This document shows, piece by piece, positions 1-64,000 of a stretch of 64,000 nt of DNA. Below the pieces are notes generated by a model. That model did no database searches. It worked only from the letters and a program-made list of their open reading frames with translations, and was not told the origin of the DNA. The stretch spans positions 1 to 64,000 of the forward strand of contig JAIOYV010000005.1 in assembly GCA_021740905.1 (NCBI GenBank), in the 5' to 3' direction. This DNA is from Bacteroidales bacterium (GTDB lineage: Bacteria > Bacteroidota > Bacteroidia > Bacteroidales > M50B96). Within the stretch, counting starts at the first letter, position 1; each line of letters opens with the position of its first letter. The position numbers were made by a program, and so were the translations under genes.

Positions 1-1825
1 TTGATACTCCATACAAACTTGAAAAATACATGTTGTTTTGTTGGTCTTCAACAATGTCGGTTATGTTATCGGCAATCAATCCATCCGATTTGTAATAACT
101 TGTGAAAGTAGAACCATCGTATCGGCTTATGCCATTTTTTGTGGCCACCCAAATATGGTAATCGGTCGACTGGTAAAGTGCATTTACATAGTTGTCGGCA
201 AGCCCTGATACGGTATCAATAATTGTCCAGTTTTGGCCGTCATAGATACCGAGACCATTTGTTGTACCTACCCAAAGATGGTTTTGGTGGTCTTCAAGTA
301 AAGCGGTAATATGCTCGCTAAGCACCTCACCTGCCGGTAAGGGGAGCACGGTGAAAAGGGTTCCATCGAATTTATTGATACCACCCCAGGTGCCAATCAC
401 GAGGTCTCCATTATAATCGCGTAAAACAGCCCTAACTTCATCATTGAGCAAACCATCTTGTGTTTTATAAACTGTCCACTGTGGGTCTAGGTTAGGGATA
501 ATCTCCATCCTGTTAAGGGCTTTATCTGTGGCAAACCAGATTATATTTCCTGGTTCTTCGAGGGTTTGGTAAACAGGGCACCGCAAAATATTTAATGCAA
601 ACGATCCTGCAAATTCCACCCAATTCGAATCAAGGTAGAATGCTGCTTCCAAAGAACTATTCCCACAATTACCACCAAACCAAAGTTTATCGCCAATACC
701 ATTGTCGATACTCCAAATTATATATTCATGTTTTCTATATTTATAATTTGTCCAATTGCTGTCATCATACCTGCTTGTCCCATAATCAGTCCCAAGCCAG
801 AGACTGCCATCGGTGGCACATGCAATCGACATGATTCTATTGTTTGATAAACCGTCGAGTGAATTCCAATAAGTCCATTGCTGGTTTTCGTATAAGTTAA
901 TCCCCATGTCACAAGTACAAATCCAAACATTATCGTTGTTGTCACAATAGATATTATGGATCCAATTTGTATTCAGGCCCTGGTAATAACCAAAAAAAGT
1001 CCAGTTTGCTCCATCAAAATAACAAGCTCCCTGGTTTAGGGATTTGACCCATACCGTACCATTGCTTCCACATGATACAGCCTCAATATTCACTGTTGGT
1101 GTGCCAAAGAAAGGGGCAAGGAGTATTGAAGACCAGTTAGTTCCATCATATTTAACTACTCCGTCAGTGATTGGAAACCAGATATTTCCAAATGAATCCT
1201 GTGTAATACTTTTTACTGCACCGTAAACATAAGAAACTGTATCAATTATTGAGCAATTTGTTCCATCGAAAACCGAAATCCCTCCACTGTGTCCAACCCA
1301 TAGTTTTTGCTGATTATCAATATAAATACAATGTGTATCATCGCTATATAAACCTATTGAACTATTATTTATAAAAACATACACCGAATCGGTAAATTTA
1401 ACCACACCATTATGTGAAGTTGCAAAGTACATATTGCCACTTGTATCGGCACAACAATTATGAGAATATAATGCAATGAACCCTGGGTTGGAGAATGAGG
1501 TCCAGCTTATGCCATCATATTTGAGAATTTCTTCATATCCCATTACCCAAATATTATCGTTCGAATCGATTCCAAATTCGGTGGTACCTTCCGGGACCGG
1601 GCTATTGTTAGGGGTGAAATATTCCCAGTTTTGCCCATCGTATTTTGCAAGCCCTTCAAGAAAGTGTATCCAAAGGTTGCCTGAATTATCTTTCAAAACA
1701 TGGTGGACATTATTGGACAAAAGATGACTGTTCCCGGTGGTCAGCGATGTAATGTCCTCGAACACGAGTTGGGAAAATCCGGTGTTGACTAACAGTGCTA
1801 AAAAAATAATAGTTAAGTATTTCAT
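1..1825 (-). CDS. Secreted beta-propeller protein (two-component-regulator propeller type), 3' end outside window
   Basis: Reading the minus strand from the ATG at 1825, the frame stays open for 608 codons to the window edge, so the C-terminus is missing. Residues 1-19 form a signal peptide ending in GFSQ. The rest is a run of about a dozen blades of roughly 40-50 residues, each with an N-[IL]-W-[VI] strand followed by [KV][YF]DG..W, the signature of the Reg_prop propeller family found as the sensor part of Bacteroidota hybrid two-component proteins and in some secreted proteins. Whether a kinase, a T9SS signal or nothing follows cannot be seen. Ligand unknown. The frame and family are clear; the role is not. 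Confidence 0.85.
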   Translation of the reverse strand, partial: MKYLTIIFLALLVNTGFSQLVFEDITSLTTGNSHLLSNNVHHVLKDNSGNLWIHFLEGLAKYDGQNWEYFTPNNSPVPEGTTEFGIDSNDNIWVMGYEEILKYDGISWTSFSNPGFIALYSHNCCADTSGNMYFATSHNGVVKFTDSVYVFINNSSIGLYSDDTHCIYIDNQQKLWVGHSGGISVFDGTNCSIIDTVSYVYGAVKSITQDSFGNIWFPITDGVVKYDGTNWSSILLAPFFGTPTVNIEAVSCGSNGTVWVKSLNQGACYFDGANWTFFGYYQGLNTNWIHNIYCDNNDNVWICTCDMGINLYENQQWTYWNSLDGLSNNRIMSIACATDGSLWLGTDYGTSRYDDSNWTNYKYRKHEYIIWSIDNGIGDKLWFGGNCGNSSLEAAFYLDSNWVEFAGSFALNILRCPVYQTLEEPGNIIWFATDKALNRMEIIPNLDPQWTVYKTQDGLLNDEVRAVLRDYNGDLVIGTWGGINKFDGTLFTVLPLPAGEVLSEHITALLEDHQNHLWVGTTNGLGIYDGQNWTIIDTVSGLADNYVNALYQSTDYHIWVATKNGISRYDGSTFTSYYKSDGLIADNITDIVEDQQNNMYFSSLYGVS

Positions 1826-1926
1826 GTCGTTTGAATTAGTAAAAAAAAGTAAAAGTGAATATATGAAAGTATTCCTACGAATTTAGCGGAGATCCATATC
1901 ATATCCTATTTTATATAAAGTTAGAG

Positions 1927-2002
1927 AGTAAGCAGACCAAAGTTGGCAGTTCAACTACGCTAATGCTTCCTTGCATAGATTGCCAACTGGAGACTGCTTA
2001 CT
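1927..2002. repeat. Imperfect long inverted repeat between two minus-strand genes
   Basis: AGTAAGCAG (1927-1935) pairs with CTGCTTACT (1994-2002), and AGTTGGCA (1941-1948) pairs with TGCCAACT (1981-1988), with 5-nt internal mismatched segments on both sides and a 32-nt centre. It lies downstream of the 2071-2478 gene and upstream of the propeller gene. No U-tract adjoins the stem on either strand, so a simple intrinsic terminator is doubtful. It resembles the other head-to-head word repeats of this window. Confidence 0.7.
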
Positions 2003-2070
2003 AAATCTATAAATCATGTATTATTATCTATACCGATCAAATTGTTGTAGAATTTCAATTACTTTTAGTA

Positions 2071-2478
2071 TTATGGTTTACATCTAATGCCAACAACTCC
2101 GGATGGATTACCGACATAGCCATCGTATCCAGCCATAGCGTCACCCGAAGCACATTGGCTACAATCTTCAATTTGAAGAAAATCGGCAGTTCCTCCCATA
2201 AATGTTACCCAAGGTCCAGCGCAAGTTGTTGGCTCTATCCTAAATTCTATTAATTCTGCACCAGTAGTTATACCTCCTGAATAAATACCATCACTTCCTG
2301 CTGCCGGATATGGTTCTATATTAAAATTATCCTGATAGGTATTTCCATTTTCCTCATATACAATATATACGTGGTACCGAACATTAAGAAGATTATAATA
2401 ATAAAGTAAATCTGTCTGTGAATATCCCATTATTCCAATGAATAATAATGCTAAGATTAAAAAACATTTTGTTTTCAT
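2071..2478 (-). CDS. Small secreted protein of unknown function
   Basis: 135 residues starting at ATG 2478; a TTG three codons upstream is a weaker alternative. The N-terminus MKTKCFLILALLFIGIMGYSQ is a typical signal peptide with a lysine-rich n-region and cleavage after YSQ. The mature part is about 115 residues, rich in Tyr, Gly and acidic residues, with four to five cysteines (TTCAG, DCSQCAS, IRC at the C-terminus) that could form disulfides outside the cytoplasm. No T9SS signal and no family that I recognise. It is followed on the same strand by the propeller gene after an inverted repeat. Confidence 0.7.
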   Translation of the reverse strand: MKTKCFLILALLFIGIMGYSQTDLLYYYNLLNVRYHVYIVYEENGNTYQDNFNIEPYPAAGSDGIYSGGITTGAELIEFRIEPTTCAGPWVTFMGGTADFLQIEDCSQCASGDAMAGYDGYVGNPSGVVGIRCKP

Positions 2479-3029
2479 ACGATTCAATTTTAAGTTAAAA
2501 AATAAATTTCATTTTGCGAGGGCGGCCGGATTGTTTTCCAAGTTAAAAATTAAGGGAAAACCCGGCCCGGCATATCGAACTTATTTTTCCCAAGCACAAA
2601 AATGAATTTATTGGATTTGTATGCCTGGTGGGAATGAAAATGTTTTGAAAATTTGCAGGTGACGGCAAAAGATGAAATGAATTGGAAAGCCAAATTGGTA
2701 ATGTCAAAGAACTTTTGGGTTGCATGAAAAAGTTGCGAGAATAAAAGAAGGATGGAGCTACTCTCTCTCTCTCTCTACAAACATTGGGCTTGCGATTTTG
2801 CATGATCGTATGTAGGTTAATTGAAACATCGAATCGGGTAAAATTTATCCTTCAAAATTAAGAAAATAAACGATATTGAAAAGCCTGTCACCCTGAAAAC
2901 TCTCAAAATTGATGTACGTCAGTTTGCTCTGTAATGCTTTCAACAGAAGTTCGTCACGATTTTTTCATTTACTAAGGGAATTTCCCGTATTTTTACAGAA
3001 TTAATATTGATAATTTAAAATTTGATAAA
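2479..3029. other. Intergenic region with a hairpin and a CT microsatellite, no gene seen
   Basis: No convincing coding frame. It contains an imperfect inverted repeat at about 2524-2571 (GCCGG and GTTTTCC pairing with GGAAAAC and CCGGC) and a perfect (CT)8 run at 2761-2776. Divergent promoters for the minus-strand gene at 2478 and the plus-strand gene at 3030 should lie here, but no clear TAnnTTTG match was found near either start. Confidence 0.6.
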
Positions 3030-3845
3030 ATGAATAAACAATTTTCATCTCTTTTGATAGGAGCAGTAGTGGTTGTTGTGGTAATAATATTCTTCAGCAG
3101 CAGTATGTTTTTTAAGCTTGAGCCAGGCGAACGGGCTATTATTTTCAGACAGTTTACCACAGGCTTGGACAAGGAAAATATTTTCATGCCTGGTTTTCAT
3201 GTGGTAGCACCCTGGAACGATTTTATTGTGTACACCGTAAAAGAGCAAACCCGCGAAGAAATGATGGATGTTCTTGACAAAAATGGGCTTTCTATCAATG
3301 TGGACATGTCGGTTCGATTCAATCCTGTTTATAATAAGATTGGGTTTTTACACGAGGTGTTTGGACAGGAATATATTACCCGGTTGGTTATCCCCGAAGT
3401 GCGTTCCATGGTACGAAAGGTAATGGGCCGGTACAATGCCGAAGAAATCTATTCAACAAAAAGGCAGGAGGTTGAAGAATCGATTATCAGCGAAACAACA
3501 GAAATCCTTAAAAGCAATAATATTGAACTTAAGGCCATGTTGATCAGGTCAATTAACCTACCGGCCAATATTAAAGATGCCATTGAATCGAAACTTACTA
3601 CCGAACAGGAAGCATTGGCTTATGAGTTTAAACTCCAAAGGGAGAAAAGCGAGGCTGAGAGGAAAAAAATTGAAGCACAAGGTATCTCGAATTACAACCT
3701 CATCCTTAGCCAGAGTTTGACAAAGAACATATTAACAATGAAAGGTATCGATGCAACTTTGAAACTTGCCGAATCGCCTAATACCAAAGTTGTTGTTGTT
3801 GGTGGTGGCGACCAAGGCCTACCACTGATCCTCGGAAATAACTAA
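3030..3845 (+). CDS. Prohibitin-like SPFH/Band 7 membrane protein
   Basis: 271 residues. A single hydrophobic helix at about residues 8-28 anchors it in the membrane. An SPFH/Band 7 domain follows (about 30-215), with the prohibitin-style openings LEPGERAII, GFHVVAPW and the stretch NGLSINVDMSVRFNP. A charged, likely coiled-coil segment with many Glu/Lys/Arg residues (about 195-235) and a short Gly-rich tail close the protein. Family members form large ring assemblies that act as membrane scaffolds, often with FtsH-type proteases; that role is family knowledge, not visible here. The lipid-kinase gene begins 6 bp after the stop, so the two are likely co-transcribed. Confidence 0.92.
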   Translation: MNKQFSSLLIGAVVVVVVIIFFSSSMFFKLEPGERAIIFRQFTTGLDKENIFMPGFHVVAPWNDFIVYTVKEQTREEMMDVLDKNGLSINVDMSVRFNPVYNKIGFLHEVFGQEYITRLVIPEVRSMVRKVMGRYNAEEIYSTKRQEVEESIISETTEILKSNNIELKAMLIRSINLPANIKDAIESKLTTEQEALAYEFKLQREKSEAERKKIEAQGISNYNLILSQSLTKNILTMKGIDATLKLAESPNTKVVVVGGGDQGLPLILGNN

Positions 3846-3851
3846 ATTATT

Positions 3852-4727
3852 ATGCAACGGATTCTTTTCATAATAAACCCTGTGTCGGGGACCAAAAGGA
3901 AAGAAAAACTGCTTGGAGTAATCCATGATGTATTCAAGGGATCGAAACTTGAATACCATATTGAGTACACCGAATACGCAGGACATGCGAAAGAAATTGC
4001 AAACAATGCAGTTGAAAATGGTTTCGACTGCATTGTTGCTGTGGGGGGCGATGGATCTGTCAATGAAGTGGGTTCCGCCTTGGTCGGGAAAAATTGCACA
4101 CTGGGGATTATCCCCTGTGGATCGGGCAATGGATTGGCCCGTAGTCTGAAAATTTCGATGAATGCCCGTAAAGCTCTTTTTCAAATAGTAAAAGAAAAAA
4201 CAATGGACATCGACACCCTTCAACTGAACGAACTCTTTTTCATTAATGTTGCCGGGCTTGGTTTCGATGCACAGGTTGCCCATCTGTTCAAAAAACAAGA
4301 TAAAAGGGGATTGCTTTCCTATATGAAAGCAATGTTGATTTCATATAGCCGTTTCAAACCAATTGAAATTAGCTATAAAATAGAGGATGAAACTTTTCAG
4401 GAAAAAGTGTTTTTGATGAGTTTTGCCAATTCCGAGCAATATGGGAACAATGCTTATATAGCGCCTCTTGCAAGCCTAAACGATGGATTGATTGATATTT
4501 CTATCCTGAAACCATTTCCCCTTTTTGCTGCGCCCGGCATAGTTCTTTCCCTTGTTTCCAAGCGGATTCATAAAAGTAAATATTTTGTTGGGCATCTGGT
4601 AAGTGAAATAGAAATTGAGACATCTGGTAGTACAGAAATCCATATCGATGGCGAGGCTGTGAACGTTGATAATTTTATGAAAGTAGGAGTTCAAACGGAA
4701 AAACTCAGGATGATTTGTGGTTTTTAG
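3852..4727 (+). CDS. Diacylglycerol kinase family lipid kinase (YegS/DagK-like)
   Basis: 291 residues, normal for the family. The catalytic-domain motifs are intact: NPVSGT near the N-terminus (residues 9-14), GGDGSVNEV at 65-73 for nucleotide binding, and GSGNGLARS at 90-98. The C-terminal lobe (about 125-285) is the beta-sandwich that carries the lipid site, including the HIDGEA motif near the end. Family members phosphorylate diacylglycerol or other membrane lipids with ATP at the inner leaflet. Which lipid is used cannot be told. It sits 6 bp downstream of the prohibitin-like gene and upstream of an aminolipid synthase, so a membrane-lipid setting is plausible. Confidence 0.93.
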   Translation: MQRILFIINPVSGTKRKEKLLGVIHDVFKGSKLEYHIEYTEYAGHAKEIANNAVENGFDCIVAVGGDGSVNEVGSALVGKNCTLGIIPCGSGNGLARSLKISMNARKALFQIVKEKTMDIDTLQLNELFFINVAGLGFDAQVAHLFKKQDKRGLLSYMKAMLISYSRFKPIEISYKIEDETFQEKVFLMSFANSEQYGNNAYIAPLASLNDGLIDISILKPFPLFAAPGIVLSLVSKRIHKSKYFVGHLVSEIEIETSGSTEIHIDGEAVNVDNFMKVGVQTEKLRMICGF

Positions 4728-4923
4728 GCGATGAATGAATTTCTATTTCAGGTATTTTGAAGTAAAAAATAGGGCTTCACTTTTTTATGTTACAGAACAT
4801 TTTTTAGGCATAATTTTTCTTATACTTGTCTGTCAATAATTGATCGACATAAAAATTTTGGTCGATGAATTTAACATAGAAAGAAACATCGGGCAGGAGA
4901 TCAAGAATAGTAGGGATAAACTA

Positions 4924-6765
4924 ATGGAAACAAATAGATTAGGAATGAACCTTGTAAACCCAGAAGATATTGTTGCTGTATCGAAAATCAATGGCTTTGG
5001 TGGCGAAATCATTGCCAGGCTTTTAATGCAGGTCTTAAAGTTGAACAAAATCAACAGGGTATACGATGCTCTATATCAAAAAAATGGAGTCGATTTCCTG
5101 AATGCGCTAATTGACCAGTTAGAACTCAAATACGAAATATCGGCCGATGAACTGAACCGTATCCCTAAAAAAGGCCCTTTTATCACCATATCCAATCACC
5201 CATTCGGTGGGATTGACGGGATTTTATTGATGAAGTTGATTTGTGAGGTCAGGCCAGACTATAAGTTGATGGCCAATTATCTGCTTCAGAAATTGGACCC
5301 ATTACAAAATCTAGTATTTCCAGATAACCCATTCGAGACAAAGATTGGGAACAAATCAGGTTACTCTGGATTAAAACTCGCCCTTAACCACCTTAACGAG
5401 GGTTACCCAATGGGGATTTTCCCGGCAAGCGATGTTTCCACGCACCAGAACGACAGTTTGCAGGTTAGTGACAAACAATGGCAAAATTCAGCATTGAAAT
5501 TTATAAAGCACGCCAAAATCCCAGTTGTCCCGATTTATTTCCAAGGCAGCAATAGCAGGCTTTTTCATGTTCTTGGCAGAATCCATCCATTGCTTAGCTC
5601 AGCGAAATTGCCTTCTGAATTATTGAACAAAAAGAAAAAAATAATCCATATAAGGATTGGCAACCCGATTCCTGTAAAAGACCAGGACGAATTTAATGAA
5701 CTGTCGCGTTACGGTAGGTTTCTCCGTGCCAAAACGTATGCCCTTGGCACACCTCTCGAAGTAAAAAAGTTTTTCAGGCGATCGCAGAAACGAAGCAAAA
5801 AACAAGAAGAGTTGATCCCTTCTGTGCCCCTGGAAAAAATTATGATTGAAATTGAGAAAATCGGTGGCGATTACTTTCTTTTCCAAAGCAAGAATTATAA
5901 AGTTTTCTGTGCCCCTTCGTTTGAAATCCCGAATATCCTTATCGAAGTTGGTCGCCTTAGGGAGCTTACTTTTAGGAAGGTTGGCGAAGGAACTAACCGG
6001 AGTTCCGACCTCGACGAATTCGATTTGTATTACCACCAGCTTGTTATCTGGGACGATGAGGCTAAGAAAATTGTGGGTGCCTATCGGGTTGGAAAAGGGA
6101 AAGACATTTTCGCCAATTATGGGATCCGGGGATTTTATATACAGACCCTCTTCCGTATTTCAAAGCCCTTGTACCCATTGCTCAACGAGTCGATAGAGCT
6201 GGGACGCTCGTTTATTGTTGAAGAATATCAACGTAAGCCCTTGTCGTTGTTCTTATTGTGGAAGGGGATCCTGTACTTTCTTTTGAAACATCCCGAATAC
6301 CGATATTTAATTGGACCAGTAAGCATCAGCAACGAATTCTCGAAATTTTCGAAAGGCTTGCTGGTTGAATTTGTGATGAAAAACTTTTACAACTATGAAT
6401 TAGCAAAATATATTACCCCGAGGAAGGAGTTTGTGGTTGAAGAAGAAATAAATGTGGACAAAGAAATTTTTCTTGAAAACGCCAATGACGACATTAACAG
6501 GCTCGATAAAGTGATCCAGGATATTGAGCCTAAATATAGTATGCCGGTTTTATTGAAGAAGTACATTAAGCTCAATGCTAAAATAATAGGTTTTAATATC
6601 GACCCAAAATTCAACGATGCCCTTGATGGGTTACTTATTTTAGATTTGTTCGATGTGCCCATTTCAGTTATCGAATCGCTCTCGAAAGAAATAAACGATG
6701 ACTCGATCCTTGAACGGTTCAATCTCCAGGAACATGATAGCACAGGAAGATTTAAAGGAAAATAA
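4924..6765 (+). CDS. olsF: OlsF-like bifunctional acyltransferase for ornithine/glycine-type lipids
   Basis: Two fused domains. The N-terminal half is a lysophospholipid-acyltransferase fold with SNHPFGGIDG (His92 and Asp98, an HX5D variant of the catalytic motif) and FPASDVS. The C-terminal half from about residue 335 is a GNAT/hemolysin-type N-acyltransferase with GRLRELTFRKVGEG, a DLDEFD segment and VGAYRVGKG. This is the layout of OlsF of Flavobacterium and Serratia, and of the GlsB/GlsA pair of Bacteroides, which acylate an amino acid to make ornithine or glycine lipids. The frame opens at TTG 4840, directly after a stop, but family alignments start near MNLVNPED (ATG 4945). ATG 4924 was chosen, with a possible TATACTTGTC promoter box upstream. 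The amino-acid substrate is not known. Confidence 0.85.
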   Translation: METNRLGMNLVNPEDIVAVSKINGFGGEIIARLLMQVLKLNKINRVYDALYQKNGVDFLNALIDQLELKYEISADELNRIPKKGPFITISNHPFGGIDGILLMKLICEVRPDYKLMANYLLQKLDPLQNLVFPDNPFETKIGNKSGYSGLKLALNHLNEGYPMGIFPASDVSTHQNDSLQVSDKQWQNSALKFIKHAKIPVVPIYFQGSNSRLFHVLGRIHPLLSSAKLPSELLNKKKKIIHIRIGNPIPVKDQDEFNELSRYGRFLRAKTYALGTPLEVKKFFRRSQKRSKKQEELIPSVPLEKIMIEIEKIGGDYFLFQSKNYKVFCAPSFEIPNILIEVGRLRELTFRKVGEGTNRSSDLDEFDLYYHQLVIWDDEAKKIVGAYRVGKGKDIFANYGIRGFYIQTLFRISKPLYPLLNESIELGRSFIVEEYQRKPLSLFLLWKGILYFLLKHPEYRYLIGPVSISNEFSKFSKGLLVEFVMKNFYNYELAKYITPRKEFVVEEEINVDKEIFLENANDDINRLDKVIQDIEPKYSMPVLLKKYIKLNAKIIGFNIDPKFNDALDGLLILDLFDVPISVIESLSKEINDDSILERFNLQEHDSTGRFKGK

Positions 6766-7056
6766 TATAATTTGCATTTTTTTCTTTTGAAGTGGTTATT
6801 ATTTTGTGAAATAGAATTAAATTCATATTTTTTACTTCATAACATACATATTTACATTTAATTACAGTTTGTTTTAATACACTGCTCTTTATCACTTTGA
6901 GGGTATGTCTATACCTTTGTAGAGGCAATGTAGGGTTTCCTTTTACTATCCTTATGTGAGCGTACCTTAATTTTGACAGTGCGTTTCAATCACATTATAT
7001 AGATAAAGCATTTTACTAAAGTTCCTTTTTTCAGGTAGATTGTTTTTAGGCAAAAA
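6766..7056. other. AT-rich intergenic stretch, no gene seen
   Basis: About 290 bp between the OlsF-like gene and the hairpin at 7057-7093. Very AT-rich with long T runs, no frame with coding character and no obvious structured RNA. It may hold the untranslated end of the upstream gene. Confidence 0.5.
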
Positions 7057-7093
7057 AATGAAGTGCGACTTTCAGGATTTTTCGCACTTCATT
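7057..7093. terminator. Strong 12-bp hairpin, probable bidirectional terminator
   Basis: AATGAAGTGCGA (7057-7068) pairs perfectly with TCGCACTTCATT (7082-7093) around a 13-nt loop. A run of seven A lies on the left side (a U-tract when read on the minus strand) and a T-rich segment follows on the right. It could stop transcription from both the OlsF gene and the minus-strand wzc operon, although it is over 500 bp from the wzc stop. Confidence 0.7.
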
Positions 7094-7158
7094 TATTTTG
7101 AATTTAAGAGAAAAGAATATTTTACGATTACAGATTTTTAACCTAACACCCTTAGATT

Positions 7159-7359
7159 ATGAAAACAGCAAGTCAGATCATCGATCTTATCGACAATGTA
7201 ATGAGCAATTTCCTAATCCAAAGCCTGTCGGACAGGGGAGAGCTATTACGCATCCGAAGAAGGTTGAGCAATATGAGCCTAAGTTCGGGAGACAATGTAG
7301 TTGTGGAAAATACACGTACCATTTTAAATTCCATTCGAGCGATATCCGCAAGGTGCTAA
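7159..7359 (+). CDS. Small hypothetical protein (66 residues), uncertain
   Basis: A short ATG-initiated frame encoding a hydrophilic, probably helical peptide (MKTASQIIDLIDNVMSN...; many Arg, Leu, Ser, Asn). No signal peptide, no cysteine pair, no family that I recognise. It follows the strong hairpin at 7057-7093 and a TATTTTGAA box at about 7095, so it could be an independent unit. Its stop lies 6 bp before the 25-bp repeat array. The overlapping longer frame at 7098-7487 runs through the repeats and looks spurious. It has moderate plausibility only. Confidence 0.4.
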   Translation: MKTASQIIDLIDNVMSNFLIQSLSDRGELLRIRRRLSNMSLSSGDNVVVENTRTILNSIRAISARC

Positions 7360-7365
7360 TTTTTT

Positions 7366-7592
7366 GTCATTTGCTTCGCGTCTTTCAATGGTCATTCGCT
7401 TCGCGTCATGCAAGAGTCATTTGCTTCGCGTCATGCAATAGTAAATTGCTTCGCGTCAATTATTGTTGTTCTGATTACTTCCTATAGAATAGCCACCAAA
7501 TAACCACGTAATGACCATTTAATGGCTACCTAATGACCTTTGAATAACAACCTAATGACAAATTAATGACCACCGAATGACCACCGATTGTC
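7366..7592. repeat. Head-to-head repeat array: four 25-bp units, then nine 11-bp units inverted
   Basis: Units of GTCATTYGCTTCGCGTC begin at 7366, 7391, 7416 and 7441, exactly 25 bp apart (the last unit is diverged). After a 30-bp gap, nine consecutive 11-bp units of the form NANNNAATGAC occupy 7494-7592, for example CACCGAATGAC. GTCATT and AATGAC are reverse complements, so the two arms face each other. The array lies between convergent genes. It is the mirror image of the array at 26250-26455, where the 11-bp arm comes first and the GCAAAGCGAATGAC arm second. Confidence 0.9.
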
Positions 7593-7613
7593 GCGAACCG
7601 AATAACCTTTCTC

Positions 7614-10055
7614 TTAGTCCTTCTGGAAAAAGATGTCTTTTATTCTGCGTTTGGGTTCAATTTGTTTGAGATAAGTTAATTCGTGCCCATATTCGAAAGG
7701 ATTCCTGCTTGGCCGTACATCGTTCAGCAATATAGCCACATTGCGAATTTTATTCATTCTAATGTTTTGGACAATTGCCGAAAATACCGATTTTTTAGTA
7801 TGGTTTTCCCGTACTACAAGGATGTTCACGTCGGCATGTTTCATTAAAAGATAGGTGTCGGTGACCAGGCTAATTGGTGAGGTGTCAATAATAATATGGT
7901 CGTACATCTCCTTCAGCTTGGTAATCAAACTAATTGTTTTACCCGATGAAACCAATTCGAGCGAACTTTTTATCATCATGCCACTTGAAATAAAATCAAG
8001 ATTCGGAATAGAAGTTTTTTGTACAATGTCCTCTAATGTGGCTTTGTTGGCAATATAATTACTTAGGCCAACGGTATTGTTCATACCCAAAATTTCGTGT
8101 AAGGAGGGATCGCGTAAATCGAAACTCATGAGAACCGCCCGTTTTCCAAAAAGAGAGAAAGCGGTTGCTATATTGGCCGTTATCAGCTTTCTGCCCTCGT
8201 TGTTCAACGATGAGGTTATTAGCACAATTTGTTGCTCTTCGGGTTTGTATAATAACTGGATATGTGTGCGCACTGCCCTTATGGAGCCTGCGATTACCGA
8301 ATCGGGATAGTGAGCCAGTACAAGCTTATCTTTTAAGTCGTTGTGCAATACTTGGCCGATAATTGGTAAATTGGAGTATCGCTCAACATCCTGTCGGTTC
8401 GAAATTTTATCGTTTAAGGCATCCTTTAGAAGGACATAAACGAAGGGTAACAGCAGGCCCAGAAAAATAGCAATCATGTAGGTCTTGTTTTTTTTGGGCG
8501 AAATGGGTGATACGGTTATGTAGCGGGCCGGGTCTATTACCTCACAATCGGCGGTATGGGCTGCTTTTGAAATTTGAGCCTCGGTCAATTTTTCGAGCAT
8601 GAAAGTGTAAATGGCATCAGTAATGTTAAATTTTCGTTTTATACCAAACAGTTCTCTTTCTGTTTGCGGAAGTTGTGCTATTTGAGCGCTCATAGTAGCA
8701 GACCTGCCATTGATTTCATTAATCGAAATTTGTGTAGTCGACAAATTGTACGACACGTTTTCGAGAATGGTTTTTCGCAGGTTTTGCATCTCCTTTTCAA
8801 TACCACCCATAAAAATACTTTGTTTACTCGAATTATTCGAGAGATTGTCTCTTTCGGCAGCTTTGAGAATAAACTTGGAAATCAATTCGGAAAGTACCTT
8901 ATCCTCAACTCCCATCGAGGAGGGCGCTGCGAGGTCCGATGCGTTTTGATTATCGGTCAAATAATCCTTAATGTACTCATAGTATTGAGCCTGCATCAGC
9001 AACCGGGCCTTTGCGTTTTCAAGTTCCATGAGTTGATCATAAATTTTTTGCCCCTGAAAACTTAGGTCGGTTACTTTGTGGATAGTCCTGAAATCCTGAA
9101 GTTGGCCTTCGGTGGTGTGCAAGGAATCGGAAATGTCTTTAATCTGGCGCTCGATAAAGTTGACCGTATTGACAGCCATCCTGTTTTTTCGCTCAAGGTT
9201 TTGTTCTAAATATACCTCAGTAAATGTGTTTAAGAAATCGGTGATCTTAATTTTATTTTGTCCCTGGAGTGCCACACTTACAAGGGTCGAATTCATGCTT
9301 TGTGGCCACACCATCAAGGCAGATAAAAACTCTAGGGTTTGAAAATTTGTATGGTTGAATTGAAAATACAAACGGCCTTCATTATTGCCCATATTTGCAA
9401 ATTTCTCATTCAGCATAACTTTAAAACTGTAATTTTCAGAACTGATTTCCTCGCCAAATTCATACTCCCCATTCAGGGATACTGCATTGCCATACGATAA
9501 TTCTTCTTGTGTCAAATAACTGAACATGATAATATCGGTGCCCGAAGCAGTAATCCGGAATCTGTTGTTGGGCAGAAATTCTACAGTAAATGGCAATGCC
9601 AGGGGCTGAGGCTTTTCCCGATCGAAAATAACCGAGATTGGGCAAAATTTGTACAACTCTTTGGTTATGATAAAGGGTGATTTTGCGTATGTGATTTTTG
9701 GGATCATGTTTGTCTCGTGAAAGTACGACACGTCAAAATCTAATTTCTGAAGAGTTTGTTTTACAAGAGGATAAGACATCAATATGCCTATCTCATTCTC
9801 TAGCTCATTGGCAGAAAAACGACCTTTCAATCCTTGCACGCTTTTCTCCCCATCAAAAACGAAATCGCTATTGCTACCCGAAAATAAAAGGACTGTGCTG
9901 TTTTGATACACCGTGGGGGTAAGTTTGTTGATAAAATAAGCACCTATAAAAAACAAGGTCACGGAAGCCACAAACAGATATTTGTACCTCAGGAAATTGA
10001 AGAGGACAAGCCTGTAATCGGTTTTCTTGCTTAATATTTCTTCTGATGGGTTCAC
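7614..10055 (-). CDS. Wzc-like polysaccharide co-polymerase with degenerate tyrosine-kinase domain
   Basis: 813 residues from a GTG start that overlaps the wza stop (GTGA). There is an N-terminal Wzz/Wzc region with a membrane helix at about residues 28-48, a long periplasmic coiled-coil region (about 300-500), a second helix at about 525-545, and a cytoplasmic BY-kinase-like domain. The kinase motifs are abnormal. The P-loop near residue 620 reads TSSLNNEGRKLIT where PGEGKST is expected, so the Walker Lys is Arg and the following Ser/Thr is Lys. Walker A' reads MSFDLRDP with the first Asp lost. Walker B (IIIDTSP, about 720) is kept. The C-terminus has only two nearby tyrosines instead of a Tyr cluster. 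Likely role: chain-length control and export of an exopolysaccharide with Wza. Confidence 0.9.
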   Translation of the reverse strand: MNPSEEILSKKTDYRLVLFNFLRYKYLFVASVTLFFIGAYFINKLTPTVYQNSTVLLFSGSNSDFVFDGEKSVQGLKGRFSANELENEIGILMSYPLVKQTLQKLDFDVSYFHETNMIPKITYAKSPFIITKELYKFCPISVIFDREKPQPLALPFTVEFLPNNRFRITASGTDIIMFSYLTQEELSYGNAVSLNGEYEFGEEISSENYSFKVMLNEKFANMGNNEGRLYFQFNHTNFQTLEFLSALMVWPQSMNSTLVSVALQGQNKIKITDFLNTFTEVYLEQNLERKNRMAVNTVNFIERQIKDISDSLHTTEGQLQDFRTIHKVTDLSFQGQKIYDQLMELENAKARLLMQAQYYEYIKDYLTDNQNASDLAAPSSMGVEDKVLSELISKFILKAAERDNLSNNSSKQSIFMGGIEKEMQNLRKTILENVSYNLSTTQISINEINGRSATMSAQIAQLPQTERELFGIKRKFNITDAIYTFMLEKLTEAQISKAAHTADCEVIDPARYITVSPISPKKNKTYMIAIFLGLLLPFVYVLLKDALNDKISNRQDVERYSNLPIIGQVLHNDLKDKLVLAHYPDSVIAGSIRAVRTHIQLLYKPEEQQIVLITSSLNNEGRKLITANIATAFSLFGKRAVLMSFDLRDPSLHEILGMNNTVGLSNYIANKATLEDIVQKTSIPNLDFISSGMMIKSSLELVSSGKTISLITKLKEMYDHIIIDTSPISLVTDTYLLMKHADVNILVVRENHTKKSVFSAIVQNIRMNKIRNVAILLNDVRPSRNPFEYGHELTYLKQIEPKRRIKDIFFQKD

Positions 10056-10849
10056 CGTAAATATACTTGAGATTGATAAAAATAAAGCACAGCCAAAAGG
10101 GTGGTTATTGTGGTCAAAACTGTCTGGTAACTGATGGCCCCTTTGCCATAAAACTTTGCATCAACACTTTGGACAATAATCACATCGCCGGGTTTTAAGT
10201 AATAAAAATAAGACTCGGCTATTTTCTTATCGGTCAGGTCGACAGTGTTGTACGTGATCAAGTTGTTTTCTTCCCTCTGAATTATTATTTCCGACTTATC
10301 TCCATATTGGCTTATATCGCCAGCCAGACCAATTGCCTGAAAAATATTGATGGGCTCCTTATAATAGGGAAAAGTGCCTGGATGATTTACCTCGCCCAGC
10401 ACAGTTACCTGAAGGTTGACAAATTTGATAATTACCGAAGGTTTATCCAAGTATCCTGAAAGTTCCTTTTCAATAAGATTTTTGGCCTCCGATAAGGAAA
10501 GCCCTCCAATTTTAATATCCTTGATAAAGGGGATATTGATTTCGCCTGAGTCGTTTACCTGATAATAAATTAAATTCATCCCTCCGATCATGGGCTGTCC
10601 GCTTTCTGCATCGAGCAAACTGACCACCGACTTGCCTTCTATGCTCAGAATTTTGATATACAAATCGTCGTAGGGGCGAACCTTTCGAGCGGGACGTTCA
10701 TTGAAGTAGCTGTTCTTGATGTTAAAATCGTCGCCATTGTGCACATAGGTCAATTTTTCGCTCGATAAGCAAGAGGTGAAACTGAGTGCGACAACACTGA
10801 TTATAAACCAGTGCATAACTGAAGCAATGTTGCTTTTTCTATATTTCAT
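10052..10849 (-). CDS. Wza-like outer-membrane polysaccharide export lipoprotein
   Basis: 265 residues. The N-terminus is a lipoprotein signal with lipobox FTSC (Cys27). A Poly_export domain (about 55-145, with the motif RPYDDLYIKI) and an SLBB domain (about 150-230, VTVLGEVNHPGTFPY) follow. A hydrophobic segment near the C-terminus (TVLTTITTLLAVLYFY) is typical of the Bacteroidota form. Proteins of this family make the outer-membrane channel for capsule or exopolysaccharide. It is the first gene of a two-gene operon with the Wzc-like gene (4-bp overlap). No glycosyltransferase or flippase lies nearby, so the polymer's synthesis genes must be elsewhere. Confidence 0.9.
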   Translation of the reverse strand: MKYRKSNIASVMHWFIISVVALSFTSCLSSEKLTYVHNGDDFNIKNSYFNERPARKVRPYDDLYIKILSIEGKSVVSLLDAESGQPMIGGMNLIYYQVNDSGEINIPFIKDIKIGGLSLSEAKNLIEKELSGYLDKPSVIIKFVNLQVTVLGEVNHPGTFPYYKEPINIFQAIGLAGDISQYGDKSEIIIQREENNLITYNTVDLTDKKIAESYFYYLKPGDVIIVQSVDAKFYGKGAISYQTVLTTITTLLAVLYFYQSQVYLR

Positions 10850-11210
10850 AATATTGTTCCGAAGCTTGTATTTTCATTTTATCTACTAATCTTACTTTTA
10901 TACGTTGTTTTTCAGAAAAGTTCGATTTTTTGCTTTCAACCCATTACATTAGGTACATTTTATTGATCGATACCGCTTATTCCAAATTTATGGCGAATGC
11001 TATGTGTCAGTATATCTAGTTGTTAAAATCAGTTTTCTACATTGGCATAAAACTGATAACAATGTGCTCGACCAGTTTGTCAAACAATTTTGCCTTTTCA
11101 TCAGGTTTTGTTCTTATTTCGTGTAATAATGCCTTGTGTAGCCAAGATAGTTCAAATTTTTAGTCTATTTTTAATCGCTTAAAACTTTCATTTCAAAAAG
11201 TAAGAATACT
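10850..11210. other. Divergent intergenic region, no gene seen
   Basis: About 360 bp between the divergently transcribed wza operon and the FISUMP gene. It must hold both promoters, but no clear TTTG/TAnnTTTG pair was found on either strand, and there is no repeat or strong hairpin. Confidence 0.5.
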
Positions 11211-12041
11211 TTGCTGAGAATTAGAAACATAGAAAAACAAAGTGTAAGAGTGGACAGGTTCTTTCAAATATCGCTGTTATTATTGCTAAGTGTCACCTGT
11301 ATAAGTTTTAGTAGTGCACTTGTGCCCAAATACACGAAACAGCTAATTAAGACCCCTCTGTTTTTTAACTATTCCCCACTCAACTTAGATTTCAACTGCG
11401 AAAGCAAATTTTTAAACACAACAACACCTCCACTATTATCCGAAGATAAAACTGATTGCCCCGGACGTTTTGTTGACTCACGCGATAATCAAATGTATTC
11501 AGCCGTAAGGATCGGTAAACAGTGCTGGATGTCCGAAAACCTGAATATTGGGACTTCTGTTGAATTTAACACACAAGCTGCCGACAATGGCCAAATCGAA
11601 AAATATTGTTTCGAAAACAATCCTGATAATTGTGAACTTCATGGAGGTTTGTACACTTGGGATGAAATGATGGGCTATTCAGTAGATCAACAGGGAATAT
11701 GCCCCACAGGTTGGCATGTGCCCGATAACAATGAATGGGCGGAGCTTGAACTTACGATTGGGATTGAAGCCGATTCGATCGACTACCTAAACTGGCGTGG
11801 TCGGGAAGTTGGACAAAAGCTTTTGGCGGGTAACAGTTCTGGTTTTGAGGCCACTTTTGGAGGTTATCGCAGCGATGAGGGCTTGTTTCTGACCATTTCC
11901 GAACTCGCTATTTTCTGGACATCCAGCCTAAAAGCCCCCGGATTGGCCTGGTATCGAAAAGTTAGCGCGCAAAGGCCAGGCGTATCACGTAATTATTTTT
12001 CGACTATTCATGCCTGTAGCCTCCGCTGTATAAAGGATTGA
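11211..12041 (+). CDS. FISUMP-domain secreted protein
   Basis: 276 residues from a TTG start. A GTG at 11250 is an alternative that would give a shorter n-region. A hydrophobic signal segment lies at about residues 17-37. The C-terminal two thirds is a Fibrobacter succinogenes major paralogous domain: it opens with the RDNQMYSAVRIGKQCWM strand, then SENLNIG, GLYTWDEMM, CPTGWHVPDNNEW, GQKLLAG, SGFEATFGGY, FWTSS and ends with LRCIKD. The family is common and often multi-copy in Bacteroidota and Fibrobacteres as a surface or secreted domain of unknown biochemical function. No T9SS signal is seen. It is transcribed alone, divergently from wza. Confidence 0.88.
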   Translation: MLRIRNIEKQSVRVDRFFQISLLLLLSVTCISFSSALVPKYTKQLIKTPLFFNYSPLNLDFNCESKFLNTTTPPLLSEDKTDCPGRFVDSRDNQMYSAVRIGKQCWMSENLNIGTSVEFNTQAADNGQIEKYCFENNPDNCELHGGLYTWDEMMGYSVDQQGICPTGWHVPDNNEWAELELTIGIEADSIDYLNWRGREVGQKLLAGNSSGFEATFGGYRSDEGLFLTISELAIFWTSSLKAPGLAWYRKVSAQRPGVSRNYFSTIHACSLRCIKD

Positions 12042-12056
12042 GGTAGGTCTTCAACT

Positions 12057-13085
12057 TCAAACAAAAAACAAAACTGCCCAATAATAAATATAGGCTAAGC
12101 TTTCGTAAACAACCGACATAGTCCCCACCCGCGACCGCCACCATCGCTCTGGATCGTAAGTATTTGATGGTTTCGAAATCACCCCAAAATGGATATCATC
12201 ACCCAATACTCTTCTATAGGCCATGTAACTTCGGCGGGCATGGGTACCTTTCGTAAAAATATTGATAGAATGGATCGGTAAATTTATTCTCCCTATCTGT
12301 TTTTTTACCGCTAGTGCATGACTTAATGTACGATTGCTGTTGTGAGCTTCGGCAGGGATGGCAACAATCCGGCTTTCTTCAATACCATAAATAATAAGGA
12401 GCTTCCTGGCTTGATCGGCATAATTGCTGGCATCGATTTGCTCACATTCTTTTCCGTCCAATTTGCCCCTATCGTAATAAACCCCCTTGTGTCGCACACC
12501 AATTCCCTCACCATCGACCAATAGGTTCAAAACGAACAAATTCCTGTCTTTCCATCCATCGAAGGCATCATTGGTGAATTCAATAATTATTCTCTCTACT
12601 TCAGATATTGTAACAGGAAGTTGAAATGAGTAGTTTTTTGGTTCACGTTCAACAAAAAAAGTTGCAAGCAAAAGTGTGTCCGCCCACAATTTCACCTGGG
12701 GGTAAATATTATAAGCCGGAGTCCCGTAGCAAGTTAGCGATATTGTTGTAATGGCTTTTTTTACATTTTCATGCAGGATGTCATTCAGATGATAAATAAG
12801 GCCACCATTGGTATGAAGCCTAAATGCTTCGGGCAAATTCCCCCCTGTGGTGATCACTTTCTCGTACCCATGTTTATTGATTTCATCAGCGGCCATCTTG
12901 ATGTAATTTTCATCGAGCCAGCCTTCAACCAATAAAACCTGGGGCTCTACAGTTTTTGTAATTGCAAGGAAATCATGGATTTTACTTACATAAAGTGCCG
13001 ACAAAACCCCAAACCCTATCAGATAAATAAAAAGAATCAGCAAAGGTATTTTGAAAGCGGCTAAAAATATGCGCTTAGTAAACAT
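12057..13085 (-). CDS. DUF218 (YdcF/SanA-like) membrane protein with an inserted carbohydrate-binding-module-like domain
   Basis: 342 residues. An N-terminal helix lies at about 8-33. The first DUF218 strand-loop, VLLVEGWL and VITTGG, is at 50-82. The second lobe resumes at about 218 with ANYADQ-like pairing, IPAEAHNS and FTKGTHARRS (to about 300). Between them, residues 110-195 resemble the calcium-dependent xylan-binding CBM36/CBM60 fold: CYGTPAY, P-x-VKLWADT, a YSFQLP strand, then IIIEFTNDAFDG with KDRNLFV. DUF218 proteins act on envelope precursors, largely uncharacterised; an insertion of this type would put a sugar-binding module in the middle of the domain. It starts 3 bp after the stop of the PIN-like gene, so both are one operon. 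Confidence 0.75.
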   Translation of the reverse strand: MFTKRIFLAAFKIPLLILFIYLIGFGVLSALYVSKIHDFLAITKTVEPQVLLVEGWLDENYIKMAADEINKHGYEKVITTGGNLPEAFRLHTNGGLIYHLNDILHENVKKAITTISLTCYGTPAYNIYPQVKLWADTLLLATFFVEREPKNYSFQLPVTISEVERIIIEFTNDAFDGWKDRNLFVLNLLVDGEGIGVRHKGVYYDRGKLDGKECEQIDASNYADQARKLLIIYGIEESRIVAIPAEAHNSNRTLSHALAVKKQIGRINLPIHSINIFTKGTHARRSYMAYRRVLGDDIHFGVISKPSNTYDPERWWRSRVGTMSVVYESLAYIYYWAVLFFV

Positions 13086-13088
13086 TGC

Positions 13089-14042
13089 TTAGTGAATATT
13101 TTTCTTTTCAATCTCTTCGATATCTTTTATGATTGTGGGATCAAGTTTAAACATGCGAAGTAAGCCACTTAGACTTATAATATTAAAGGATCGGCCTTTA
13201 GTTTCGTTAGTAAACTCATAAGCCAGTTCGTGATAGGCATATCCTTGGTGCCCATTTCCAGGATTCATCCAATTGGTGTTGCCCGGCGAAGTAACAAAAA
13301 CCACATTGGTGTCGAGGTCTTTGCCAAGCTGGAGCATTACTAGCCAGCTAAGGTAGTTGCCCAGGCCTCCATCGTTTTGCGAAGTATCCATTACAGGTGG
13401 GATTTGGTGCTTGGCCCTGATATTGACTTCATGCTCAATCTCTGTTCTTCGTTCCTTCAGGTTGTTCAATTCCACCACTACCTGGTTCTTGAACAATTCT
13501 TTGTAGATGTTGGTTATAGGGTCGTTCTCGAGCCAGGCCTGCGATGATTGCAGTAGCGAGTCCAATTTTTGCTGATAATCGGTAAAAAGTATTTTAAACC
13601 TGAAATTCGCCAGCTCATTGCTAATTTCCTTTTCTATCCTGTCTAGGTCTTCGTATTCGGGAAATGATTTCAGCAAGGCCGGTAAATTATTCAGGTGCGA
13701 CTCAAATTTAGGATGAATAGGTTCCAGTTTCGTATGCATGAAGCCTTGCAATTGCTTCATGTAATCACTTCGCAGGTCGGCAAATTCGCGGGCTACCTGG
13801 GCCGGGATAAAAAAACGATCCAACGAAATCAGTTCCTGGTAAACCTCTTGTAGAGCCTGGATGCTTGCAAGCTTTGCATTATAAAGGTATAGCAAAATAG
13901 GCGTGTCGAGGATGAAAATGCAATTGTCCTTTATTTCGTCAATACTTTTATAATTGAACGAAAAAATACTTTCGGCCCTGGGGTATTTTTTATTCCTGAT
14001 AAAAGGATCTTCAAAGTGATATATGTTGTTTGTTTCGCTCAT
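13089..14042 (-). CDS. PIN-like (PIN_8 type) domain protein with altered active-site positions
   Basis: 317 residues. FILDTPILLYLY (Asp46) is the first conserved acidic strand of the PIN-like family, IPAQVAREF (Glu86) the second, and a helical charged middle (about 95-215) follows as in PIN_8 proteins. The C-terminal part GGLGNYLSW...VVFVTSPGNTNW (about 222-257) corresponds to the usual G-D-L-I-x-W and F-V-T-D-D-x-K-x-D-W segments. There the aspartates appear replaced by Asn and by Ser-Pro, so nuclease activity is doubtful. The family is known from nucleases and toxins. No antitoxin-like gene is present; the partner is the DUF218 gene 3 bp downstream. I infer an envelope-linked rather than a toxin role. 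Confidence 0.65.
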   Translation of the reverse strand: MSETNNIYHFEDPFIRNKKYPRAESIFSFNYKSIDEIKDNCIFILDTPILLYLYNAKLASIQALQEVYQELISLDRFFIPAQVAREFADLRSDYMKQLQGFMHTKLEPIHPKFESHLNNLPALLKSFPEYEDLDRIEKEISNELANFRFKILFTDYQQKLDSLLQSSQAWLENDPITNIYKELFKNQVVVELNNLKERRTEIEHEVNIRAKHQIPPVMDTSQNDGGLGNYLSWLVMLQLGKDLDTNVVFVTSPGNTNWMNPGNGHQGYAYHELAYEFTNETKGRSFNIISLSGLLRMFKLDPTIIKDIEEIEKKNIH

Positions 14043-14357
14043 TATTATTGTTCTAGTCTCTCAATCGTTGTTCCTTACATTTGAATCATTCTCTATTCAT
14101 CCGTATCGGAATATTCTACTAAGCTAAAAATACGGCTAAAAGCCTTAGATAGTTTCATTTTCCATGTTTTTTGGTCAATGTTAACAACGATCACAGCCTT
14201 TCAATAGGTCGATTGATCTAAATATGATCCGAACTAATTGATTATTAGTAAATATGAGGGTCATTTTTTAGGCCTGTGAAGTTTTATTTCGATTTTAATT
14301 TTGTTTTGAAATCAGTTTACTATACTTTTATTTCCAAATAAACTGAATTCTAAAATT
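14043..14357. other. Divergent intergenic region, no gene seen
   Basis: About 315 bp between the PIN-like operon (minus) and the outer-membrane protein gene (plus). AT-rich, with a TATACTTTTA box about 30 bp before the ATG at 14358 that is close to a Bacteroidota -7 element. Nothing else stands out. Confidence 0.45.
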
Positions 14358-15470
14358 ATGAAAAAGAAACTACTAACAATTTTTTGTGCTGTACTTATAA
14401 GCGTTTCAGGCTTTACTCAATCAAGTCTAACCAATTTCTTAAAGGCTGGGGCAGGAGATGCCGAACTTCTTTTTGGGGCTTATTTTGAACCTTATGGCAA
14501 GGCCCTGGGTGCAAACCTAAACGGAGGCTGGGTTAATACAGCTAAGACACATAATACATTGGGCTTTGATATTACACTAACCGCAACAACTTCGTTCGTT
14601 CCAACAGAGGATCGGGAGTTTGACATTAGTGCACTCAATCTCACTAAGTTTACCTTAGACGATCCAACTGACAATATGGCTCCTACCGCTGCGGGGTATA
14701 ACAGTAATGGCCCTCAGTTAAGTTATTATGAAACGGTTCCAGCTACCAACAATCAAATTCTAATAGCATCGTTTGGGACACCACCCGGTTCGGGTTATGC
14801 TTTTCTGCCTTTGCCTATGATCAAAGCTTCGGTTGGACTGCCGCTCAATATCGAATTAATGGGTAGGTACATGCCAACTATGAAAGTCGTCCCCGACAAA
14901 GACTTTGAAATAGGCCAGTGGGGCATTGGCCTGAAATACGACTTGAAACAACATATCCCTTTTATGAAAAGGGTTCCTGTTTTGAATTTTTCTATTATGG
15001 CTGCCTATTCGCAATTGAAGACCACCGCCGGCCTTAATTTACAACCTTTTGGCAATCCTTACGATTTAACTACTAATTCGGTAACAACCATTCCTGATTA
15101 TTTTGATAATCAGAAATTCGATATGACAGCCAAGGGCCTTGCCGAAAATTTACTGTTTTCAGTCGATTTACCGGTGATTTGTTTTTATGCAGGAATAGGG
15201 TTCAGTACTACGGTGACAACCTTTAAGGTACTTGGCGATTACCCAATTACAGGTTACGATTTCGATTCATCTTACGCTACCACTGAGTACAAAGTATTAC
15301 GAGACGAGGACATTATTACCGACCCTGTCGACATAGAAATTAATGGCAACGACGGGCTAAGGTATATGGTTGGTGCAAGGCTAAAACTAGCCTTGGTCAC
15401 TTTTCATGTGGATTATACGTATGCCAATTACAATGTGGTTTCTGGCGGGATTGGCATATCGTTCCGATAG
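14358..15470 (+). CDS. Putative outer-membrane beta-barrel protein, DUF6588-like
   Basis: 370 residues with a clean signal peptide (MKKKLLTIFCAVLISVSGFTQ). The mature start YLKAG-like region LTNFLKAGAGDAELLFGAYFEPYGKAL and NLNGGWVNTAKTH fits the DUF6588 family as I remember it. Many amphipathic strands follow, and the C-terminus VDYTYANYNVVSGGIGISFR ends in an aromatic residue two before Arg, as in outer-membrane barrels. Substrate or function unknown. It has its own terminator at 15516-15556 and no co-directional partner. The membrane-barrel call is fairly safe; the DUF number is from memory. Confidence 0.7.
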   Translation: MKKKLLTIFCAVLISVSGFTQSSLTNFLKAGAGDAELLFGAYFEPYGKALGANLNGGWVNTAKTHNTLGFDITLTATTSFVPTEDREFDISALNLTKFTLDDPTDNMAPTAAGYNSNGPQLSYYETVPATNNQILIASFGTPPGSGYAFLPLPMIKASVGLPLNIELMGRYMPTMKVVPDKDFEIGQWGIGLKYDLKQHIPFMKRVPVLNFSIMAAYSQLKTTAGLNLQPFGNPYDLTTNSVTTIPDYFDNQKFDMTAKGLAENLLFSVDLPVICFYAGIGFSTTVTTFKVLGDYPITGYDFDSSYATTEYKVLRDEDIITDPVDIEINGNDGLRYMVGARLKLALVTFHVDYTYANYNVVSGGIGISFR

Positions 15471-15515
15471 AGGCTTTTAAAGAGCTTTAATAACTGCTTT
15501 ATACAAGATTAGAAA

Positions 15516-15556
15516 GTCAGGAGTCTCAAAGGTTTGGGATTCCTGATTTTTTTTGT
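15516..15556 (+). terminator. Intrinsic terminator after the DUF6588-like gene
   Basis: TCAGGAGTCTC pairs imperfectly with GGGATTCCTGA across a short loop, directly followed by a run of eight T and further T-rich sequence. It lies 45 bp after the stop at 15470. Confidence 0.8.
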
Positions 15557-15925
15557 TTTTAAGCGTAGGATAAACTTTAACTGTTGATTCCTGATAAACA
15601 AATCTCTCTCACCAAACTACCTACTCATTCCTCACTCAGTGAAAATTTGGAAATATCTTTCCCTAGATTCACAAAATGGAATTATCTTATGAGCAAAAAG
15701 AACGAAACAGTTTCCTCCCTTCGGTACCAATGACAACTTTTTGTAAGGCGTTGAAATAATGGGCATAATAGATTGATGCAGAATCCTTATTTCGAACCCC
15801 CCATTTTGTGTAACAAAATGTGAGGGTGAGAAATCTGTTGGCTAATAATTGACTGAAAACATGAAGCCGATTTGTGGAAGTTATTTCGACAGGTTAACTC
15901 ACCTCGTTCCTCAATTCCCAGTTCC
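15557..15925. other. Intergenic region, no gene seen
   Basis: About 370 bp between convergent genes. It contains a small hairpin (CATTTTG...CAAAATG at 15802-15820) and short repeated words of the type ACTCATTCCTCACTC at about 15620 and CTCACCTCGTTCCTCAATTCCC at about 15900, which match the C-rich arm of the word arrays seen elsewhere. Confidence 0.45.
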
Positions 15926-16486
15926 TCAGATCAAAATAGGCCTGTGTGTTTTCAAAATCTCACGCCATTCGGGGGGAAGGCCAATAAAATCGTCCACAAA
16001 ACCATCGATCTCCCCTTTGGTTTCCTTCGAAAGCAATCCGTTTATCTCTTCGGCTATTTCGCCGCTTATAAGAAAAGGGATAGTGGCCGGATTAAGATGC
16101 GAGCCATTGAAAAAGCCTGCTATCTGGTATTCGTTTAAGTCTTCGCGTTTGGTGCCGGTGATGGCACATTGGGACAGCATTTTTTCGGGATCGAAATTGT
16201 CATCCTCGAAATTCATAAAGCGCTCTTGCATGAATTGCATATTGGAGCGGAAATAATTCTCGATATTTTCTATTGATTGTTTCGACATTGTGCCTTTCAT
16301 GTTCTCGGCACAGTCCATACAAACTGCATATTCCACTTCCACATAATCATCCTTGAAAGCCTTCTCGATAAAATATTCAGTACCTTCATCAAGCAGGAAT
16401 TTCTCGCACATGATGCAGTTTTCGATAGGCTTATCGGTTAAAAACGACCTGAAAAGTGAGGGTATCGGGTATTTATTTTCGTCCAT
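15926..16486 (-). CDS. Zinc-ribbon-like cytoplasmic protein of unknown function
   Basis: 186 residues, no signal peptide. Two CxxC pairs, ENCIMCEKF (about 23-28) and YAVCMDCAEN (about 54-59), suggest one zinc-binding site. A conserved-looking acidic middle and a C-terminal helical part (GEIAEEINGLLSKETKGE, then LPPEWREILK) follow. I have seen similar proteins annotated only as hypothetical in Bacteroidota. No neighbour on the same strand; the adjacent genes are convergent or divergent. Confidence 0.7.
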   Translation of the reverse strand: MDENKYPIPSLFRSFLTDKPIENCIMCEKFLLDEGTEYFIEKAFKDDYVEVEYAVCMDCAENMKGTMSKQSIENIENYFRSNMQFMQERFMNFEDDNFDPEKMLSQCAITGTKREDLNEYQIAGFFNGSHLNPATIPFLISGEIAEEINGLLSKETKGEIDGFVDDFIGLPPEWREILKTHRPILI

Positions 16487-16589
16487 AGTAATTCGATTTT
16501 ATTGGGTCGAAAAATACGAAATTCTTTGGGTACTCCAGTTGTAATTATTCCGCAGATTTGTAAGCATGTTCTTTTCCATAATTTCCTTC

Positions 16590-16598
16590 TATCTTTGC
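16590..16598 (+). promoter_or_regulatory. Probable Bacteroidota -7 promoter element
   Basis: TATCTTTGC matches the phylum's -7 consensus TAnnTTTG. It lies 27 bp before the ATG of the lipoprotein gene at 16626. No well-placed -33 TTTG was found 19-20 bp upstream. Confidence 0.6.
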
Positions 16599-16625
16599 GG
16601 CATTATTTAAATCTAAACATTTGAA

Positions 16626-17096
16626 ATGAAAAATTACATCAGGCTTATAAATCTTGCGATTTTATTTATTGGGATTTCTTTTTCATCGTGCAAAAAGGAC
16701 GACCTAAAAATATTCCCCACCATGACAGCAAAAATTGACGGTATCGATTGGACTACTTCACTTAGGGTCACAACATTGGGAAGCGAAACTTTTACTATAA
16801 CTGGCACATCAATCGGCGGCGAAATATTAATTTTAACTATTTTGGGAAGCGATGAAGGTACATACAATCTTTCGATCAGCCCCCCTGCTGCCCAGTGTTC
16901 TGCCATGTACAAAGCATCAGCATCCATGTCATCCGAAGATGCTTTTGTGAGTTCGAACGGGGAGGTGGTATTGACGAAAGTAGATAAAGCAAATCAGAAA
17001 ATATCTGGTACTTTTAAGTTTACTGTTACTCGTTTAACTGAGAAAAAGGAAATAACAGAAGGTAAATTCGAAGACCTTAGCTACGAAGGAAGCTAA
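16626..17096 (+). CDS. DUF6252-like lipoprotein
   Basis: 156 residues. Lipoprotein signal with lipobox FSSC (Cys22), then KKDD. The mature part begins MTAKIDGIDWTT, the N-terminal pattern of the DUF6252/“MTAKIDGxxW” lipoproteins of Bacteroidota, and continues as an all-beta domain with GGEILILTI, EGTYNL, and the late strand KANQKISGTFKFTV. These proteins are predicted to lie in the outer membrane; their function is unknown. A TATCTTTGC promoter box sits upstream. Single gene. Confidence 0.75.
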   Translation: MKNYIRLINLAILFIGISFSSCKKDDLKIFPTMTAKIDGIDWTTSLRVTTLGSETFTITGTSIGGEILILTILGSDEGTYNLSISPPAAQCSAMYKASASMSSEDAFVSSNGEVVLTKVDKANQKISGTFKFTVTRLTEKKEITEGKFEDLSYEGS

Positions 17097-17268
17097 TACT
17101 TTTAGCAGAGTAAGTAAAATAGGTGAGTGAGTAATTAGGTAATTCGTTTGCAAAATTATCATTCATTTATCAATACTTATTCATTCACGAATTCCCAGAT
17201 GGCTGGACATAACATTCCGCTCAGGATTTCGGATTCGCTTCAACATTAATCAATAATCAATAATTATT

Positions 17269-17433
17269 ATGACAAGATATATTTGCCAAACCTGTGGATA
17301 CGAATACGATCCCGAAATAGGCGATCCTGACTCTGGCATCGAACCTGGAACAGCTTTCGAAGATATTCCCAACGATTGGATTTGCCCAGTATGTGGAATG
17401 AGAAAATCGGACTTTGTGCCTTTGGAGGATTGA
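17269..17433 (+). CDS. Rubredoxin
   Basis: A 54-residue protein. The two iron-binding knuckles are intact: CQTCG (Cys6, Cys9) and CPVCG (Cys39, Cys42), with the conserved [22 protein letters not shown] middle and a Trp before the second knuckle. Rubredoxins carry a single iron bound by four Cys and pass single electrons, in anaerobes often to oxygen or peroxide reductases. The neighbouring genes give no partner. It lies between two stretches of GAATT/GTAATT word repeats, the second starting at its stop codon. Confidence 0.95.
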
Positions 17434-17591
17434 GTAATTTAGGAATTGGGTAATTAGGGAATTGAGTAATTAGGGAATTGTGAAATTTAGGAATTGGGGA
17501 ACATTGAAGATAGGGAAACCTTGCCAAAATAACCGACTTGCCTTAATTTCGTAATTCCTTACTCACCTCAATTCCTTAATTCCCCAACTCC
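17434..17591. repeat. Head-to-head 8/16-bp word array
   Basis: Directly after the rubredoxin stop, the words GAATTGGG, TAATTAGG, GAATTGAG, TAATTAGG, GAATTGTG, AAATTTAG, GAATTGGG follow one another with an 8-bp period (16-bp super-unit) to about 17506. After a gap of some 35 bp the reverse-complement words CCTTAATTTCG, TAATTCC, CAATTCC, TTAATTCCCC run to 17591. A shorter, related stretch lies before the gene at 17110-17145. The array ends 50 bp before thrS. Confidence 0.85.
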
Positions 17592-17644
17592 TATTTCAAC
17601 TAAAAAGACTATTTTCGCGGCTTGAATTTTTAAAGATTACGATT

Positions 17645-19591
17645 ATGATTGAAATTACTTTTCCTGACAAACAAGTGAAGGAATTCCCGGAAGGAGTTTC
17701 CGGTATAGATATAGCGAGGAGCATCTCGAACCAACTGGCCAAAGAAATTGTTGCCACATCGGTGAACGAAGAATTGTGGGATGCCAATAGGCCGATCAAC
17801 CAGAATGCACGTATTAAATTGCATACATTCGACAACGACGAAGGGAAACATGCTTTTTGGCACTCTTCGGCACACCTTATGGCCCAGGCAATCGAGCATC
17901 TTTATCCCGGAGTGAAATTGTGGGTTGGGCCAGCTATCGAAAACGGCTTTTACTATGATATAGATCTTCCTGAAGGTCAGGTAATCTCGGACAACGATTT
18001 CAAGAAAATCGAAGACAAGATGCTTGAACTGGCCAGGCTGAAAAATGACTATGTCAGAAAAGAAATGTCGAAGGATGAAGCTTTGGCTTACTATAATAAT
18101 AAAGGCGATGAATATAAAGTAGACCTGATTGGTGGTTTAGAAGACGGTACCATTACTTTTTATTCGCAAGGCGATTTTACCGATTTATGCCGTGGTCCTC
18201 ACTTGCCAAACACCGGATTAATAAAGGCTGTTAAAGTTTTATCGGTTGCTGGTGCTTACTGGAAAGGCGACGAGACCCAAAAACAATTGACCCGTTTGTA
18301 CGGTATTTCATTCCCCAAGCAAAAATTTTTGGAAGAATACCTTGTCCTGCTTGAAGAGGCAAAAAAGCGGGACCATCGAAAAATAGGGAAAGAACTTGAG
18401 CTTTTCACTTTCTCGCAAAAGGTTGGGATGGGCTTGCCATTGTGGTTGCCAAAAGGAGCCCAGTTGCGCGAACGTCTTGAAAATTTCCTAAAAAAAGTAC
18501 AGAAAAAATATGGCTATGAGCCTGTAATTACTCCTCACATTGGGTTGAAGGAATTATATGTTACTTCGGGCCATTATGCAAAGTACGGGAAGGATTCGTT
18601 CCAGCCTATAAACACGCCAGCCGAAGGGGAAGAGTTTTTGCTGAAACCCATGAACTGTCCGCACCATTGCGAAATTTACAGATCAAAGCCACATTCCTAT
18701 CGTGACCTGCCAGTTCGTTATGCTGAATTTGGCACCGTTTACCGGTACGAGCAACATGGCGAATTGCATGGTTTGACCCGTGTTCGTGGGTTTACGCAAG
18801 ACGATGCCCATATTTTCTGCCGTCCCGATCAGTTGAAGGAAGAGTTTATCAAGGTGATTGATATTGTTTTGTACATTTTTAAAACCCTCGATTTTAAAGA
18901 TTTCACTACACAGGTTTCTCTCCGCGATAAAGAGAATCCTGACAAGTATATCGGAAGCGATGAAAATTGGGAGAAAGCCGAACAGGCAATCCTTGAAGCA
19001 GTTAAAGAAAAGGGGTTGGATTATTTGATAGAAACTGGCGAGGCTGCCTTTTACGGGCCAAAACTCGATTTCATGGTGAAAGATGCCTTGGGACGAAAAT
19101 GGCAGTTGGGGACTATCCAGGTCGACTACAATCTGCCTGAGCGGTTTGAGCTAGAATACATGGGCACTGATGGGCAAAAACACAGGCCGGTTATGATCCA
19201 TCGCGCACCTTTTGGTTCGATGGAACGTTTTGTTGCCGTATTAATAGAGCACACAGCAGGGAAGTTTCCTTTGTGGTTGACCCCCGAACAGGCTGTGTTA
19301 ATCCCTGTTAGCGAAAAGTATAACGACTATGCAAAAAATGTTTTAGATATTCTAAATAATTCCGATATTCGCACCCTGATTGATGAGCGGAACGAAAAGG
19401 TAGGCAGGAAGATACGCGACAACGAATTGATGCGGATCCCATATCTGCTAATTGTAGGCGAAAAAGAAGTTGAAAGTCAAACAATTTCGGTACGCAAGCA
19501 AGGAGAAGGAGACGTGGGTACTTTTAGTGCAAGCGAATTTATTGAGTTTATTAACAAGGAGGTGGAGAGCCAACTTGACGAAATAAAATAA
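17645..19591 (+). CDS. thrS: Threonyl-tRNA synthetase
   Basis: 648 residues, full length. An N-terminal TGS domain (1-62), the editing domain with [13 protein letters not shown] (HxxxH), a further Cys/His pair of the editing site around CRGPHLP, then the class II catalytic core with [11 protein letters not shown], the zinc-binding Cys in KPMNCPHHC, motif 2 [17 protein letters not shown] and motif 3 [13 protein letters not shown]-terminal anticodon-binding domain (about 535-645) follows. It charges tRNA-Thr with threonine in the cytoplasm. infC begins about 30 bp downstream, the usual thrS-infC-rpmI-rplT order. Confidence 0.98.
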
Positions 19592-19608
19592 AATTTATAA
19601 TTAAATTT

Positions 19609-19614
19609 AGGAGG
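19609..19614 (+). promoter_or_regulatory. Full Shine-Dalgarno of infC, decides an AUA start
   Basis: AGGAGG at 19609-19614 is a complete anti-16S match, 8 nt before ATA at 19623. Genes in this window otherwise lack such sites, as is usual in Bacteroidota. Its place supports initiation at the ATA rather than at the first ATG 26 codons later. Confidence 0.85.
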
Positions 19615-19622
19615 ATAAAAAA

Positions 19623-20180
19623 ATAGCTGGCTTTAGAGGAAATAGGGGACGGGTCGAAAGAAGAAACCCGCATCGCATCAATAATTATATCAATTCGCCA
19701 ATGGTCCGGTTGGTGGGCGAAAATATAGAAAACCCCGATGTATATTCAATAAAGGATGCCATTAAAATGGCTGATGATTTGGACCTGGATCTTGTGGAGA
19801 TTTCTCCCAGTGCAGACCCGCCTGTTTGTAGGATCACCGATTATCAAAAGTTTCTTTATCAACAGAAAAAGAAACAAAAAGAGTTGAAGGCCAAGGCCAC
19901 TAAAATTATAGTGAAAGAAATCAGGTTCGGTCCACAAACCGACGAACATGATTTTAATTTCAAATTGAAACACGCCATTAAGTTTTTAGAAGATGGGGCT
20001 AAAGTAAAGGCTTTCGTATTCTTTAAGGGACGTTCGATTTTGTTTAAAGAGCAAGGCGAAATTTTATTGCTTCGCTTTGCGCAGGAATTGGAAGAAGTGG
20101 GAAAAGTAGAACAATTGCCCAAATTGGAAGGAAAACGGATGACCATGTTCATATCGCCAAAAGCAATTGCCAAAAAATAA
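19623..20180 (+). CDS. infC: Translation initiation factor IF-3 with apparent AUA start codon
   Basis: The frame has its first ATG at 19701, but the coding sequence clearly continues upstream: [19 protein letters not shown] followed by [18 protein letters not shown], the conserved IF-3 N-terminus (the arginine-rich stretch and R-I-N). The upstream limit is a TAG at 19608. The only fitting initiator is ATA at 19623, 8 nt after AGGAGG. This gives 185 residues, the normal length for IF-3 (N-domain to about 85, linker, C-domain to the end with [11 protein letters not shown] and the usual MFISPK tail). E. coli infC starts at AUU so that IF-3 represses its own translation; AUA here would do the same. 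ATT/ATC codons nearby do not fit the spacing. Confidence 0.9.
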
Positions 20181-20205
20181 TAATTTTTTTAGATACAGAA
20201 ACCAG

Positions 20206-20252
20206 AGTGCATTAGCCGAAAGATCCTGGACGACCGGGACGCTAAGTACTCA
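20206..20252 (+). ncRNA. Structured leader element upstream of rpmI (copy 1 of 2)
   Basis: A nested hairpin: GAGTG (20206-20210) pairs with TACTC (20248-20252), then TTAGC with GCTAA (20213-20217 and 20242-20246), a 7-nt/1-nt asymmetric internal loop with CGAAAGA, and a 6-bp top stem TCCTGG with CCGGGA closed by ACGA. It ends 15 nt before the rpmI start. The element is almost identical to the copy before rplT, and the outer stem differs in sequence while still pairing. The likely role is translational or transcriptional control by L20 or L35. Confidence 0.75.
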
Positions 20253-20267
20253 CAAATAAATGTAATT

Positions 20268-20465
20268 ATGCCAAAAATGAAAACGAATTCCGGTGCTAAG
20301 AAGCGCTTTACAATTACCGGAAGTGGAAAAATCAAAAGGAAACACGCTTTTAAAAGCCACATCCTGACCAAGAAATCCACAAAGAGAAAAAGAAACCTGG
20401 GTTATTTTACAACAATTCACAAAGCCGATGAGAACAACATCAAGCTTTGTTTGGCCATGAAATAA
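20268..20465 (+). CDS. rpmI: 50S ribosomal protein L35
   Basis: 65 residues, normal length, basic throughout. [14 protein letters not shown] is the hallmark N-terminus and [22 protein letters not shown] matches the family. Part of infC-rpmI-rplT. A structured RNA element ends 15 nt before the ATG, where a regulator bound to it could block the ribosome. Confidence 0.97.
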
Positions 20466-20493
20466 TCGAAAGGAAGTAAAAAAAGTTTTAACA

Positions 20494-20541
20494 GAGTGAC
20501 TTAGCCGAAAGATCCTGGACGAACCGGGACGCTAAACATTC
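20494..20541 (+). ncRNA. Structured leader element upstream of rplT (copy 2 of 2)
   Basis: Same fold as the copy before rpmI: GAGTG (20494-20498) with CATTC (20537-20541), TTAGC with GCTAA (20501-20505 and 20531-20535), the CGAAAGA internal loop and the TCCTGG/CCGGGA top stem, here with a 5-nt loop ACGAA. It ends 16 nt before the rplT ATG. CATTC replaces TACTC of copy 1 and still pairs with GAGTG, so the pairing, not only the sequence, is conserved. Confidence 0.75.
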
Positions 20542-20557
20542 AAAAAAAAGTAAAATT

Positions 20558-20902
20558 ATGCCAAGATCAAAAAATGCTGTTGCATCAAAGCAAAGAAGGA
20601 AAAAGGTACTGGATCAAACCAAAGGTAACTTTGGTGCCAGGAAAAATGTTTACACAGTAGCTAAAAACACGCTCGAAAAAGGCTTGCAATATGCCTATCG
20701 CGACCGTCGTACCAAGAAAAGGAATTTCCGTGCACTGTGGATCCAGCGGATAAACGCAGGGGCGCGCATACATGGATTGTCCTACTCACAATTTATGGGT
20801 AAGATACATGCCAAGGGTATCGAACTTAACAGGAAAAGCCTTGCAGATATGGCCATGAACCACCCCGATGCTTTTGCAGCTATTGTGAAAGCTCTGAAGT
20901 AG
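20558..20902 (+). CDS. rplT: 50S ribosomal protein L20
   Basis: 114 residues, full length and basic. N-terminal [35 protein letters not shown], then [26 protein letters not shown], the conserved L20 core that binds 23S rRNA. Last gene of infC-rpmI-rplT. In other bacteria L20 represses this operon by binding a structured site in the mRNA; the twin elements upstream of rpmI and rplT fit such a role. A strong terminator follows at 20925. Confidence 0.98.
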
Positions 20903-20924
20903 AAAACTACTGACATAATATAAT

Positions 20925-20949
20925 AAAGTCCCGTCATCGGGACTTTTTA
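20925..20949 (+). terminator. Intrinsic terminator of the rplT operon
   Basis: AAAGTCCCG, loop TCAT, CGGGACTTT followed by TTAG; 9-bp perfect stem with a T-run, 22 bp after the rplT stop. Confidence 0.92.
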
Positions 20950-21088
20950 GTTTAACAATGTTTGTTTTTGTTAGAGGTCGATTAAAGTAGTCGGCACTTT
21001 TACATTATTTCTAAAATGCCGAATTGATTTTTTCAACATTAGAAACCAACTATGCACCCATGAAACAAACCTTAAATTTTTCTATAAG

Positions 21089-21805
21089 ATGAAAATCGCA
21101 ATTATTGGATACGGAAACATGGGCAAGGAACTTGAATCTCTTGCCAATGAACGAGGGCACGAAATTGTTGCCATAATCGATAAGGAAGGTTTTTCGGAAT
21201 CTTCGAAAGAGAATTTGAAAAAGGCACATGTCGCCATAGAATTCAGCACACCTGAAACAGCTTTTGATAATTACCTGCAATGTTTCGATTTGGGGATACC
21301 TGTTGTTTCAGGCTCTACAGGCTGGCTGGCCCGGATGGATGAAGTAAAAGAAATCTGTGTTGCAAAAGGAGCCGGCTTTTTTTATGCCTCGAATTTTAGC
21401 CTGGGCGTCAATTTATTTTTTGAAGTGAACAGAAAACTCGCCCGCCTTATTTCAACCTTCCCCAACTATCAAATCGCGATGGAAGAAATCCATCATATCC
21501 ATAAAAAGGATGCCCCAAGTGGCACTGCCATATCGCTTGCCAACGATATTATTTCAGAAAATAAAAACAAGACAGGCTGGGTTTGCAATACCACGGCGAA
21601 GGAAAATGAAATAGCTATTGTTGCAAGGCGAATTGATAATGTGCCTGGGATACACACTATAACTTATGATTCGCCCGTTGATTGCATTGAAATTTCGCAC
21701 CGCGCCAAAAACCGAAAGGGATTTGCCATGGGGGCAATTTTGGCTGCCGAATTTATGAAAGGAAAAAAAGGTATTTTTGGCATGAAAGATTTGTTGGAAA
21801 TTTGA
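21089..21805 (+). CDS. dapB: 4-Hydroxy-tetrahydrodipicolinate reductase
   Basis: 238 residues. The nucleotide-binding motif MKIAIIGYGNMGK is at the N-terminus, and the catalytic/substrate motif EEIHHIHKKDAPSGTA (about 130-145) contains the conserved His and Lys. The enzyme reduces the dipicolinate precursor in the diaminopimelate/lysine pathway, for peptidoglycan and protein. Near its end is the RAKNRKGFAMGAILAAEF helix. A short word-repeat-like stretch of about 110 bp separates it from lepB; the dapB-lepB-lepB order is, from memory, common in Bacteroidota. Confidence 0.96.
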   Translation: MKIAIIGYGNMGKELESLANERGHEIVAIIDKEGFSESSKENLKKAHVAIEFSTPETAFDNYLQCFDLGIPVVSGSTGWLARMDEVKEICVAKGAGFFYASNFSLGVNLFFEVNRKLARLISTFPNYQIAMEEIHHIHKKDAPSGTAISLANDIISENKNKTGWVCNTTAKENEIAIVARRIDNVPGIHTITYDSPVDCIEISHRAKNRKGFAMGAILAAEFMKGKKGIFGMKDLLEI

Positions 21806-21915
21806 AATTGGAGTCCACCTTCGATAAAGCTTCGATGGATAAATATTGGAGTGTTGGTTGACATTTGGTAGGTGTCTCGAAACTTTGAACTCAGAACTCG
21901 ATAACTATATATAAA

Positions 21916-23268
21916 ATGAAAGAATTTTTGAAGAACAAGTGGTTTAAATTTATTTTAATTACTGTCCTATACATTTTGTGGACCGTGTGGGTCGGGAATT
22001 ATTGGTTGCTATTGGGCTTGGCGGTAATTTTCGACATGTACATCAGCAAAAAAGTGCATTGGGCATTCTGGAAAAAGAAAGGGGTTAAAAAGCAAACAGT
22101 AGTTATAGAATGGGTCGATGCCATAATTTTTGCAGTGATTGCAGCCACCTTTATCCGCATGTTTTTCATCGAAGCCTATACCATTCCAACTTCTTCGATG
22201 GAAAAATCGCTTATGGTGGGCGATTATCTATTCGTGAGCAAAGTAAGTTACGGGCCAAAATTGCCCAATACGCCATTATCTTTTCCATTTGCACACAACA
22301 CAATGCCCCTTACCAAAGAGGCTAAATCATATAGCGAAGCTATTCAGTGGAAATACAAACGTTTGGGAGGATTGGGCAAAGTGGAACGAGGCGATGCCAT
22401 TGTGTTCAATTTCCCCGAAGGTGATACTGTTGCGACAAATTTTATGGGGCACAGTTACTACCAGTTTGTAAGGGCTTATGGCCATGATATGGTTTGGAAA
22501 GACAAAAGACAATTTGGTAATATCATTACACGCCCGGTCGACAAGCGCGAGAACTATATTAAACGCTGCATTGCCTTGCCTGGCGATACCTTGCAAATTG
22601 TCGACGGAGAGGTTTTTATTGATGGGGAGAAATCAGAATTTCGCCACGGTATGCAGTACAATTACGAAGTACGGACCAAAGGTAACCCACTCAGCTCGAA
22701 AGTACTCGACAATTTGGGAATCCCTTACGACGATTATATCAGCAGTTATTCCAATGGCCGTCATATTCTACCATTAACAGACGAGCAAGTAGAAGAAATT
22801 AAGCAGTTCCCGGTAGTGGTTTCGGTTACCCGTAAATTAGATCCCAAAGGAAATGGCACACCTCGTGTATTCCCCCACAGTTTACGTTTTGATTGGAACG
22901 AAGACAACTTTGGTCCCCTGGTTATACCCAAGCGGGGCATGACAGTTGAGCTAAACGCCCAAACAATTCCAGAATATCGCCGTGCCATTGAAGTGTACGA
23001 AGGAAATAAATTTGAATTGAAAGATGGAATAGCAATTATTAATGGTGTTGCGTCTGATTCCTACACGTTCAAGATGGATTATTATTGGGCTATGGGAGAT
23101 AACCGTCACAATTCGGCCGATTCGCGTTACTTTGGCTTTGTTCCAGAAGACCACATGGTAGGGAAGGCCGTTTTTGTCTGGCTATCGCTCGACAAAAATA
23201 AGGGTTGGTTCAGTGGGAAAATCCGATGGAGCAGGTTGTTTCATACTGTAAGCTCTCTTATCAATTAA
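21916..23268 (+). CDS. lepB: Signal peptidase I
   Basis: 450 residues with two N-terminal membrane helices (about 9-40 and 65-85). Catalytic Ser94 lies in TIPTSSMEKSLMVGDY and Lys216 in YIKRCIALPGD; GDNRHNSADSRYFG is box E. It removes signal peptides from exported proteins on the outer side of the cytoplasmic membrane. The protein is longer than E. coli LepB because of an insertion between boxes (about 225-370), as in other Bacteroidota. It is the active partner in a tandem with the 23355-24248 paralogue, which lacks both catalytic residues. Confidence 0.96.
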   Translation: MKEFLKNKWFKFILITVLYILWTVWVGNYWLLLGLAVIFDMYISKKVHWAFWKKKGVKKQTVVIEWVDAIIFAVIAATFIRMFFIEAYTIPTSSMEKSLMVGDYLFVSKVSYGPKLPNTPLSFPFAHNTMPLTKEAKSYSEAIQWKYKRLGGLGKVERGDAIVFNFPEGDTVATNFMGHSYYQFVRAYGHDMVWKDKRQFGNIITRPVDKRENYIKRCIALPGDTLQIVDGEVFIDGEKSEFRHGMQYNYEVRTKGNPLSSKVLDNLGIPYDDYISSYSNGRHILPLTDEQVEEIKQFPVVVSVTRKLDPKGNGTPRVFPHSLRFDWNEDNFGPLVIPKRGMTVELNAQTIPEYRRAIEVYEGNKFELKDGIAIINGVASDSYTFKMDYYWAMGDNRHNSADSRYFGFVPEDHMVGKAVFVWLSLDKNKGWFSGKIRWSRLFHTVSSLIN

Positions 23269-23354
23269 AGGATCGGGGACTTCTTTGAAATTTCACGTCC
23301 ATGGCCTCTTTGAGATGTATAAGGAGTTGGATGGGAATGATTTAGTTTTCTGCA

Positions 23355-24248
23355 ATGAAGTATAAAAAGCTCTTATGGGTATTTATTGTCACTGGATTTC
23401 TGTTTGGCCTTCTTTTCGGGATTGGTTTCGACATTTCCCGGATGAAAGGCCAGGCAATGGAGCAATCAATCCAAGATGGGGAATGGCTGTTGGTGGCAAA
23501 ATTCAAATATGGGATAAAAATCCCTTTTGCTGAAAAACTAATATTTGCCCAAAACCAACCGGGAAATGGTCAGATCATTGCTTTTCATTACCCCAAAATT
23601 TACGATCGAAAAATATCGCAAAAACCAAACATGGTATCGCGTTGTATTGGCCAGCCAGGCGATACACTTCAGATTATCAACAAAGAAATTTTTATAAACA
23701 GGGAAGCAGTAACCAAATTTCCTTCGGTACAATTCAAATACAGGTTATACAGCAACGAGGGTGAATTAAATCAAGAATTTTTTCAGGAATATGGTATTGC
23801 ACAAGGAGGCAAAGTGAATGAGGTGGGTTTGTATGATTTCCCACTTACACGAAACCAGGCTGAAAAACTGGGTCAAGATGAGCGAGTTTCCGGTCTCCGA
23901 ATTTTAAGAGGAAAACCCTCCGACATGGCGGATATCTTCCCCGTTTCGTCTTATTATGCTTTTTCGTCCGATAATTTTGGCCCGGTAAAAATTCCGCAAA
24001 AAGGCTGGACAGTGCCTTTAAATATCAGGAACATCGATTTGTATAAACAGATTATCAAGGAATATGAAGTCAACAGCCTTGAGCTAATTTCTGGCAAGGT
24101 GTTTATTAATGGAGAAGAAACTGTTTCTTATACCTTCAAACAAAACTATTTCTTTGTGTTGGATGATAACCGCGATTATGCCGACGATTCCCGCTTCTGG
24201 GGCTTTCTGCCAGCCGATCATCTGATAGGGGCGGTGGTTGGGTTTTGA
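23355..24248 (+). CDS. LepB-like protein without the Ser/Lys dyad (pseudo-signal peptidase)
   Basis: 297 residues, homologous along its length to the upstream LepB: a single N-terminal helix (about 4-26), MKGQAMEQSIQDGEWLLV, SRCIGQPGDTLQI, DNFGPVKIPQKGWTV and DDNRDYADDSRFWGFLPADHLIG. The residue at the catalytic Ser position is Ala34 (QAME against SSME) and the catalytic Lys is Ser95 (VSRC against IKRC). The fold appears intact, with no frameshift. I infer that it cannot cleave and may bind LepB or substrates. It follows lepB by 86 bp on the same strand. A serine elsewhere taking over cannot be ruled out. Confidence 0.85.
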   Translation: MKYKKLLWVFIVTGFLFGLLFGIGFDISRMKGQAMEQSIQDGEWLLVAKFKYGIKIPFAEKLIFAQNQPGNGQIIAFHYPKIYDRKISQKPNMVSRCIGQPGDTLQIINKEIFINREAVTKFPSVQFKYRLYSNEGELNQEFFQEYGIAQGGKVNEVGLYDFPLTRNQAEKLGQDERVSGLRILRGKPSDMADIFPVSSYYAFSSDNFGPVKIPQKGWTVPLNIRNIDLYKQIIKEYEVNSLELISGKVFINGEETVSYTFKQNYFFVLDDNRDYADDSRFWGFLPADHLIGAVVGF

Positions 24249-24299
24249 GTTGACCACAGAAGCTCAATTTTGGAAAAAGGAATGAACCAAGGGGGGAAA

Positions 24300-24329
24300 C
24301 GCTGTCATGTCCTTCGGACGATGACAGCG
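24300..24329. other. Strong hairpin with UUCG-type loop
   Basis: CGCTGTCAT (24300-24308) pairs with ATGACAGCG (24321-24329); inside, GTCC and GGAC close a C(TTCG)G tetraloop with one bulged G. It is 52 bp after the lepB-like stop. No U-tract follows immediately; a T7 run comes 20 bp later. The same words (CGCTGTCA and TGACAG) recur at 42351-42462. Confidence 0.75.
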
Positions 24330-24575
24330 TCTTAGAAGTGGTATAGAATTTTTTTGCTTCTACCAAATTATTAGGGGGAGTCATTCACGAAAAATGAAAT
24401 GGAACACGGATAACTAACACCGAAAAAGCGGGACAGGCACAGATGACACGGTTTAAACGGATTCTTAAATTCTGTACATGGCGCAAAGTGGGCGTTCAAT
24501 TTAAAAGTTGAAATATTTAATTCAATTTAGAACCTACAGAATACTGCTTTTCAATCATCAATCATCATTTATCCT

Positions 24576-24584
24576 TATTTTTGC
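24576..24584 (+). promoter_or_regulatory. Probable -7 promoter element of the amidohydrolase gene
   Basis: TATTTTTGC fits TAnnTTTG and lies 15 bp before the ATG at 24600. A TTTTC at about 24548 is a poor -33 candidate because the spacing is longer than usual. The upstream 24249-24575 stretch has CACGGAT/CACAGAT words and no gene. Confidence 0.55.
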
Positions 24585-24599
24585 CCCAAACATTAAAAT

Positions 24600-26261
24600 A
24601 TGAAAAGACTTAGCCTGATTTCACTACTTGCCATTTTTGCATTATTTAACTCATGTAGTCCTATTATGAAAAAAGCCGATCTTATCCTGATAAACGCCAA
24701 AGTGTATACTGTCGATAGTGCTTTCACCATGTGTGAAGCACTTGCCGTGAAAGATGGAAAGATAATAAAGACAGGTAGTACTGAAGATATTCAAAAGGAA
24801 TTCACCTCCGAAAAAATTATTGATGCCGGGGGCAAGGTCGTGTATCCTGGGTTCTACGATGCCCATTGTCATTTTTATGGGTATGGCACCAATGTGCAAT
24901 CGAGGGCCGACCTGCGTGGAACAAAATCGTTCGATGAAGTAATTGAGCGTGTAGTAGCACATAATCAGAAATACCTACCCGAATGGCTGCAGGGCCGGGG
25001 CTGGGATCAAAACGACTGGCCCGAAAAAGAGTTTCCTGACAAGGAAAAACTGGACGAATTGTTCCCCAACAAACCTGTATTGCTCTTGCGCATCGATGGC
25101 CATGCAGCTTTGGCCAATTCAAAAGCATTGGAACTAGCGGGATTGGATATTACTTCTCAAATAGAGGGTGGTGAGTATGTCCAGAAAGATGGACAGCTTA
25201 CTGGGTTACTTATCGATAATGGGATTGACATAGTGAGGGAATTGATCCCTGAAGCAAGCAAAGAAGAAATTGCCGAGGCTCTTTTAATTTCGCAGGACTC
25301 ATGTTTGAAACACGGCCTAACTTCGGTTGGCGATGCCGGGATTGATAAGAATGTGGTAGTAACTATTGAAGAGCTGCAAAATCAGGGGAAGTTGAAAATG
25401 CGTGTATATGCAATGCTTAGTCCCAATGAGGAGAATATTGATCACTTTGTGAAAAATGGAGTGTATGTTACAGATAAATTGTCGGTTCGGAGCATTAAGC
25501 TATATGCCGACGGAGCACTTGGCTCGAGAGGTGCTAAAATGATCGAACCATACTCCGATGACCCTGGAAATACAGGATTGCTTCTCCACGAACCGGCGTA
25601 TTACGACAGCCTATGCCAGCTGGCTTACGAGAATGGATACCAGGCTAACATCCATGCCATTGGTGATGCGGGGGTTCGGATGTCGCTTGAATTGTATGGG
25701 AAATTCCTAAAAGGGGAAAACGACCTGCGATGGCGCATTGAACATGCACAGGTAGTGCACCCCGATGATTTTCAGCTATTCAAAAGATATTCGATAGTGC
25801 CCTCCGTGCAAGCTACCCATGCCACTTCCGATATGTATTGGGCAGGCGATAGGCTGGGGGAGGAGCGCGTGAAATTTGCGTATGCCTATAAATTGTTATT
25901 GGATCAAAATGGCTGGCTTCCTAATGGCACCGATTTTCCAATCGAAAAAATTAACCCACTGCTGACCTATTATGCAGCTGTTTTTAGAAAAGATTTGAAC
26001 AACTGGCCAGATGGAGGATTCCAGCCCGAAAATGCTCTTAGTCCCGAAGAAGCCCTGCGCAGCATTACCATCTGGCCCGCCAAAGCCGCTTTTGAAGAAC
26101 AGGTGAAAGGATCCATCGAAACCGGAAAATTTGCTGATTTCGTAATTTTCGAAAAAGACTTTTTGACGACAAACGCTAAAAATATTTCCCTTAAGGCACC
26201 TACATCTGTATATATAGCTGGGGAAAAGGTTTTTGGTAAAGATTCAGTTGTCATTAGGTAG
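24600..26261 (+). CDS. YtcJ-like amidohydrolase, lipoprotein
   Basis: 553 residues. Lipobox FNSC (Cys19) predicts attachment to an envelope membrane. The amidohydrolase_3 core has the metal-binding HxH in DAHCHFYG (His89, His91), IKLYADGALGSRG, HAIGDAG, RIEHAQVV and the late acidic motif GTDFPIE. A beta-sandwich at both ends (about 25-80 and 505-550) is typical. The substrate is unknown; relatives hydrolyse exocyclic amides or cyclic ureides. The last residues, VVIR and the stop, fall in the first unit of the downstream 11-bp repeat array. Confidence 0.9.
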   Translation: MKRLSLISLLAIFALFNSCSPIMKKADLILINAKVYTVDSAFTMCEALAVKDGKIIKTGSTEDIQKEFTSEKIIDAGGKVVYPGFYDAHCHFYGYGTNVQSRADLRGTKSFDEVIERVVAHNQKYLPEWLQGRGWDQNDWPEKEFPDKEKLDELFPNKPVLLLRIDGHAALANSKALELAGLDITSQIEGGEYVQKDGQLTGLLIDNGIDIVRELIPEASKEEIAEALLISQDSCLKHGLTSVGDAGIDKNVVVTIEELQNQGKLKMRVYAMLSPNEENIDHFVKNGVYVTDKLSVRSIKLYADGALGSRGAKMIEPYSDDPGNTGLLLHEPAYYDSLCQLAYENGYQANIHAIGDAGVRMSLELYGKFLKGENDLRWRIEHAQVVHPDDFQLFKRYSIVPSVQATHATSDMYWAGDRLGEERVKFAYAYKLLLDQNGWLPNGTDFPIEKINPLLTYYAAVFRKDLNNWPDGGFQPENALSPEEALRSITIWPAKAAFEEQVKGSIETGKFADFVIFEKDFLTTNAKNISLKAPTSVYIAGEKVFGKDSVVIR

Positions 26262-26455
26262 TCATTCAATTGTTATTCAATTGTCATTCGATTGTCATTC
26301 AGTTGTCATTCGGTAGTCATTCAATTGTCATTCGGTAGTCATTCAATTGTCATTCGATGGTCATTCGATGGTCATTCGATGGTCATTCGGTAGTTATTCA
26401 ATTATAATTGCAAAGCGAATGACGCAAAGCGAATGACAGCAAAGCAAAATGACGC
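26250..26455. repeat. Fourteen exact-period 11-bp units plus inverted GAATGAC arm
   Basis: From 26250 to 26403, 14 contiguous units of 11 bp follow the pattern GTYATTMRRTD, for example GTCATTCAATT, GTCATTCGATG and GTCATTCGGTA. The first unit (26250-26260) includes most of the amidohydrolase stop codon. At 26410-26455 come GCAAAGCGAATGAC, GCAAAGCGAATGAC and a third copy GCAAAGCAAAATGAC, the reverse complement of the words in the 7366-7460 array. No spacers exist between units, so it is not a CRISPR. The rest of the gap to 26748 (about 290 bp) is AT-rich without a gene. Confidence 0.92.
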
Positions 26456-26747
26456 ATGAATTGCAAATAAAAACTTTTTTAAAAAAAAGCACTTTTCTAA
26501 GCAACCCGCTTGAAACGAAAGCTGTCATGGTTGAAAGTTTTATTGTGATTTAGCAAATGTGTATTTTTTTTATATCTTTAAACAATTGATTAAAACAGGG
26601 ATGAACAAATATATTGAAATAATCTTTATAATGTTAAATATTACTCTTATGCTTAACAATTAATGTGTTATTCATAAAATTTTGTTTTTTTTGTATGTTT
26701 TTAGCTCGACAATAAATGAATAAAAATAAGAACCAAAATTGAAAAAT

Positions 26748-29700
26748 ATGAAATCGAAAATTTCTACGCTAATTTTTACTTTCCTCCTTTTTGTATCGAC
26801 TGTTAGTTGGGGCCAGTTCCTTGGCGAAGGTTCAAACTGGTATTTTGGAGGTTATGCAGGATGTACCTGGGTAACGCTTCAGGCCAACGGCGACCCTATG
26901 TACATGATGGATGGCCAGCTCACCACAAACGAAGGTGTGGCTACTATTTCGGATGGAAATGGTGTGCTCCTTTTTTACACCGACGGGATTAAGGTATGGA
27001 ACGCTTTGCATAATGTAATGCCCAATTCGCTACCGACTTCACCGGGTGGATCTTTAACGGGCAACCCTTCCTCTACCCAATCGGGGGTAATTGTACCAAA
27101 ACCATTGGACCCAAATACCTATTATATTTTTTCTGTTGATGCCAATCTTGGATCTGGCGGTTTAGCTTATTCACGTATAGATATGTTGGCCGCCGCAGGT
27201 ATGGGAGATGTTGCCCTTGCCGAGAAAAATGTGACCTTGTTTAATCCGTCCACTGAAAAGATTACTGCGGTGTCCCATTCAAATGCCTTGGATATTTGGG
27301 TAATTACACATCAGTGGCAAAACAACCAATTTAATGTGTATAAGGTCACCAGTATGGGAGTGCAGCTTACCACCCCTGTTATTTCAAATATTGGGGTAGT
27401 CCATACAGGAACCAGTGGAAATTGTCGTGGATATATGAAAGCATCGGCTTCGGGTACCATGGTTTGCCTTGGGATAGAAGGGATGAATATTTGGGAATTA
27501 TTTCAATTCAATAATTCAACCGGACAATTATCGAATGTAGTTACACTTGACTATACCATGAACGACGATTGTTATGGTGTAGAGTTTTCGGCCGACGAAC
27601 ATTTCTTATATGGTAGCGAACGATGGGGCAACGACCTTCACCAGTGGGATGTTTCAAGTTATATCCCCGCTACTATACAGGCTTCGCATCAGATAGTTGC
27701 CACATTAGGTACTTCTGCAGGTGGCTCTTTGCAATTAGCGCCCGATCAGAAGATTTATCTGGCACGTGATGGCACAAAATACCTTGGACGTATAAACGAA
27801 CCTACCTTAGCTGGTAGCCTGTGCGCTTATGTCGACCATGCCGTATTACTAGGGCCCGACCTGTCTACAGCTAAGGATTCGAATGAAGGTTTACCAACCT
27901 TTATCGCTACATTCTTCCAACCTGCGCAGTTTACTTTCACCACCGATTGTGAGAATGATACCGTATTTTTCTTTATCCCAAACCCCGCAGGTTTGGATAA
28001 TGCCTACTGGAATTTCGATTGGCCGACAACGAACCCAGCCTTTCATTATACCTCAAATGCTGATACCATATATTTTATATATCCGGCTGGGGGTGTCTAT
28101 ACAGTTGAGTTGATCACACAGCGCGACAACTTATACGACACGGTATATGCCGATGTGTATTTCTCTCAATTGCCTGAAGTAAATTTAGGTCCAGATGTAA
28201 CCTTGTGCGACAACGAGATCTTAACTTTTGATTTATCGTACAATGATGTTTTTGCGGTAGACGGCGTAGCTGATTATTTTTGGGAAGCTGCACTTGCCAC
28301 CCAAACATTCTACGATTCGACTGCCACCTATCTTATTGACAAACCAGGGACCTATACGGCCACTGTTTATGTCGATTCGATATGCGGTTCTGTTTCTGAT
28401 ATATTGAATGTGGAATACAATAATATGGTTGCCTCGCTTGGGGTCGATATTACAACAGGTTTATGTGCGGGTGGTATGCAGGTACTCGATGCAACCTATT
28501 CCAATACAACGTATGGTCCTTCGCAATATAATTGGAGCACTGGTAGTAACCAACCAAGCATTACCGTATATTCCACAGGAATCTATTCTGTTACCATTGT
28601 AAATGGGTTATGTACCGATACTGACTCTATTTATGTACAATTTGATAGTCCTTTGGTTGTTCCTCTTGGTGCCGACAAAAATATTTGTGACGGAAGTTTG
28701 ATGACCCTTGATGCTCATAACCCTGGAGCAAACTATGCATGGTCGACTGGAATGTTGACCCAAACCATTGAAGTAGATTTACCAGGCACTTATTCGGTTA
28801 CTATTACAAATGATTGTGGTGTTTTGATAGATACTATCATACTTAGCCCATTGGACATTCCGAATGTCGACCTTGGACCCGATATTACAATTTGCGAAGG
28901 GAGCCCCGGAATATTAGATGCTACCGTTCCTAATTGCACCTACGTATGGTCTAGTGGACAGATGTTAAATCAAATTGCGGTCTATGCAGGTGGAAGTTAT
29001 TTTGTTACTGTAACCAACGAATGTGGCGACAATTTCGATGATATTTATGTGTATGCAGATCAGGAGTTGCTCAATCTGAATATTGGAAACGATACCGCGG
29101 TGTGTAGTGGTTTCGTCCTTGATTGTGGATATCCTAATATGGAATATTATTGGTCAAACAACGAGTCGACCCAGCAAATTGTAATTACTCAGTCTGACGA
29201 TTACGGGGTGGATATTACAAATGCTTGTGGCACCTACTCCGACTTTATCCATATCGATGTGATTGAAATGGATGTTGATCTAGGAGGCGATAAGGTTTAC
29301 TGTCCGGGTTCGTCACTTTCGCTTGATGCCTTGAATCCTGGATCGGTATATTTATGGTCGAATGGCGCTTATACACAGACCACCGAAATAAGTGCACCCG
29401 GAGTAGTTTGGGTACAGGTATCAAATATATGCGAAACACAGACCGATTCTATCTATGTCTCGGAGTACGATATGAATCTTGATCTAGGAAACGATACAGC
29501 TTTCTGCGATAACGGTAGTATAATCCTTGATGCAGAACATCCTGGTGCAACCTATAGTTGGTCGACAGGTGCGTCAACCCAGACCATCCAGGCATTACAA
29601 ACAGGTTTATATACACTTACAGTGTATCACTTCTGTGGCGACCTTACCGATGACATCGATATAGTTGTTAATCCCAGTCCTGTCGTTCATTTTAGCGACG

Positions 29701-30149
29701 ATACATTGATTATCCTTGGAGGTGTACCCGTTCTACTTGACCCGAATGCTACAGGTGTTTCTTACGAATGGTCAAACGGAACAACAGACTCAACTTACAC
29801 AGCTTCGGTGCCCGGAACCTATATGGTTACAGTAACCAACGAATTTGGTTGTACAGGAACAGACAAAGTTGTTGTTATATATAGGGTAGGTGTAGATGAA
29901 GTAAGCATTGCTGACCAGGTTTTACTATACCCAAACCCTGTTCAAAACAAGCTTTATATAGCAATGGATAACCTGCGCATTGAGGAGATCAGAATTTACA
30001 GTTCCATTGGTAGCCTCATATCTCAGTTTTCGAATATTGATGGTACTGTTGAGGTTGATACACAACATTTATCCGAAGGCATATATTTTGTGAAAATTCT
30101 TACTATAGATAATGAATTGGTTATTAAATCATTCTCTGTTGTTAGATAA
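26748..30149 (+). CDS. Large T9SS type A secreted protein with N-terminal propeller-like domain and eight Ig-like repeats
   Basis: 1133 residues from ATG 26748 (TTG 26739 is three codons upstream). Signal peptide to WGQF. An N-terminal domain of about 380 residues (EGSNWYFGGYAGCTW, DGQLTTNEGVATISD, QSGVIVPKP, VEFSADEHFLYGSERW) is shared with the next gene. A PKD-like segment follows, then eight repeats of 65-80 residues with LG.D...C......LDA..P...Y.WS.G...Q.I...G.Y.V.VTN.CG (about 480-1040). The C-terminus, LYPNPVQNKLYI to GIYFVKI and SFSVVR, is a T9SS type A sorting domain. It is predicted to be secreted or surface-bound. The two genes form a tandem paralogous pair. Confidence 0.92.
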   Translation: MKSKISTLIFTFLLFVSTVSWGQFLGEGSNWYFGGYAGCTWVTLQANGDPMYMMDGQLTTNEGVATISDGNGVLLFYTDGIKVWNALHNVMPNSLPTSPGGSLTGNPSSTQSGVIVPKPLDPNTYYIFSVDANLGSGGLAYSRIDMLAAAGMGDVALAEKNVTLFNPSTEKITAVSHSNALDIWVITHQWQNNQFNVYKVTSMGVQLTTPVISNIGVVHTGTSGNCRGYMKASASGTMVCLGIEGMNIWELFQFNNSTGQLSNVVTLDYTMNDDCYGVEFSADEHFLYGSERWGNDLHQWDVSSYIPATIQASHQIVATLGTSAGGSLQLAPDQKIYLARDGTKYLGRINEPTLAGSLCAYVDHAVLLGPDLSTAKDSNEGLPTFIATFFQPAQFTFTTDCENDTVFFFIPNPAGLDNAYWNFDWPTTNPAFHYTSNADTIYFIYPAGGVYTVELITQRDNLYDTVYADVYFSQLPEVNLGPDVTLCDNEILTFDLSYNDVFAVDGVADYFWEAALATQTFYDSTATYLIDKPGTYTATVYVDSICGSVSDILNVEYNNMVASLGVDITTGLCAGGMQVLDATYSNTTYGPSQYNWSTGSNQPSITVYSTGIYSVTIVNGLCTDTDSIYVQFDSPLVVPLGADKNICDGSLMTLDAHNPGANYAWSTGMLTQTIEVDLPGTYSVTITNDCGVLIDTIILSPLDIPNVDLGPDITICEGSPGILDATVPNCTYVWSSGQMLNQIAVYAGGSYFVTVTNECGDNFDDIYVYADQELLNLNIGNDTAVCSGFVLDCGYPNMEYYWSNNESTQQIVITQSDDYGVDITNACGTYSDFIHIDVIEMDVDLGGDKVYCPGSSLSLDALNPGSVYLWSNGAYTQTTEISAPGVVWVQVSNICETQTDSIYVSEYDMNLDLGNDTAFCDNGSIILDAEHPGATYSWSTGASTQTIQALQTGLYTLTVYHFCGDLTDDIDIVVNPSPVVHFSDDTLIILGGVPVLLDPNATGVSYEWSNGTTDSTYTASVPGTYMVTVTNEFGCTGTDKVVVIYRVGVDEVSIADQVLLYPNPVQNKLYIAMDNLRIEEIRIYSSIGSLISQFSNIDGTVEVDTQHLSEGIYFVKILTIDNELVIKSFSVVR

Positions 30150-30218
30150 GAAAAAAATGGGCTTTTACGATAGAAGGATTGTTGAAATGGATAATGTTCT
30201 ATAAACTAGAATAGACTT

Positions 30219-30256
30219 AAAAGGGGGAAGCTTAAATGACTTTCCCTTTTTTTTTC
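30219..30256 (+). terminator. Intrinsic terminator between the two tandem secreted-protein genes
   Basis: AAAAGGGGGAAG, loop CTTAAATGA, CTTTCCCTTTT with a following T-run (nine T in total). The stem has one or two mismatches. It ends about 90 bp before the ATG at 30347. Confidence 0.75.
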
Positions 30257-30346
30257 TAGTATCATTATTTTTTTTTAAATTGCACACAACTATTCAAAAT
30301 TAAGTTCGTCTAGCAAAAAAGTTATTGAAAACAAATTTATACATAT

Positions 30347-33300
30347 ATGAAAACCTTTAGAAAATCATCTTTGACCATGATCCTTTCCCTTATCATGTTG
30401 TCAGTATTTGGCCAGGGAGGAGAAGGAAGTAATTGGTATTTTGGTGCTTATGCGGGCCTTACCTTCTGTGGTGGGGCACCTGTTGCTGTCACTAATGGAG
30501 CATTAACAACCAACGAAGGCTGTGCATCTATTAGTGATCCGAATTGCAATATTATGTTTTATACTGACGGGATTTCGGTTTGGAATGCCAACCATTCAGT
30601 AATGTCGAATACATTATCCACATCGCCAGGAGGCGTACTGGGTGGCGACCCCTCAGCAACTCAATCGGGTGTAATCGTACCGATACCGATGAACCCTCAG
30701 TTTTATGTCATTTTTACGGTGGATGCAAACATTGGCTCCAATGGGTGTCGGTATTCTATGGTGAACATGAATGCTGCTGGCGGGCTTGGGAATGTGATTT
30801 TGAGCAATAAAAACACGCTACTGTTTACTCCTTCATCTGAAAAAATTTCGGCGGTCAACCATGCGAATGGTTATTGGATATGGGTCATAACTCATCCGTG
30901 GAATTCCGGGAATTTCAATACCTATCTCGTTACAGGGGCAGGGGTACAAACAGGAGCAGTAATTTCTTCAGTTGGCTCAACCTATTCTGGGGGCAGCGAT
31001 GTAACCCGGGGATATCTTAAGCCATCACCCGAAGGTTTATTTGTTTGTGCTGCTATCGAAGGTCTCGACAAATACGAGATGTTTCATTTTAATAATGCAA
31101 CAGGTCAGTTGACCAGCTATTTTTCGACCCCCGCCAATTATAACTCAGCGTATGGTGTGGAGTTTTCGCCTAATGGCACTATCCTTTATGGAAGCGAACG
31201 TTGGGGAACGCCTGTTTTTCAATGGAACCTTTTAGCAGGAACCCCGGCACAAATCATGGCATCCCAAGTGCAGGTTGGCACACTCAATTCAGCTTATGGT
31301 GGTGCCTGTCAGTTGGCTCCCGATGGAAAAATTTATATTGCCCGTTACACCAAACAATACCTCAGTGTAATCAATAACCCCGATAACCTCGGAGCTGGGG
31401 TGGCTAATAGCTTTTTCCAGGAAAACGGGGTTGGCCTTGCGGGGAAAACCTCTCGCGAAGGCTTGCCTACCTTCATTTCTTCGTTCTTTAATATTGCCGA
31501 TTACGATTATGTATATCAATGTGTAGGCGATACTACCGAGTTCTTTATTACCGATACCCTCAACCTTGATTCGGCTTTTTGGTATTTCGATGATCCTTTA
31601 TCGGGTAATAATATATCCTGGAATTGGTTCCCGAACCATGTATTTAGCGATGTAGGTCTTTACAACGTAATGCTTATTACCTATAGGGGTGGAATTGGGG
31701 ATACAGCCGTTCAGGAGATTGAGATTTTCGGTTATCCCGTAATACCACTGGGCAACGATACTCTTATATGTACAGGATCCACAATCACTTTAAACGCCGG
31801 AAACCCCGGTGGGGAATACTTCTGGTACAATGGTGCTACCACACAAACGGTAAGTGTTACGCCGTACGATACAACTAGCTATTGGGTCGAGGTTATTGCA
31901 AACCAATGCCTTGCTTCCGATTCTATTACTGTTATACCATTCGATATAACATCTCATTTCACGGTTACCGACCTCCATTGTTTCCAAGATGCGGTGACAC
32001 TGACCTATACCGGTAACGCGAGTCAATTCGCTACCTATAATTGGGATTTTAGTGGGGCAAATATTATTAGTGGCTCAGGAAGCGGCCCATACACAATAAA
32101 CTGGACCGATGCAGGTATTTACGATGTAAGCCTTGTAGTTGTGCAGGGATCCTGCACCAGCGATACAACTTCGTTTCAATTTATGAACCCAATTGGATTG
32201 GAATTGTCAATTACCGGCAAGGATGTGGATTGCTATGGTGAAAGTACAGGATTGGTATTTTTAACCGTCAGTGGAGGCACTGGTCTCTACAATTATCTCT
32301 GGAATGCCGGTAACACAACCCAAAACTTGGCGGGTGTGGCTGCTGGCGCTTATTCAGTAACCGTTTCGTATAATACCTATTGCACTGATACCATATCTTA
32401 TACTATTTATCAGCCGGCTGCACCAGTGACTGCAACTATTGGTGGAAACGATATTTTGTGTTATGGGTACAACAATGGTTTTGCCGATTTGAATCCTGTT
32501 GGGGGAACACCACCCTACACATATCTTTGGAGTGCGAACGACGAAACAACCGAAGACCTTGAAAACCTGTATGCAGGCTATTACACGGTGACCCTACACG
32601 ATTCAAAGAGTTGTGAATTTGAGACAGGTGTATTGATTGAGGAGCCCGACTTATTGGAGGTAGAAGCTTCTGTCGATGTAACTATTTGCATTGGAGAGTC
32701 TACTACTTTGTCTGCAACAGCTTTTGGTGGGATATCCCCCTATTCTTACACTTGGACAGGCTTGGGTTCTGCACAAAACGTCACGGTATCACCTATCAAT
32801 GAAACAACCTATTATGTGCAGGCTTCCGACAGCAATAATTGCAAATCGAATTTTGCCCCGGTTACGGTTACCTTATATCCTGCGGTAACTTCTCTAGCTA
32901 CCGTGCTTTCCGATTCGATATGTCTGGGCGATTCCACAGTTATATTTGCCAATTTTGAAGGTGGGAATGGAGGGCCATATACCTGCTTTATCGATGGTGA
33001 CGAAGTTACCACCCCATTCCTGGTTAAACCTGAGGAGACCACTACCTATAGTGTTGTTGGTTATGATGATTGTAACTCTCCGGCGTTTACATCGCTAGTC
33101 ACAATTTATGTGATGAACATTCCCGATAATAGTTTTGCCTCGAATGTAACTGATGGTTGCGCACCTCTCAAGGTGAGTTTCTTCGATGCGAATTCGGAAC
33201 CGGGACAAACTTATACCTGGAATTTTGGCGAGATAGGTGAAAATAATTTTAGTGTTGAGCGGAACCCTACCCATATTTATGAAAAATCGGGTGTGTATGA

Positions 33301-33919
33301 TGTGGCGCTGACTACCACTTCCGCTTTTGGATGTGTTTTCGACTTCCGCTTTAATGGAATGATTACGGTGTATCCGACCCCTAATGCCGATTTTAGGGCC
33401 GACCCTGTATTGGTGAGTATCCTCGAACCAAAAATATTCTTCGAGAATTTGTCGATACCCTACATTAACAGCTACTGGAATTTTGGCGATGGCTACACTT
33501 ACGACGGGCATCTTGAAGGTACAGCCCACACATATTCCGATACGGGACGATTTAATGTTACCCTGGTTGTTGAAACCAGCGAGCTTTGCCGCGATACCAT
33601 TACTTTACCTGTACGTGTTTATAATGAAGGTGGGATTCTTTACACACCTAACGCCTTTAACCCGAACAGTGACGTGGCAGAAAACCGCTTGTTTAAACCT
33701 CAGATTTTCGGCATCGACGAGGATGAATTCCACATGATAATTTATGATCGTTGGGGCGAGAAAATATTTGAAACCTTCGAATACAGGCATGGATGGGATG
33801 GCCGGGTAAAAAATAAGGATATGGCCAGAATTGGTGCTTATCCCTGGATTATCATGTACCGCGACTTGGACGGAAAGCCACAAAAAGCCACAGGTAGTGT
33901 GCTTGTGTTAGATAAATAG
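30347..33919 (+). CDS. Large T9SS type B secreted protein with PKD and SprB repeats
   Basis: 1190 residues. Signal peptide to FGQG. The first ~390 residues (GEGSNWYFGAYAGLTF, NGALTTNEGCASISD, QSGVIVPIP, VEFSPNGTILYGSERW) are paralogous to the previous gene. After them come one Ig-like repeat (IPLGNDTLICTG), two SprB repeats (KDVDCYGESTG... and GNDILCYGYNNG... with SGGT..Y.YLW), an Ig-like domain and two PKD domains (TWNFGEIGE, YWNFGDGYTY). The C-terminus GGILYTPNAFNPNSD ... FHMIIYDRWGEKIFET ... GAYPWIIMYRD is a CHU_C/T9SS type B sorting domain. Probably a surface adhesin or gliding-related protein. Confidence 0.93.
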   Translation: MKTFRKSSLTMILSLIMLSVFGQGGEGSNWYFGAYAGLTFCGGAPVAVTNGALTTNEGCASISDPNCNIMFYTDGISVWNANHSVMSNTLSTSPGGVLGGDPSATQSGVIVPIPMNPQFYVIFTVDANIGSNGCRYSMVNMNAAGGLGNVILSNKNTLLFTPSSEKISAVNHANGYWIWVITHPWNSGNFNTYLVTGAGVQTGAVISSVGSTYSGGSDVTRGYLKPSPEGLFVCAAIEGLDKYEMFHFNNATGQLTSYFSTPANYNSAYGVEFSPNGTILYGSERWGTPVFQWNLLAGTPAQIMASQVQVGTLNSAYGGACQLAPDGKIYIARYTKQYLSVINNPDNLGAGVANSFFQENGVGLAGKTSREGLPTFISSFFNIADYDYVYQCVGDTTEFFITDTLNLDSAFWYFDDPLSGNNISWNWFPNHVFSDVGLYNVMLITYRGGIGDTAVQEIEIFGYPVIPLGNDTLICTGSTITLNAGNPGGEYFWYNGATTQTVSVTPYDTTSYWVEVIANQCLASDSITVIPFDITSHFTVTDLHCFQDAVTLTYTGNASQFATYNWDFSGANIISGSGSGPYTINWTDAGIYDVSLVVVQGSCTSDTTSFQFMNPIGLELSITGKDVDCYGESTGLVFLTVSGGTGLYNYLWNAGNTTQNLAGVAAGAYSVTVSYNTYCTDTISYTIYQPAAPVTATIGGNDILCYGYNNGFADLNPVGGTPPYTYLWSANDETTEDLENLYAGYYTVTLHDSKSCEFETGVLIEEPDLLEVEASVDVTICIGESTTLSATAFGGISPYSYTWTGLGSAQNVTVSPINETTYYVQASDSNNCKSNFAPVTVTLYPAVTSLATVLSDSICLGDSTVIFANFEGGNGGPYTCFIDGDEVTTPFLVKPEETTTYSVVGYDDCNSPAFTSLVTIYVMNIPDNSFASNVTDGCAPLKVSFFDANSEPGQTYTWNFGEIGENNFSVERNPTHIYEKSGVYDVALTTTSAFGCVFDFRFNGMITVYPTPNADFRADPVLVSILEPKIFFENLSIPYINSYWNFGDGYTYDGHLEGTAHTYSDTGRFNVTLVVETSELCRDTITLPVRVYNEGGILYTPNAFNPNSDVAENRLFKPQIFGIDEDEFHMIIYDRWGEKIFETFEYRHGWDGRVKNKDMARIGAYPWIIMYRDLDGKPQKATGSVLVLDK

Positions 33920-33941
33920 TTATACATAGAAATATAGTTGA

Positions 33942-33976
33942 AAAATCCGGGTGGTTGCTTCCCGGATTTTTTTTTG
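33942..33976 (+). terminator. Intrinsic terminator
   Basis: AAATCCGGG and CCCGGATTT form a 9-bp stem with a 9-nt loop, followed by a run of nine T; 22 bp after the stop of the type B protein gene. Confidence 0.92.
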
Positions 33977-34061
33977 GATGCAATTTCGAATTTCAATAAA
34001 ATTCAATTTCCACAGATTTTTAAATTAATCACTTATGCTTCAAGGGGAGACCGAGTGCGAA

Positions 34062-34136
34062 CCATCCTACAGTAGTCAGAGGAATTCCTGCTTCATACTG
34101 GGAATTGCCTACTGAAGACTGCCCTCTGAGGACTTC
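34062..34136. repeat. Inverted word repeat (CAGTAG/CTACTG) between convergent genes
   Basis: Words CAGTAGTCAGAGGAATTCC and later GGAATTGCCTACTG, CTGAGGACTTCCTACTG are imperfect reverse complements. It runs up to the TAG stop of the minus-strand TPR gene (34137-34139), the last word overlapping it by a few bases. The word type is close to that at 1927-2002. Confidence 0.5.
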
Positions 34137-35033
34137 CTACTGCCCCCCTTTCGCCAGGTTCCGATAAAACTCCGACTTATCCTTGTTGTTCAAGCGGGCA
34201 TAGATATTTCCGAGATAAGTGGCATATTCCGCTTTGCTATTCTCATTAAATAAACGCTCGAAGTAGTCGCGCGATTTTTTGAAATCCAAACCAATGATTT
34301 TTAATTTCTGAAGAAGGATTTTGTATTGTTTATTGGTCTTGTTGTTTTCATAAGCCTCCATTTCAATCTGGTACAAATCCTCGGCACGTTTATAATATTT
34401 GGTTGCCAGATATTCCAATGCTATGGTATTTTCTTTTTCTGTTGATAGGATTTTTTCAGCAGTTTGGTCAGCAAGCTCTTCGTTGTCCATAGCTTGTTGG
34501 ATTTTTAGGTACCCTTCCAGGTGTGTGGTTTTTTCTTTGTCGATTTCTGAAAATTTTTCCCACAAGGAAAGCCCTTTCTCCCAATTTTCACTTTCGATAT
34601 AGGTTTGGAATAAACGCGATTGCATTTGAGAAAGTTCCTTCCCATTCGGAAATTTTGTGAGGTATAACTCTATCGTTTTCATCTCTTTCGATAGGTTATC
34701 GATGTTTCGATAGACCTCGGCAAGTGCATCAATAGATCTTGAATCGACCTTTTCGTTGTATGCAATTTTTTCGAGATAAGTGCGTGCTTTTTCATTGTTC
34801 CCAATCCGTAGAGCTGAAATGCCGGCCATGGAATAAGTGTCCAAATCAATTATTTTTCCTTTTTCTTCTTTCATCGAAATCACTTTTTCCAATTGAGATA
34901 ATGCAAGGGCATAGTCTTCTTGCTGAAAAGAAGCTTTCCCGGACGAATAATCTGCCTGAATTTGCTTGTTCAATGCGCATGAAGAAAATATGGTCGATAG
35001 GATTAATCCTGATAGTAAATGTGTAATTCTCAT
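34137..35033 (-). CDS. TPR-repeat lipoprotein
   Basis: The frame is open upstream to 35123, but the 298-residue form from ATG 35033 is preferred because it begins with a lipoprotein signal (MRITHLLSGLILSTIFSSC, lipobox Cys20). Several tetratricopeptide helices follow, for example ADYSSGKASFQQEDYALAL, MAGISALRIGNNEKARTYL, YRNIDNLSKEM and YLGNIYARLNNKDKSEFYR. It is likely periplasmic or outer-membrane anchored, a scaffold of unknown partner. It is transcribed divergently from the next lipoprotein gene (155 bp apart). Confidence 0.75.
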   Translation of the reverse strand: MRITHLLSGLILSTIFSSCALNKQIQADYSSGKASFQQEDYALALSQLEKVISMKEEKGKIIDLDTYSMAGISALRIGNNEKARTYLEKIAYNEKVDSRSIDALAEVYRNIDNLSKEMKTIELYLTKFPNGKELSQMQSRLFQTYIESENWEKGLSLWEKFSEIDKEKTTHLEGYLKIQQAMDNEELADQTAEKILSTEKENTIALEYLATKYYKRAEDLYQIEMEAYENNKTNKQYKILLQKLKIIGLDFKKSRDYFERLFNENSKAEYATYLGNIYARLNNKDKSEFYRNLAKGGQ

Positions 35034-35187
35034 TTTGTCTCGTTTTTTTTCAGTGTGCAAAACTAAGAAACTGATTTTATTTAAGCCTATTGAAGGAGGT
35101 TCAATTTCTAATTCCATTATCAAGTTTCCATTTTCAATTTCTATCTTTATCGCTTAAATTGATGAGTGTAAATTTTAGCCAGCGTAT

Positions 35188-36351
35188 ATGAAACGAGTGT
35201 TTATTCTTGTGCTTATTGTACTATTTCTATTGCCTTCGTGCAATCAGGCAAAGTATCTTACCAAACATGGACAATACAATCAGGCTGTGGTTGAAGCTGT
35301 GAAAAAGATCAGGAAGAAACCCGATAATGAAAAGGCCATTGAGGCACTACGAAAGTCATATCCAATAGCAAACTCGAAGGACTTGGATCGGATCAAATAC
35401 CTGAAGCAGGAAGGGAAGCCGGAATCGTGGGAAGAAATCCATGACAGATACATTCTCTTAAAAGAAAGACAGGAGTTGGTAAAAACGGTTTTGCCTATAA
35501 ATTACGCAGGGGGTCTTACTTTCGAGATGTTCGATTATGATGCAGATATTATTGCTGCAAAGAAAAGGGCTGCCGAATATTTGTATGTCCATGCTCAGGT
35601 TCTCTTGAAATCGAAAAATAGGTTCGATGCCCGGCAGGCATATTACGATTTGAAGAAGGTGAAAAGTTTTTATGAGAATTACGAAAATGTTGATGATCTA
35701 ATCCCTGTAGCTCAAAAGGATGGGATCAGCCATGTGTCGGTAAGGGTAGAAGACAAGACCTTATTTAAATTGCCCACTCTTTTTCAAAATCAATTGATTC
35801 CCGATGATTTTACAGGCTTGAACAGCGACTGGGTGCAATATAAAAAAGGCAGTTCCAGCCGCCACTATGATTATATGGTTGATATTGAAATGAATAAGAT
35901 TATCCTCTCTCCCAAATCTGTTAATCAAAACAATTTCACAGAAAACATGCAGATCAAAGATGGATGGGAGTATGAATACGATTCCAAAGGCAATGTGAAA
36001 AAGGATTCTCTCGGCAATGATATCAAACATATAAAGTACAAGAACATTAGCTGCAATGTAAAAGAAGTTATCCAGCGCAGGGACATTCATATTCAAGGAA
36101 GAATAATTTATAAAGACAACCATAGTATGAAGGTTTTAAAAACGGTACCGATTCAGTCTGATCATATTTTTGAATCCCACTATGCCACTGCAAATGGCGA
36201 TTTGAATGCACTAAAGCCTGAAACACGAGCCTTGCTTGACAATCCGGTAATACCTGTACCTGCCGATTTGGAGATGATTATGTTTGCCGGAGACAAGATA
36301 AAGGAAAGCATCTGGCAAAGCCTTTTAGCTAATAGGGGAGTGCTTCGATAG
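35188..36351 (+). CDS. Lipoprotein of unknown function
   Basis: 387 residues with a lipoprotein signal (MKRVFILVLIVLFLLPSC, Cys18). Residues 24-60 look like one TPR (KYLTKHGQYNQAVVEAVKKIRKKPDNEKAIEAL), then a helical stretch to about 175 and a mostly beta C-terminal domain (about 175-370) with YDYMVDIEMNKI, YEYDSKGNVKKDSLGND and IIYKDNHSMK. I do not recognise a family. Divergent from the TPR lipoprotein gene and followed after 42 bp by the sulfotransferase-like gene on the same strand. Confidence 0.75.
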   Translation: MKRVFILVLIVLFLLPSCNQAKYLTKHGQYNQAVVEAVKKIRKKPDNEKAIEALRKSYPIANSKDLDRIKYLKQEGKPESWEEIHDRYILLKERQELVKTVLPINYAGGLTFEMFDYDADIIAAKKRAAEYLYVHAQVLLKSKNRFDARQAYYDLKKVKSFYENYENVDDLIPVAQKDGISHVSVRVEDKTLFKLPTLFQNQLIPDDFTGLNSDWVQYKKGSSSRHYDYMVDIEMNKIILSPKSVNQNNFTENMQIKDGWEYEYDSKGNVKKDSLGNDIKHIKYKNISCNVKEVIQRRDIHIQGRIIYKDNHSMKVLKTVPIQSDHIFESHYATANGDLNALKPETRALLDNPVIPVPADLEMIMFAGDKIKESIWQSLLANRGVLR

Positions 36352-36393
36352 GTTGCTTTTAATCAATTACCTTTGGCCAATAATTAATTAGCG

Positions 36394-37284
36394 ATGATTG
36401 CACACATTGGATACCATAAAACAGGTACTACATTTCTGCAGAACAATATATACCCTTATATAAAAGGTGTCGATTTTATTGGCTACGCGGCATGTGACAT
36501 GATATTCAAGGATCTAATCAATAAATCCCCACTTGATTATGATACCTGTAAAACCAGGACATTGTTGAACGATTCAATCCAAAGCGATCGGGTTCAATTA
36601 TTTTCATTAGAAGGGCTTGTTGGCTCATTGTTTTATAATCGAGGGGCTACCCAAAAAAGTATCGCAGATCGCTTGAAAGACCTGGGATTTACAAAAATCA
36701 TTATTTCCATACGCAATCAGCCCAAGTTGCTCGAATCGATCTATGTACAATATATACAGGAGGGTGGGGTTGCTAAACCGAAGCGTTTTTTCAATGCCCA
36801 AAACAAAATTTTCTATTGGGAATATGCCGATTATTATTCTTTGATACAATACTACTTCGATTTATTTGGTAAGGAAAATGTGCTGGTACTGCTGCAAGAA
36901 GAATTACGAACTGATGAACAAGAAAGTATTGACCGGTTATTGTCATTTATAGGAGATGGTTTTGCCCTAGATGAAAGGAAAAAGCATCGACATGCCAATA
37001 AATCGTTGTCACGAATATCGGTAAAGCTTTTGAGGCTGATCAATCATTTTACCTATAATGTACATAAGCCTTCCCATTTGATCTCAAAACGTATTAGTAC
37101 CTGGAAGTTCCGCTTTATCTTCCAAAATTATCTCGATCGTTGGTTGTTCTCGGCAATATCATCCCCAAAAACGTTTATCCCGGATTCATCGAAACCTGAA
37201 ATCGAAAATTACTATAAAGAGGGAAATAGAAAGCTAATGGTTTTGCTTGGAAGCGATCTCTCAAAATTTGGCTATCCACTTTGA
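36394..37284 (+). CDS. Sulfotransferase-like protein
   Basis: 296 residues, no signal peptide. HIGYHKTGTTFLQ at the N-terminus is the PAPS 5'-phosphosulfate loop, and KIIISIRNQPKLLES (about 109-123) corresponds to the 3'-phosphate-binding strand. The remaining part is typical of the weakly conserved bacterial sulfotransferase family that transfers sulfate from PAPS to sugars or lipids. A PAPS supply gene is not in the window. A TACCTTTGG promoter-like box lies at 36368-36376, 17 bp before the ATG. The acceptor is unknown; a decoration of surface glycans would suit this lineage but is speculative. Confidence 0.8.
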   Translation: MIAHIGYHKTGTTFLQNNIYPYIKGVDFIGYAACDMIFKDLINKSPLDYDTCKTRTLLNDSIQSDRVQLFSLEGLVGSLFYNRGATQKSIADRLKDLGFTKIIISIRNQPKLLESIYVQYIQEGGVAKPKRFFNAQNKIFYWEYADYYSLIQYYFDLFGKENVLVLLQEELRTDEQESIDRLLSFIGDGFALDERKKHRHANKSLSRISVKLLRLINHFTYNVHKPSHLISKRISTWKFRFIFQNYLDRWLFSAISSPKTFIPDSSKPEIENYYKEGNRKLMVLLGSDLSKFGYPL

Positions 37285-37351
37285 TCATTTGAATCATTCG
37301 GTGTATTAGTGATGGAATCGAATTAACTTACCCATAATGATTGTGAAAAAT

Positions 37352-37465
37352 GCCACAGATTCACAGATTTCTACAATCCACACAGATGTAGAAGAACTAC
37401 ATAAAATATTGACTTTTAATTGTAAATCTGTGTACATTGAATATACTAATCTGTGAATCTGTGGC
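37352..37465. repeat. Perfect 18-bp terminal inverted repeat with CACAGATT words
   Basis: GCCACAGATTCACAGATT (37352-37369) is exactly reverse-complemented by AATCTGTGAATCTGTGGC (37448-37465). Inside, CACACAGAT and ATCTGTGTA form a second, shorter pair. The 78-bp centre has no coding content. It follows the sulfotransferase-like stop by about 70 bp. Similar CACAGATT word pairs are widespread in bacterial intergenic DNA in my memory; here they show the same head-to-head layout as the other arrays. Confidence 0.9.
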
Positions 37466-37878
37466 TGAAATTTGTTTGCCTATTTGGGTATGTAATTTCG
37501 ATAGTTTCACTTAGTGAGAATCTGTTGAATTATCTTCTGCAAATTGAGAATTGTGCGGAAGCAAGCTTTCGGCAATTATCAATTGATAAAAGAACAATTG
37601 TTGAAACAGTCAGTTTTGACATTAGGGGATCAATGCCCATTAAAAAAAATGACGTATCGTGCTGTAAATGTTGCTATATCTACAAAGTTTGAGAAAAAAT
37701 CATGTTTTACTAAATGTTAAAATAATGGAACAATCAGAATTGTTTTGTTAAATCTAAATTTTATTTTAATTTATATTAGGTAATGAAATACTTGATTAAA
37801 GTCACACATAATAAGGTGAGTAAATAAAATTCACTATTTAGAAAAGGTATGAATAAGATGTGAAATTTATATGTTGGG
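37466..37878. other. Intergenic region, no convincing gene
   Basis: About 410 bp of AT-rich sequence. A 79-codon frame from a GTG at 37453 overlaps the inverted repeat and has odd composition; it is not called. Nothing else is seen until the promoter at 37879. Confidence 0.5.
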
Positions 37879-37910
37879 TTTTGAAGATTATATTATCTGT
37901 TTTATATTTG
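37879..37910 (+). promoter_or_regulatory. Bacteroidota-type promoter of the ECF sigma gene
   Basis: TTTTG (37879-37883), 19-bp spacer, TATATTTG (37903-37910): the phylum's -33/-7 layout (TTTG, 19-21 bp, TAnnTTTG). It is 36 bp upstream of the ATG at 37947. Confidence 0.8.
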
Positions 37911-37946
37911 ACGTATAAAATTTAAACATTTTAAAACGACGACACT

Positions 37947-38456
37947 ATGACAGCAATTGAGTTTAATGACCAGTTAATTGGACTAGAGAACAACCTGAAA
38001 GGTTTTGCATTAAGCCTTACTTCGAACCCAAACGAAGCGCAGGATTTACTCCAGGAAACATTTTTGAAAGCGTTAAAATATAAAGAGCAATTCGTAGAAA
38101 AGACGAATTTAAAAGCATGGGCCTATACTATTATGAAAAACACGTTCATAAATAATTATCGCAGGGCTGTGAAGCAAAATACAACTTTTGATTCAACGAA
38201 AGATCTATATTTCCTTAATTTATCTCAGGATTCAGGCTTTGATTCTCCTGACTCGAAGTATTCGACATCAGAGATTTTAAAGGCGATTTCTGCTTTGGAA
38301 GATGAATACCGCAAGCCTTTTGAGATGCACGTTGAAGGTTTTAAATACAAAGAAATAGCCGAGCAGCTTGAGCTTCCTATAGGTACCGTGAAAAGCCGTA
38401 TTTTCTTTACACGCAAAAAATTAATGGCTACATTAAAAGATTTCAGAATGAATTAG
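37947..38456 (+). CDS. ECF-family RNA polymerase sigma factor
   Basis: 169 residues. Region 2 is at about 8-75, with DLLQETFLKALKYKEQF and LKAWAYTIMKNTFINNYRR, and region 4 at about 110-165 with LEDEYRKPFEMHVEGFKYKEIAEQL and the HTH-recognition stretch PIGTVKSRIFFTRKKLM. No anti-sigma gene follows; a terminator ends the unit at 38518. Related solo ECF factors in Bacteroidota are widely conserved and broadly expressed. Target genes are not visible. Confidence 0.93.
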   Translation: MTAIEFNDQLIGLENNLKGFALSLTSNPNEAQDLLQETFLKALKYKEQFVEKTNLKAWAYTIMKNTFINNYRRAVKQNTTFDSTKDLYFLNLSQDSGFDSPDSKYSTSEILKAISALEDEYRKPFEMHVEGFKYKEIAEQLELPIGTVKSRIFFTRKKLMATLKDFRMN

Positions 38457-38477
38457 AATAGTTTTGGTTATACTGTA

Positions 38478-38518
38478 GAAAGCCGGAAGGACTCATGTTC
38501 TTTCGGCTTTTTTTTTGT
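38478..38518 (+). terminator. Intrinsic terminator of the ECF sigma gene
   Basis: AAAGCCGGAAGGA with TTCTTTCGGCTTT around a short loop, followed by T9. It is 20 bp after the sigma stop. Confidence 0.9.
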
Positions 38519-38520
38519 TG

Positions 38521-38855
38521 GACGGAGTTAGGAAGTCCCGAGTTAATAAGTTCTGAGTTGTGAAGATTGAATTTCGAGGATTGTTCCGAATGTTGGTTTA
38601 AAGGATGATCTCCGATTAGGGTATTACCTCTCAAAAAAAAAATAAAATTTTAAAAGGACCTTATCTCAATCGCCAGATATTCCGTTTGATCCTTGATCTC
38701 TTGTAAAGAAGTAATTCCGTGGTTATTAAGCTGCCTTGAAAATGCAGATAGGGTAATCAACTCCGAACTTCTCAACTTTTCAACTTTAAAATCTTCAACT
38801 CCGAACTTTTCTTCTCTTCAACTTTGATCTCCGAACTCCCGCAACTATTTAACTT
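38521..38855. repeat. Head-to-head GAGTT / AACTC word array
   Basis: Directly after the terminator, G-rich words (GGAGTTAGGAAG, CGAGTTAATAAG, CTGAGTTGTGAAG) run to about 38575. At 38757-38855 the complementary words follow (CAACTCCGAACTTCTCAAC, CAACTTTTCAACT, CAACTCCGAACTT), at least six copies. The 180-bp centre holds no gene. The 3' arm ends about 40 bp before the ATG at 38893. Confidence 0.8.
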
Positions 38856-38892
38856 TTTATTCCCCAATAAATATCCTTTTTTTGTGGCTTGT

Positions 38893-40008
38893 ATGGATAG
38901 AATAAATTATTATAGGTTAAGTCTTGTCATTCTGTTGGTTATGATAGTCGGTAGAGGATTTGCAGAAGGAGGGATTAAACTCCCATCTTCTTATAATCTC
39001 GAAAGCCGGTTTCATTATGGTTTTATATGGCCTCACCACGAATCGATTCGCTACTTGCAGCGCGGACATATTCCGGCTTTCGATTTGCGGATTAGCCGCA
39101 CAATAGTTGACAAAGAATGGGCCCTGTTGTATCGGTTCCCTGATATTGGTATTGGGTATTACCATGCCAACCTTAAATGGCCAAAAGTACTTGGAAATGT
39201 CGATGCAACTTATGGTTTCATAAAGGTTCCCATTATAAGGCATCCCCGCTTCAGGATAATTTATTCTTTTGCCTTCGGGACAGCTTTCATGTCAGAGTTT
39301 TTTGACTTGAATGATAACTACCTAAATATTGCCATAGGTTCGGGTACTAATGTATACGTGAACTTGGGGCTTGAAACGCAATGGGCCTTTCGCGACAATT
39401 TATTTTTTCTGCTCGGTGCCGACATTAGCCATTATTCAAATGGAGCTATAAAAAAACCGAATCTGGGTTTTAATGTACCGTCCATTAATGTAGGGATAAA
39501 ATATGCTGTAAAACAAGCACCAAATTTATCCGATCCTATAAAGATACCAACCACTTACCGAAAACTTTTTGATGTTCAACTAATATCCTCCTTCGGACTG
39601 AAGGAAATTCATCCTGCGGCAAACGATAATTATTTCATATCATCCATATCGGTGGATGCCGGGGTGATGATAACTCGGCGCAAAAGGATGGGGCTTGGCT
39701 TGGATGTTTTTTACGATGCCTCCATTCTCGACCGGATGGAGGATGAGGGAGTTGAAAAAGTGGGTGAATTGAACAATATCCGCCAAGGGACACATATTTC
39801 TTACGATCTGATTTTCGGAAAGGTATATTTTACGGTTCAGGTTGGATACTACTTTTTAGTCGATTGGAACGATGACGGTGATTTGTATAGCCGCTTTGGC
39901 CTCCAATACCATCATCGCAAAATGATTTACAATCTCTCGCTTAAAACCCACATGGGAAGGGCCGATTATATTGAGTGGGGGATAGGGTATGTTCTTTTTC
40001 AGAGGTGA
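38893..40008 (+). CDS. PagL-like acyloxyacyl hydrolase (lipid A 3-O-deacylase family), outer membrane
   Basis: 371 residues from ATG 38893; the frame continues upstream to a TTG at 38824 through repeat DNA, which is unlikely to be coding. A signal-like helix (YYRLSLVILLVMIVGRGFAEG) lies at residues 6-26. The barrel includes ISHYSNGAIKKPNLGFN with the His180-x-Ser182 pair that PagL uses as its catalytic dyad, and the C-terminus IEWGIGYVLFQR. The family removes the 3-hydroxyacyl chain from lipid A in the outer membrane. It is longer than PagL of Pseudomonas (about 150 residues), with extra strands on both sides, so the substrate could differ. Confidence 0.8.
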   Translation: MDRINYYRLSLVILLVMIVGRGFAEGGIKLPSSYNLESRFHYGFIWPHHESIRYLQRGHIPAFDLRISRTIVDKEWALLYRFPDIGIGYYHANLKWPKVLGNVDATYGFIKVPIIRHPRFRIIYSFAFGTAFMSEFFDLNDNYLNIAIGSGTNVYVNLGLETQWAFRDNLFFLLGADISHYSNGAIKKPNLGFNVPSINVGIKYAVKQAPNLSDPIKIPTTYRKLFDVQLISSFGLKEIHPAANDNYFISSISVDAGVMITRRKRMGLGLDVFYDASILDRMEDEGVEKVGELNNIRQGTHISYDLIFGKVYFTVQVGYYFLVDWNDDGDLYSRFGLQYHHRKMIYNLSLKTHMGRADYIEWGIGYVLFQR

Positions 40009-40030
40009 TGGGCTTTCGTGTTTCGAGTCC

Positions 40031-40069
40031 CGCCTGCCATCCTTAGCTTTAGCGAAGGGTGGGGTTTCG
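40031..40069 (+). repeat. 39-bp interspersed repeat, copy A
   Basis: CGCCTGCCAT at 40031, GCGAAGGGTGGG near 40052 and TTTCG at the end. Identical in 34 of 39 positions to the reverse complement of 47520-47558. It lies 23 bp after the deacylase stop. Shorter inverted words (TTTCGAGTCC, CGAAGC, GAAACTC) flank it to about 40235. Confidence 0.8.
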
Positions 40070-40265
40070 AGTTCTGGTCTACGATTTAATGTTTGTCTTT
40101 GCTTCTTAAAAATTAACAATGGATTGTGATGTTGCTTATAGAATTTGAATACAGGATTGAAGACCCAATCCGCTATCCCGAAGCACGAAGCCTGAGACCT
40201 GAAACTCTCCGATGCGAAAGCTTCGGGGAGAAGGCCATAAACTCAAAACTGATACTATAGAAAAT

Positions 40266-41540
40266 ATGATAAACAGACAAATACCACCTTCTTTCAATAA
40301 AATTGAAAAGATTGAATTTTTAAAACCACAAAAATCAAGGCTTTCGAATGGGATTCCTGTTTTTACTTTTTTTGCCGAAAACAATCATGTAGTCAGGGTC
40401 GATCTTGTATTTGATGCCGGAAGCTGGTTCCAGCCCAACGTACTTGTAGCTTCTTTTACAAATGCCTTGTTGAGGGAGGGAAGCCGGAGTATGTCCTCTT
40501 CTGAAATTGCTGAAAAACTCGACTTTTATGGGGCCTATCTTTCGCTTCATTCCGAGAAGGACAAAGCAGTGGTAACGCTATATTGTTTGCACAAACATTA
40601 CAAAGCCGTGGTGCAAATAGTGGCTGATTTGATTAAATTCCCTGTATTTCCAGAACATGAACTAAGGATTCATGCCAATAAAAGAAAGGAGCAATTCAGG
40701 ATCGATTCCGAAAAAGTGAAAGTGTTGGCCCATCGAAAATTCCAGGAAGTCTTATTTCCAGGAGGCCATCCGTATGGACAATTGGCAACAATCGATGATT
40801 TCGACCAGGTTCAAGGTTCACAAATTTCAAATTTCCATAAGATGGCCTACAATGCCAATAATTGTAAATTGTATATTTCTGGATTTGTTGATGATGAAGT
40901 AGTTGAACTTACCAACACTAACTTTGGTGAAGCCGATTGGAGTGGAGATGCAAAGCTGGCAAATACAATTATTGATGCCACCAGCTTACAAGCTAAGAGT
41001 TTCCGGGTTTCACGAAAGGATTCAGTACAGTCAGCCATTCGGGTGGGAAAATTACTCTTTAACCAAAAGCATCCCGACTTTATCGATATGCGCTTATTGA
41101 ACACCTTGTTGGGTGGCTATTTTGGCTCGCGACTTATGGCTAATATCCGCGAAGACAAAGGCTATACGTATGGGATCCATTCTTCGATGGTATCGATGCA
41201 ACAGGCCGGATTCTTTGCCATTAGCACCGAGGTTGGGTCCGAGTTTGTCGAACCAACCCTAATCGAAATATTGAAAGAAATTGAAAAACTAAAGACGGAA
41301 CTTGTAAACAAGGAAGAACTGGAACGTGTGAAAAGTTACTTTGTGGGGAATATGATCCGAAGTTTCGATGGGCCTTTTGCCACTATGGAAAGTTTTCGGT
41401 CAGTAATCGAATATGGGTTGGAGGCGGATTATTTCGACCAGGCAGTGCAACATGCCATTCAACTTACATCAGAAAGGATTCTCGAGCTTGCTCAAAAGTA
41501 CCTCGATTTTGATTCGATGAAGGTAGTAGTGGCCGGGTAA
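40266..41540 (+). CDS. M16-family peptidase-like protein without the HxxEH zinc motif
   Basis: 424 residues from ATG 40266; an in-frame upstream extension to 40212 is not family-like. Two M16 halves are recognised: the first with LSNGIPVFTFFAENNHVVRVDLVFDAGSW, the second with LLGGYFGSRLMANIREDKGYTYGIHS and FAISTEVGSEF. Where the active subunit has HFLEH, this protein has NALLREGSRSMSS, so it should be a non-catalytic subunit like the alpha type of M16B heterodimers. No active partner gene lies next to it. The M16 fold is clear; partner and substrate are unknown. Confidence 0.88.
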   Translation: MINRQIPPSFNKIEKIEFLKPQKSRLSNGIPVFTFFAENNHVVRVDLVFDAGSWFQPNVLVASFTNALLREGSRSMSSSEIAEKLDFYGAYLSLHSEKDKAVVTLYCLHKHYKAVVQIVADLIKFPVFPEHELRIHANKRKEQFRIDSEKVKVLAHRKFQEVLFPGGHPYGQLATIDDFDQVQGSQISNFHKMAYNANNCKLYISGFVDDEVVELTNTNFGEADWSGDAKLANTIIDATSLQAKSFRVSRKDSVQSAIRVGKLLFNQKHPDFIDMRLLNTLLGGYFGSRLMANIREDKGYTYGIHSSMVSMQQAGFFAISTEVGSEFVEPTLIEILKEIEKLKTELVNKEELERVKSYFVGNMIRSFDGPFATMESFRSVIEYGLEADYFDQAVQHAIQLTSERILELAQKYLDFDSMKVVVAG

Positions 41541-41662
41541 TGAATAGGTGATACAGTTGAAATAACTTCCCCTTTGATGATTTTATTTTGAAAGTCTCGG
41601 AGGGGAGCTTATAAAACATTGTCTCAGAGTTTCCGCTTTTCAAAATATCCAATTGCTGTAAA

Positions 41663-42298
41663 TCAAACAAACGATTTTACAAACTGGCGCCTTTCATCGA
41701 TCATGCTTAATTCAAAGCCCATTCTTTTCAGATACTTTTCGTGGTTTCGGTTAAAGCAAGGCGAAATAATTTTGCCATAGCCCTGGTCGGTGAATAAATT
41801 CACATATTGTTGATATAGGAATTTGCCTGTTCGAAAATCGCGGTAGCCCGGTATCACATAATCTAGTTCGAGGTTCAGGCTCTTCTCATCGTACTTGCTT
41901 GTTATATACAATCCAGCTATGTTCATATCCCTCAGAATATAAAAGCAATGGATGTATTTTTCAGGTTGAAATTTAAAATTTGGAAAGTAGTGAAAAATGT
42001 CTTTTCGATGGTATTCAAGAAAAAGTTGCAAGTACTTGCTATCCATATTGATGGGCAGAATTTTGAATGCTTCTTTCTTGATGTAAAAGCGGCGCAGTTG
42101 CACGAAGCTTATGCTTGCCACCAAAACATTGGCAAGGCAAACGGGGTAGGCTTCTATCGCAAGTCCATAAAAAATAAAAAGCAAGCTACCCGACAAGCTG
42201 AACCACCTGAACGATGGCCTGGTGTACTTTATGAGAGGGGGCAAGAATAACAAAGAAGCCAGGTAGCCAATCAAATCCCAAATTAACGCATTTTCCAT
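41663..42298 (-). CDS. Membrane protein with C-terminal GNAT-like domain
   Basis: 211 residues from ATG 42298 (a TTG two codons upstream is an alternative). Three to four hydrophobic segments occupy about 5-72 (LIWDLIGYLASLLFLPPLI, WFSLSGSLLFIFYGLAI, VCLANVLVASISFVQL). The remaining ~135 residues resemble a GNAT acetyltransferase (IHCFYILRDMNIAGLYIT, LDYVIPGYRDFRTGKFLYQQ, HEKYLKRMGFEL). Relatives in Bacteroidota are annotated as YgjV-like proteins or acetyltransferases. The acceptor is unknown. Confidence 0.7.
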   Translation of the reverse strand: MENALIWDLIGYLASLLFLPPLIKYTRPSFRWFSLSGSLLFIFYGLAIEAYPVCLANVLVASISFVQLRRFYIKKEAFKILPINMDSKYLQLFLEYHRKDIFHYFPNFKFQPEKYIHCFYILRDMNIAGLYITSKYDEKSLNLELDYVIPGYRDFRTGKFLYQQYVNLFTDQGYGKIISPCFNRNHEKYLKRMGFELSMIDERRQFVKSFV

Positions 42299-42350
42299 AG
42301 CCAAAGAATATCTGGCTAAAGATAATGATTTTAGCGAGAAGTTGGTAAAC

Positions 42351-42462
42351 CTGACAGCGTACGGAGATAAACCTGACAGGGTACGAAGTACCTGTCAGAG
42401 TTTACAGCCACGATATGCCGGGCAACGGTGACGCTGTCAAGTCCTACGAACGTTGACAGGTC
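42351..42462. repeat. Inverted word array (CTGACAGCGT / ACGCTGTCA)
   Basis: CTGACAGCGTACG (42351), ACCTGACAGGGTACG (42371), AAGTACCTGTCAGAG (42387), ACGCTGTCAAGTCC (42431) and ACGTTGACAGGTC (42450) form an interleaved set of direct and inverted copies. It lies between mgsA and the GNAT protein gene, both minus strand. Word similarity with the hairpin at 24300-24329. Confidence 0.7.
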
Positions 42463-42469
42463 TGGCAAC

Positions 42470-42847
42470 TCAAAATTTCCCAACTCCTATCGCCTTTATC
42501 AGCAATTCGGCTGTGGCGGGGTTGGTGGCTATGGGCACGTTGCGGACATCGCAAATACGCATCAGCATAAGGATATCTGGTTCGTGGGGGTGTTTTCCCA
42601 TAGGGTCACGAAAAAAAAGTACCATTTGTATTTTCCCGTTCACGACATCGGCCGCAATTTGGGCATCGCCGCCCAACGGGCCCGACTCATATCGCTCTAC
42701 TTCAAGGCCTGAGTCCTGCGCGTGTTTGCCGGTAGTCCCAGTGGCCACCAATTCAATTTTTTTGCTTTTCAGGAACTGGATGTGCCTCATCACGAACTGG
42801 ACCATTTCGGCCTTTTTCCCATCGTGGGCAATTATGGCTATTTTCAT
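42470..42847 (-). CDS. mgsA: Methylglyoxal synthase
   Basis: 125 residues from ATG 42847; the frame reaches 42907 but the family begins at MKIAIIAHDGKKAEMV. ATGTTGKHAQ binds phosphate, GPLGGDAQ contains the catalytic Asp61, and FFRDP (Asp81) and HPHEPDI (His88, Asp91) complete the site. The enzyme converts dihydroxyacetone phosphate to methylglyoxal in the cytoplasm, a bypass that relieves phosphate stress. A little shorter than E. coli MgsA (152 residues), which has N- and C-terminal additions. An array of words separates it from lolA upstream. Confidence 0.95.
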   Translation of the reverse strand: MKIAIIAHDGKKAEMVQFVMRHIQFLKSKKIELVATGTTGKHAQDSGLEVERYESGPLGGDAQIAADVVNGKIQMVLFFRDPMGKHPHEPDILMLMRICDVRNVPIATNPATAELLIKAIGVGKF

Positions 42848-42880
42848 AAAATGATATTTTGAGATCAGAGTTAAAAAAAT

Positions 42881-43082
42881 TCTAAGTTCTGAGTTAAATG
42901 AGTTCAAAGTTCAAAGTTGAAAAAGCTCATAGTTCTGAGTTAAGCGAGTTTTAAGTTCTATGTTAATTAAGTTCAGAAGATGGAGTTCAAACTTGTTTCT
43001 AAATACCAAATGCCAAATTTCCATTTCTCAACTTAGAACTCTTTTAACTCAGAACTTCTCAACTCAGAACTTTTTCAACTTC
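42881..43082. repeat. Head-to-head AAGTTCTGAGTTA / AACTCAGAACTT array
   Basis: From 42881 to about 42975 the words AAGTTCTGAGTTA, GAGTTCAAAGTTCAAAGTT and AGTTCTGAGTTAAGCGAGTT repeat with small gaps. From 43027 to 43082 the complementary AACTTAGAACTC, TTAACTCAGAAC, CAACTCAGAACTT follow. It lies between two minus-strand genes (lolA and mgsA), 4 bp from the lolA stop. Confidence 0.85.
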
Positions 43083-43085
43083 GTT

Positions 43086-43778
43086 CTATTCGTCGCGCAG
43101 GTCGATAATCTCCACATCTGGGTGATTCTTTTTATCGAAGGTGAATTCGGTGTCGGTCATTGTTGTGTTTGGCTTAAAATTCTTTAGTTCGATGGTGTAC
43201 ACATTGCCATCTTTAGTATAATAAGTAAAACTACGGACCCGATTTGTTTTGGTATTAATCAGAAGTTTTATTTTCGACATCTCGGTACTTCCCTCTTTTC
43301 CTGCTTGTAAGCCCTGGTCAACAACTTCGGGGTAGAGTTCGATGTGGGCATAGCTAACCTTATCAATTTCCTGGTTGCCCTTTAGCGTGTATTTGTATCC
43401 TTCTTCGTACATGCTGAAGATAGAACGCGGATTACTTAGAAAGGATTTATCTTCTAAATTACGGTTGCTAATGTTCACTTCATCCGATTCAATCATGTGA
43501 GTCCAGATGGTTTTTCCATCGCAGTAGGTTTCGGTCCCCATGAGAGTTAAGTGGTATTTATCCCCTTTTATCCAAACTTTTCCGTCGTACGTTTCTGTGA
43601 TGTCTTCCTGCTGATTTTCCATCGTAAAGCTAAAATCGGCATATATGGTTGAATACGATTTTGTTTCTTTCGACAGGTTGTCGAGGATTTCTTTGGCTTT
43701 GGGATCTTTCATATCGCTTTGCGCCAATAAAACCGATGTGCTTAAAATTATGGCAATAAAAATTATTCTCTTCTTCAT
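43086..43778 (-). CDS. LolA-like outer-membrane lipoprotein carrier protein
   Basis: 230 residues. Signal peptide MKKRIIFIAIILSTSVLLAQ with cleavage after LAQ, then an unclosed beta-barrel: FSFTMENQQEDITETYDGKVWIKGDKYHL, TYCDGKTIWTHM, NVYTIELKNFKPN and EFTFDKKNHPDVEIIDLR at the C-terminus. LolA shuttles lipoproteins through the periplasm to LolB or the outer membrane; Bacteroidota homologues share the fold but are poorly studied. It is the second gene of an operon with ftsK (23 bp gap). Confidence 0.88.
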   Translation of the reverse strand: MKKRIIFIAIILSTSVLLAQSDMKDPKAKEILDNLSKETKSYSTIYADFSFTMENQQEDITETYDGKVWIKGDKYHLTLMGTETYCDGKTIWTHMIESDEVNISNRNLEDKSFLSNPRSIFSMYEEGYKYTLKGNQEIDKVSYAHIELYPEVVDQGLQAGKEGSTEMSKIKLLINTKTNRVRSFTYYTKDGNVYTIELKNFKPNTTMTDTEFTFDKKNHPDVEIIDLRDE

Positions 43779-43801
43779 ATTATGTAGCTTATTTAAAAAT
43801 G

Positions 43802-46258
43802 CTAAAAGGTATTCAAATACTGTTCCAAGGAATATTCATCGGAGTACATTACCTGACGGGCCTTGCTTCCTTCGTAGGGACCCACAATTCCGGCAGCTTC
43901 CAGTTGATCGACAATTCGGCCAGCCCGGTTGTACCCGATCGAAAACTTTCGCTGGATCAGCGATGTCGACCCTTGTTGGTGCTGTACGATCAAACGTGCG
44001 GCATCGTCGAACAATTCGTCGCGTTTGCTCAAATCTATGTCGTTCATATCGTTGCCCCCTTCTTCAATGTATTCTGGTAAAAGATGAGCGGTGGGATAGC
44101 ATTGTTGTTCCGATATAAACTGGGTAATTTTCTCTAATTCGGGGGTATCGATAAAGGCACATTGTACGCGCACCATGTCGCCACCTGTCGAGATCAACAT
44201 ATCGCCGCGACCAATCAGCTGGTTGGCCCCGGGCGAGTCGAGGATAGTGCGCGAATCGACCATCGATGTGACACGGAACGCCAGACGGGCCGGGAAATTG
44301 GCTTTTATCAATCCGGTGATTATATTGGTCGAAGGCCGTTGGGTGGCAATGATCAGGTGCAAACCAACCGCCCGGGCCAGTTGCGCGATACGGGCAATAG
44401 GTGCTTCCACTTCTTTTCCGGCGGTCATTATAAGGTCGGCAAACTCGTCGACCACCACCACAATGTAAGGCATAAAATGATGCCCGTTTTCGGGGTTCAG
44501 CCTACGCGACACAAATTTTGTGTTGTATTCTTTGATGTTGCGCACCTGAGCTTTTTTCAGGAGGTTGTAGCGGTTGTCCATTTCCACAGTTAGCGAGTGG
44601 AGGGTGTGGACTACTTTTTGGGTATCCGTTATTATGGCTTCCTCGCTGTCCGGTAGTTTAGCTAGGTAGTGTTTTTCGATCCGTGCATAAAGCGTTAGCT
44701 CTACCTTTTTCGGGTCGACCAACACAAACTTTAATTCCGAAGGGTGCTTCTTATAAAGCAATGAGGCGATGATTGCATTCAAGCCTACTGATTTTCCCTG
44801 ACCCGTTGCACCGGCCACCAACATGTGAGGCATTTTTGTTAGGTCGAAAATGTAAGTGTCATTCGAAATAGTTTTGCCCAGGGCAATTGGCAGTTCGAAT
44901 TTAGAATCCTGAAAACGGCTCGATGACAAGATAGACCGCATCGAAACAATCTCGGGTTTTTGGTTAGGCACTTCAATCCCAATGGTTCCTTTGCCAGGGA
45001 TGGGTGCAATAATCCGTATCCCGAGTGCCGAAAGGCTTAGGGCGATATCATCTTCAAGGTTTTTTATTTTTGAAATGCGGATGCCCGGTGCCGGCACAAT
45101 TTCGTACAGGGTGATGGTTGGCCCGATGGTGGCCTTTATTTTATCAATCTTGATCTTATAATTGCCCAGGGTTTCTACAATCTTGTTTTTATTGCTTATC
45201 AATTCATCTTTGCTGACTTCGGAATTTTCTACATGATGGTTTTCCAGCAACGACAGGTCGGGGAATTTATAGTTTGATAGCTCAAGCCGGGGATCATACT
45301 CGCCGAGTTCGTTAACGATATCCTCAAATAATTTATCGGGTTGGTCTGCATCACCGTATTCAACTTTTTCCGCATCGGTCTTACGAATAGGTGCATTATT
45401 TTCGAACTCATATTCCTCGTCGGGAGTGCTTTCATGCGTCTCGAAAGGAACTTCATCATCTTGCGTTTTGGGGGCAGAGGTATTTGGCCTCACATCAGGT
45501 CCATCGAAGGACAATACTTCGTTATCGTTTATTTCGATGGAAAATGGTGTGTCGTCTTCAATCTGGATTTTTTCTGTTTTTGATGTCAGTGCTTTTGGTG
45601 CCGATACCTGCTTGTCTTGTGTTTTCTTGATATTACTTATTTTTGATTTAATACCCGAATATCGGGCAGGCAGGGTTTTCAGGTAAGGAAGAAAACCTTC
45701 AAAAGAAAAAATCAAAAATACAAATAGGAAGATAAAGAGAAGAAAAAATGTACCAACCGGCTTGATCAAGTTGTTGAGCCAGCCTACCATAAACATGCCG
45801 TGTTCACCACCAGGCCCACTACCAAGAAAACCATTGGCATCACCAAACACAAAAGAGAGGAAAATTGACAACCAAATCGTGGCTATTACAGTATACCGTA
45901 ATGATTTTCCAAATGGGAGCAAACGTAAACCCAACATCCTGAACCCATATAAACCTAGAATAAATGGAATACTGAATGAAGCCAGTCCAAACCATTGTTT
46001 CATATACTGGTAGGCCAGGATAGCACCAATTTTTCCTGACCAGTTTTCGGCTTTGAAATCGGTGCTTTGAAAAAGGTTTCCCCACGAAAAGCTTTGGTCA
46101 GCTTTCCAGGTAAAGAGGAACGAAACGAAGGCCAGAAAAAGGATAAGTGCAAAAATAATAAGGAAGATCCCCATGCTGATATGGAAGCGCTTATCGCGAA
46201 AAAAGCTTGTTGGTTTCGCCGGTGTACTAGTATTCTTACCTGTTGTCTTTTTTGCCAT
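43802..46258 (-). CDS. ftsK: DNA translocase FtsK
   Basis: 818 residues. Four N-terminal membrane helices (about 26-190), an acidic linker (about 215-330), the FtsK alpha/beta motor with Walker A GATGQGKS (about 480), Walker B VVVVDEFADL (about 615) and ATQRPS, and a C-terminal winged-helix gamma domain (about 735-805, DDAARLIVQHQQGSTS, GYNRAGRIVDQLEAAGIVGPYEGS) that reads KOPS-like sequences. It pumps DNA toward dif at the septum and couples division with chromosome segregation. lolA follows after 23 bp. Confidence 0.97.
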   Translation of the reverse strand: MAKKTTGKNTSTPAKPTSFFRDKRFHISMGIFLIIFALILFLAFVSFLFTWKADQSFSWGNLFQSTDFKAENWSGKIGAILAYQYMKQWFGLASFSIPFILGLYGFRMLGLRLLPFGKSLRYTVIATIWLSIFLSFVFGDANGFLGSGPGGEHGMFMVGWLNNLIKPVGTFFLLFIFLFVFLIFSFEGFLPYLKTLPARYSGIKSKISNIKKTQDKQVSAPKALTSKTEKIQIEDDTPFSIEINDNEVLSFDGPDVRPNTSAPKTQDDEVPFETHESTPDEEYEFENNAPIRKTDAEKVEYGDADQPDKLFEDIVNELGEYDPRLELSNYKFPDLSLLENHHVENSEVSKDELISNKNKIVETLGNYKIKIDKIKATIGPTITLYEIVPAPGIRISKIKNLEDDIALSLSALGIRIIAPIPGKGTIGIEVPNQKPEIVSMRSILSSSRFQDSKFELPIALGKTISNDTYIFDLTKMPHMLVAGATGQGKSVGLNAIIASLLYKKHPSELKFVLVDPKKVELTLYARIEKHYLAKLPDSEEAIITDTQKVVHTLHSLTVEMDNRYNLLKKAQVRNIKEYNTKFVSRRLNPENGHHFMPYIVVVVDEFADLIMTAGKEVEAPIARIAQLARAVGLHLIIATQRPSTNIITGLIKANFPARLAFRVTSMVDSRTILDSPGANQLIGRGDMLISTGGDMVRVQCAFIDTPELEKITQFISEQQCYPTAHLLPEYIEEGGNDMNDIDLSKRDELFDDAARLIVQHQQGSTSLIQRKFSIGYNRAGRIVDQLEAAGIVGPYEGSKARQVMYSDEYSLEQYLNTF

Positions 46259-46373
46259 TTATGTTTTTTCTATCGCAATTAGGGCTTGTATAAATTATTG
46301 TGCAAATTTCAGAAAATATCCCGTCACGCGCAAAAAATAAACGGGTTGGATTCTGGATAGTTGTAAGTTAAGC

Positions 46374-46418
46374 AAAAAACAGGATTCTTTATCCAACTAT
46401 TTTGGATTAAGAATCCTG
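46374..46418 (-). terminator. Strong hairpin, terminator of the DUF4412-like gene on the minus strand
   Basis: CAGGATTCTT (46380-46389) and AAGAATCCTG (46109 bases offset, at 46409-46418) pair, extended by ATCC/GGAT, and on the minus strand the stem is followed by six T (46374-46379). It lies downstream of the gene at 46600-47277 and upstream of ftsK. The rest of 46259-46599 shows no gene. Confidence 0.85.
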
Positions 46419-46599
46419 CGTATTTCTAATTTTTGTTTTTTTTTAGTTGTAGTTTTTGCTCAAACAATACTAACATGGTTGGGCATTTATATCAACATCA
46501 ATTCGGGCTTTTTGAAATTTAATTTTTATGATTCAACAGTGAATTTGTTATTCCAAGCTTTAGCGGATTGGGCAACAGCCATTTATCAACAATCAATTA

Positions 46600-47277
46600 C
46601 TATCCCCTCATTGCTTTTAATTGTTCAATAGTCATCGTTTTTATACCCGCTGGTACCTCAAATTCTTTCGCCTTTACCTTTTTCTTTTTCTTTACCTCGG
46701 TTGCTGTGTAAATCACACTACCACTATCTCCGATAGGTGTTGAATATTCCAACGGCAGGCCTTTGATTTTCTTGAATTCGTCTTCTCGCATGTTTTCCGG
46801 TAGCACATACCCATCGTAGTAATAAACTTCTATTATTTCTCCGCCAAATTCAACTTCGGCTTTCTTACATTTCAGTCCTGCAACCACTTTGGTTTCTTCA
46901 ATAAGTTGAACAACTGGATCAGGCTTTACGCTGTCGGTGCTTTGTTTCATTTTATCTTTCACCTTCTCAAACTCCTCTGTCGTCATTCGAATGGCCATTG
47001 ACTGTCCCATTGACTCTTGAATCATAAGGGCTGAATCATTAAATACAATAAAGGTCATGCTTCCCATCATTCCTTCAATGCGGCTTTTATAAACACCATC
47101 GCCGTAGGTCATTGTCAGGGTGCCTTCACTTTGTGCCTTTTCGGCTTCGCTAAAATCACCTTCAACAGTCATTTTGTAGGTGATGATACCCATAAAATTA
47201 TCAGGGCCCTGGGCAATAATAGTAGTGCTAATCAACACCAATAGTAATAAACTAATTCCTTTTAGTAGATTTTTCAT
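46600..47277 (-). CDS. DUF4412-like secreted protein
   Basis: 225 residues. Signal peptide to TTIIAQG. The mature part begins with FMGIITYKMTVEG and has the beta pattern of DUF4412/GLPGLI-type proteins: YKSRIEGMMGSMTFIVFNDSALMI, VAGLKCKKAEVEFGGEIIEVYYYDG, and GLPLEYS. A basic segment EVKKKKKVKAKEFEVPAG precedes the C-terminus. Thought to be periplasmic or outer-membrane associated; function unknown. Single gene with the hairpin at 46374-46418 as terminator. Confidence 0.75.
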   Translation of the reverse strand: MKNLLKGISLLLLVLISTTIIAQGPDNFMGIITYKMTVEGDFSEAEKAQSEGTLTMTYGDGVYKSRIEGMMGSMTFIVFNDSALMIQESMGQSMAIRMTTEEFEKVKDKMKQSTDSVKPDPVVQLIEETKVVAGLKCKKAEVEFGGEIIEVYYYDGYVLPENMREDEFKKIKGLPLEYSTPIGDSGSVIYTATEVKKKKKVKAKEFEVPAGIKTMTIEQLKAMRG

Positions 47278-47393
47278 GTTCGGTTGTTTTGTTTGTTAAT
47301 CAATACTTTATTTTCTAAATAACTCCGTAAAATGCTTAATAATTAGGGCTGCAAAGTACTGATAAAATTTCAGATGGCAAGTTTTTTAATCCT

Positions 47394-47463
47394 CAGTCTC
47401 CAGTCCTCAGTCCTCAGTCCTCAGTCATCAGTCATCAGTCATCAGTCTCCAGTCATTAGTCAT
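47394..47463. repeat. Ten tandem 7-bp units (CAGTCNN)
   Basis: CAGTCTC, CAGTCCT three times, CAGTCAT three times, CAGTCTC, CAGTCAT and TAGTCAT follow one another without gaps from 47394 to 47463. Single-orientation, unlike most arrays here. It lies between the DUF4412-like and DUF5714-like genes. Confidence 0.92.
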
Positions 47464-47519
47464 GCATTGTTACCCATCAACCCGAAACCTTTACCCTACG
47501 AAGCTTTAGCGTAGTAGGG

Positions 47520-47558
47520 CGAAATCCCACCCTTCGCCAAAACTACGTATGGCAGGCG
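47520..47558 (-). repeat. 39-bp interspersed repeat, copy B (inverted)
   Basis: Reverse complement of the 40031-40069 element with five differences. Nearby at 47498-47520, TACGAAGCTTTAGCGTAGTAGG carries a related word pair. It ends 13 bp before the DUF5714-like gene's stop at 47571. Confidence 0.8.
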
Positions 47559-47570
47559 AACCCTGAAATT

Positions 47571-48281
47571 CTACCCATTATAAAACAAACAATGAGAAAA
47601 CAAACACTGTCGGTTCCATTCGCTAAAATCACATTTTATGTTTTTGTCAATGTCCAAGTGTGTATGGAATTTATTGGATAAGAATTTAACCGCTTCAGCA
47701 ATGGCAATGAAGGTGTCGCGTTTGCAGCATCGTGGGCCACCACTATTGGCAATAACACCCAGACTGATCGAAGTCATAAGGTTGCTAAGATGCCATTCTT
47801 CTTTGGCCAAGGGGGTGGAGCCGGTAATTATGCTGATGAAAATTCCTGAGCCAATGGCCGCCCCGCAGGTTCCATGGGTGCCGCAATATCCTCCAGGTAC
47901 TGAGGCAGACCGTTCGAGAGCTATTTTTAGTTTTACTTCTTTTACCTTGAACTCACCTTTTATATTGTAGTAAGCGGCCAACAAAACAGCAGGTACCAAA
48001 AAATGATGCTCGGGTCCATGCATTTTTACACTTTTGTTTTTCATCAGGCTGTTAGCCATATCGACTGGATTGGTCAACATAGTCGAGAGGCAATACCTGA
48101 AAATCATATCCCTGGCTGAAAGACTATGACAGCCGTCGCAAACAAAATGCCCATCGGGACAAGAAACATTGCTTTGAAATGGCTTACCACAAACCATGCA
48201 GGCAAAGGCTGTGTTTTCTTTCAAATACACCAGCTCTTTTCCGCAGTGGATGCAGCCGTTGTCGATATGGATGAAATTCAT
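47571..48281 (-). CDS. DUF5714-like zinc-binding protein
   Basis: 236 residues, no signal peptide. The N-terminal third holds CxxC pairs (GCIHCGK, ACMVCGK, CPDGHFVCDGCHS), likely one or two zinc or iron sites. The middle and end have HGPEHHFLVPAVLLAAYYN, YCGTHGTCGAAIGSGIF, GVIANSGGPRCCKRDT and a Cys-rich tail. The GGPRCCKR motif fits DUF5714, a family that I recall next to radical-SAM proteins; there is no such gene here. Role unknown. The proposal of a redox or sulfur-related protein is inference. Confidence 0.7.
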   Translation of the reverse strand: MNFIHIDNGCIHCGKELVYLKENTAFACMVCGKPFQSNVSCPDGHFVCDGCHSLSARDMIFRYCLSTMLTNPVDMANSLMKNKSVKMHGPEHHFLVPAVLLAAYYNIKGEFKVKEVKLKIALERSASVPGGYCGTHGTCGAAIGSGIFISIITGSTPLAKEEWHLSNLMTSISLGVIANSGGPRCCKRDTFIAIAEAVKFLSNKFHTHLDIDKNIKCDFSEWNRQCLFSHCLFYNG

Positions 48282-48422
48282 CTTTTTTTAGTTGGAACAT
48301 TCTAGTTATTGGGTTCTGAGTTTATTTGATATTGCTTTAATTACCATTTCAACTTTTGCTTTAAGCAGAGACGATAAGTAAGAATACTTAATCCCCAATT
48401 CCCTAATTCCTCCTGACTTTAT

Positions 48423-50105
48423 CTATATCTTCCCGTTTACTATATCCAGGATTTCTTTTTCCAATTGCTGCGCCTGCTTTTCAATCTCAGCTCCTTTTGC
48501 CAAAACTTCATTGATATAGGTTTTGTCGTTGAGGCCACCGGCATTTATTTTTACATTCAGAAAAGCGCCCATTACCGCCGAGCGGGCTGCCAAAGCACCA
48601 ACCCCTGCATCGGAGGCTGAATTTGGATTGCCAATTTCGGCCATTATTTTAATTACCTCCATCGAATCAAAAGACAATTGCATCACCTTAAATGGAATTT
48701 CGATTGCGTTTTTAGTGGCATCCTGAATGGCTTGTGTACGTGCCGCTTTTTCTTCGGCATTGCCATTTGGCAGGCCAAACGCTTCCATTATTTTGTTAAA
48801 TGCGTGAGTGTCTTCATCGACCATCTTTAAAAGGGCATCTTTGAACTTTTGGCCTTTTTCGGCCCAGACAGAAAATTCCTCCCAACGTTCGTCCCAGCCC
48901 CGCTTGTGTGAAGAAAGGTTGGCTACCATTGTAGCAAGCGAAACACCCAAAGCTCCCATATAGGCGGAAATCGATCCACCACCCGGGGCAGGCGATTCCG
49001 AAGCAGTTTCATTGGCAAAAGCATTTAATTTCATGTTGACGAGGGGGCTTTTGCTACTGTCTTCCAACATGTATTCGATAATCTTTTCCTTTGGGTCGAA
49101 TGGTTTTAGTTCGTCCAAGCCCATCGACTTAATGGCAATCTTTATGATTTCATCTTCTGATACACCCAACGAACGCTCCTGCATCATCAGATAATGCTTG
49201 CCTGCATCGAGCATGGCATTGAGGGGGATCAACCCTACCAGTTCGGAACCGGTTACCCTGATGCCCCTTTCATCTGCTTTTTTGCATACCTCGTCAAAGG
49301 CAATATGCACAGGAGTTACCGAAATGTCTGTCAGGTTTATCGATATTTGGGCTACGCCATATTCATCAATATACCAACCTACGGCCTTTGTTTTTTTCAG
49401 CGATCCGGGAATCCGCACTGGCTCCCCTTTTTCATCCAAAACAATTTTTCCGGTTATGGGGTCACCTTCACGTTTAGTACGGCCTGCCTCACGAATATCG
49501 AAAGCAATGGCATTGGCACGGCGGGTGGAAGTGGTGTTTAGGTTCACGTTGTAGGCCACCAGGAAATTACGCGCTCCAATGGCTGTAGCACCGGCAGTAA
49601 CGTTCATTTTGGCTGGGCCGTAATCGGGTTTCCATTCGGGTTTGGCCAGCTTGTCTTTAAGTCCTTCGTATTCGCCCGAGCGGCAGTTAGCCAGGTTTTT
49701 ACGTTTTTCCTCCTTGGCTGCAAACTCGTAGCAATATATGGGGATGTTCAATTCGCGCCCAACCCGTTCGGCCAGTTTGTGGGCATATTCCACAGTTTCT
49801 TCCATGCTGATATTGCTGACCGGAACCAAAGGGCAAACATCAGTAGCCCCAAAACGTGGGTGGGCTCCTTTGTGCTTGCTCATGTCGATAAGTTCGGATG
49901 CCTTTTTAATGGACAGGAAAGCCGCTTCGATAACCTCATCAGGTGTACCTACCATGGTAACCACTGTACGGTTGGTTGTTTTGCCCGGGTCGACATCCAG
50001 AAGACGCACGCCTTCAACACTTTCTATTTGGTTGGTAATCTGTTTGATGATATTCATGTCGTGGCCCTCGCTAAAATTCGGGACACATTCGATCAATTTT
50101 TTCAT
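48423..50105 (-). CDS. ftcD: Glutamate formimidoyltransferase / formimidoyltetrahydrofolate cyclodeaminase
   Basis: 560 residues, the fused form. The N-terminal transferase has VPNFSEGHD and HKGAHPRFGATDVCP (His82, the catalytic base in the porcine enzyme) to about residue 330. The C-terminal cyclodeaminase opens near 360 with FANETASESPAPGGGSISAY and is mainly helical. It moves the formimino group from formiminoglutamate to tetrahydrofolate and releases ammonia, in histidine degradation and one-carbon metabolism. Other hut genes are not in the window. Confidence 0.95.
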   Translation of the reverse strand: MKKLIECVPNFSEGHDMNIIKQITNQIESVEGVRLLDVDPGKTTNRTVVTMVGTPDEVIEAAFLSIKKASELIDMSKHKGAHPRFGATDVCPLVPVSNISMEETVEYAHKLAERVGRELNIPIYCYEFAAKEEKRKNLANCRSGEYEGLKDKLAKPEWKPDYGPAKMNVTAGATAIGARNFLVAYNVNLNTTSTRRANAIAFDIREAGRTKREGDPITGKIVLDEKGEPVRIPGSLKKTKAVGWYIDEYGVAQISINLTDISVTPVHIAFDEVCKKADERGIRVTGSELVGLIPLNAMLDAGKHYLMMQERSLGVSEDEIIKIAIKSMGLDELKPFDPKEKIIEYMLEDSSKSPLVNMKLNAFANETASESPAPGGGSISAYMGALGVSLATMVANLSSHKRGWDERWEEFSVWAEKGQKFKDALLKMVDEDTHAFNKIMEAFGLPNGNAEEKAARTQAIQDATKNAIEIPFKVMQLSFDSMEVIKIMAEIGNPNSASDAGVGALAARSAVMGAFLNVKINAGGLNDKTYINEVLAKGAEIEKQAQQLEKEILDIVNGKI

Positions 50106-50187
50106 GTTATTCTTATTTAAATATTTTCATTTTTCTCAATAGGGGGCAAATGTATAAAAATGCTAAAATCTAATCTATGACAATTTT

Positions 50188-50556
50188 GGTAATTGAGTAA
50201 TTAAGTTGAGTAAGTAATATGGGTAAGTAAGTTGAGTGGGTAATTGAGGAATTAAGTTAATTTGGAAATTGATGAAATAATGAAAAGACTTGTTGTTTGA
50301 CGATACTCCCGCCTCCAACACCTTGGAGACACTTCAAAAGTTAAATTACCAATCTCTACCTTTGAAGCTAATAACCGGGATCATGGAATGGTTATTGGTT
50401 TTGTTGTGGGGCACAAACTATTGACGTGATTAGGCGACCTAACTTACCTTACTCACCCACTCAACTCAATTTTCCAATTCCCTAATTCCCCAATCCTCAA
50501 TTTCCCCAATTTCCCAATTCCCTAATTCTCTAATTCCTCAATTTACTATTTCCCCA
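50188..50556. repeat. Head-to-head GTAATTGAG / TTCCCTAATTCC word array between divergent genes
   Basis: G-rich words (GTAATTGAG, TAATTAAG, TTGAGTAAG, GAGTGGGTAATTGAGG) run from 50188 to about 50280. From about 50441 to 50556 the C-rich complements follow (ACTCACCCACTCAACTC, CCAATTCCCTAATTCCCC, CTCAATTTCCCC). The 160-bp centre has no gene. The region lies between ftcD (minus) and lysE-like (plus), so the array sits in a divergent promoter region rather than after a gene. It is the same word family as 17434-17591. Confidence 0.85.
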
Positions 50557-50564
50557 ATAAATCT

Positions 50565-50573
50565 TACTTTTGC
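50565..50573 (+). promoter_or_regulatory. Probable -7 promoter element of the LysE-family gene
   Basis: TACTTTTGC matches TAnnTTTG, 23 bp before the TTG start at 50597. It abuts the 3' end of the word array. A -33 match is weak. Confidence 0.6.
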
Positions 50574-50596
50574 AGCAACAACAATAGAATCAAGCT

Positions 50597-51241
50597 TTGG
50601 AGTTAAGTCTTTTCATAAAGGGAATAATAATTGGCATTTCGGTTTCGGCCCCTCTAGGCCCTATCGGGATCATCATCCTCCAGAAAACCCTGAACAAAGG
50701 TGTTATGACCGGGTTCCTGGCGGGTATGGGGGCTGCTGTGGCTGATACCTTTTATGCTTTGATCGCAGGTTTTGGTATCAGTTTTATATCTGATTTTCTG
50801 GTAGACCAGCAATTTTACTTCCGAAGCATTGGTGGAGTAGTACTGATTTTACTGGGCGCAAAAGTTTTTTTTACGAACACAATCAAACAAGTTAGAGGGC
50901 AAAAATCCAGCAGGGGGAAAGTTTTAGGCGATTTTATTTCGGTATTTTTTCTCACCCTCAGTAACCCAATTACAATAATCGTGTTTGGGGCTGTATTCGC
51001 CGGGGTTGGTATTGTGGGGAAAGATGCAAACACCTTTAATACAAGCATAATGGTGTTAGGTATTTTTTCAGGGGCCGCTTTGTGGTGGCTCTCACTGGCA
51101 GTAGGCATCAATTATTTCCGACACAAAATCCGCCTCCGCAACCTTTGGTGGACCAATAAAATTGCCGGTGCAGCCATTGCTGTTCTGGGCGTGATCTCTA
51201 TACTCAGCCTGTTTTATTTGGATAGAGTGCCGGGGTTGTAG
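50597..51241 (+). CDS. LysE-family amino-acid exporter
   Basis: 214 residues from a TTG start (LELSLFIKGIIIG). Six membrane helices. The N-terminal signature SAPLGPIGIIILQKTLNKG and FLAGMGAAVADTFYALIAG, and the later LTLSNPITIIVF, are LysE hallmarks. The family exports amino acids or homoserine-like compounds across the cytoplasmic membrane. Substrate unknown. The CHAT gene starts 60 bp downstream on the same strand. Confidence 0.92.
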   Translation: MELSLFIKGIIIGISVSAPLGPIGIIILQKTLNKGVMTGFLAGMGAAVADTFYALIAGFGISFISDFLVDQQFYFRSIGGVVLILLGAKVFFTNTIKQVRGQKSSRGKVLGDFISVFFLTLSNPITIIVFGAVFAGVGIVGKDANTFNTSIMVLGIFSGAALWWLSLAVGINYFRHKIRLRNLWWTNKIAGAAIAVLGVISILSLFYLDRVPGL

Positions 51242-51301
51242 GATGAATGGCTTGGATTATTTTTTTTAATGGTTATCAATATCATATCCTCTTTTGAATT
51301 T

Positions 51302-54300
51302 ATGAAATCAATTACTGCAATAGACATTTTTAAAACCATAGTCCTGACAGGATCAATTATTTTGTTTAATTCATATTTTGTTCCTGGACAAAAGTTAGCT
51401 GATACCCTTATGGCGGATGAATATTGCCTAAACGCCGAATCCTTTTCGGTTGGGGCCAATTATGATAGTGCCTTATTATATTATCAGTATGCCGCTGATA
51501 TTTACATAAAAACTCAGATATGGGAAAAGTATATAAAATCGATGAATGGTGTCTGTGTACAAATCAGGGAGCTGAAAAATTATCCAAGGGCATTGGAATT
51601 GGCCGATTCTACCTATCAGATTGCAAAAGAGAAACTACCTCCCAATCATGTTCAAATAGGGAATTGTTTCAATATTTATAAAACCATATATGCCCTAATG
51701 GGCGATATGGTGCAATTGGAAATATACTCCCAAAAGGAAATCGACATTTTAAAGGAGAATTATGGAGAGAATCACCCTAAAGTTGCGGAAGCCTACCGGC
51801 AGACAGGATTAAGTTATTATCTTAAAGATGATTATGTGAAGAGTATGGATTACTATAATACAGCTATGCAAATCATGCTAAAAAGCGAAGAGCTTGACAG
51901 TATGTTGTTAGGCCGTATCTATGTGAGCCTTGGTAGCGGTTATCTATCTTTAAAAGAATTTGCAAAATCGAATTTATACTACAAAAAGGCATTGGCTCTT
52001 TTTACCCTTATTGATTACGATAATTATACTTTGATTGCCCATATTCATCTCGCCATGGGGAATAATTATTCAGCCATGCAAAAACAAAATCTATCCCTCA
52101 TATTTTATAAGCAAGCTTATGATATTGCGGAGAAATACCTAAAGGACAATGTATGGGGGGCTACAAAGATTTATGGATTGATGGCCATGGCGTACATACA
52201 TTTCTACGATGAAAGAGGAATTAGAGACCTAAACGGTATTGATGTAGTGAAAGTTGGGAATGAGCTATATGGTAGGACCTTACGGCTGTATGAATCAGTA
52301 TTGCCCCATGATCATAATTATATAGGTGCGGCCTGTTTAAACTATGGTTTGACTTTTTATTACCTTGAATCCCTCGATTCCGCAGAGCTCTATTTAAACC
52401 GTGCCGTCGAGATTTGTAGGCTGGATGAAATAACTAATTCAGAATATCTAGCGGTGGCCTATAATGATTTGGCCGCTATTTATTACAGCCGGGGAAACCA
52501 AAAATTAGCGAAGAAGTGTTACCAAAAATCGGTCGATTACCATTTAATCCACGATGGGAAATATAGCCAGGGAACTGCTTTCGCTTATCATCAATTGAGT
52601 TCGTCGTATATGCAGGAATTGAATTACGAAAGTGCGCTTTTTTGTGCTCAGAAAGCTTTGCAATCCAGTATCAAAGACTTTATGGATGATGATCCTTATA
52701 AAAATCCAAATGTTGATTCCTGCCATACCATTCAATTTTTATGTCCTGTCTTAGAAGCAAAAGGAAATGCCTTAACTGAAAAGTACAAACATCAATCGAA
52801 CAATATCAAAGACCTGGAGGCTGCCCTGGAAGCATATCATCTTTCTGGCAAGGTTATCAACGACATGATCGACCATCAAAGTGCAGAGAGTGGAAAGCTG
52901 TTTCATACCCAGCAAGCCTACGCCGTTCATTCCAAGTGTATCGATTTATGTTCCAAGTTGTACAAGCTCACCAACAATCCCACATACATAAATACTGCGT
53001 TCAGTTATTCGGAACAAAACCGTGCCCAGGTAGTGAAAGAATCGCTTCGTAATTCACTGTATTCAAACAATCATGCTGATATAGAGGATGAGGGATCAAA
53101 GGAGAGAGAACAAAAAGCAAATATTGCTTCCATAGAGAACCAGCTTATAGAAGAATTTAACCAAAATGGAATTAAAAACCTGAACAGAGTAGTGTCGCTC
53201 GAAAATGAATTGATTGATGAATATGTACGATACGACAGTATAAGAAATCGAAACCGTGAATATGAAAAACCAGAATCGATTTCTGCGACCCTGGAAAGGC
53301 AGGTTTCGGCCAAATCTGTTTCGCCGGTTGATGTTTTTGCCTATCTGAAAACCGATAACGCTGCCCTGATTGAGTATTTTCTTAGCGATACCGTGTTGCA
53401 TATTTTTGCCTTTGCCGGGGGTGAATTTCAATTTCAATCGGTCAGTATTGATACTTCATTTAAGGGCCTTGCCAACCAATTTATAAAGTGCACCGGCAAT
53501 GCGGAGTATATTTACGAGCATCCAAAACAGGCTTTTGATATCTATAAAAAATCGGCACACAAGCTTTACACTGTTTTGTTTCCTCCCGAAATTTCTATGC
53601 TGATAAAAAACACGCCGAAATTGCATATTGTTGCCGATGGTATTTTGCACTACTTGTCGTTTGATGCACTGCTTGTGGATGCGCCCGATGATTCAGAAAA
53701 TTATCAATCGCTGAACTATTTGATACACGGGAAATCTATTTCTTATTCCTATTCGGCAGCAATGCTTTTGCTCAACAAAACTAAGTTACATGCCCAAGAG
53801 TTATATGCGGGCTATGCCCCGGTTTACGATACGGAGGGTCTTGCCAATAGTCAGGATTTAATGGTATTCAGGAGTTTTCGGAGTGCCCCCGTTCCGTTGA
53901 AAGGTAATACAATGGAGATTGAATCGACAGCAGGTTTTTTCAATGGCGATAGTTTTACCGGTGAATATGCCAACGAGAAGGTATTTAAAGAAACAGCTTC
54001 AAAATATAATATCCTGCACCTGGCCATGCATGCTTTGTTAGATGTGGAAGATCCGTTGGAATCGAAATTGATTTTCGCACAAAACAAGGACATGGTTGAA
54101 GATAATTTCCTGAATTGCCATGAGATTTATGGGCTTAATCTAAATGCCAACCTGGCTGTACTGAGTGCTTGCCAGACCGCTGCCGGGCAAATCGAAAAGG
54201 GCGAGGGGGTGATGAGCCTGACCCGTGCTTTCATGTATGCCGGTGTGCCCAGCATTGTTTCTACCCTATGGCTTGCCGACGATGCCAGCACAAAAGACAT

Positions 54301-54574
54301 CATGCTTGGCTTTTTCGATGGCTTGGCCAGCAAACTGCCCAAAGATGAAGCCCTTCGCCAAAGCAAACTGAAATACCTAAAAAATGCTGACCCTGTTTTT
54401 GCGCATCCCTTTTACTGGGCAAATTTTATTCTGGTGGGCGACAACCATCCAATATCAATGACCGGAAAAAACAGGAATGGAAATGTACTGTTGATTTCGA
54501 TTTTGGGTTTTGCCTTTCTTCTGACTGCCATTATTGTTATTCGTAAAAGGCGATCTTTAGGTCGGGGATATTAG
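51302..54574 (+). CDS. Membrane-anchored TPR-CHAT (caspase-like) protease
   Basis: 1090 residues from ATG 51302, chosen because MKSITAIDIFKTIVLTGSIILF is a signal helix; ATG 51269 gives 11 more. About ten TPR-like repeats lie between residues 35 and 470. A coiled-coil/linker (about 580-660) and the CHAT domain (about 690-1045) follow, with the catalytic His910 in LHLAMHALLD and Cys957 in LSACQTAAG. A C-terminal helix (about 1062-1083) precedes RKRRSLG. CHAT domains are caspase-like cysteine peptidases; TPRs usually recruit partners. The signal helix and the C-terminal helix followed by Arg/Lys suggest that TPR and CHAT face the periplasm. The neighbours, an ECF sigma/TPR anti-sigma pair on the other strand, suggest a signalling role. 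Confidence 0.85.
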   Translation: MKSITAIDIFKTIVLTGSIILFNSYFVPGQKLADTLMADEYCLNAESFSVGANYDSALLYYQYAADIYIKTQIWEKYIKSMNGVCVQIRELKNYPRALELADSTYQIAKEKLPPNHVQIGNCFNIYKTIYALMGDMVQLEIYSQKEIDILKENYGENHPKVAEAYRQTGLSYYLKDDYVKSMDYYNTAMQIMLKSEELDSMLLGRIYVSLGSGYLSLKEFAKSNLYYKKALALFTLIDYDNYTLIAHIHLAMGNNYSAMQKQNLSLIFYKQAYDIAEKYLKDNVWGATKIYGLMAMAYIHFYDERGIRDLNGIDVVKVGNELYGRTLRLYESVLPHDHNYIGAACLNYGLTFYYLESLDSAELYLNRAVEICRLDEITNSEYLAVAYNDLAAIYYSRGNQKLAKKCYQKSVDYHLIHDGKYSQGTAFAYHQLSSSYMQELNYESALFCAQKALQSSIKDFMDDDPYKNPNVDSCHTIQFLCPVLEAKGNALTEKYKHQSNNIKDLEAALEAYHLSGKVINDMIDHQSAESGKLFHTQQAYAVHSKCIDLCSKLYKLTNNPTYINTAFSYSEQNRAQVVKESLRNSLYSNNHADIEDEGSKEREQKANIASIENQLIEEFNQNGIKNLNRVVSLENELIDEYVRYDSIRNRNREYEKPESISATLERQVSAKSVSPVDVFAYLKTDNAALIEYFLSDTVLHIFAFAGGEFQFQSVSIDTSFKGLANQFIKCTGNAEYIYEHPKQAFDIYKKSAHKLYTVLFPPEISMLIKNTPKLHIVADGILHYLSFDALLVDAPDDSENYQSLNYLIHGKSISYSYSAAMLLLNKTKLHAQELYAGYAPVYDTEGLANSQDLMVFRSFRSAPVPLKGNTMEIESTAGFFNGDSFTGEYANEKVFKETASKYNILHLAMHALLDVEDPLESKLIFAQNKDMVEDNFLNCHEIYGLNLNANLAVLSACQTAAGQIEKGEGVMSLTRAFMYAGVPSIVSTLWLADDASTKDIMLGFFDGLASKLPKDEALRQSKLKYLKNADPVFAHPFYWANFILVGDNHPISMTGKNRNGNVLLISILGFAFLLTAIIVIRKRRSLGRGY

Positions 54575-54710
54575 AAGATAGATATCCTAGACTTCAGTCC
54601 AGCATCCTTATAATGGCCTAAAAGGCCGATTCCAGTTGCATATCACAAAACTCCGAGCTTAAGCTGCGGGGCTATTGATCCTGCCGATTTTTTGATTGAT
54701 CTCAAAGGTT

Positions 54711-55415
54711 TTAAAAGTATTTCTCCAAAATCTCCTTTGCCGCTTCTTTTCTAAAATGATTTTCCGATCCGGCAATTTGCGTGAAAATTTCCCCTGCCTT
54801 TTCAACCTCTCCCGACTCGAACAAGGCGATGGCCAAAAACCACAGTGCAGCATTGTTTTCCGGATTATTGGATACTAATACCTGATCAAAAAACGAAATC
54901 GATTTCCTGATATTGACTTTTTCTTTGGTCCATAAAAGACTGATGCCGGCATATAAGCTGGCCCCATTGTTATCTGGGTTTTGATTGGCTATGGATTCAA
55001 ACAATTGGGCAGATTGCCAGAATTCCCCTTTGCCATAAAGTGAAAAAGCCTTATCCATTGTCGAAGTGTTGGCATTGCCCCCATCCCCTCTGAAGCTTGC
55101 TCTGCCAGGGTATTTCATGTATTCATCGCAGATAAGGGATTCTTTCTGCATTAAATATACCCCTGTCGGGATTAAGATCAAAAGGAGTATGGCAACCCAC
55201 TTCAAAGCCGGGGAAATATGGATAGTCCTTGTTTTCGGATATTCCTGATCGAGCTTCCTCAGCTTTTGTTTTATGCCGTGCCTGAAAGCAATTTGGGTGG
55301 CAACCCGTGCAAACTCATCGGAAAGCTGTTCGTCCACCTCCAACCTATTTTCGAAGGCAACACGCTCAGCCTCGCTCATTTCATTGTTCAGGTATTTAAT
55401 AATCTCATTTTTCAT
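54711..55415 (-). CDS. Membrane anti-sigma-like protein with periplasmic TPR region
   Basis: 234 residues. The N-terminal 65 residues (KYLNNEMSEAERVAFENRLEVDEQLSDEFA) follow the start of Bacteroidota anti-sigma factors. A helix at 71-89 spans the membrane, and the C-terminal TPR region (about 115-230: MDKAFSLYGKGEFWQSAQLFES, SLYAGISLLWTKEK, AALWFLAIALFESGEVEKA) would be periplasmic. It overlaps the upstream ECF sigma gene by 11 bp, a translational-coupling layout. It probably binds that sigma factor and releases it on a signal sensed through the TPRs. Function by context, not direct evidence. Confidence 0.8.
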   Translation of the reverse strand: MKNEIIKYLNNEMSEAERVAFENRLEVDEQLSDEFARVATQIAFRHGIKQKLRKLDQEYPKTRTIHISPALKWVAILLLILIPTGVYLMQKESLICDEYMKYPGRASFRGDGGNANTSTMDKAFSLYGKGEFWQSAQLFESIANQNPDNNGASLYAGISLLWTKEKVNIRKSISFFDQVLVSNNPENNAALWFLAIALFESGEVEKAGEIFTQIAGSENHFRKEAAKEILEKYF

Positions 55416-55980
55416 TATCCCATTGTCCTTTCATAAGTAAGTTGAATTGTACCTGGAACGCATTTCTGGCCCGTAATGTTTCTGTTTTTATGCTGTTTCG
55501 TGTTGTCCCCAATTCATCGGCAAGCTCTTGCTGGCTTTGACCATAAACATATTGTGCTATTAAAAGTTTGTTGTGCTTCGGCACCAAAGTGTTCATGGCC
55601 ATCCATATTTTTTCCTTGGTAGCTTCAGGCATTCCATTTATCGAAACAAACCCAGGATCCAAAATCATTTCTTTTTCCTTTTCGGTATCTTTCTTCTTTC
55701 TGCGAACAAAGTCGATCATAGTATTGCGAATAGTTGTCTTTAAAAAATCGAAAGGGTTAATATTTATTTTCTGCTTATCAACGGCTTTAAGGACCTTCTC
55801 AAAAGCCTCCGACCTGCAATCCTCAATTTCTTCTCTCGAAAGCCCCATGCCCTTACCGGTCGTAAAACAATATTTGTATGTTTTCAACCACATCTGCCCG
55901 AATGCTGTATCCCTTTCATCCTCATTGCCATATAGTAGCTTTAAAAGCCGTTTGTTGTTTGAAAAATCGAATTTGCCCAC
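55405..55980 (-). CDS. ECF-type RNA polymerase sigma factor, paired with the TPR anti-sigma gene
   Basis: 191 residues from GTG 55980. Region 2 spans about 22-100 (FGQMWLKTYKYCFTTGKGMGLSREEIEDCRSEAFEKVLKA, FDFLKTTIRNTMIDFVRRKK) and region 4 about 125-180 (MNTLVPKHNKLLIAQYVYGQSQQELADELGTTRNSIKTETLRARNAF). The coupling to the next gene and the convergent CHAT gene make a sigma/anti-sigma/protease set. Such sets recur in Bacteroidota, in my memory; the target regulon is unknown. Confidence 0.88.
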   Translation of the reverse strand: MGKFDFSNNKRLLKLLYGNEDERDTAFGQMWLKTYKYCFTTGKGMGLSREEIEDCRSEAFEKVLKAVDKQKININPFDFLKTTIRNTMIDFVRRKKKDTEKEKEMILDPGFVSINGMPEATKEKIWMAMNTLVPKHNKLLIAQYVYGQSQQELADELGTTRNSIKTETLRARNAFQVQFNLLMKGQWDNEK

Positions 55981-56282
55981 AAGTATCCCTATTTATGATA
56001 GACTGAAAATTAGAACAAGGTAAACGTCAAAGATAAAAAAAATAAAATTCATGTTTACCAAATTAAAAAGATCAGTCTTATTATATAAGGACTTAAAAAG
56101 AAAGGAGTATAAGAACAAGTTTGTTTTTCGATTGGTGGAAAATGCAATTGGCCAAACAACTGGTTAACATCATGCAAAACAGCCCATTGTCCAGACCAAA
56201 GGATTAAGACAAAAATAATTGAATTGATGCAAAACACCCTGGAAATAGATTAATCAAAATATTAACACATAAATAAAGAACT
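55981..56282. other. Intergenic region, no gene seen
   Basis: About 300 bp between the sigma gene (minus) and the micro-ORF (plus). AT-rich, with short AAT/TTT runs. No repeat and no clear -33/-7 pair. A 60-codon minus-strand frame at 56055-56237 has no coding character. Confidence 0.5.
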
Positions 56283-56384
56283 ATGAAAAAGATTACAATT
56301 TTAACAGTACTGGCAATTCTATTTGCCATGAGTGCCAATGCTATAGTTTGGCGTATGAACAACCACTCAGTTGAAAACGAATGA
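56283..56384 (+). CDS. 33-residue signal-peptide micro-ORF
   Basis: The frame encodes MKKITILTVLAILFAMSANA, a compact signal peptide with AxA-like cleavage (ANA), followed by IVWRMNNHSVENE and TGA. The second micro-ORF at 58702-58773 is clearly related in DNA and peptide. After the TGA at 56382-56384 the same frame continues with a second TGA and then 21 codons, QKDGGGEKIRFNEGGGL among them, before a third TGA. So it is a short exported peptide, or a longer one broken by two Trp-to-stop changes. No family is recognised. The next gene, a TPR-HTH regulator, starts 364 bp downstream. Confidence 0.55.
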   Translation: MKKITILTVLAILFAMSANAIVWRMNNHSVENE

Positions 56385-56478
56385 TTTTGAACAAACCAAA
56401 AAGATGGTGGTGGTGAAAAGATAAGATTTAATGAAGGAGGAGGATTGTGAGGTGATTTTCTAAACCCCCACATTTGCC

Positions 56479-56506
56479 GTAGAGGCCTTGCTTGCAAGGT
56501 CTCTAC
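56479..56506 (+). terminator. Strong hairpin, possible terminator of the micro-ORF unit
   Basis: GTAGAGGCCTTG (56479-56490) pairs with CAAGGTCTCTAC (56495-56506), one G·U, four-nt loop. ATTTTCTG follows, so the U-tract is short. It lies 95 bp after the micro-ORF stop. The rest of 56507-56747 has no gene. Confidence 0.65.
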
Positions 56507-56747
56507 ATTTTCTGTTAATATCTATTCGTATGGGTGGCTATTGTTATTTAGATTAAATCAACGGAGAAGTTATGTGCCCTGTTTATCAGTAATGTAACAA
56601 TAAAATATGCCACCTGTAAATTGAAGGTAAAAATGAATATATAATTGGGAAATGCCTATTTTGTAAGCATCAAAGAAAGGAAAAAACCAGAGAGGAAAAC
56701 GATTTAGGTATCGTGCAATAAATATTTACAAAGGATAAGATTTACTT

Positions 56748-58511
56748 ATGAAGTATGTAACATTTATGATGTTGGCTTTTATTGCCAATTTCTTAACATT
56801 GTTTGTCGTGATCGCAAGCAACCCAACAAGCCAGGATTCCATTTTATCGCAAGCCGACAGCTTATATAAAAGATACGATTTGAAGCACGCTTTGCCATTG
56901 TACGAGTCTCAGTATTGTATGCTGAAATCTGAAAAGGAGAAAGCCCATGTGCAACTTAAAATTGGGACCTGTTTTTACTATACAGGAAAATTAAAAGAAT
57001 CGCTGGCTTATGCCGATTCTTCAACTGAATTTTTTAAGCAGGTCAATGATTCGGTCAAATTATGCGAAGCTTACATTTTAGCAGGAAGTGCGACAAGCCT
57101 ATTAAGTCGCTTTGAGGAATCGGTCAACTTTCATTTGATGGCTTTATCAATAGCTAAAGCACTCAACCTGGCAAGCATTTCTGATTGCTACGCAAATCTT
57201 GGGACTTTGAAAAGAAATATGGGCAGATACAGGGAGGCATTGCATTATTACCGCTTAGGTTTAGCGATTGATACTGAGAAAGGTGATTCGCTATATATGG
57301 GGATTGGATTCAACGACATAGCCGGTACCTATTTATACACAAAGGATTATGATAGTGCATCGTATTTTTTCAAGATAGCCTATCCTATCCTTGAAAAGTT
57401 CCAGGCCATGGACAACCTTGCTGTTATGTACAACGGCTTTGGCTTAATTGCTGCGGATAAGCACCAATACGATTCAGCTTTAACCTATCATCAAAAAGCA
57501 TTTGAAATAAACAAGAAACTTGGGCGTATTGATCAAACCGCGGTCAATTTGAACAACATAGGGTCAATGTACTCAAAACAAGGAAAGCCTGACATTGCCA
57601 ATACCTATGTTTTGCAAGCCCTCGAAATAAACAGGAAAGTTGGAAGCCTTCAGTTGGTGCGGGAAAATTACAAGAGCCTGGCTTCCAATCACTACGCACT
57701 GAAACAGTATAAAGATGCTTTCGACTACACGTATGCCTATAACAAGTTGAGCGATACCTTATTTCAAAAAGACATGAACGAGCGTATTGCCAAAATGCAG
57801 GTCGAATTCGAAACCAGGGAAAAGCAAGACAAGATTCAACTACAGGAACTGAGCATTGAGAATTACCAGAATAAATTATTGCGCAAAAAATGGCAAATAG
57901 GTAGCCTGGTTATCCTTTTGTTGATTGTTGTTTTATCGGTGGTGCTTTTTTTCCGCCAACGCAACCTTACCCACAAATCGGAAAGGGAACGGTTGGCACA
58001 GCAGATCGAAAAGGATGAAGAGATTAACCACTTGCTGAACGAAAAAATTGAAATCCAACAACGGGAGTTCCTTTCAAATGCAGTCATCATCGAGAAGCAG
58101 TCGAACTTGTACGACGAAATAAAGCAGCAATTGACCACTATCGACCCCAACAACGGGATCGAAAATTCGATAAAAAAAGTGGTCCGCTTGATCGATTCTA
58201 AAAGGGACAACCACATCAACGTGCTAATTGAATCGTACAAAAAGATTAAGCCGGGTTTTTTAGAAAAAGTAAAAGAACATTACCCTAAAATTACCCCAAA
58301 CGATTTGGCATACATCCCCATCTTTCAACAGCCCCTCGACAATAAAAAAATTGCCGAGGTACTCGGGATTGAGGTGAAAACTGTTGAGCAAAGGAATTAT
58401 CGGCTGCGCAAAAAGCTTAATCTCGAAAAATCAGCAAACCTGAAGGAGTTTTTCGATGCCTTCTATGCCAACATACAAGAACAATCGCAAACAACGGTTA
58501 CACATACTTGA
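56748..58511 (+). CDS. Membrane-bound TPR protein with C-terminal LuxR-type HTH
   Basis: 587 residues. A signal helix is at about 4-24. At least six TPRs lie between 30 and 335 (for example YTGKLKESLAYADSSTEFF, YREALHYYRLGLAI, KHQYDSALTYHQKAFEINKKLG, QYKDAFDYTYAYNKL). A membrane helix (WQIGSLVILLLIVVLSVVLFF) sits at about 382-402, a cytoplasmic coiled coil at about 405-450, and a HTH domain at about 515-570 (DNKKIAEVLGIEVKTVEQRNYRLRKKL). This is the Bacteroidota type of one-piece regulator with periplasmic TPRs and a cytoplasmic DNA-binding domain. It lies between two related micro-ORFs and upstream of a giant adhesin gene that may be its target. Confidence 0.88.
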   Translation: MKYVTFMMLAFIANFLTLFVVIASNPTSQDSILSQADSLYKRYDLKHALPLYESQYCMLKSEKEKAHVQLKIGTCFYYTGKLKESLAYADSSTEFFKQVNDSVKLCEAYILAGSATSLLSRFEESVNFHLMALSIAKALNLASISDCYANLGTLKRNMGRYREALHYYRLGLAIDTEKGDSLYMGIGFNDIAGTYLYTKDYDSASYFFKIAYPILEKFQAMDNLAVMYNGFGLIAADKHQYDSALTYHQKAFEINKKLGRIDQTAVNLNNIGSMYSKQGKPDIANTYVLQALEINRKVGSLQLVRENYKSLASNHYALKQYKDAFDYTYAYNKLSDTLFQKDMNERIAKMQVEFETREKQDKIQLQELSIENYQNKLLRKKWQIGSLVILLLIVVLSVVLFFRQRNLTHKSERERLAQQIEKDEEINHLLNEKIEIQQREFLSNAVIIEKQSNLYDEIKQQLTTIDPNNGIENSIKKVVRLIDSKRDNHINVLIESYKKIKPGFLEKVKEHYPKITPNDLAYIPIFQQPLDNKKIAEVLGIEVKTVEQRNYRLRKKLNLEKSANLKEFFDAFYANIQEQSQTTVTHT

Positions 58512-58701
58512 TAACATGACATATAAACACTATTTAGAATAAATAAAGATTTAACGGCAATCCGCTTTGTCGTGCTTTTGTCGAGTAAAACCAATAGGAC
58601 GTATGCTTTGTGAAAGCTATTTTTACGGGATGCAATCAGGGACATCCCGAAAACAGGAAACATATTATTTAAGACCAAAATAAACCAAAAACAAAACGAT
58701 T

Positions 58702-58773
58702 ATGAAAAAGATTAAGATTTTAACTGAGTGGCCTTTCCTTTTAGCTATGAGTGCCAATGCAATAACATGGTAG
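58702..58773 (+). pseudogene. Second micro-ORF (23 residues), shortened paralogue of the 56283 one
   Basis: The frame reads MKKIKILTEWPFLLAMSANA then ITW and TAG. At both ends it matches the 56283 peptide (MKKI.ILT and AMSANAI.W), at DNA level too, while the hydrophobic core is altered (EWPFLL for VLAILF). After the TAG the frame continues VNSREL to TAA, weakly like MNNHSVEN of the other copy. I interpret it as a decaying copy, but a short peptide cannot be excluded. It lies between the TPR-HTH regulator stop (58511) and the adhesin start (58833). Confidence 0.45.
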
Positions 58774-58832
58774 GTAAACAGCCGAGAATTATAAACCAAA
58801 TTCCAAAATATTAACTATTAAAACTTTGTACA

Positions 58833-61800
58833 ATGAGAAAATTTTTAATGTTATTAATTGTGACCCTAACCTTTAATGGGCTAAAGAGTGAGCTACAGGC
58901 TCAATACGTTCAAGCAAATTTTACTGCCTCTGATACTTCTGTTTTCGTGGGAGACACAATATACCTTACAGACCTTTCAACAGGTTATCCAGTTTGGTGG
59001 GAATGGAACTTTGGCGACGGTTCATATAGTTGGGATCAGAATCCTATTCATGTGTATCAAACATCCGGTGTTTTTTCTGTTTCATTATTTATAATGGATG
59101 TGATGGCAGAGTTTGATGATTATCTTATTAAAACAAATTACATTGAAGTAACCGAACAAACTACAAATCCTTTAAATGCTAATTTTAGTACTTCCAACAC
59201 AACAATTAACTTAGGTGACACAATCCAATTCACCGACCTCTCCACTGGTGACCCAATAAGTTGGCTTTGGAGTTTTGGTGATGGGACAATAGATACAATT
59301 CAGAACGCCTGGCATGTATTTCAAATAGCTGGAAGCTATAGCATAATGCTTATTGTTGAAAATAATGTGCAGGAATTAGATACACAAACTATGTCTATTA
59401 CAATTGTGGTTCCAGGAACTTCCATGATATCTCCTTATGATATTTCAGGTGCTCCGGGAGATAATGGAATTGTTATGGGCTTAAATTTAGAAAATACAGA
59501 AAGTGTGTCCATGATCCAATTTAGGGTGGTTAACAATTCTCATCCTGACATACTTTTTCACCAAGGGAATTCTGATTTTTTTACTTCACGCGTTTCAGGT
59601 TATTTTGGTGGAGCATCAGCATCCAATGGTTTATACACAATACATTTTAGCCCTTCATTACCATTAGGAAATGGTTCAATATTCAATTGTAGTATAAATA
59701 TTGCTTCAACAACATTACCAGGGAATTATCCCTTATATTTGACAGATCTTTTATTAGTACATGGCACAGGTGACACAATACCTATTCAATCTGGGTTTGG
59801 TTTGGTTTCAGTTAATGGATCACAAGTTTTGAATGCTGAGTTCTTTTCAATGAATATGACAGGGAATGCTCCTTTTGCAATTCAGTTTAATGATCTCTCA
59901 ACTGGCAATCCAGTTAGTTGGTTATGGGATTTTGGAGATGGTACAGTAGATACTGTACAAAATCCTTTACATATTTATCAATCTGGAGGCTTGTACTCAG
60001 TATCATTGCAAGTATCTAATGGTATAGAAACAGATACACGGGTATTTGAAGATTATATAAACATTTTAGGACCTGTAACGACCCAATATTATGCCTCAGA
60101 TACAGTGATCAACTTGGGCGACACCATCTATTTCTTCGACCAGTCAATTGGTAATCCAACGAGCTGGTATTGGGAATTTGGCGATGGCACAAGTTCATCA
60201 GACCAAAATCCAATACATGTTTATCAGGATGATGGTGTATATAATGTGTCTTTGATCGTTTCAAATGGGGCTTTTAGTGATACACTTTTTCTCATTAATT
60301 ATATTGCTGTTATTTTTACTGTGGATGCAAATTATCTTGCATATTATCCTCTGAATGGTAATGCAAATGATTCGAGTGGAAATGGTTTTCATGGCGTTCT
60401 ATCTGGGCAGACACCTACTTCTGATCGATTTGGAAATCTAAATTCTGCCCTTTCTTTTAATGGTAATAGTATTCAAACAACATTTAATTGGTCTACTGAA
60501 ATTACGGATTCAAGTTCTTTTCATATAGTGGTTTGGTTCAAACCTGCTGCAATACAAGATATGTATGTCTTTGGCGAAACAAGTTATCAAAACGCAACTT
60601 ACCTTGGTATGAATATAGCAGGTTATCATATTAGATTAAAAGGAGGGACAGGTTTCGGAGGAATAGCATATCCTTTTGATGGAAATTGGCACATGGCTTC
60701 AATTGGTACAGATGGTTCAAACATTGTATTGAGTGTTGATACGTGGATATCGAGTGGGACTGATTGGGGTCCTTCGCTTGGCTCCAATTTGCTTATTGGA
60801 GATCATGGAGATCATTATTTTAGTGCTTTTAATGGAGCAATTGACGAGTTGATGATATTTGATAAATTGCTTACATCTAATGAACTGTTAAATTTATTTG
60901 ATGCAAGTAATCCTAGTTTTTTGGCTGACTTTAAAGCCGATTATAACTTTGGGTTCTCTCCTCTATCTATTCAATTTACAGATTTGACTTCAGCCTACCC
61001 AGATAATTGGTTGTGGGATTTTGGAGATGGGACTTACTCAACACAGCAAAATCCAATACATACCTATCTTGTAAATGGAAGCTTCGATGTTTCACTGATT
61101 GCATCAAATTCTAATTTTACTGACACTGTAGTAAAGACAGATTTTATTGTTGTTGATGACTATACTGAAGGTGATTTGTGGATTCACATGAATTCATATT
61201 CCTCTCCTCCTGCACAATATTATCATAGCCTTTCAAATATTTCAGATAGCACTATACTCTTTTTTGGAAGTGGCGAAACATGGTTGTATGATATACAGAA
61301 TAAATGGCAACAGCTTTTTCCAACAAATCAACCCGCAAATAGGAATCTACATGCTATGGCATACATAGATGAGGGTAAAGTTTTATTGTATGGAGGATCA
61401 GTGGGGAATACAGAAACATGGTTGTTTGTTTTGGACTCTTTAAATTGGTTTGAGAAAAGTCCACTTACAAGTCCCCCTGCAAAAGTTGCTCATTCAATGG
61501 CACATGCAGGTAATGATAAGGTACTTATGTTTGGAGGAGAGTCTCCATTTAATAATGAAACTTGGATTTATGATTTAAGCGAAAATAATTGGCAGCAAAA
61601 GACCAATTCTATTTTATCTCCTACTTCAAGAGGAACTAATGGCATTTCCTATATAGGAGAGGAAAAAGTTATCATTTTTGGTGGATGGACAGGTAATGTT
61701 TATGCATCGGACAAGATGTGGTTATTTGATTTGTCAAACGACAACTGGACCCAACTATCTAATGGAGGTCCTTCTGTTAGGGATCGTATGGCAATGGAAT

Positions 61801-64000
61801 ACTTAGGAGGGGACAAATTACTATTGTTTGGAGGATTTGCAGGTGGCTCACAAGGAGGTCATAAAAATGATACTTGGATTTTTGATTTAAGCGAGAATAG
61901 TTGGACAGAGATTTATCCAACATTGGTTCCATCGTCAAGAGCGGGACACGATATGGCACTGTTAAATAGAGATGGATCAGCGGATGTACTTATGTTTGGT
62001 GGTGCAATTTCTGGATGGGATGAGGTTGGCGATACCTGGATGTTTGTGGGAAATGATATAGATATAATGTTACTAGCCAACTTCTCCACTTCTGACACAT
62101 TATTCACCATCGGTGATACTATCAATTTTTCCGATCTCTCAACAGGCAGCCCAACAAGCTGGCTTTGGGATTTTGGGGACGGAAGTACAGACACAACTCA
62201 AAACCCGGAACACATCTACCAAGCAGCCGGGACTTATTCTGTTTCATTGGTTGTGTCTGATGGTACGAGTAGTGACACATTGGAGATGGTCGATTATGTT
62301 TTTGTTGAAGATATTATTTACTCATTGCCTTTCTTTGAAAACTTTGAAGGGCAACCCACAAACTCTGGCTGGACAACCAGCCAGGCAACTGGCTCAGATG
62401 GATGGGTTATGGCAGTTGAATATTATGGTGCCTATTGGTATCCAATACCGAGTTCAAATACTTCAATTGCAGCAACATCAAATGATGATCTTTGTTGTTG
62501 TGATGCTAGCACAGATTTCCTAATTAGCCCTAAGTTGAATCTATCGGGTTATGGAAGTGTGGATTTATCTTTTGATTCTTTCTTTACAGGTGATTATGGA
62601 TCAGAATGTTTTGTATATGTAAGTACTGATGGTACTTTAAACAACCTTCAATTAATTCAATCTATATCAATTCCTGTTAATCTTTCATGGAATAATATAA
62701 CCATAAACCTGGATTCATATATTGATAGTATCATTCAATTAGTCTTTCACCACGACGATAATAGCATATCATGTGCCTCTGGATTTTCTATTGATAATAT
62801 AAATATTACAGGGAGTATAGTTTCTCCTTCCTTATTGGTCTTGGCTAGCATTTCCGAAGTATCTTGTTTTGTAGGTTCAGATGGTTCAGCAGATTTTACT
62901 ATTTCTGGAGGAACTTCTCCATACTCATTCATCTGGTCCAATGGAGAGACCACCGAAGATATTTCAGGTTTGGTAGCCGGAACATATTCGGTTACCGTGA
63001 ATGATGCCGGGACATTGGTTGTTGATACCAGTTTTACAATTTCAGAGCCAAGCGAAATTTTTGTTTCAGGGATTGTAGCTGATGTAAGTGTTTATGGTGG
63101 CAGCGATGGCAGTATTGATATTTCGGTATCTGGCGGAACACCTCCCTATTCCTTTTCCTGGTCGAACAATGCCACAACCGAAGACCTATTTGGCATTGCA
63201 GCAGGCGTTTATGATGTTGAAATTCTGGATGCCAACAGCTGCATGCTCACTGCAATTTATACATTAACCGAACCTATCGACACACTTCAAACAAATGGGA
63301 TTATTGCAAATGCAACCTGCAATTCCTTTTGCAACGGCTCCATCGACCTTACCATTTCAGGTGGCTTAACTCCTTACAATGTGCTTTGGTCGAATGGCGA
63401 AACCACCGAAGACCTGACCGATTTATGTGCAGGTAACTACGATGTAATTGTTACTGACGCAAGCCCAATCGTGGTCGATTCATTTAATTGGAATTTCGTT
63501 ATGCAACCTTACAGTCATGTTATTACTATCAATCAGAATGTTGTAACAGTCAATGGGATTCCTATTGCAAATGGAGATTATATAGGTGTCTTTTATTTGG
63601 ATGGTTCAAATTTGGTATGTGCTGGGTATGTTGAATGCCTAAATTCAATATTTGCAATAGTAGCATTTGGGGATGATAATTTAACACCACAAAAGGATGG
63701 ATTCTATGAAAATGATTCAATTTATTGGAAAGTATGGAAATCAAATCCGGGGGTTGAAATTGATATGGAACCCGGCTATTTTCCTCAGAACACTTTTCAA
63801 GGAATATTTATTAATGGTGGGCTTAGTGTGCTTGATACATTAACTGGAACTTTCAATCAAATCCTAGGTGTTTCAGATACAATTAGTTTCATTATCACAG
63901 AACCTGATGTAATTAGTTTGTCTGAAACAATTGACAATACAAGTACTTTTGGAAATAATGACGGGAGCATTGATATTTCTGTGACCGGTGGCACACCACC
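58833..64000 (+). CDS. Giant multi-domain secreted adhesin, 3' end outside window
   Basis: From ATG 58833 the frame is open to the window edge, at least 1722 residues. Signal peptide to ELQAQ. Domains in order: two PKD (WNFGDG, WSFGDG; to about 190), a cohesin-like domain (about 200-325: SGAPGDNGIVMGLNLEN..., VSVNG), PKD 3 and 4 (to about 490), a LamG/ConA-like domain (about 505-690: YYPLNGNANDSSGNGFHG), PKD 5 (to about 775), a Kelch-type propeller (about 785-1075), PKD 6 (to about 1160), a MAM/choice-of-anchor-type domain (about 1165-1325) and three SprB repeats (about 1335-1545), then a ~130-residue domain (VVTVNGIPIANGDYIGVFYLDGS) and another SprB start. Such proteins are exported by the T9SS and act in adhesion or gliding. 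The C-terminal signal is not in the window. Confidence 0.92.
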   Translation, partial: MRKFLMLLIVTLTFNGLKSELQAQYVQANFTASDTSVFVGDTIYLTDLSTGYPVWWEWNFGDGSYSWDQNPIHVYQTSGVFSVSLFIMDVMAEFDDYLIKTNYIEVTEQTTNPLNANFSTSNTTINLGDTIQFTDLSTGDPISWLWSFGDGTIDTIQNAWHVFQIAGSYSIMLIVENNVQELDTQTMSITIVVPGTSMISPYDISGAPGDNGIVMGLNLENTESVSMIQFRVVNNSHPDILFHQGNSDFFTSRVSGYFGGASASNGLYTIHFSPSLPLGNGSIFNCSINIASTTLPGNYPLYLTDLLLVHGTGDTIPIQSGFGLVSVNGSQVLNAEFFSMNMTGNAPFAIQFNDLSTGNPVSWLWDFGDGTVDTVQNPLHIYQSGGLYSVSLQVSNGIETDTRVFEDYINILGPVTTQYYASDTVINLGDTIYFFDQSIGNPTSWYWEFGDGTSSSDQNPIHVYQDDGVYNVSLIVSNGAFSDTLFLINYIAVIFTVDANYLAYYPLNGNANDSSGNGFHGVLSGQTPTSDRFGNLNSALSFNGNSIQTTFNWSTEITDSSSFHIVVWFKPAAIQDMYVFGETSYQNATYLGMNIAGYHIRLKGGTGFGGIAYPFDGNWHMASIGTDGSNIVLSVDTWISSGTDWGPSLGSNLLIGDHGDHYFSAFNGAIDELMIFDKLLTSNELLNLFDASNPSFLADFKADYNFGFSPLSIQFTDLTSAYPDNWLWDFGDGTYSTQQNPIHTYLVNGSFDVSLIASNSNFTDTVVKTDFIVVDDYTEGDLWIHMNSYSSPPAQYYHSLSNISDSTILFFGSGETWLYDIQNKWQQLFPTNQPANRNLHAMAYIDEGKVLLYGGSVGNTETWLFVLDSLNWFEKSPLTSPPAKVAHSMAHAGNDKVLMFGGESPFNNETWIYDLSENNWQQKTNSILSPTSRGTNGISYIGEEKVIIFGGWTGNVYASDKMWLFDLSNDNWTQLSNGGPSVRDRMAMEYLGGDKLLLFGGFAGGSQGGHKNDTWIFDLSENSWTEIYPTLVPSSRAGHDMALLNRDGSADVLMFGGAISGWDEVGDTWMFVGNDIDIMLLANFSTSDTLFTIGDTINFSDLSTGSPTSWLWDFGDGSTDTTQNPEHIYQAAGTYSVSLVVSDGTSSDTLEMVDYVFVEDIIYSLPFFENFEGQPTNSGWTTSQATGSDGWVMAVEYYGAYWYPIPSSNTSIAATSNDDLCCCDASTDFLISPKLNLSGYGSVDLSFDSFFTGDYGSECFVYVSTDGTLNNLQLIQSISIPVNLSWNNITINLDSYIDSIIQLVFHHDDNSISCASGFSIDNINITGSIVSPSLLVLASISEVSCFVGSDGSADFTISGGTSPYSFIWSNGETTEDISGLVAGTYSVTVNDAGTLVVDTSFTISEPSEIFVSGIVADVSVYGGSDGSIDISVSGGTPPYSFSWSNNATTEDLFGIAAGVYDVEILDANSCMLTAIYTLTEPIDTLQTNGIIANATCNSFCNGSIDLTISGGLTPYNVLWSNGETTEDLTDLCAGNYDVIVTDASPIVVDSFNWNFVMQPYSHVITINQNVVTVNGIPIANGDYIGVFYLDGSNLVCAGYVECLNSIFAIVAFGDDNLTPQKDGFYENDSIYWKVWKSNPGVEIDMEPGYFPQNTFQGIFINGGLSVLDTLTGTFNQILGVSDTISFIITEPDVISLSETIDNTSTFGNNDGSIDISVTGGTP

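Follow-up and report, generated by a model that had tools for sequence, protein, structure and literature searches.

Two hairpins of nearly the same sequence precede rpmI and rplT, which follow thrS and infC in a tandem gene cluster (identities from Pfam) within the 64,000-nucleotide stretch of Bacteroidales DNA analysed here, the window. One stands before the gene for L35 and the other before the gene for L20. A sequence-only reading made earlier had proposed a duplicated L20 operator, on the background that in other phyla L20 represses this operon through 23S-like sites on the mRNA, of which E. coli uses two; that background agrees with the account of a 2024 review, in which the infC-rpmI-rplT operon of both E. 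coli and B. subtilis is repressed by L20 through rRNA mimicry (PMC10931766). At a probability of roughly 0.78, element A (before rpmI) and element B (before rplT) are taken here as putative L20-binding translational operators, ancestral before rplT and duplicated before rpmI in the family to which the window belongs.

Table. Positions of the genes and of the putative operator features in the window
Feature	Position	Strand	Description	Basis
thrS	17645..19591	+	Threonyl-tRNA synthetase, first gene of the cluster	Pfam PF00587, PF07973, PF03129, PF02824
infC	19623..20180	+	Translation initiation factor IF-3, 5' of rpmI; proposed ATA start	Pfam PF05198, PF00707; start proposed via the reading frame
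Element A	20205..20251	+	Putative L20-leader-type RNA hairpin 5' of rpmI, family-specific copy, 47 nt	Sequence, folding, genome pattern search, model R1, family counterparts
Element A, first core GC	20215..20216	+	Pairs with GC 20241-20242; proposed counterpart of G997-C998 of 23S
Element A, AAG and one-nucleotide bulge A	20220..20223	+	G pairs with C 20240; proposed counterpart of AA1009-1010, G1011 and bulged U1012 of 23S
rpmI	20268..20465	+	Ribosomal protein L35, 65 aa	Pfam PF01632, E 7.4e-28
Element B	20494..20541	+	Putative L20-leader-type RNA hairpin 5' of rplT, class-wide, proposed ancestral copy, 48 nt	Sequence, folding, relatives' leaders, covariation
Element B, first core GC	20504..20505	+	Pairs with GC 20531-20532
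Element B, AAG and one-nucleotide bulge A	20509..20512	+	G pairs with C 20530
rplT	20558..20902	+	Ribosomal protein L20, 114 aa	Pfam PF00453, E 3.1e-42

The twin nested hairpins of that reading are indeed present, with the same stems. The outer stem is formed by GAGTG with TACTC in one element and with CATTC in the other, the pairing being kept while the letters differ, as had been noted, and the two elements have in common the inner stem TTAGC/GCTAA and the hairpin TCCTGG/CCGGGA. The spacing to the start codon, given as 15-16 nt, is the same for both, although it is 16 nt in each case and not 15 (20252-20267 for A, 20542-20557 for B, counted from the last base of the outer stem to the ATG), with both elements ending at -17 relative to the start codon. 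Likewise, the stretch 20206-20541 assigned to the pair is right at its end and one nucleotide late at its start. The elements are direct repeats, 289-290 nt apart, and when the forward strand of the whole 6.54-Mb genome was searched with the core pattern, these were the only two places found; there were no matches on the reverse strand, nor with the pattern written backwards as a control.

Both elements are predicted to fold stably, A at -20.1 kcal/mol (z -4.4) and B at -15.0 kcal/mol (z -3.4), with 0/200 shuffles equally stable in either case. With 42-50 nt of extra flank the folds are weaker, A having a z of -3.2 (0/200) and B of -1.7 (13/200 shuffles as stable), and because of this drop in B the folding energy is not taken as the main argument on its own. 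No Rfam 15 family, RF00558 (L20_leader) included, reaches its gathering score in the window or in any of 12 related loci, and a search of 20100-20600 at E values up to 10 returned only two chance matches to unrelated families. The element had not been recognised as a known leader family from its letters, and Rfam places it neither in such a family nor with an unrelated known motif.

L20 was sought in 60 genomes, including the one from which the window comes, and found in 57; the DNA 5' of rplT was read in these and in added named records, which were the best 80 of 591 relatives. The rplT leaders have a recurrent layout. Inside an outer stem, GC is separated by a loop of 2-10 nt from AAG, after which come a single unpaired nucleotide, a hairpin and then C and GC; the closing strand of the outer stem is followed by an A-rich spacer and the ATG. 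The core can be written GC-N(2-10)-AAG-N-helix-C-GC. A strict parser (score 9) finds this motif in 75/136 rplT leaders versus 2/134 rpmI rows and 0/680 mononucleotide-shuffled leaders, where 75/136 is a lower bound because the parser misses many leaders whose motif can plainly be seen by eye. At the looser score of 8, 84/136 rplT leaders pass, as do 2/680 shuffles. Left out of the counts were a locus with a second L20 gene (L060, from both sets), a cut locus (L111, from the rplT set) and loci without a usable rpmI (from the rpmI set). In 74 of the 75 parsed leaders the core lies 20-29 nt from the AUG.

Since the parser favours a one-nucleotide bulge and demands pairs, anchors that are blind to pairing were also used, and these occur in 124/136 rplT leaders versus 14/134 rpmI rows. 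When the helix that follows AAG (P2) is started after one unpaired nucleotide, 84.7% of its first four cells are paired across the 124 leaders, with all four paired in 81/124, versus 48.0% and 41.5% at offsets of 0 and 2 in the same leaders. Redealing the 3' strands among leaders 1000 times gave a mean of 50.7% and a maximum of 56.0%. Among the 75 leaders parsed at score 9, all have the one-nucleotide bulge, which the parser score prefers, the bulged nucleotide being A in 40, U in 31 and C in 4. The core pairs are GC/GC in 66 of these and GU/AC in 9, the second pair being U-A in part of the class. AAG, which both parser and anchors require, was seen directly 5' of rplT in nearly every leader read.

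In 84/124 anchored rplT leaders an AACC precedes the outer stem at no more than 22 nt from the core, and has no visible partner within the element; in the window AAACC (20199-20203) and UUAAC (20488-20492) lie just 5' of the outer stems of A and B.

The pairing itself is conserved among relatives, with many compensatory changes, so that the structure assumed in the sequence-only reading is upheld. In an alignment (A4) of 21 of the 23 rplT leaders with a loop of 4 nt and a hairpin part 16-18 nt long, chosen without regard to pairing and omitting L110 (near-identical to L105) and L031, 91.8% of cells are paired versus 68.2% in shuffled alignments (0/500), and partners slid out of register reach at most 45.2%. 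The covariation score is 0.631 versus 0.200 shuffled (0/500). Of five covariation measures, two are less extreme on this alignment, the number of pairs changing on both sides being reached by 12/500 shuffles and the number of pair types by 43/500. Given no structure, RNAalifold recovers from A4 the two helices and some of the outer stem; of the 13 pairs that it predicts, 11 have changes on both sides. The G-C pair next to the bulge and the outer core G-C pair are invariant (21/21), while the inner core pair changes from C-G to U-A, on both sides, in 3/21. Pairing is thus kept through compensatory change, as is expected of a structured cis-regulatory RNA. An alignment made with a covariance model (A3) gave no pairs in RNAalifold and an outer stem score of only 62.3%, the latter because its MAFFT seed misplaced the AAG and the outer stem.

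The core resembles the place on 23S rRNA to which L20 binds. The C-terminal domain of L20 binds the junction of helices 40 and 41 (PMC6962249), and the rRNA-like features common to published L20 leaders are described as two G-C pairs in a row together with an AA dimer (PMC7247131); both are found in the element, the second pair varying in part of the class. In our reading, the AA dimer meant in that description is AA1009-1010, A1000-A1001 being the other AA in the junction. It had been suggested that the element be compared with the L20 site of the same genome, but the 23S of that genome was sought and not found; in the three 23S sequences that were compared, from E. coli, Parabacteroides and Sphingobacterium, the order and geometry match. 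With the Rfam structure mapped onto the E. coli 23S and numbers counted from the locus, A996-G997-C998 is paired with G1157-C1158-U1159, followed by UAA, a GGU/ACC helix, CCC, A1008 and AA1009-1010, then by the pair G1011-C1150, the unpaired U1012 and a 6-bp helix (1013-1018/1144-1149). The mRNA element follows the same order: AGC/GCU, which is GGC/GCC in many flavobacterial loci, comes first, then AA, and then a G-C pair with a single unpaired nucleotide and a helix after it. The parts of the 23S junction absent from it include UAA/GAA and the GGU/ACC helix. In Parabacteroides and Sphingobacterium the letters AGCU, AA and U1012 are identical, and the pair 1011-1150 is A-U, unlike the G-C of the mRNA.

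A pattern scan recovers the L20 site in all three 23S sequences. When the 6-bp helix and a third pair are required there are 7 placements in E. coli (0-6 in 20 shuffles), 4 in Parabacteroides and 1 in Sphingobacterium (the latter two as stretches with flanks or cut), of which the L20 site is one in each case. With several placements in 23S the pattern alone is not specific, and the likeness counts chiefly because this junction is a known binding site of L20.

These features bear on the possibility that the hairpins are constitutive elements for mRNA stability or processing, or enhance translation by holding the A-rich start open, with no feedback by L20. The elements do lie between genes of one cluster, and intergenic hairpins in gene clusters can protect mRNA or guide cleavage; the bases immediately 5' of the AUG are also mostly unpaired in the predicted folds of both A and B, which would suit an enhancer. 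Such a hairpin, however, would need neither a bulge fixed at one nucleotide (75/75 parsed leaders, and 84.7% versus 41-48% paired at other offsets) nor an invariant G-C pair beside it (21/21), nor would it need any likeness to the L20 site on 23S, and this explanation is therefore considered improbable, if the least so of the three alternatives weighed.

While an element before rplT is widespread, the copy before rpmI was found only in the family of the window, in which it is present in all three genomes that have rpmI (G000, from which the window comes, G001 and G002); in the fourth genome, 60% complete, no L20 was found. It is in no other rpmI leader that was read, and both of the rpmI rows that reach score 9 belong to this family. 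What appeared to be a third rpmI-side match, in L128, is an artefact, as the start of rpmI lies past the end of the locus and the row is 3543 nt long instead of 95; this row is counted among the 134 but not among the 14 that are anchored. Eleven other rpmI anchors were set aside, in which 0-3 of the 4 pairs are formed and several of which, by eye, cross the end of infC. The twin arrangement is therefore not the general Bacteroidota solution that had been suggested; in the rest of the class, the one element seen was that on the rplT side.

A covariance model (R1) seeded with 23 rplT-side copies, and with no rpmI-side copy, was run on 88 loci and gave 46 matches at E values up to 0.1, including its own 23 seeds. 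Of these, 44 are 5' of rplT and 2 are 5' of rpmI, namely element A of the window (36.9 bits, E 8.9e-5) and that of G002 (31.7 bits, E 0.0012). The copy in G001 is not among the matches at this threshold. The P2 hairpins of the three A copies differ in sequence yet pair from the base, with 6 pairs each in G000 and G001 and 5 in G002, and by eye the outer stem in G001 has been rewritten in the same way, so that on these comparisons copy A looks to be under selection. Identity between A and B within a genome is 84% in G000, 64% in G001 and 74% in G002, and between A copies it is 66% in all three comparisons. That A is closest to its own B in two of the three genomes is the pattern expected of repeated duplication or gene conversion, although with sequences this short it is only a hint. 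Given its wide spread, B would be the older copy.

The presence of a copy 5' of rpmI might suggest that the operator answers to L35, or to some other protein, and not to L20. Outside the window's family, however, only rplT was seen with the element, as in the parser counts given above (75/136 against 2/134); the core matches the junction bound by L20 (PMC6962249); and it is L20 that is described as the repressor of the operon in E. coli and B. subtilis (PMC10931766). A ligand other than L20 is accordingly thought unlikely, slightly more so than a constitutive hairpin.

With L20 as the putative ligand and repression of translation as its predicted effect, the operator would work as follows. L20 made in excess over 23S rRNA would bind each element, its RNA being a compact copy of the helix 40/41 junction, with a short helix of stacked GC/GC, an internal loop in the 5' strand ending in AA, a G-C pair, a single bulge and a second helix. 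The bound and stiffened hairpin, 16 nt from the AUG and beside the A-rich stretch that ribosomes would use in these bacteria without Shine-Dalgarno sequences, would hinder loading of the 30S subunit and so lower translation. In the window's family, where the element is also before rpmI, L35 and L20 would each be repressed directly, without coupling. In Flavobacterium johnsoniae, adenines at -12 and -13 are described as promoting initiation, which is also favoured by low structure between -20 and +20, where the mRNA tends to be unpaired (PMC6847099). The end of each element, at -17, is at the edge of this region.

Position also bears on whether control might be by transcription attenuation inside the operon, as in B. 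subtilis, where L20 acts in this way 5' of infC (PMC10931766). Against that precedent, each element in the window ends 16 nt from the AUG and is followed directly on its 3' side by A-rich sequence with no run of T, and the distance from core to AUG is narrow in all but one of the parsed leaders, which fits action on the start site; attenuation is the least probable of the alternatives and is given very little credence beside translational control.

The spread of the element in the phylum was followed with a second model (R2), searched in 99 genomes including the window's own under strict filters by which weak members are lost. At E values up to 0.5 there are 15 matches in 13 genomes, of which 8 are directly 5' of rplT, 1 is element A and 6 are elsewhere. 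The six best (E 1.5e-7 to 0.0063) are all directly 5' of rplT, which is reached in 8/24 genomes of the same class, the window's included. None of the matches elsewhere, in G141, G142, G086, G151 and G091 and the second in G120 (E 0.0106 to 0.32), precedes rplT, and they are regarded as chance.

Because these filters lose weak members, rplT leaders were read directly in 76 of the 96 other genomes with L20, being all 23 of the same class and 53/73 of other classes. Anchors are present in 17/23 leaders of the same class versus 10/53 of other classes, and in 9/23 versus 0/53 the anchored leader also forms three or more pairs in each of the two stems. By eye, 19/23 leaders of the same class have the motif, three of them as variants (L154, L164, L167). 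In two of the variants, L164 and L167 of family f62, the core GC/GC seems by eye to have become GG with CC or UC, while AAG, bulge and hairpin are kept. Placement before the L20 gene is therefore consistent, save for the four leaders of 23 from which the motif is absent by eye, which are all of one family, f59 (L165, L166, L168 and L169). It is likewise absent by eye before rplT in Prevotella (L138) and in two Bacteroidales loci (L091, L125), where the gap between rpmI and rplT is 37, 9 and 9 nt, respectively. Family f59 is probably Bacteroidaceae-like, a name suggested by the Prevotella locus. On the leaders read, the element belongs to the class Bacteroidia and would have been lost from, or never present in, a Bacteroidaceae-like branch. 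That one family appears by eye to be without it indicates that the element is dispensable.

The second L20 gene, in a relative (L060, G054:C182), is 48%-identical, has no element and has AGGAG before its start; it is possibly foreign DNA or assembly contamination. Viral contigs were searched for the L20 protein as well, and no relative was found.

The rplT-side element has probably been recorded before, at least in part, as an automated survey has already listed HMP2_39, a 49-bp candidate found mostly in Alistipes, directly 5' of L20, and suggested there that it may be the leader of a ribosomal protein (Fremin and Bhatt 2021, PMC8040213). In the one Alistipes locus available here (L090) the element is 49 nt from stem to stem and lies 5' of rplT. 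Going by length, genus and place, the two are probably the same. Matches of the models to L090 prove nothing in this respect, as L090 is in the seed of both. As described, HMP2_39 is an unnamed automated prediction, and that description does not mention a class-wide family, a comparison with 23S or a copy before rpmI. Beyond HMP2_39 no L20 leader of Bacteroidota was found in the open-licence literature, outside which most subscription papers lie. In a survey from 2013, Firmicutes and Thermotogales are the groups to which the L20 leader family is assigned (PMC3766115), and Table 1 of Eckert and Weinberg (2020, PMC7247131) lists an L20 leader under Deltaproteobacteria and leaders of other kinds under Bacteroidia.

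Compared with these systems, A and B share with the Firmicutes leader (RF00558) a leader in the infC-rpmI-rplT operon, L20 as (here putative) ligand and the likeness to the 23S site reported for B. subtilis, but the B. subtilis leader lies 5' of infC and acts by transcription attenuation (PMC10931766). With the rpmI operator of E. coli they would share the logic of translational repression and two L20 sites, and they do share likeness to 23S, the two sites there being a long-range pseudoknot and an irregular hairpin (PMC10931766). In E. coli, however, both sites serve the rpmI start and rplT is controlled by coupling (PMC6962249), whereas in the window each start codon has a complete site of its own, and elsewhere in the class a site is seen only before rplT. 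The deltaproteobacterial L20 leader also combines two successive G-C pairs with an AA dimer, on a scaffold of its own, but is of another lineage and by its description has a helix of several pairs between these two parts, while in the present element GC/GC is followed by AAG within 2-10 nt (PMC7247131). The best explanation is that the element adds a new scaffold to the L20 leaders already known as a class, and that its layout of one operator per gene is novel.

Taken together, and with somewhat better than even confidence, the L20 operator of Bacteroidia would be a minimal, self-contained replica of the helix 40/41 junction that was copied in the window's family so that L35 and L20 each have a complete site, while Bacteroidaceae-like lineages dropped the operator and shortened the gap between rpmI and rplT. 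Gene conversion or repeated duplication may account for the likeness of copies within one genome. If this is true, the loss of the operator leaves the control of L20 in the Bacteroidaceae-like lineages to coupling or to something else. The element would fill a gap, this being a phylum without Shine-Dalgarno starts for which no worked-out L20 leader was found in the open-licence literature searched, and as a further RNA scaffold for one conserved protein it would be of use in studying how RNA-protein recognition is re-invented. There would also be a natural experiment in these genomes, with one operator (at rplT) in much of the class, two in the window's family and none seen in Bacteroidaceae-like genomes. 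Annotation would benefit, since no Rfam 15 model matches the element.

In the same cluster, infC appears from its reading frame to be initiated at an ATA codon. Autocontrol by IF-3 elsewhere is through rare start codons. A Shine-Dalgarno-like GGAGG lies 5' of this ATA (window positions 19605-19630), which is odd for a phylum reputedly without such sequences (PMC6847099). In a rough alignment of 125 infC starts, GGAGG or AGGAG is present within 25 nt of the start in 38, and ATAGCA is common around the start among 30 of the 125.
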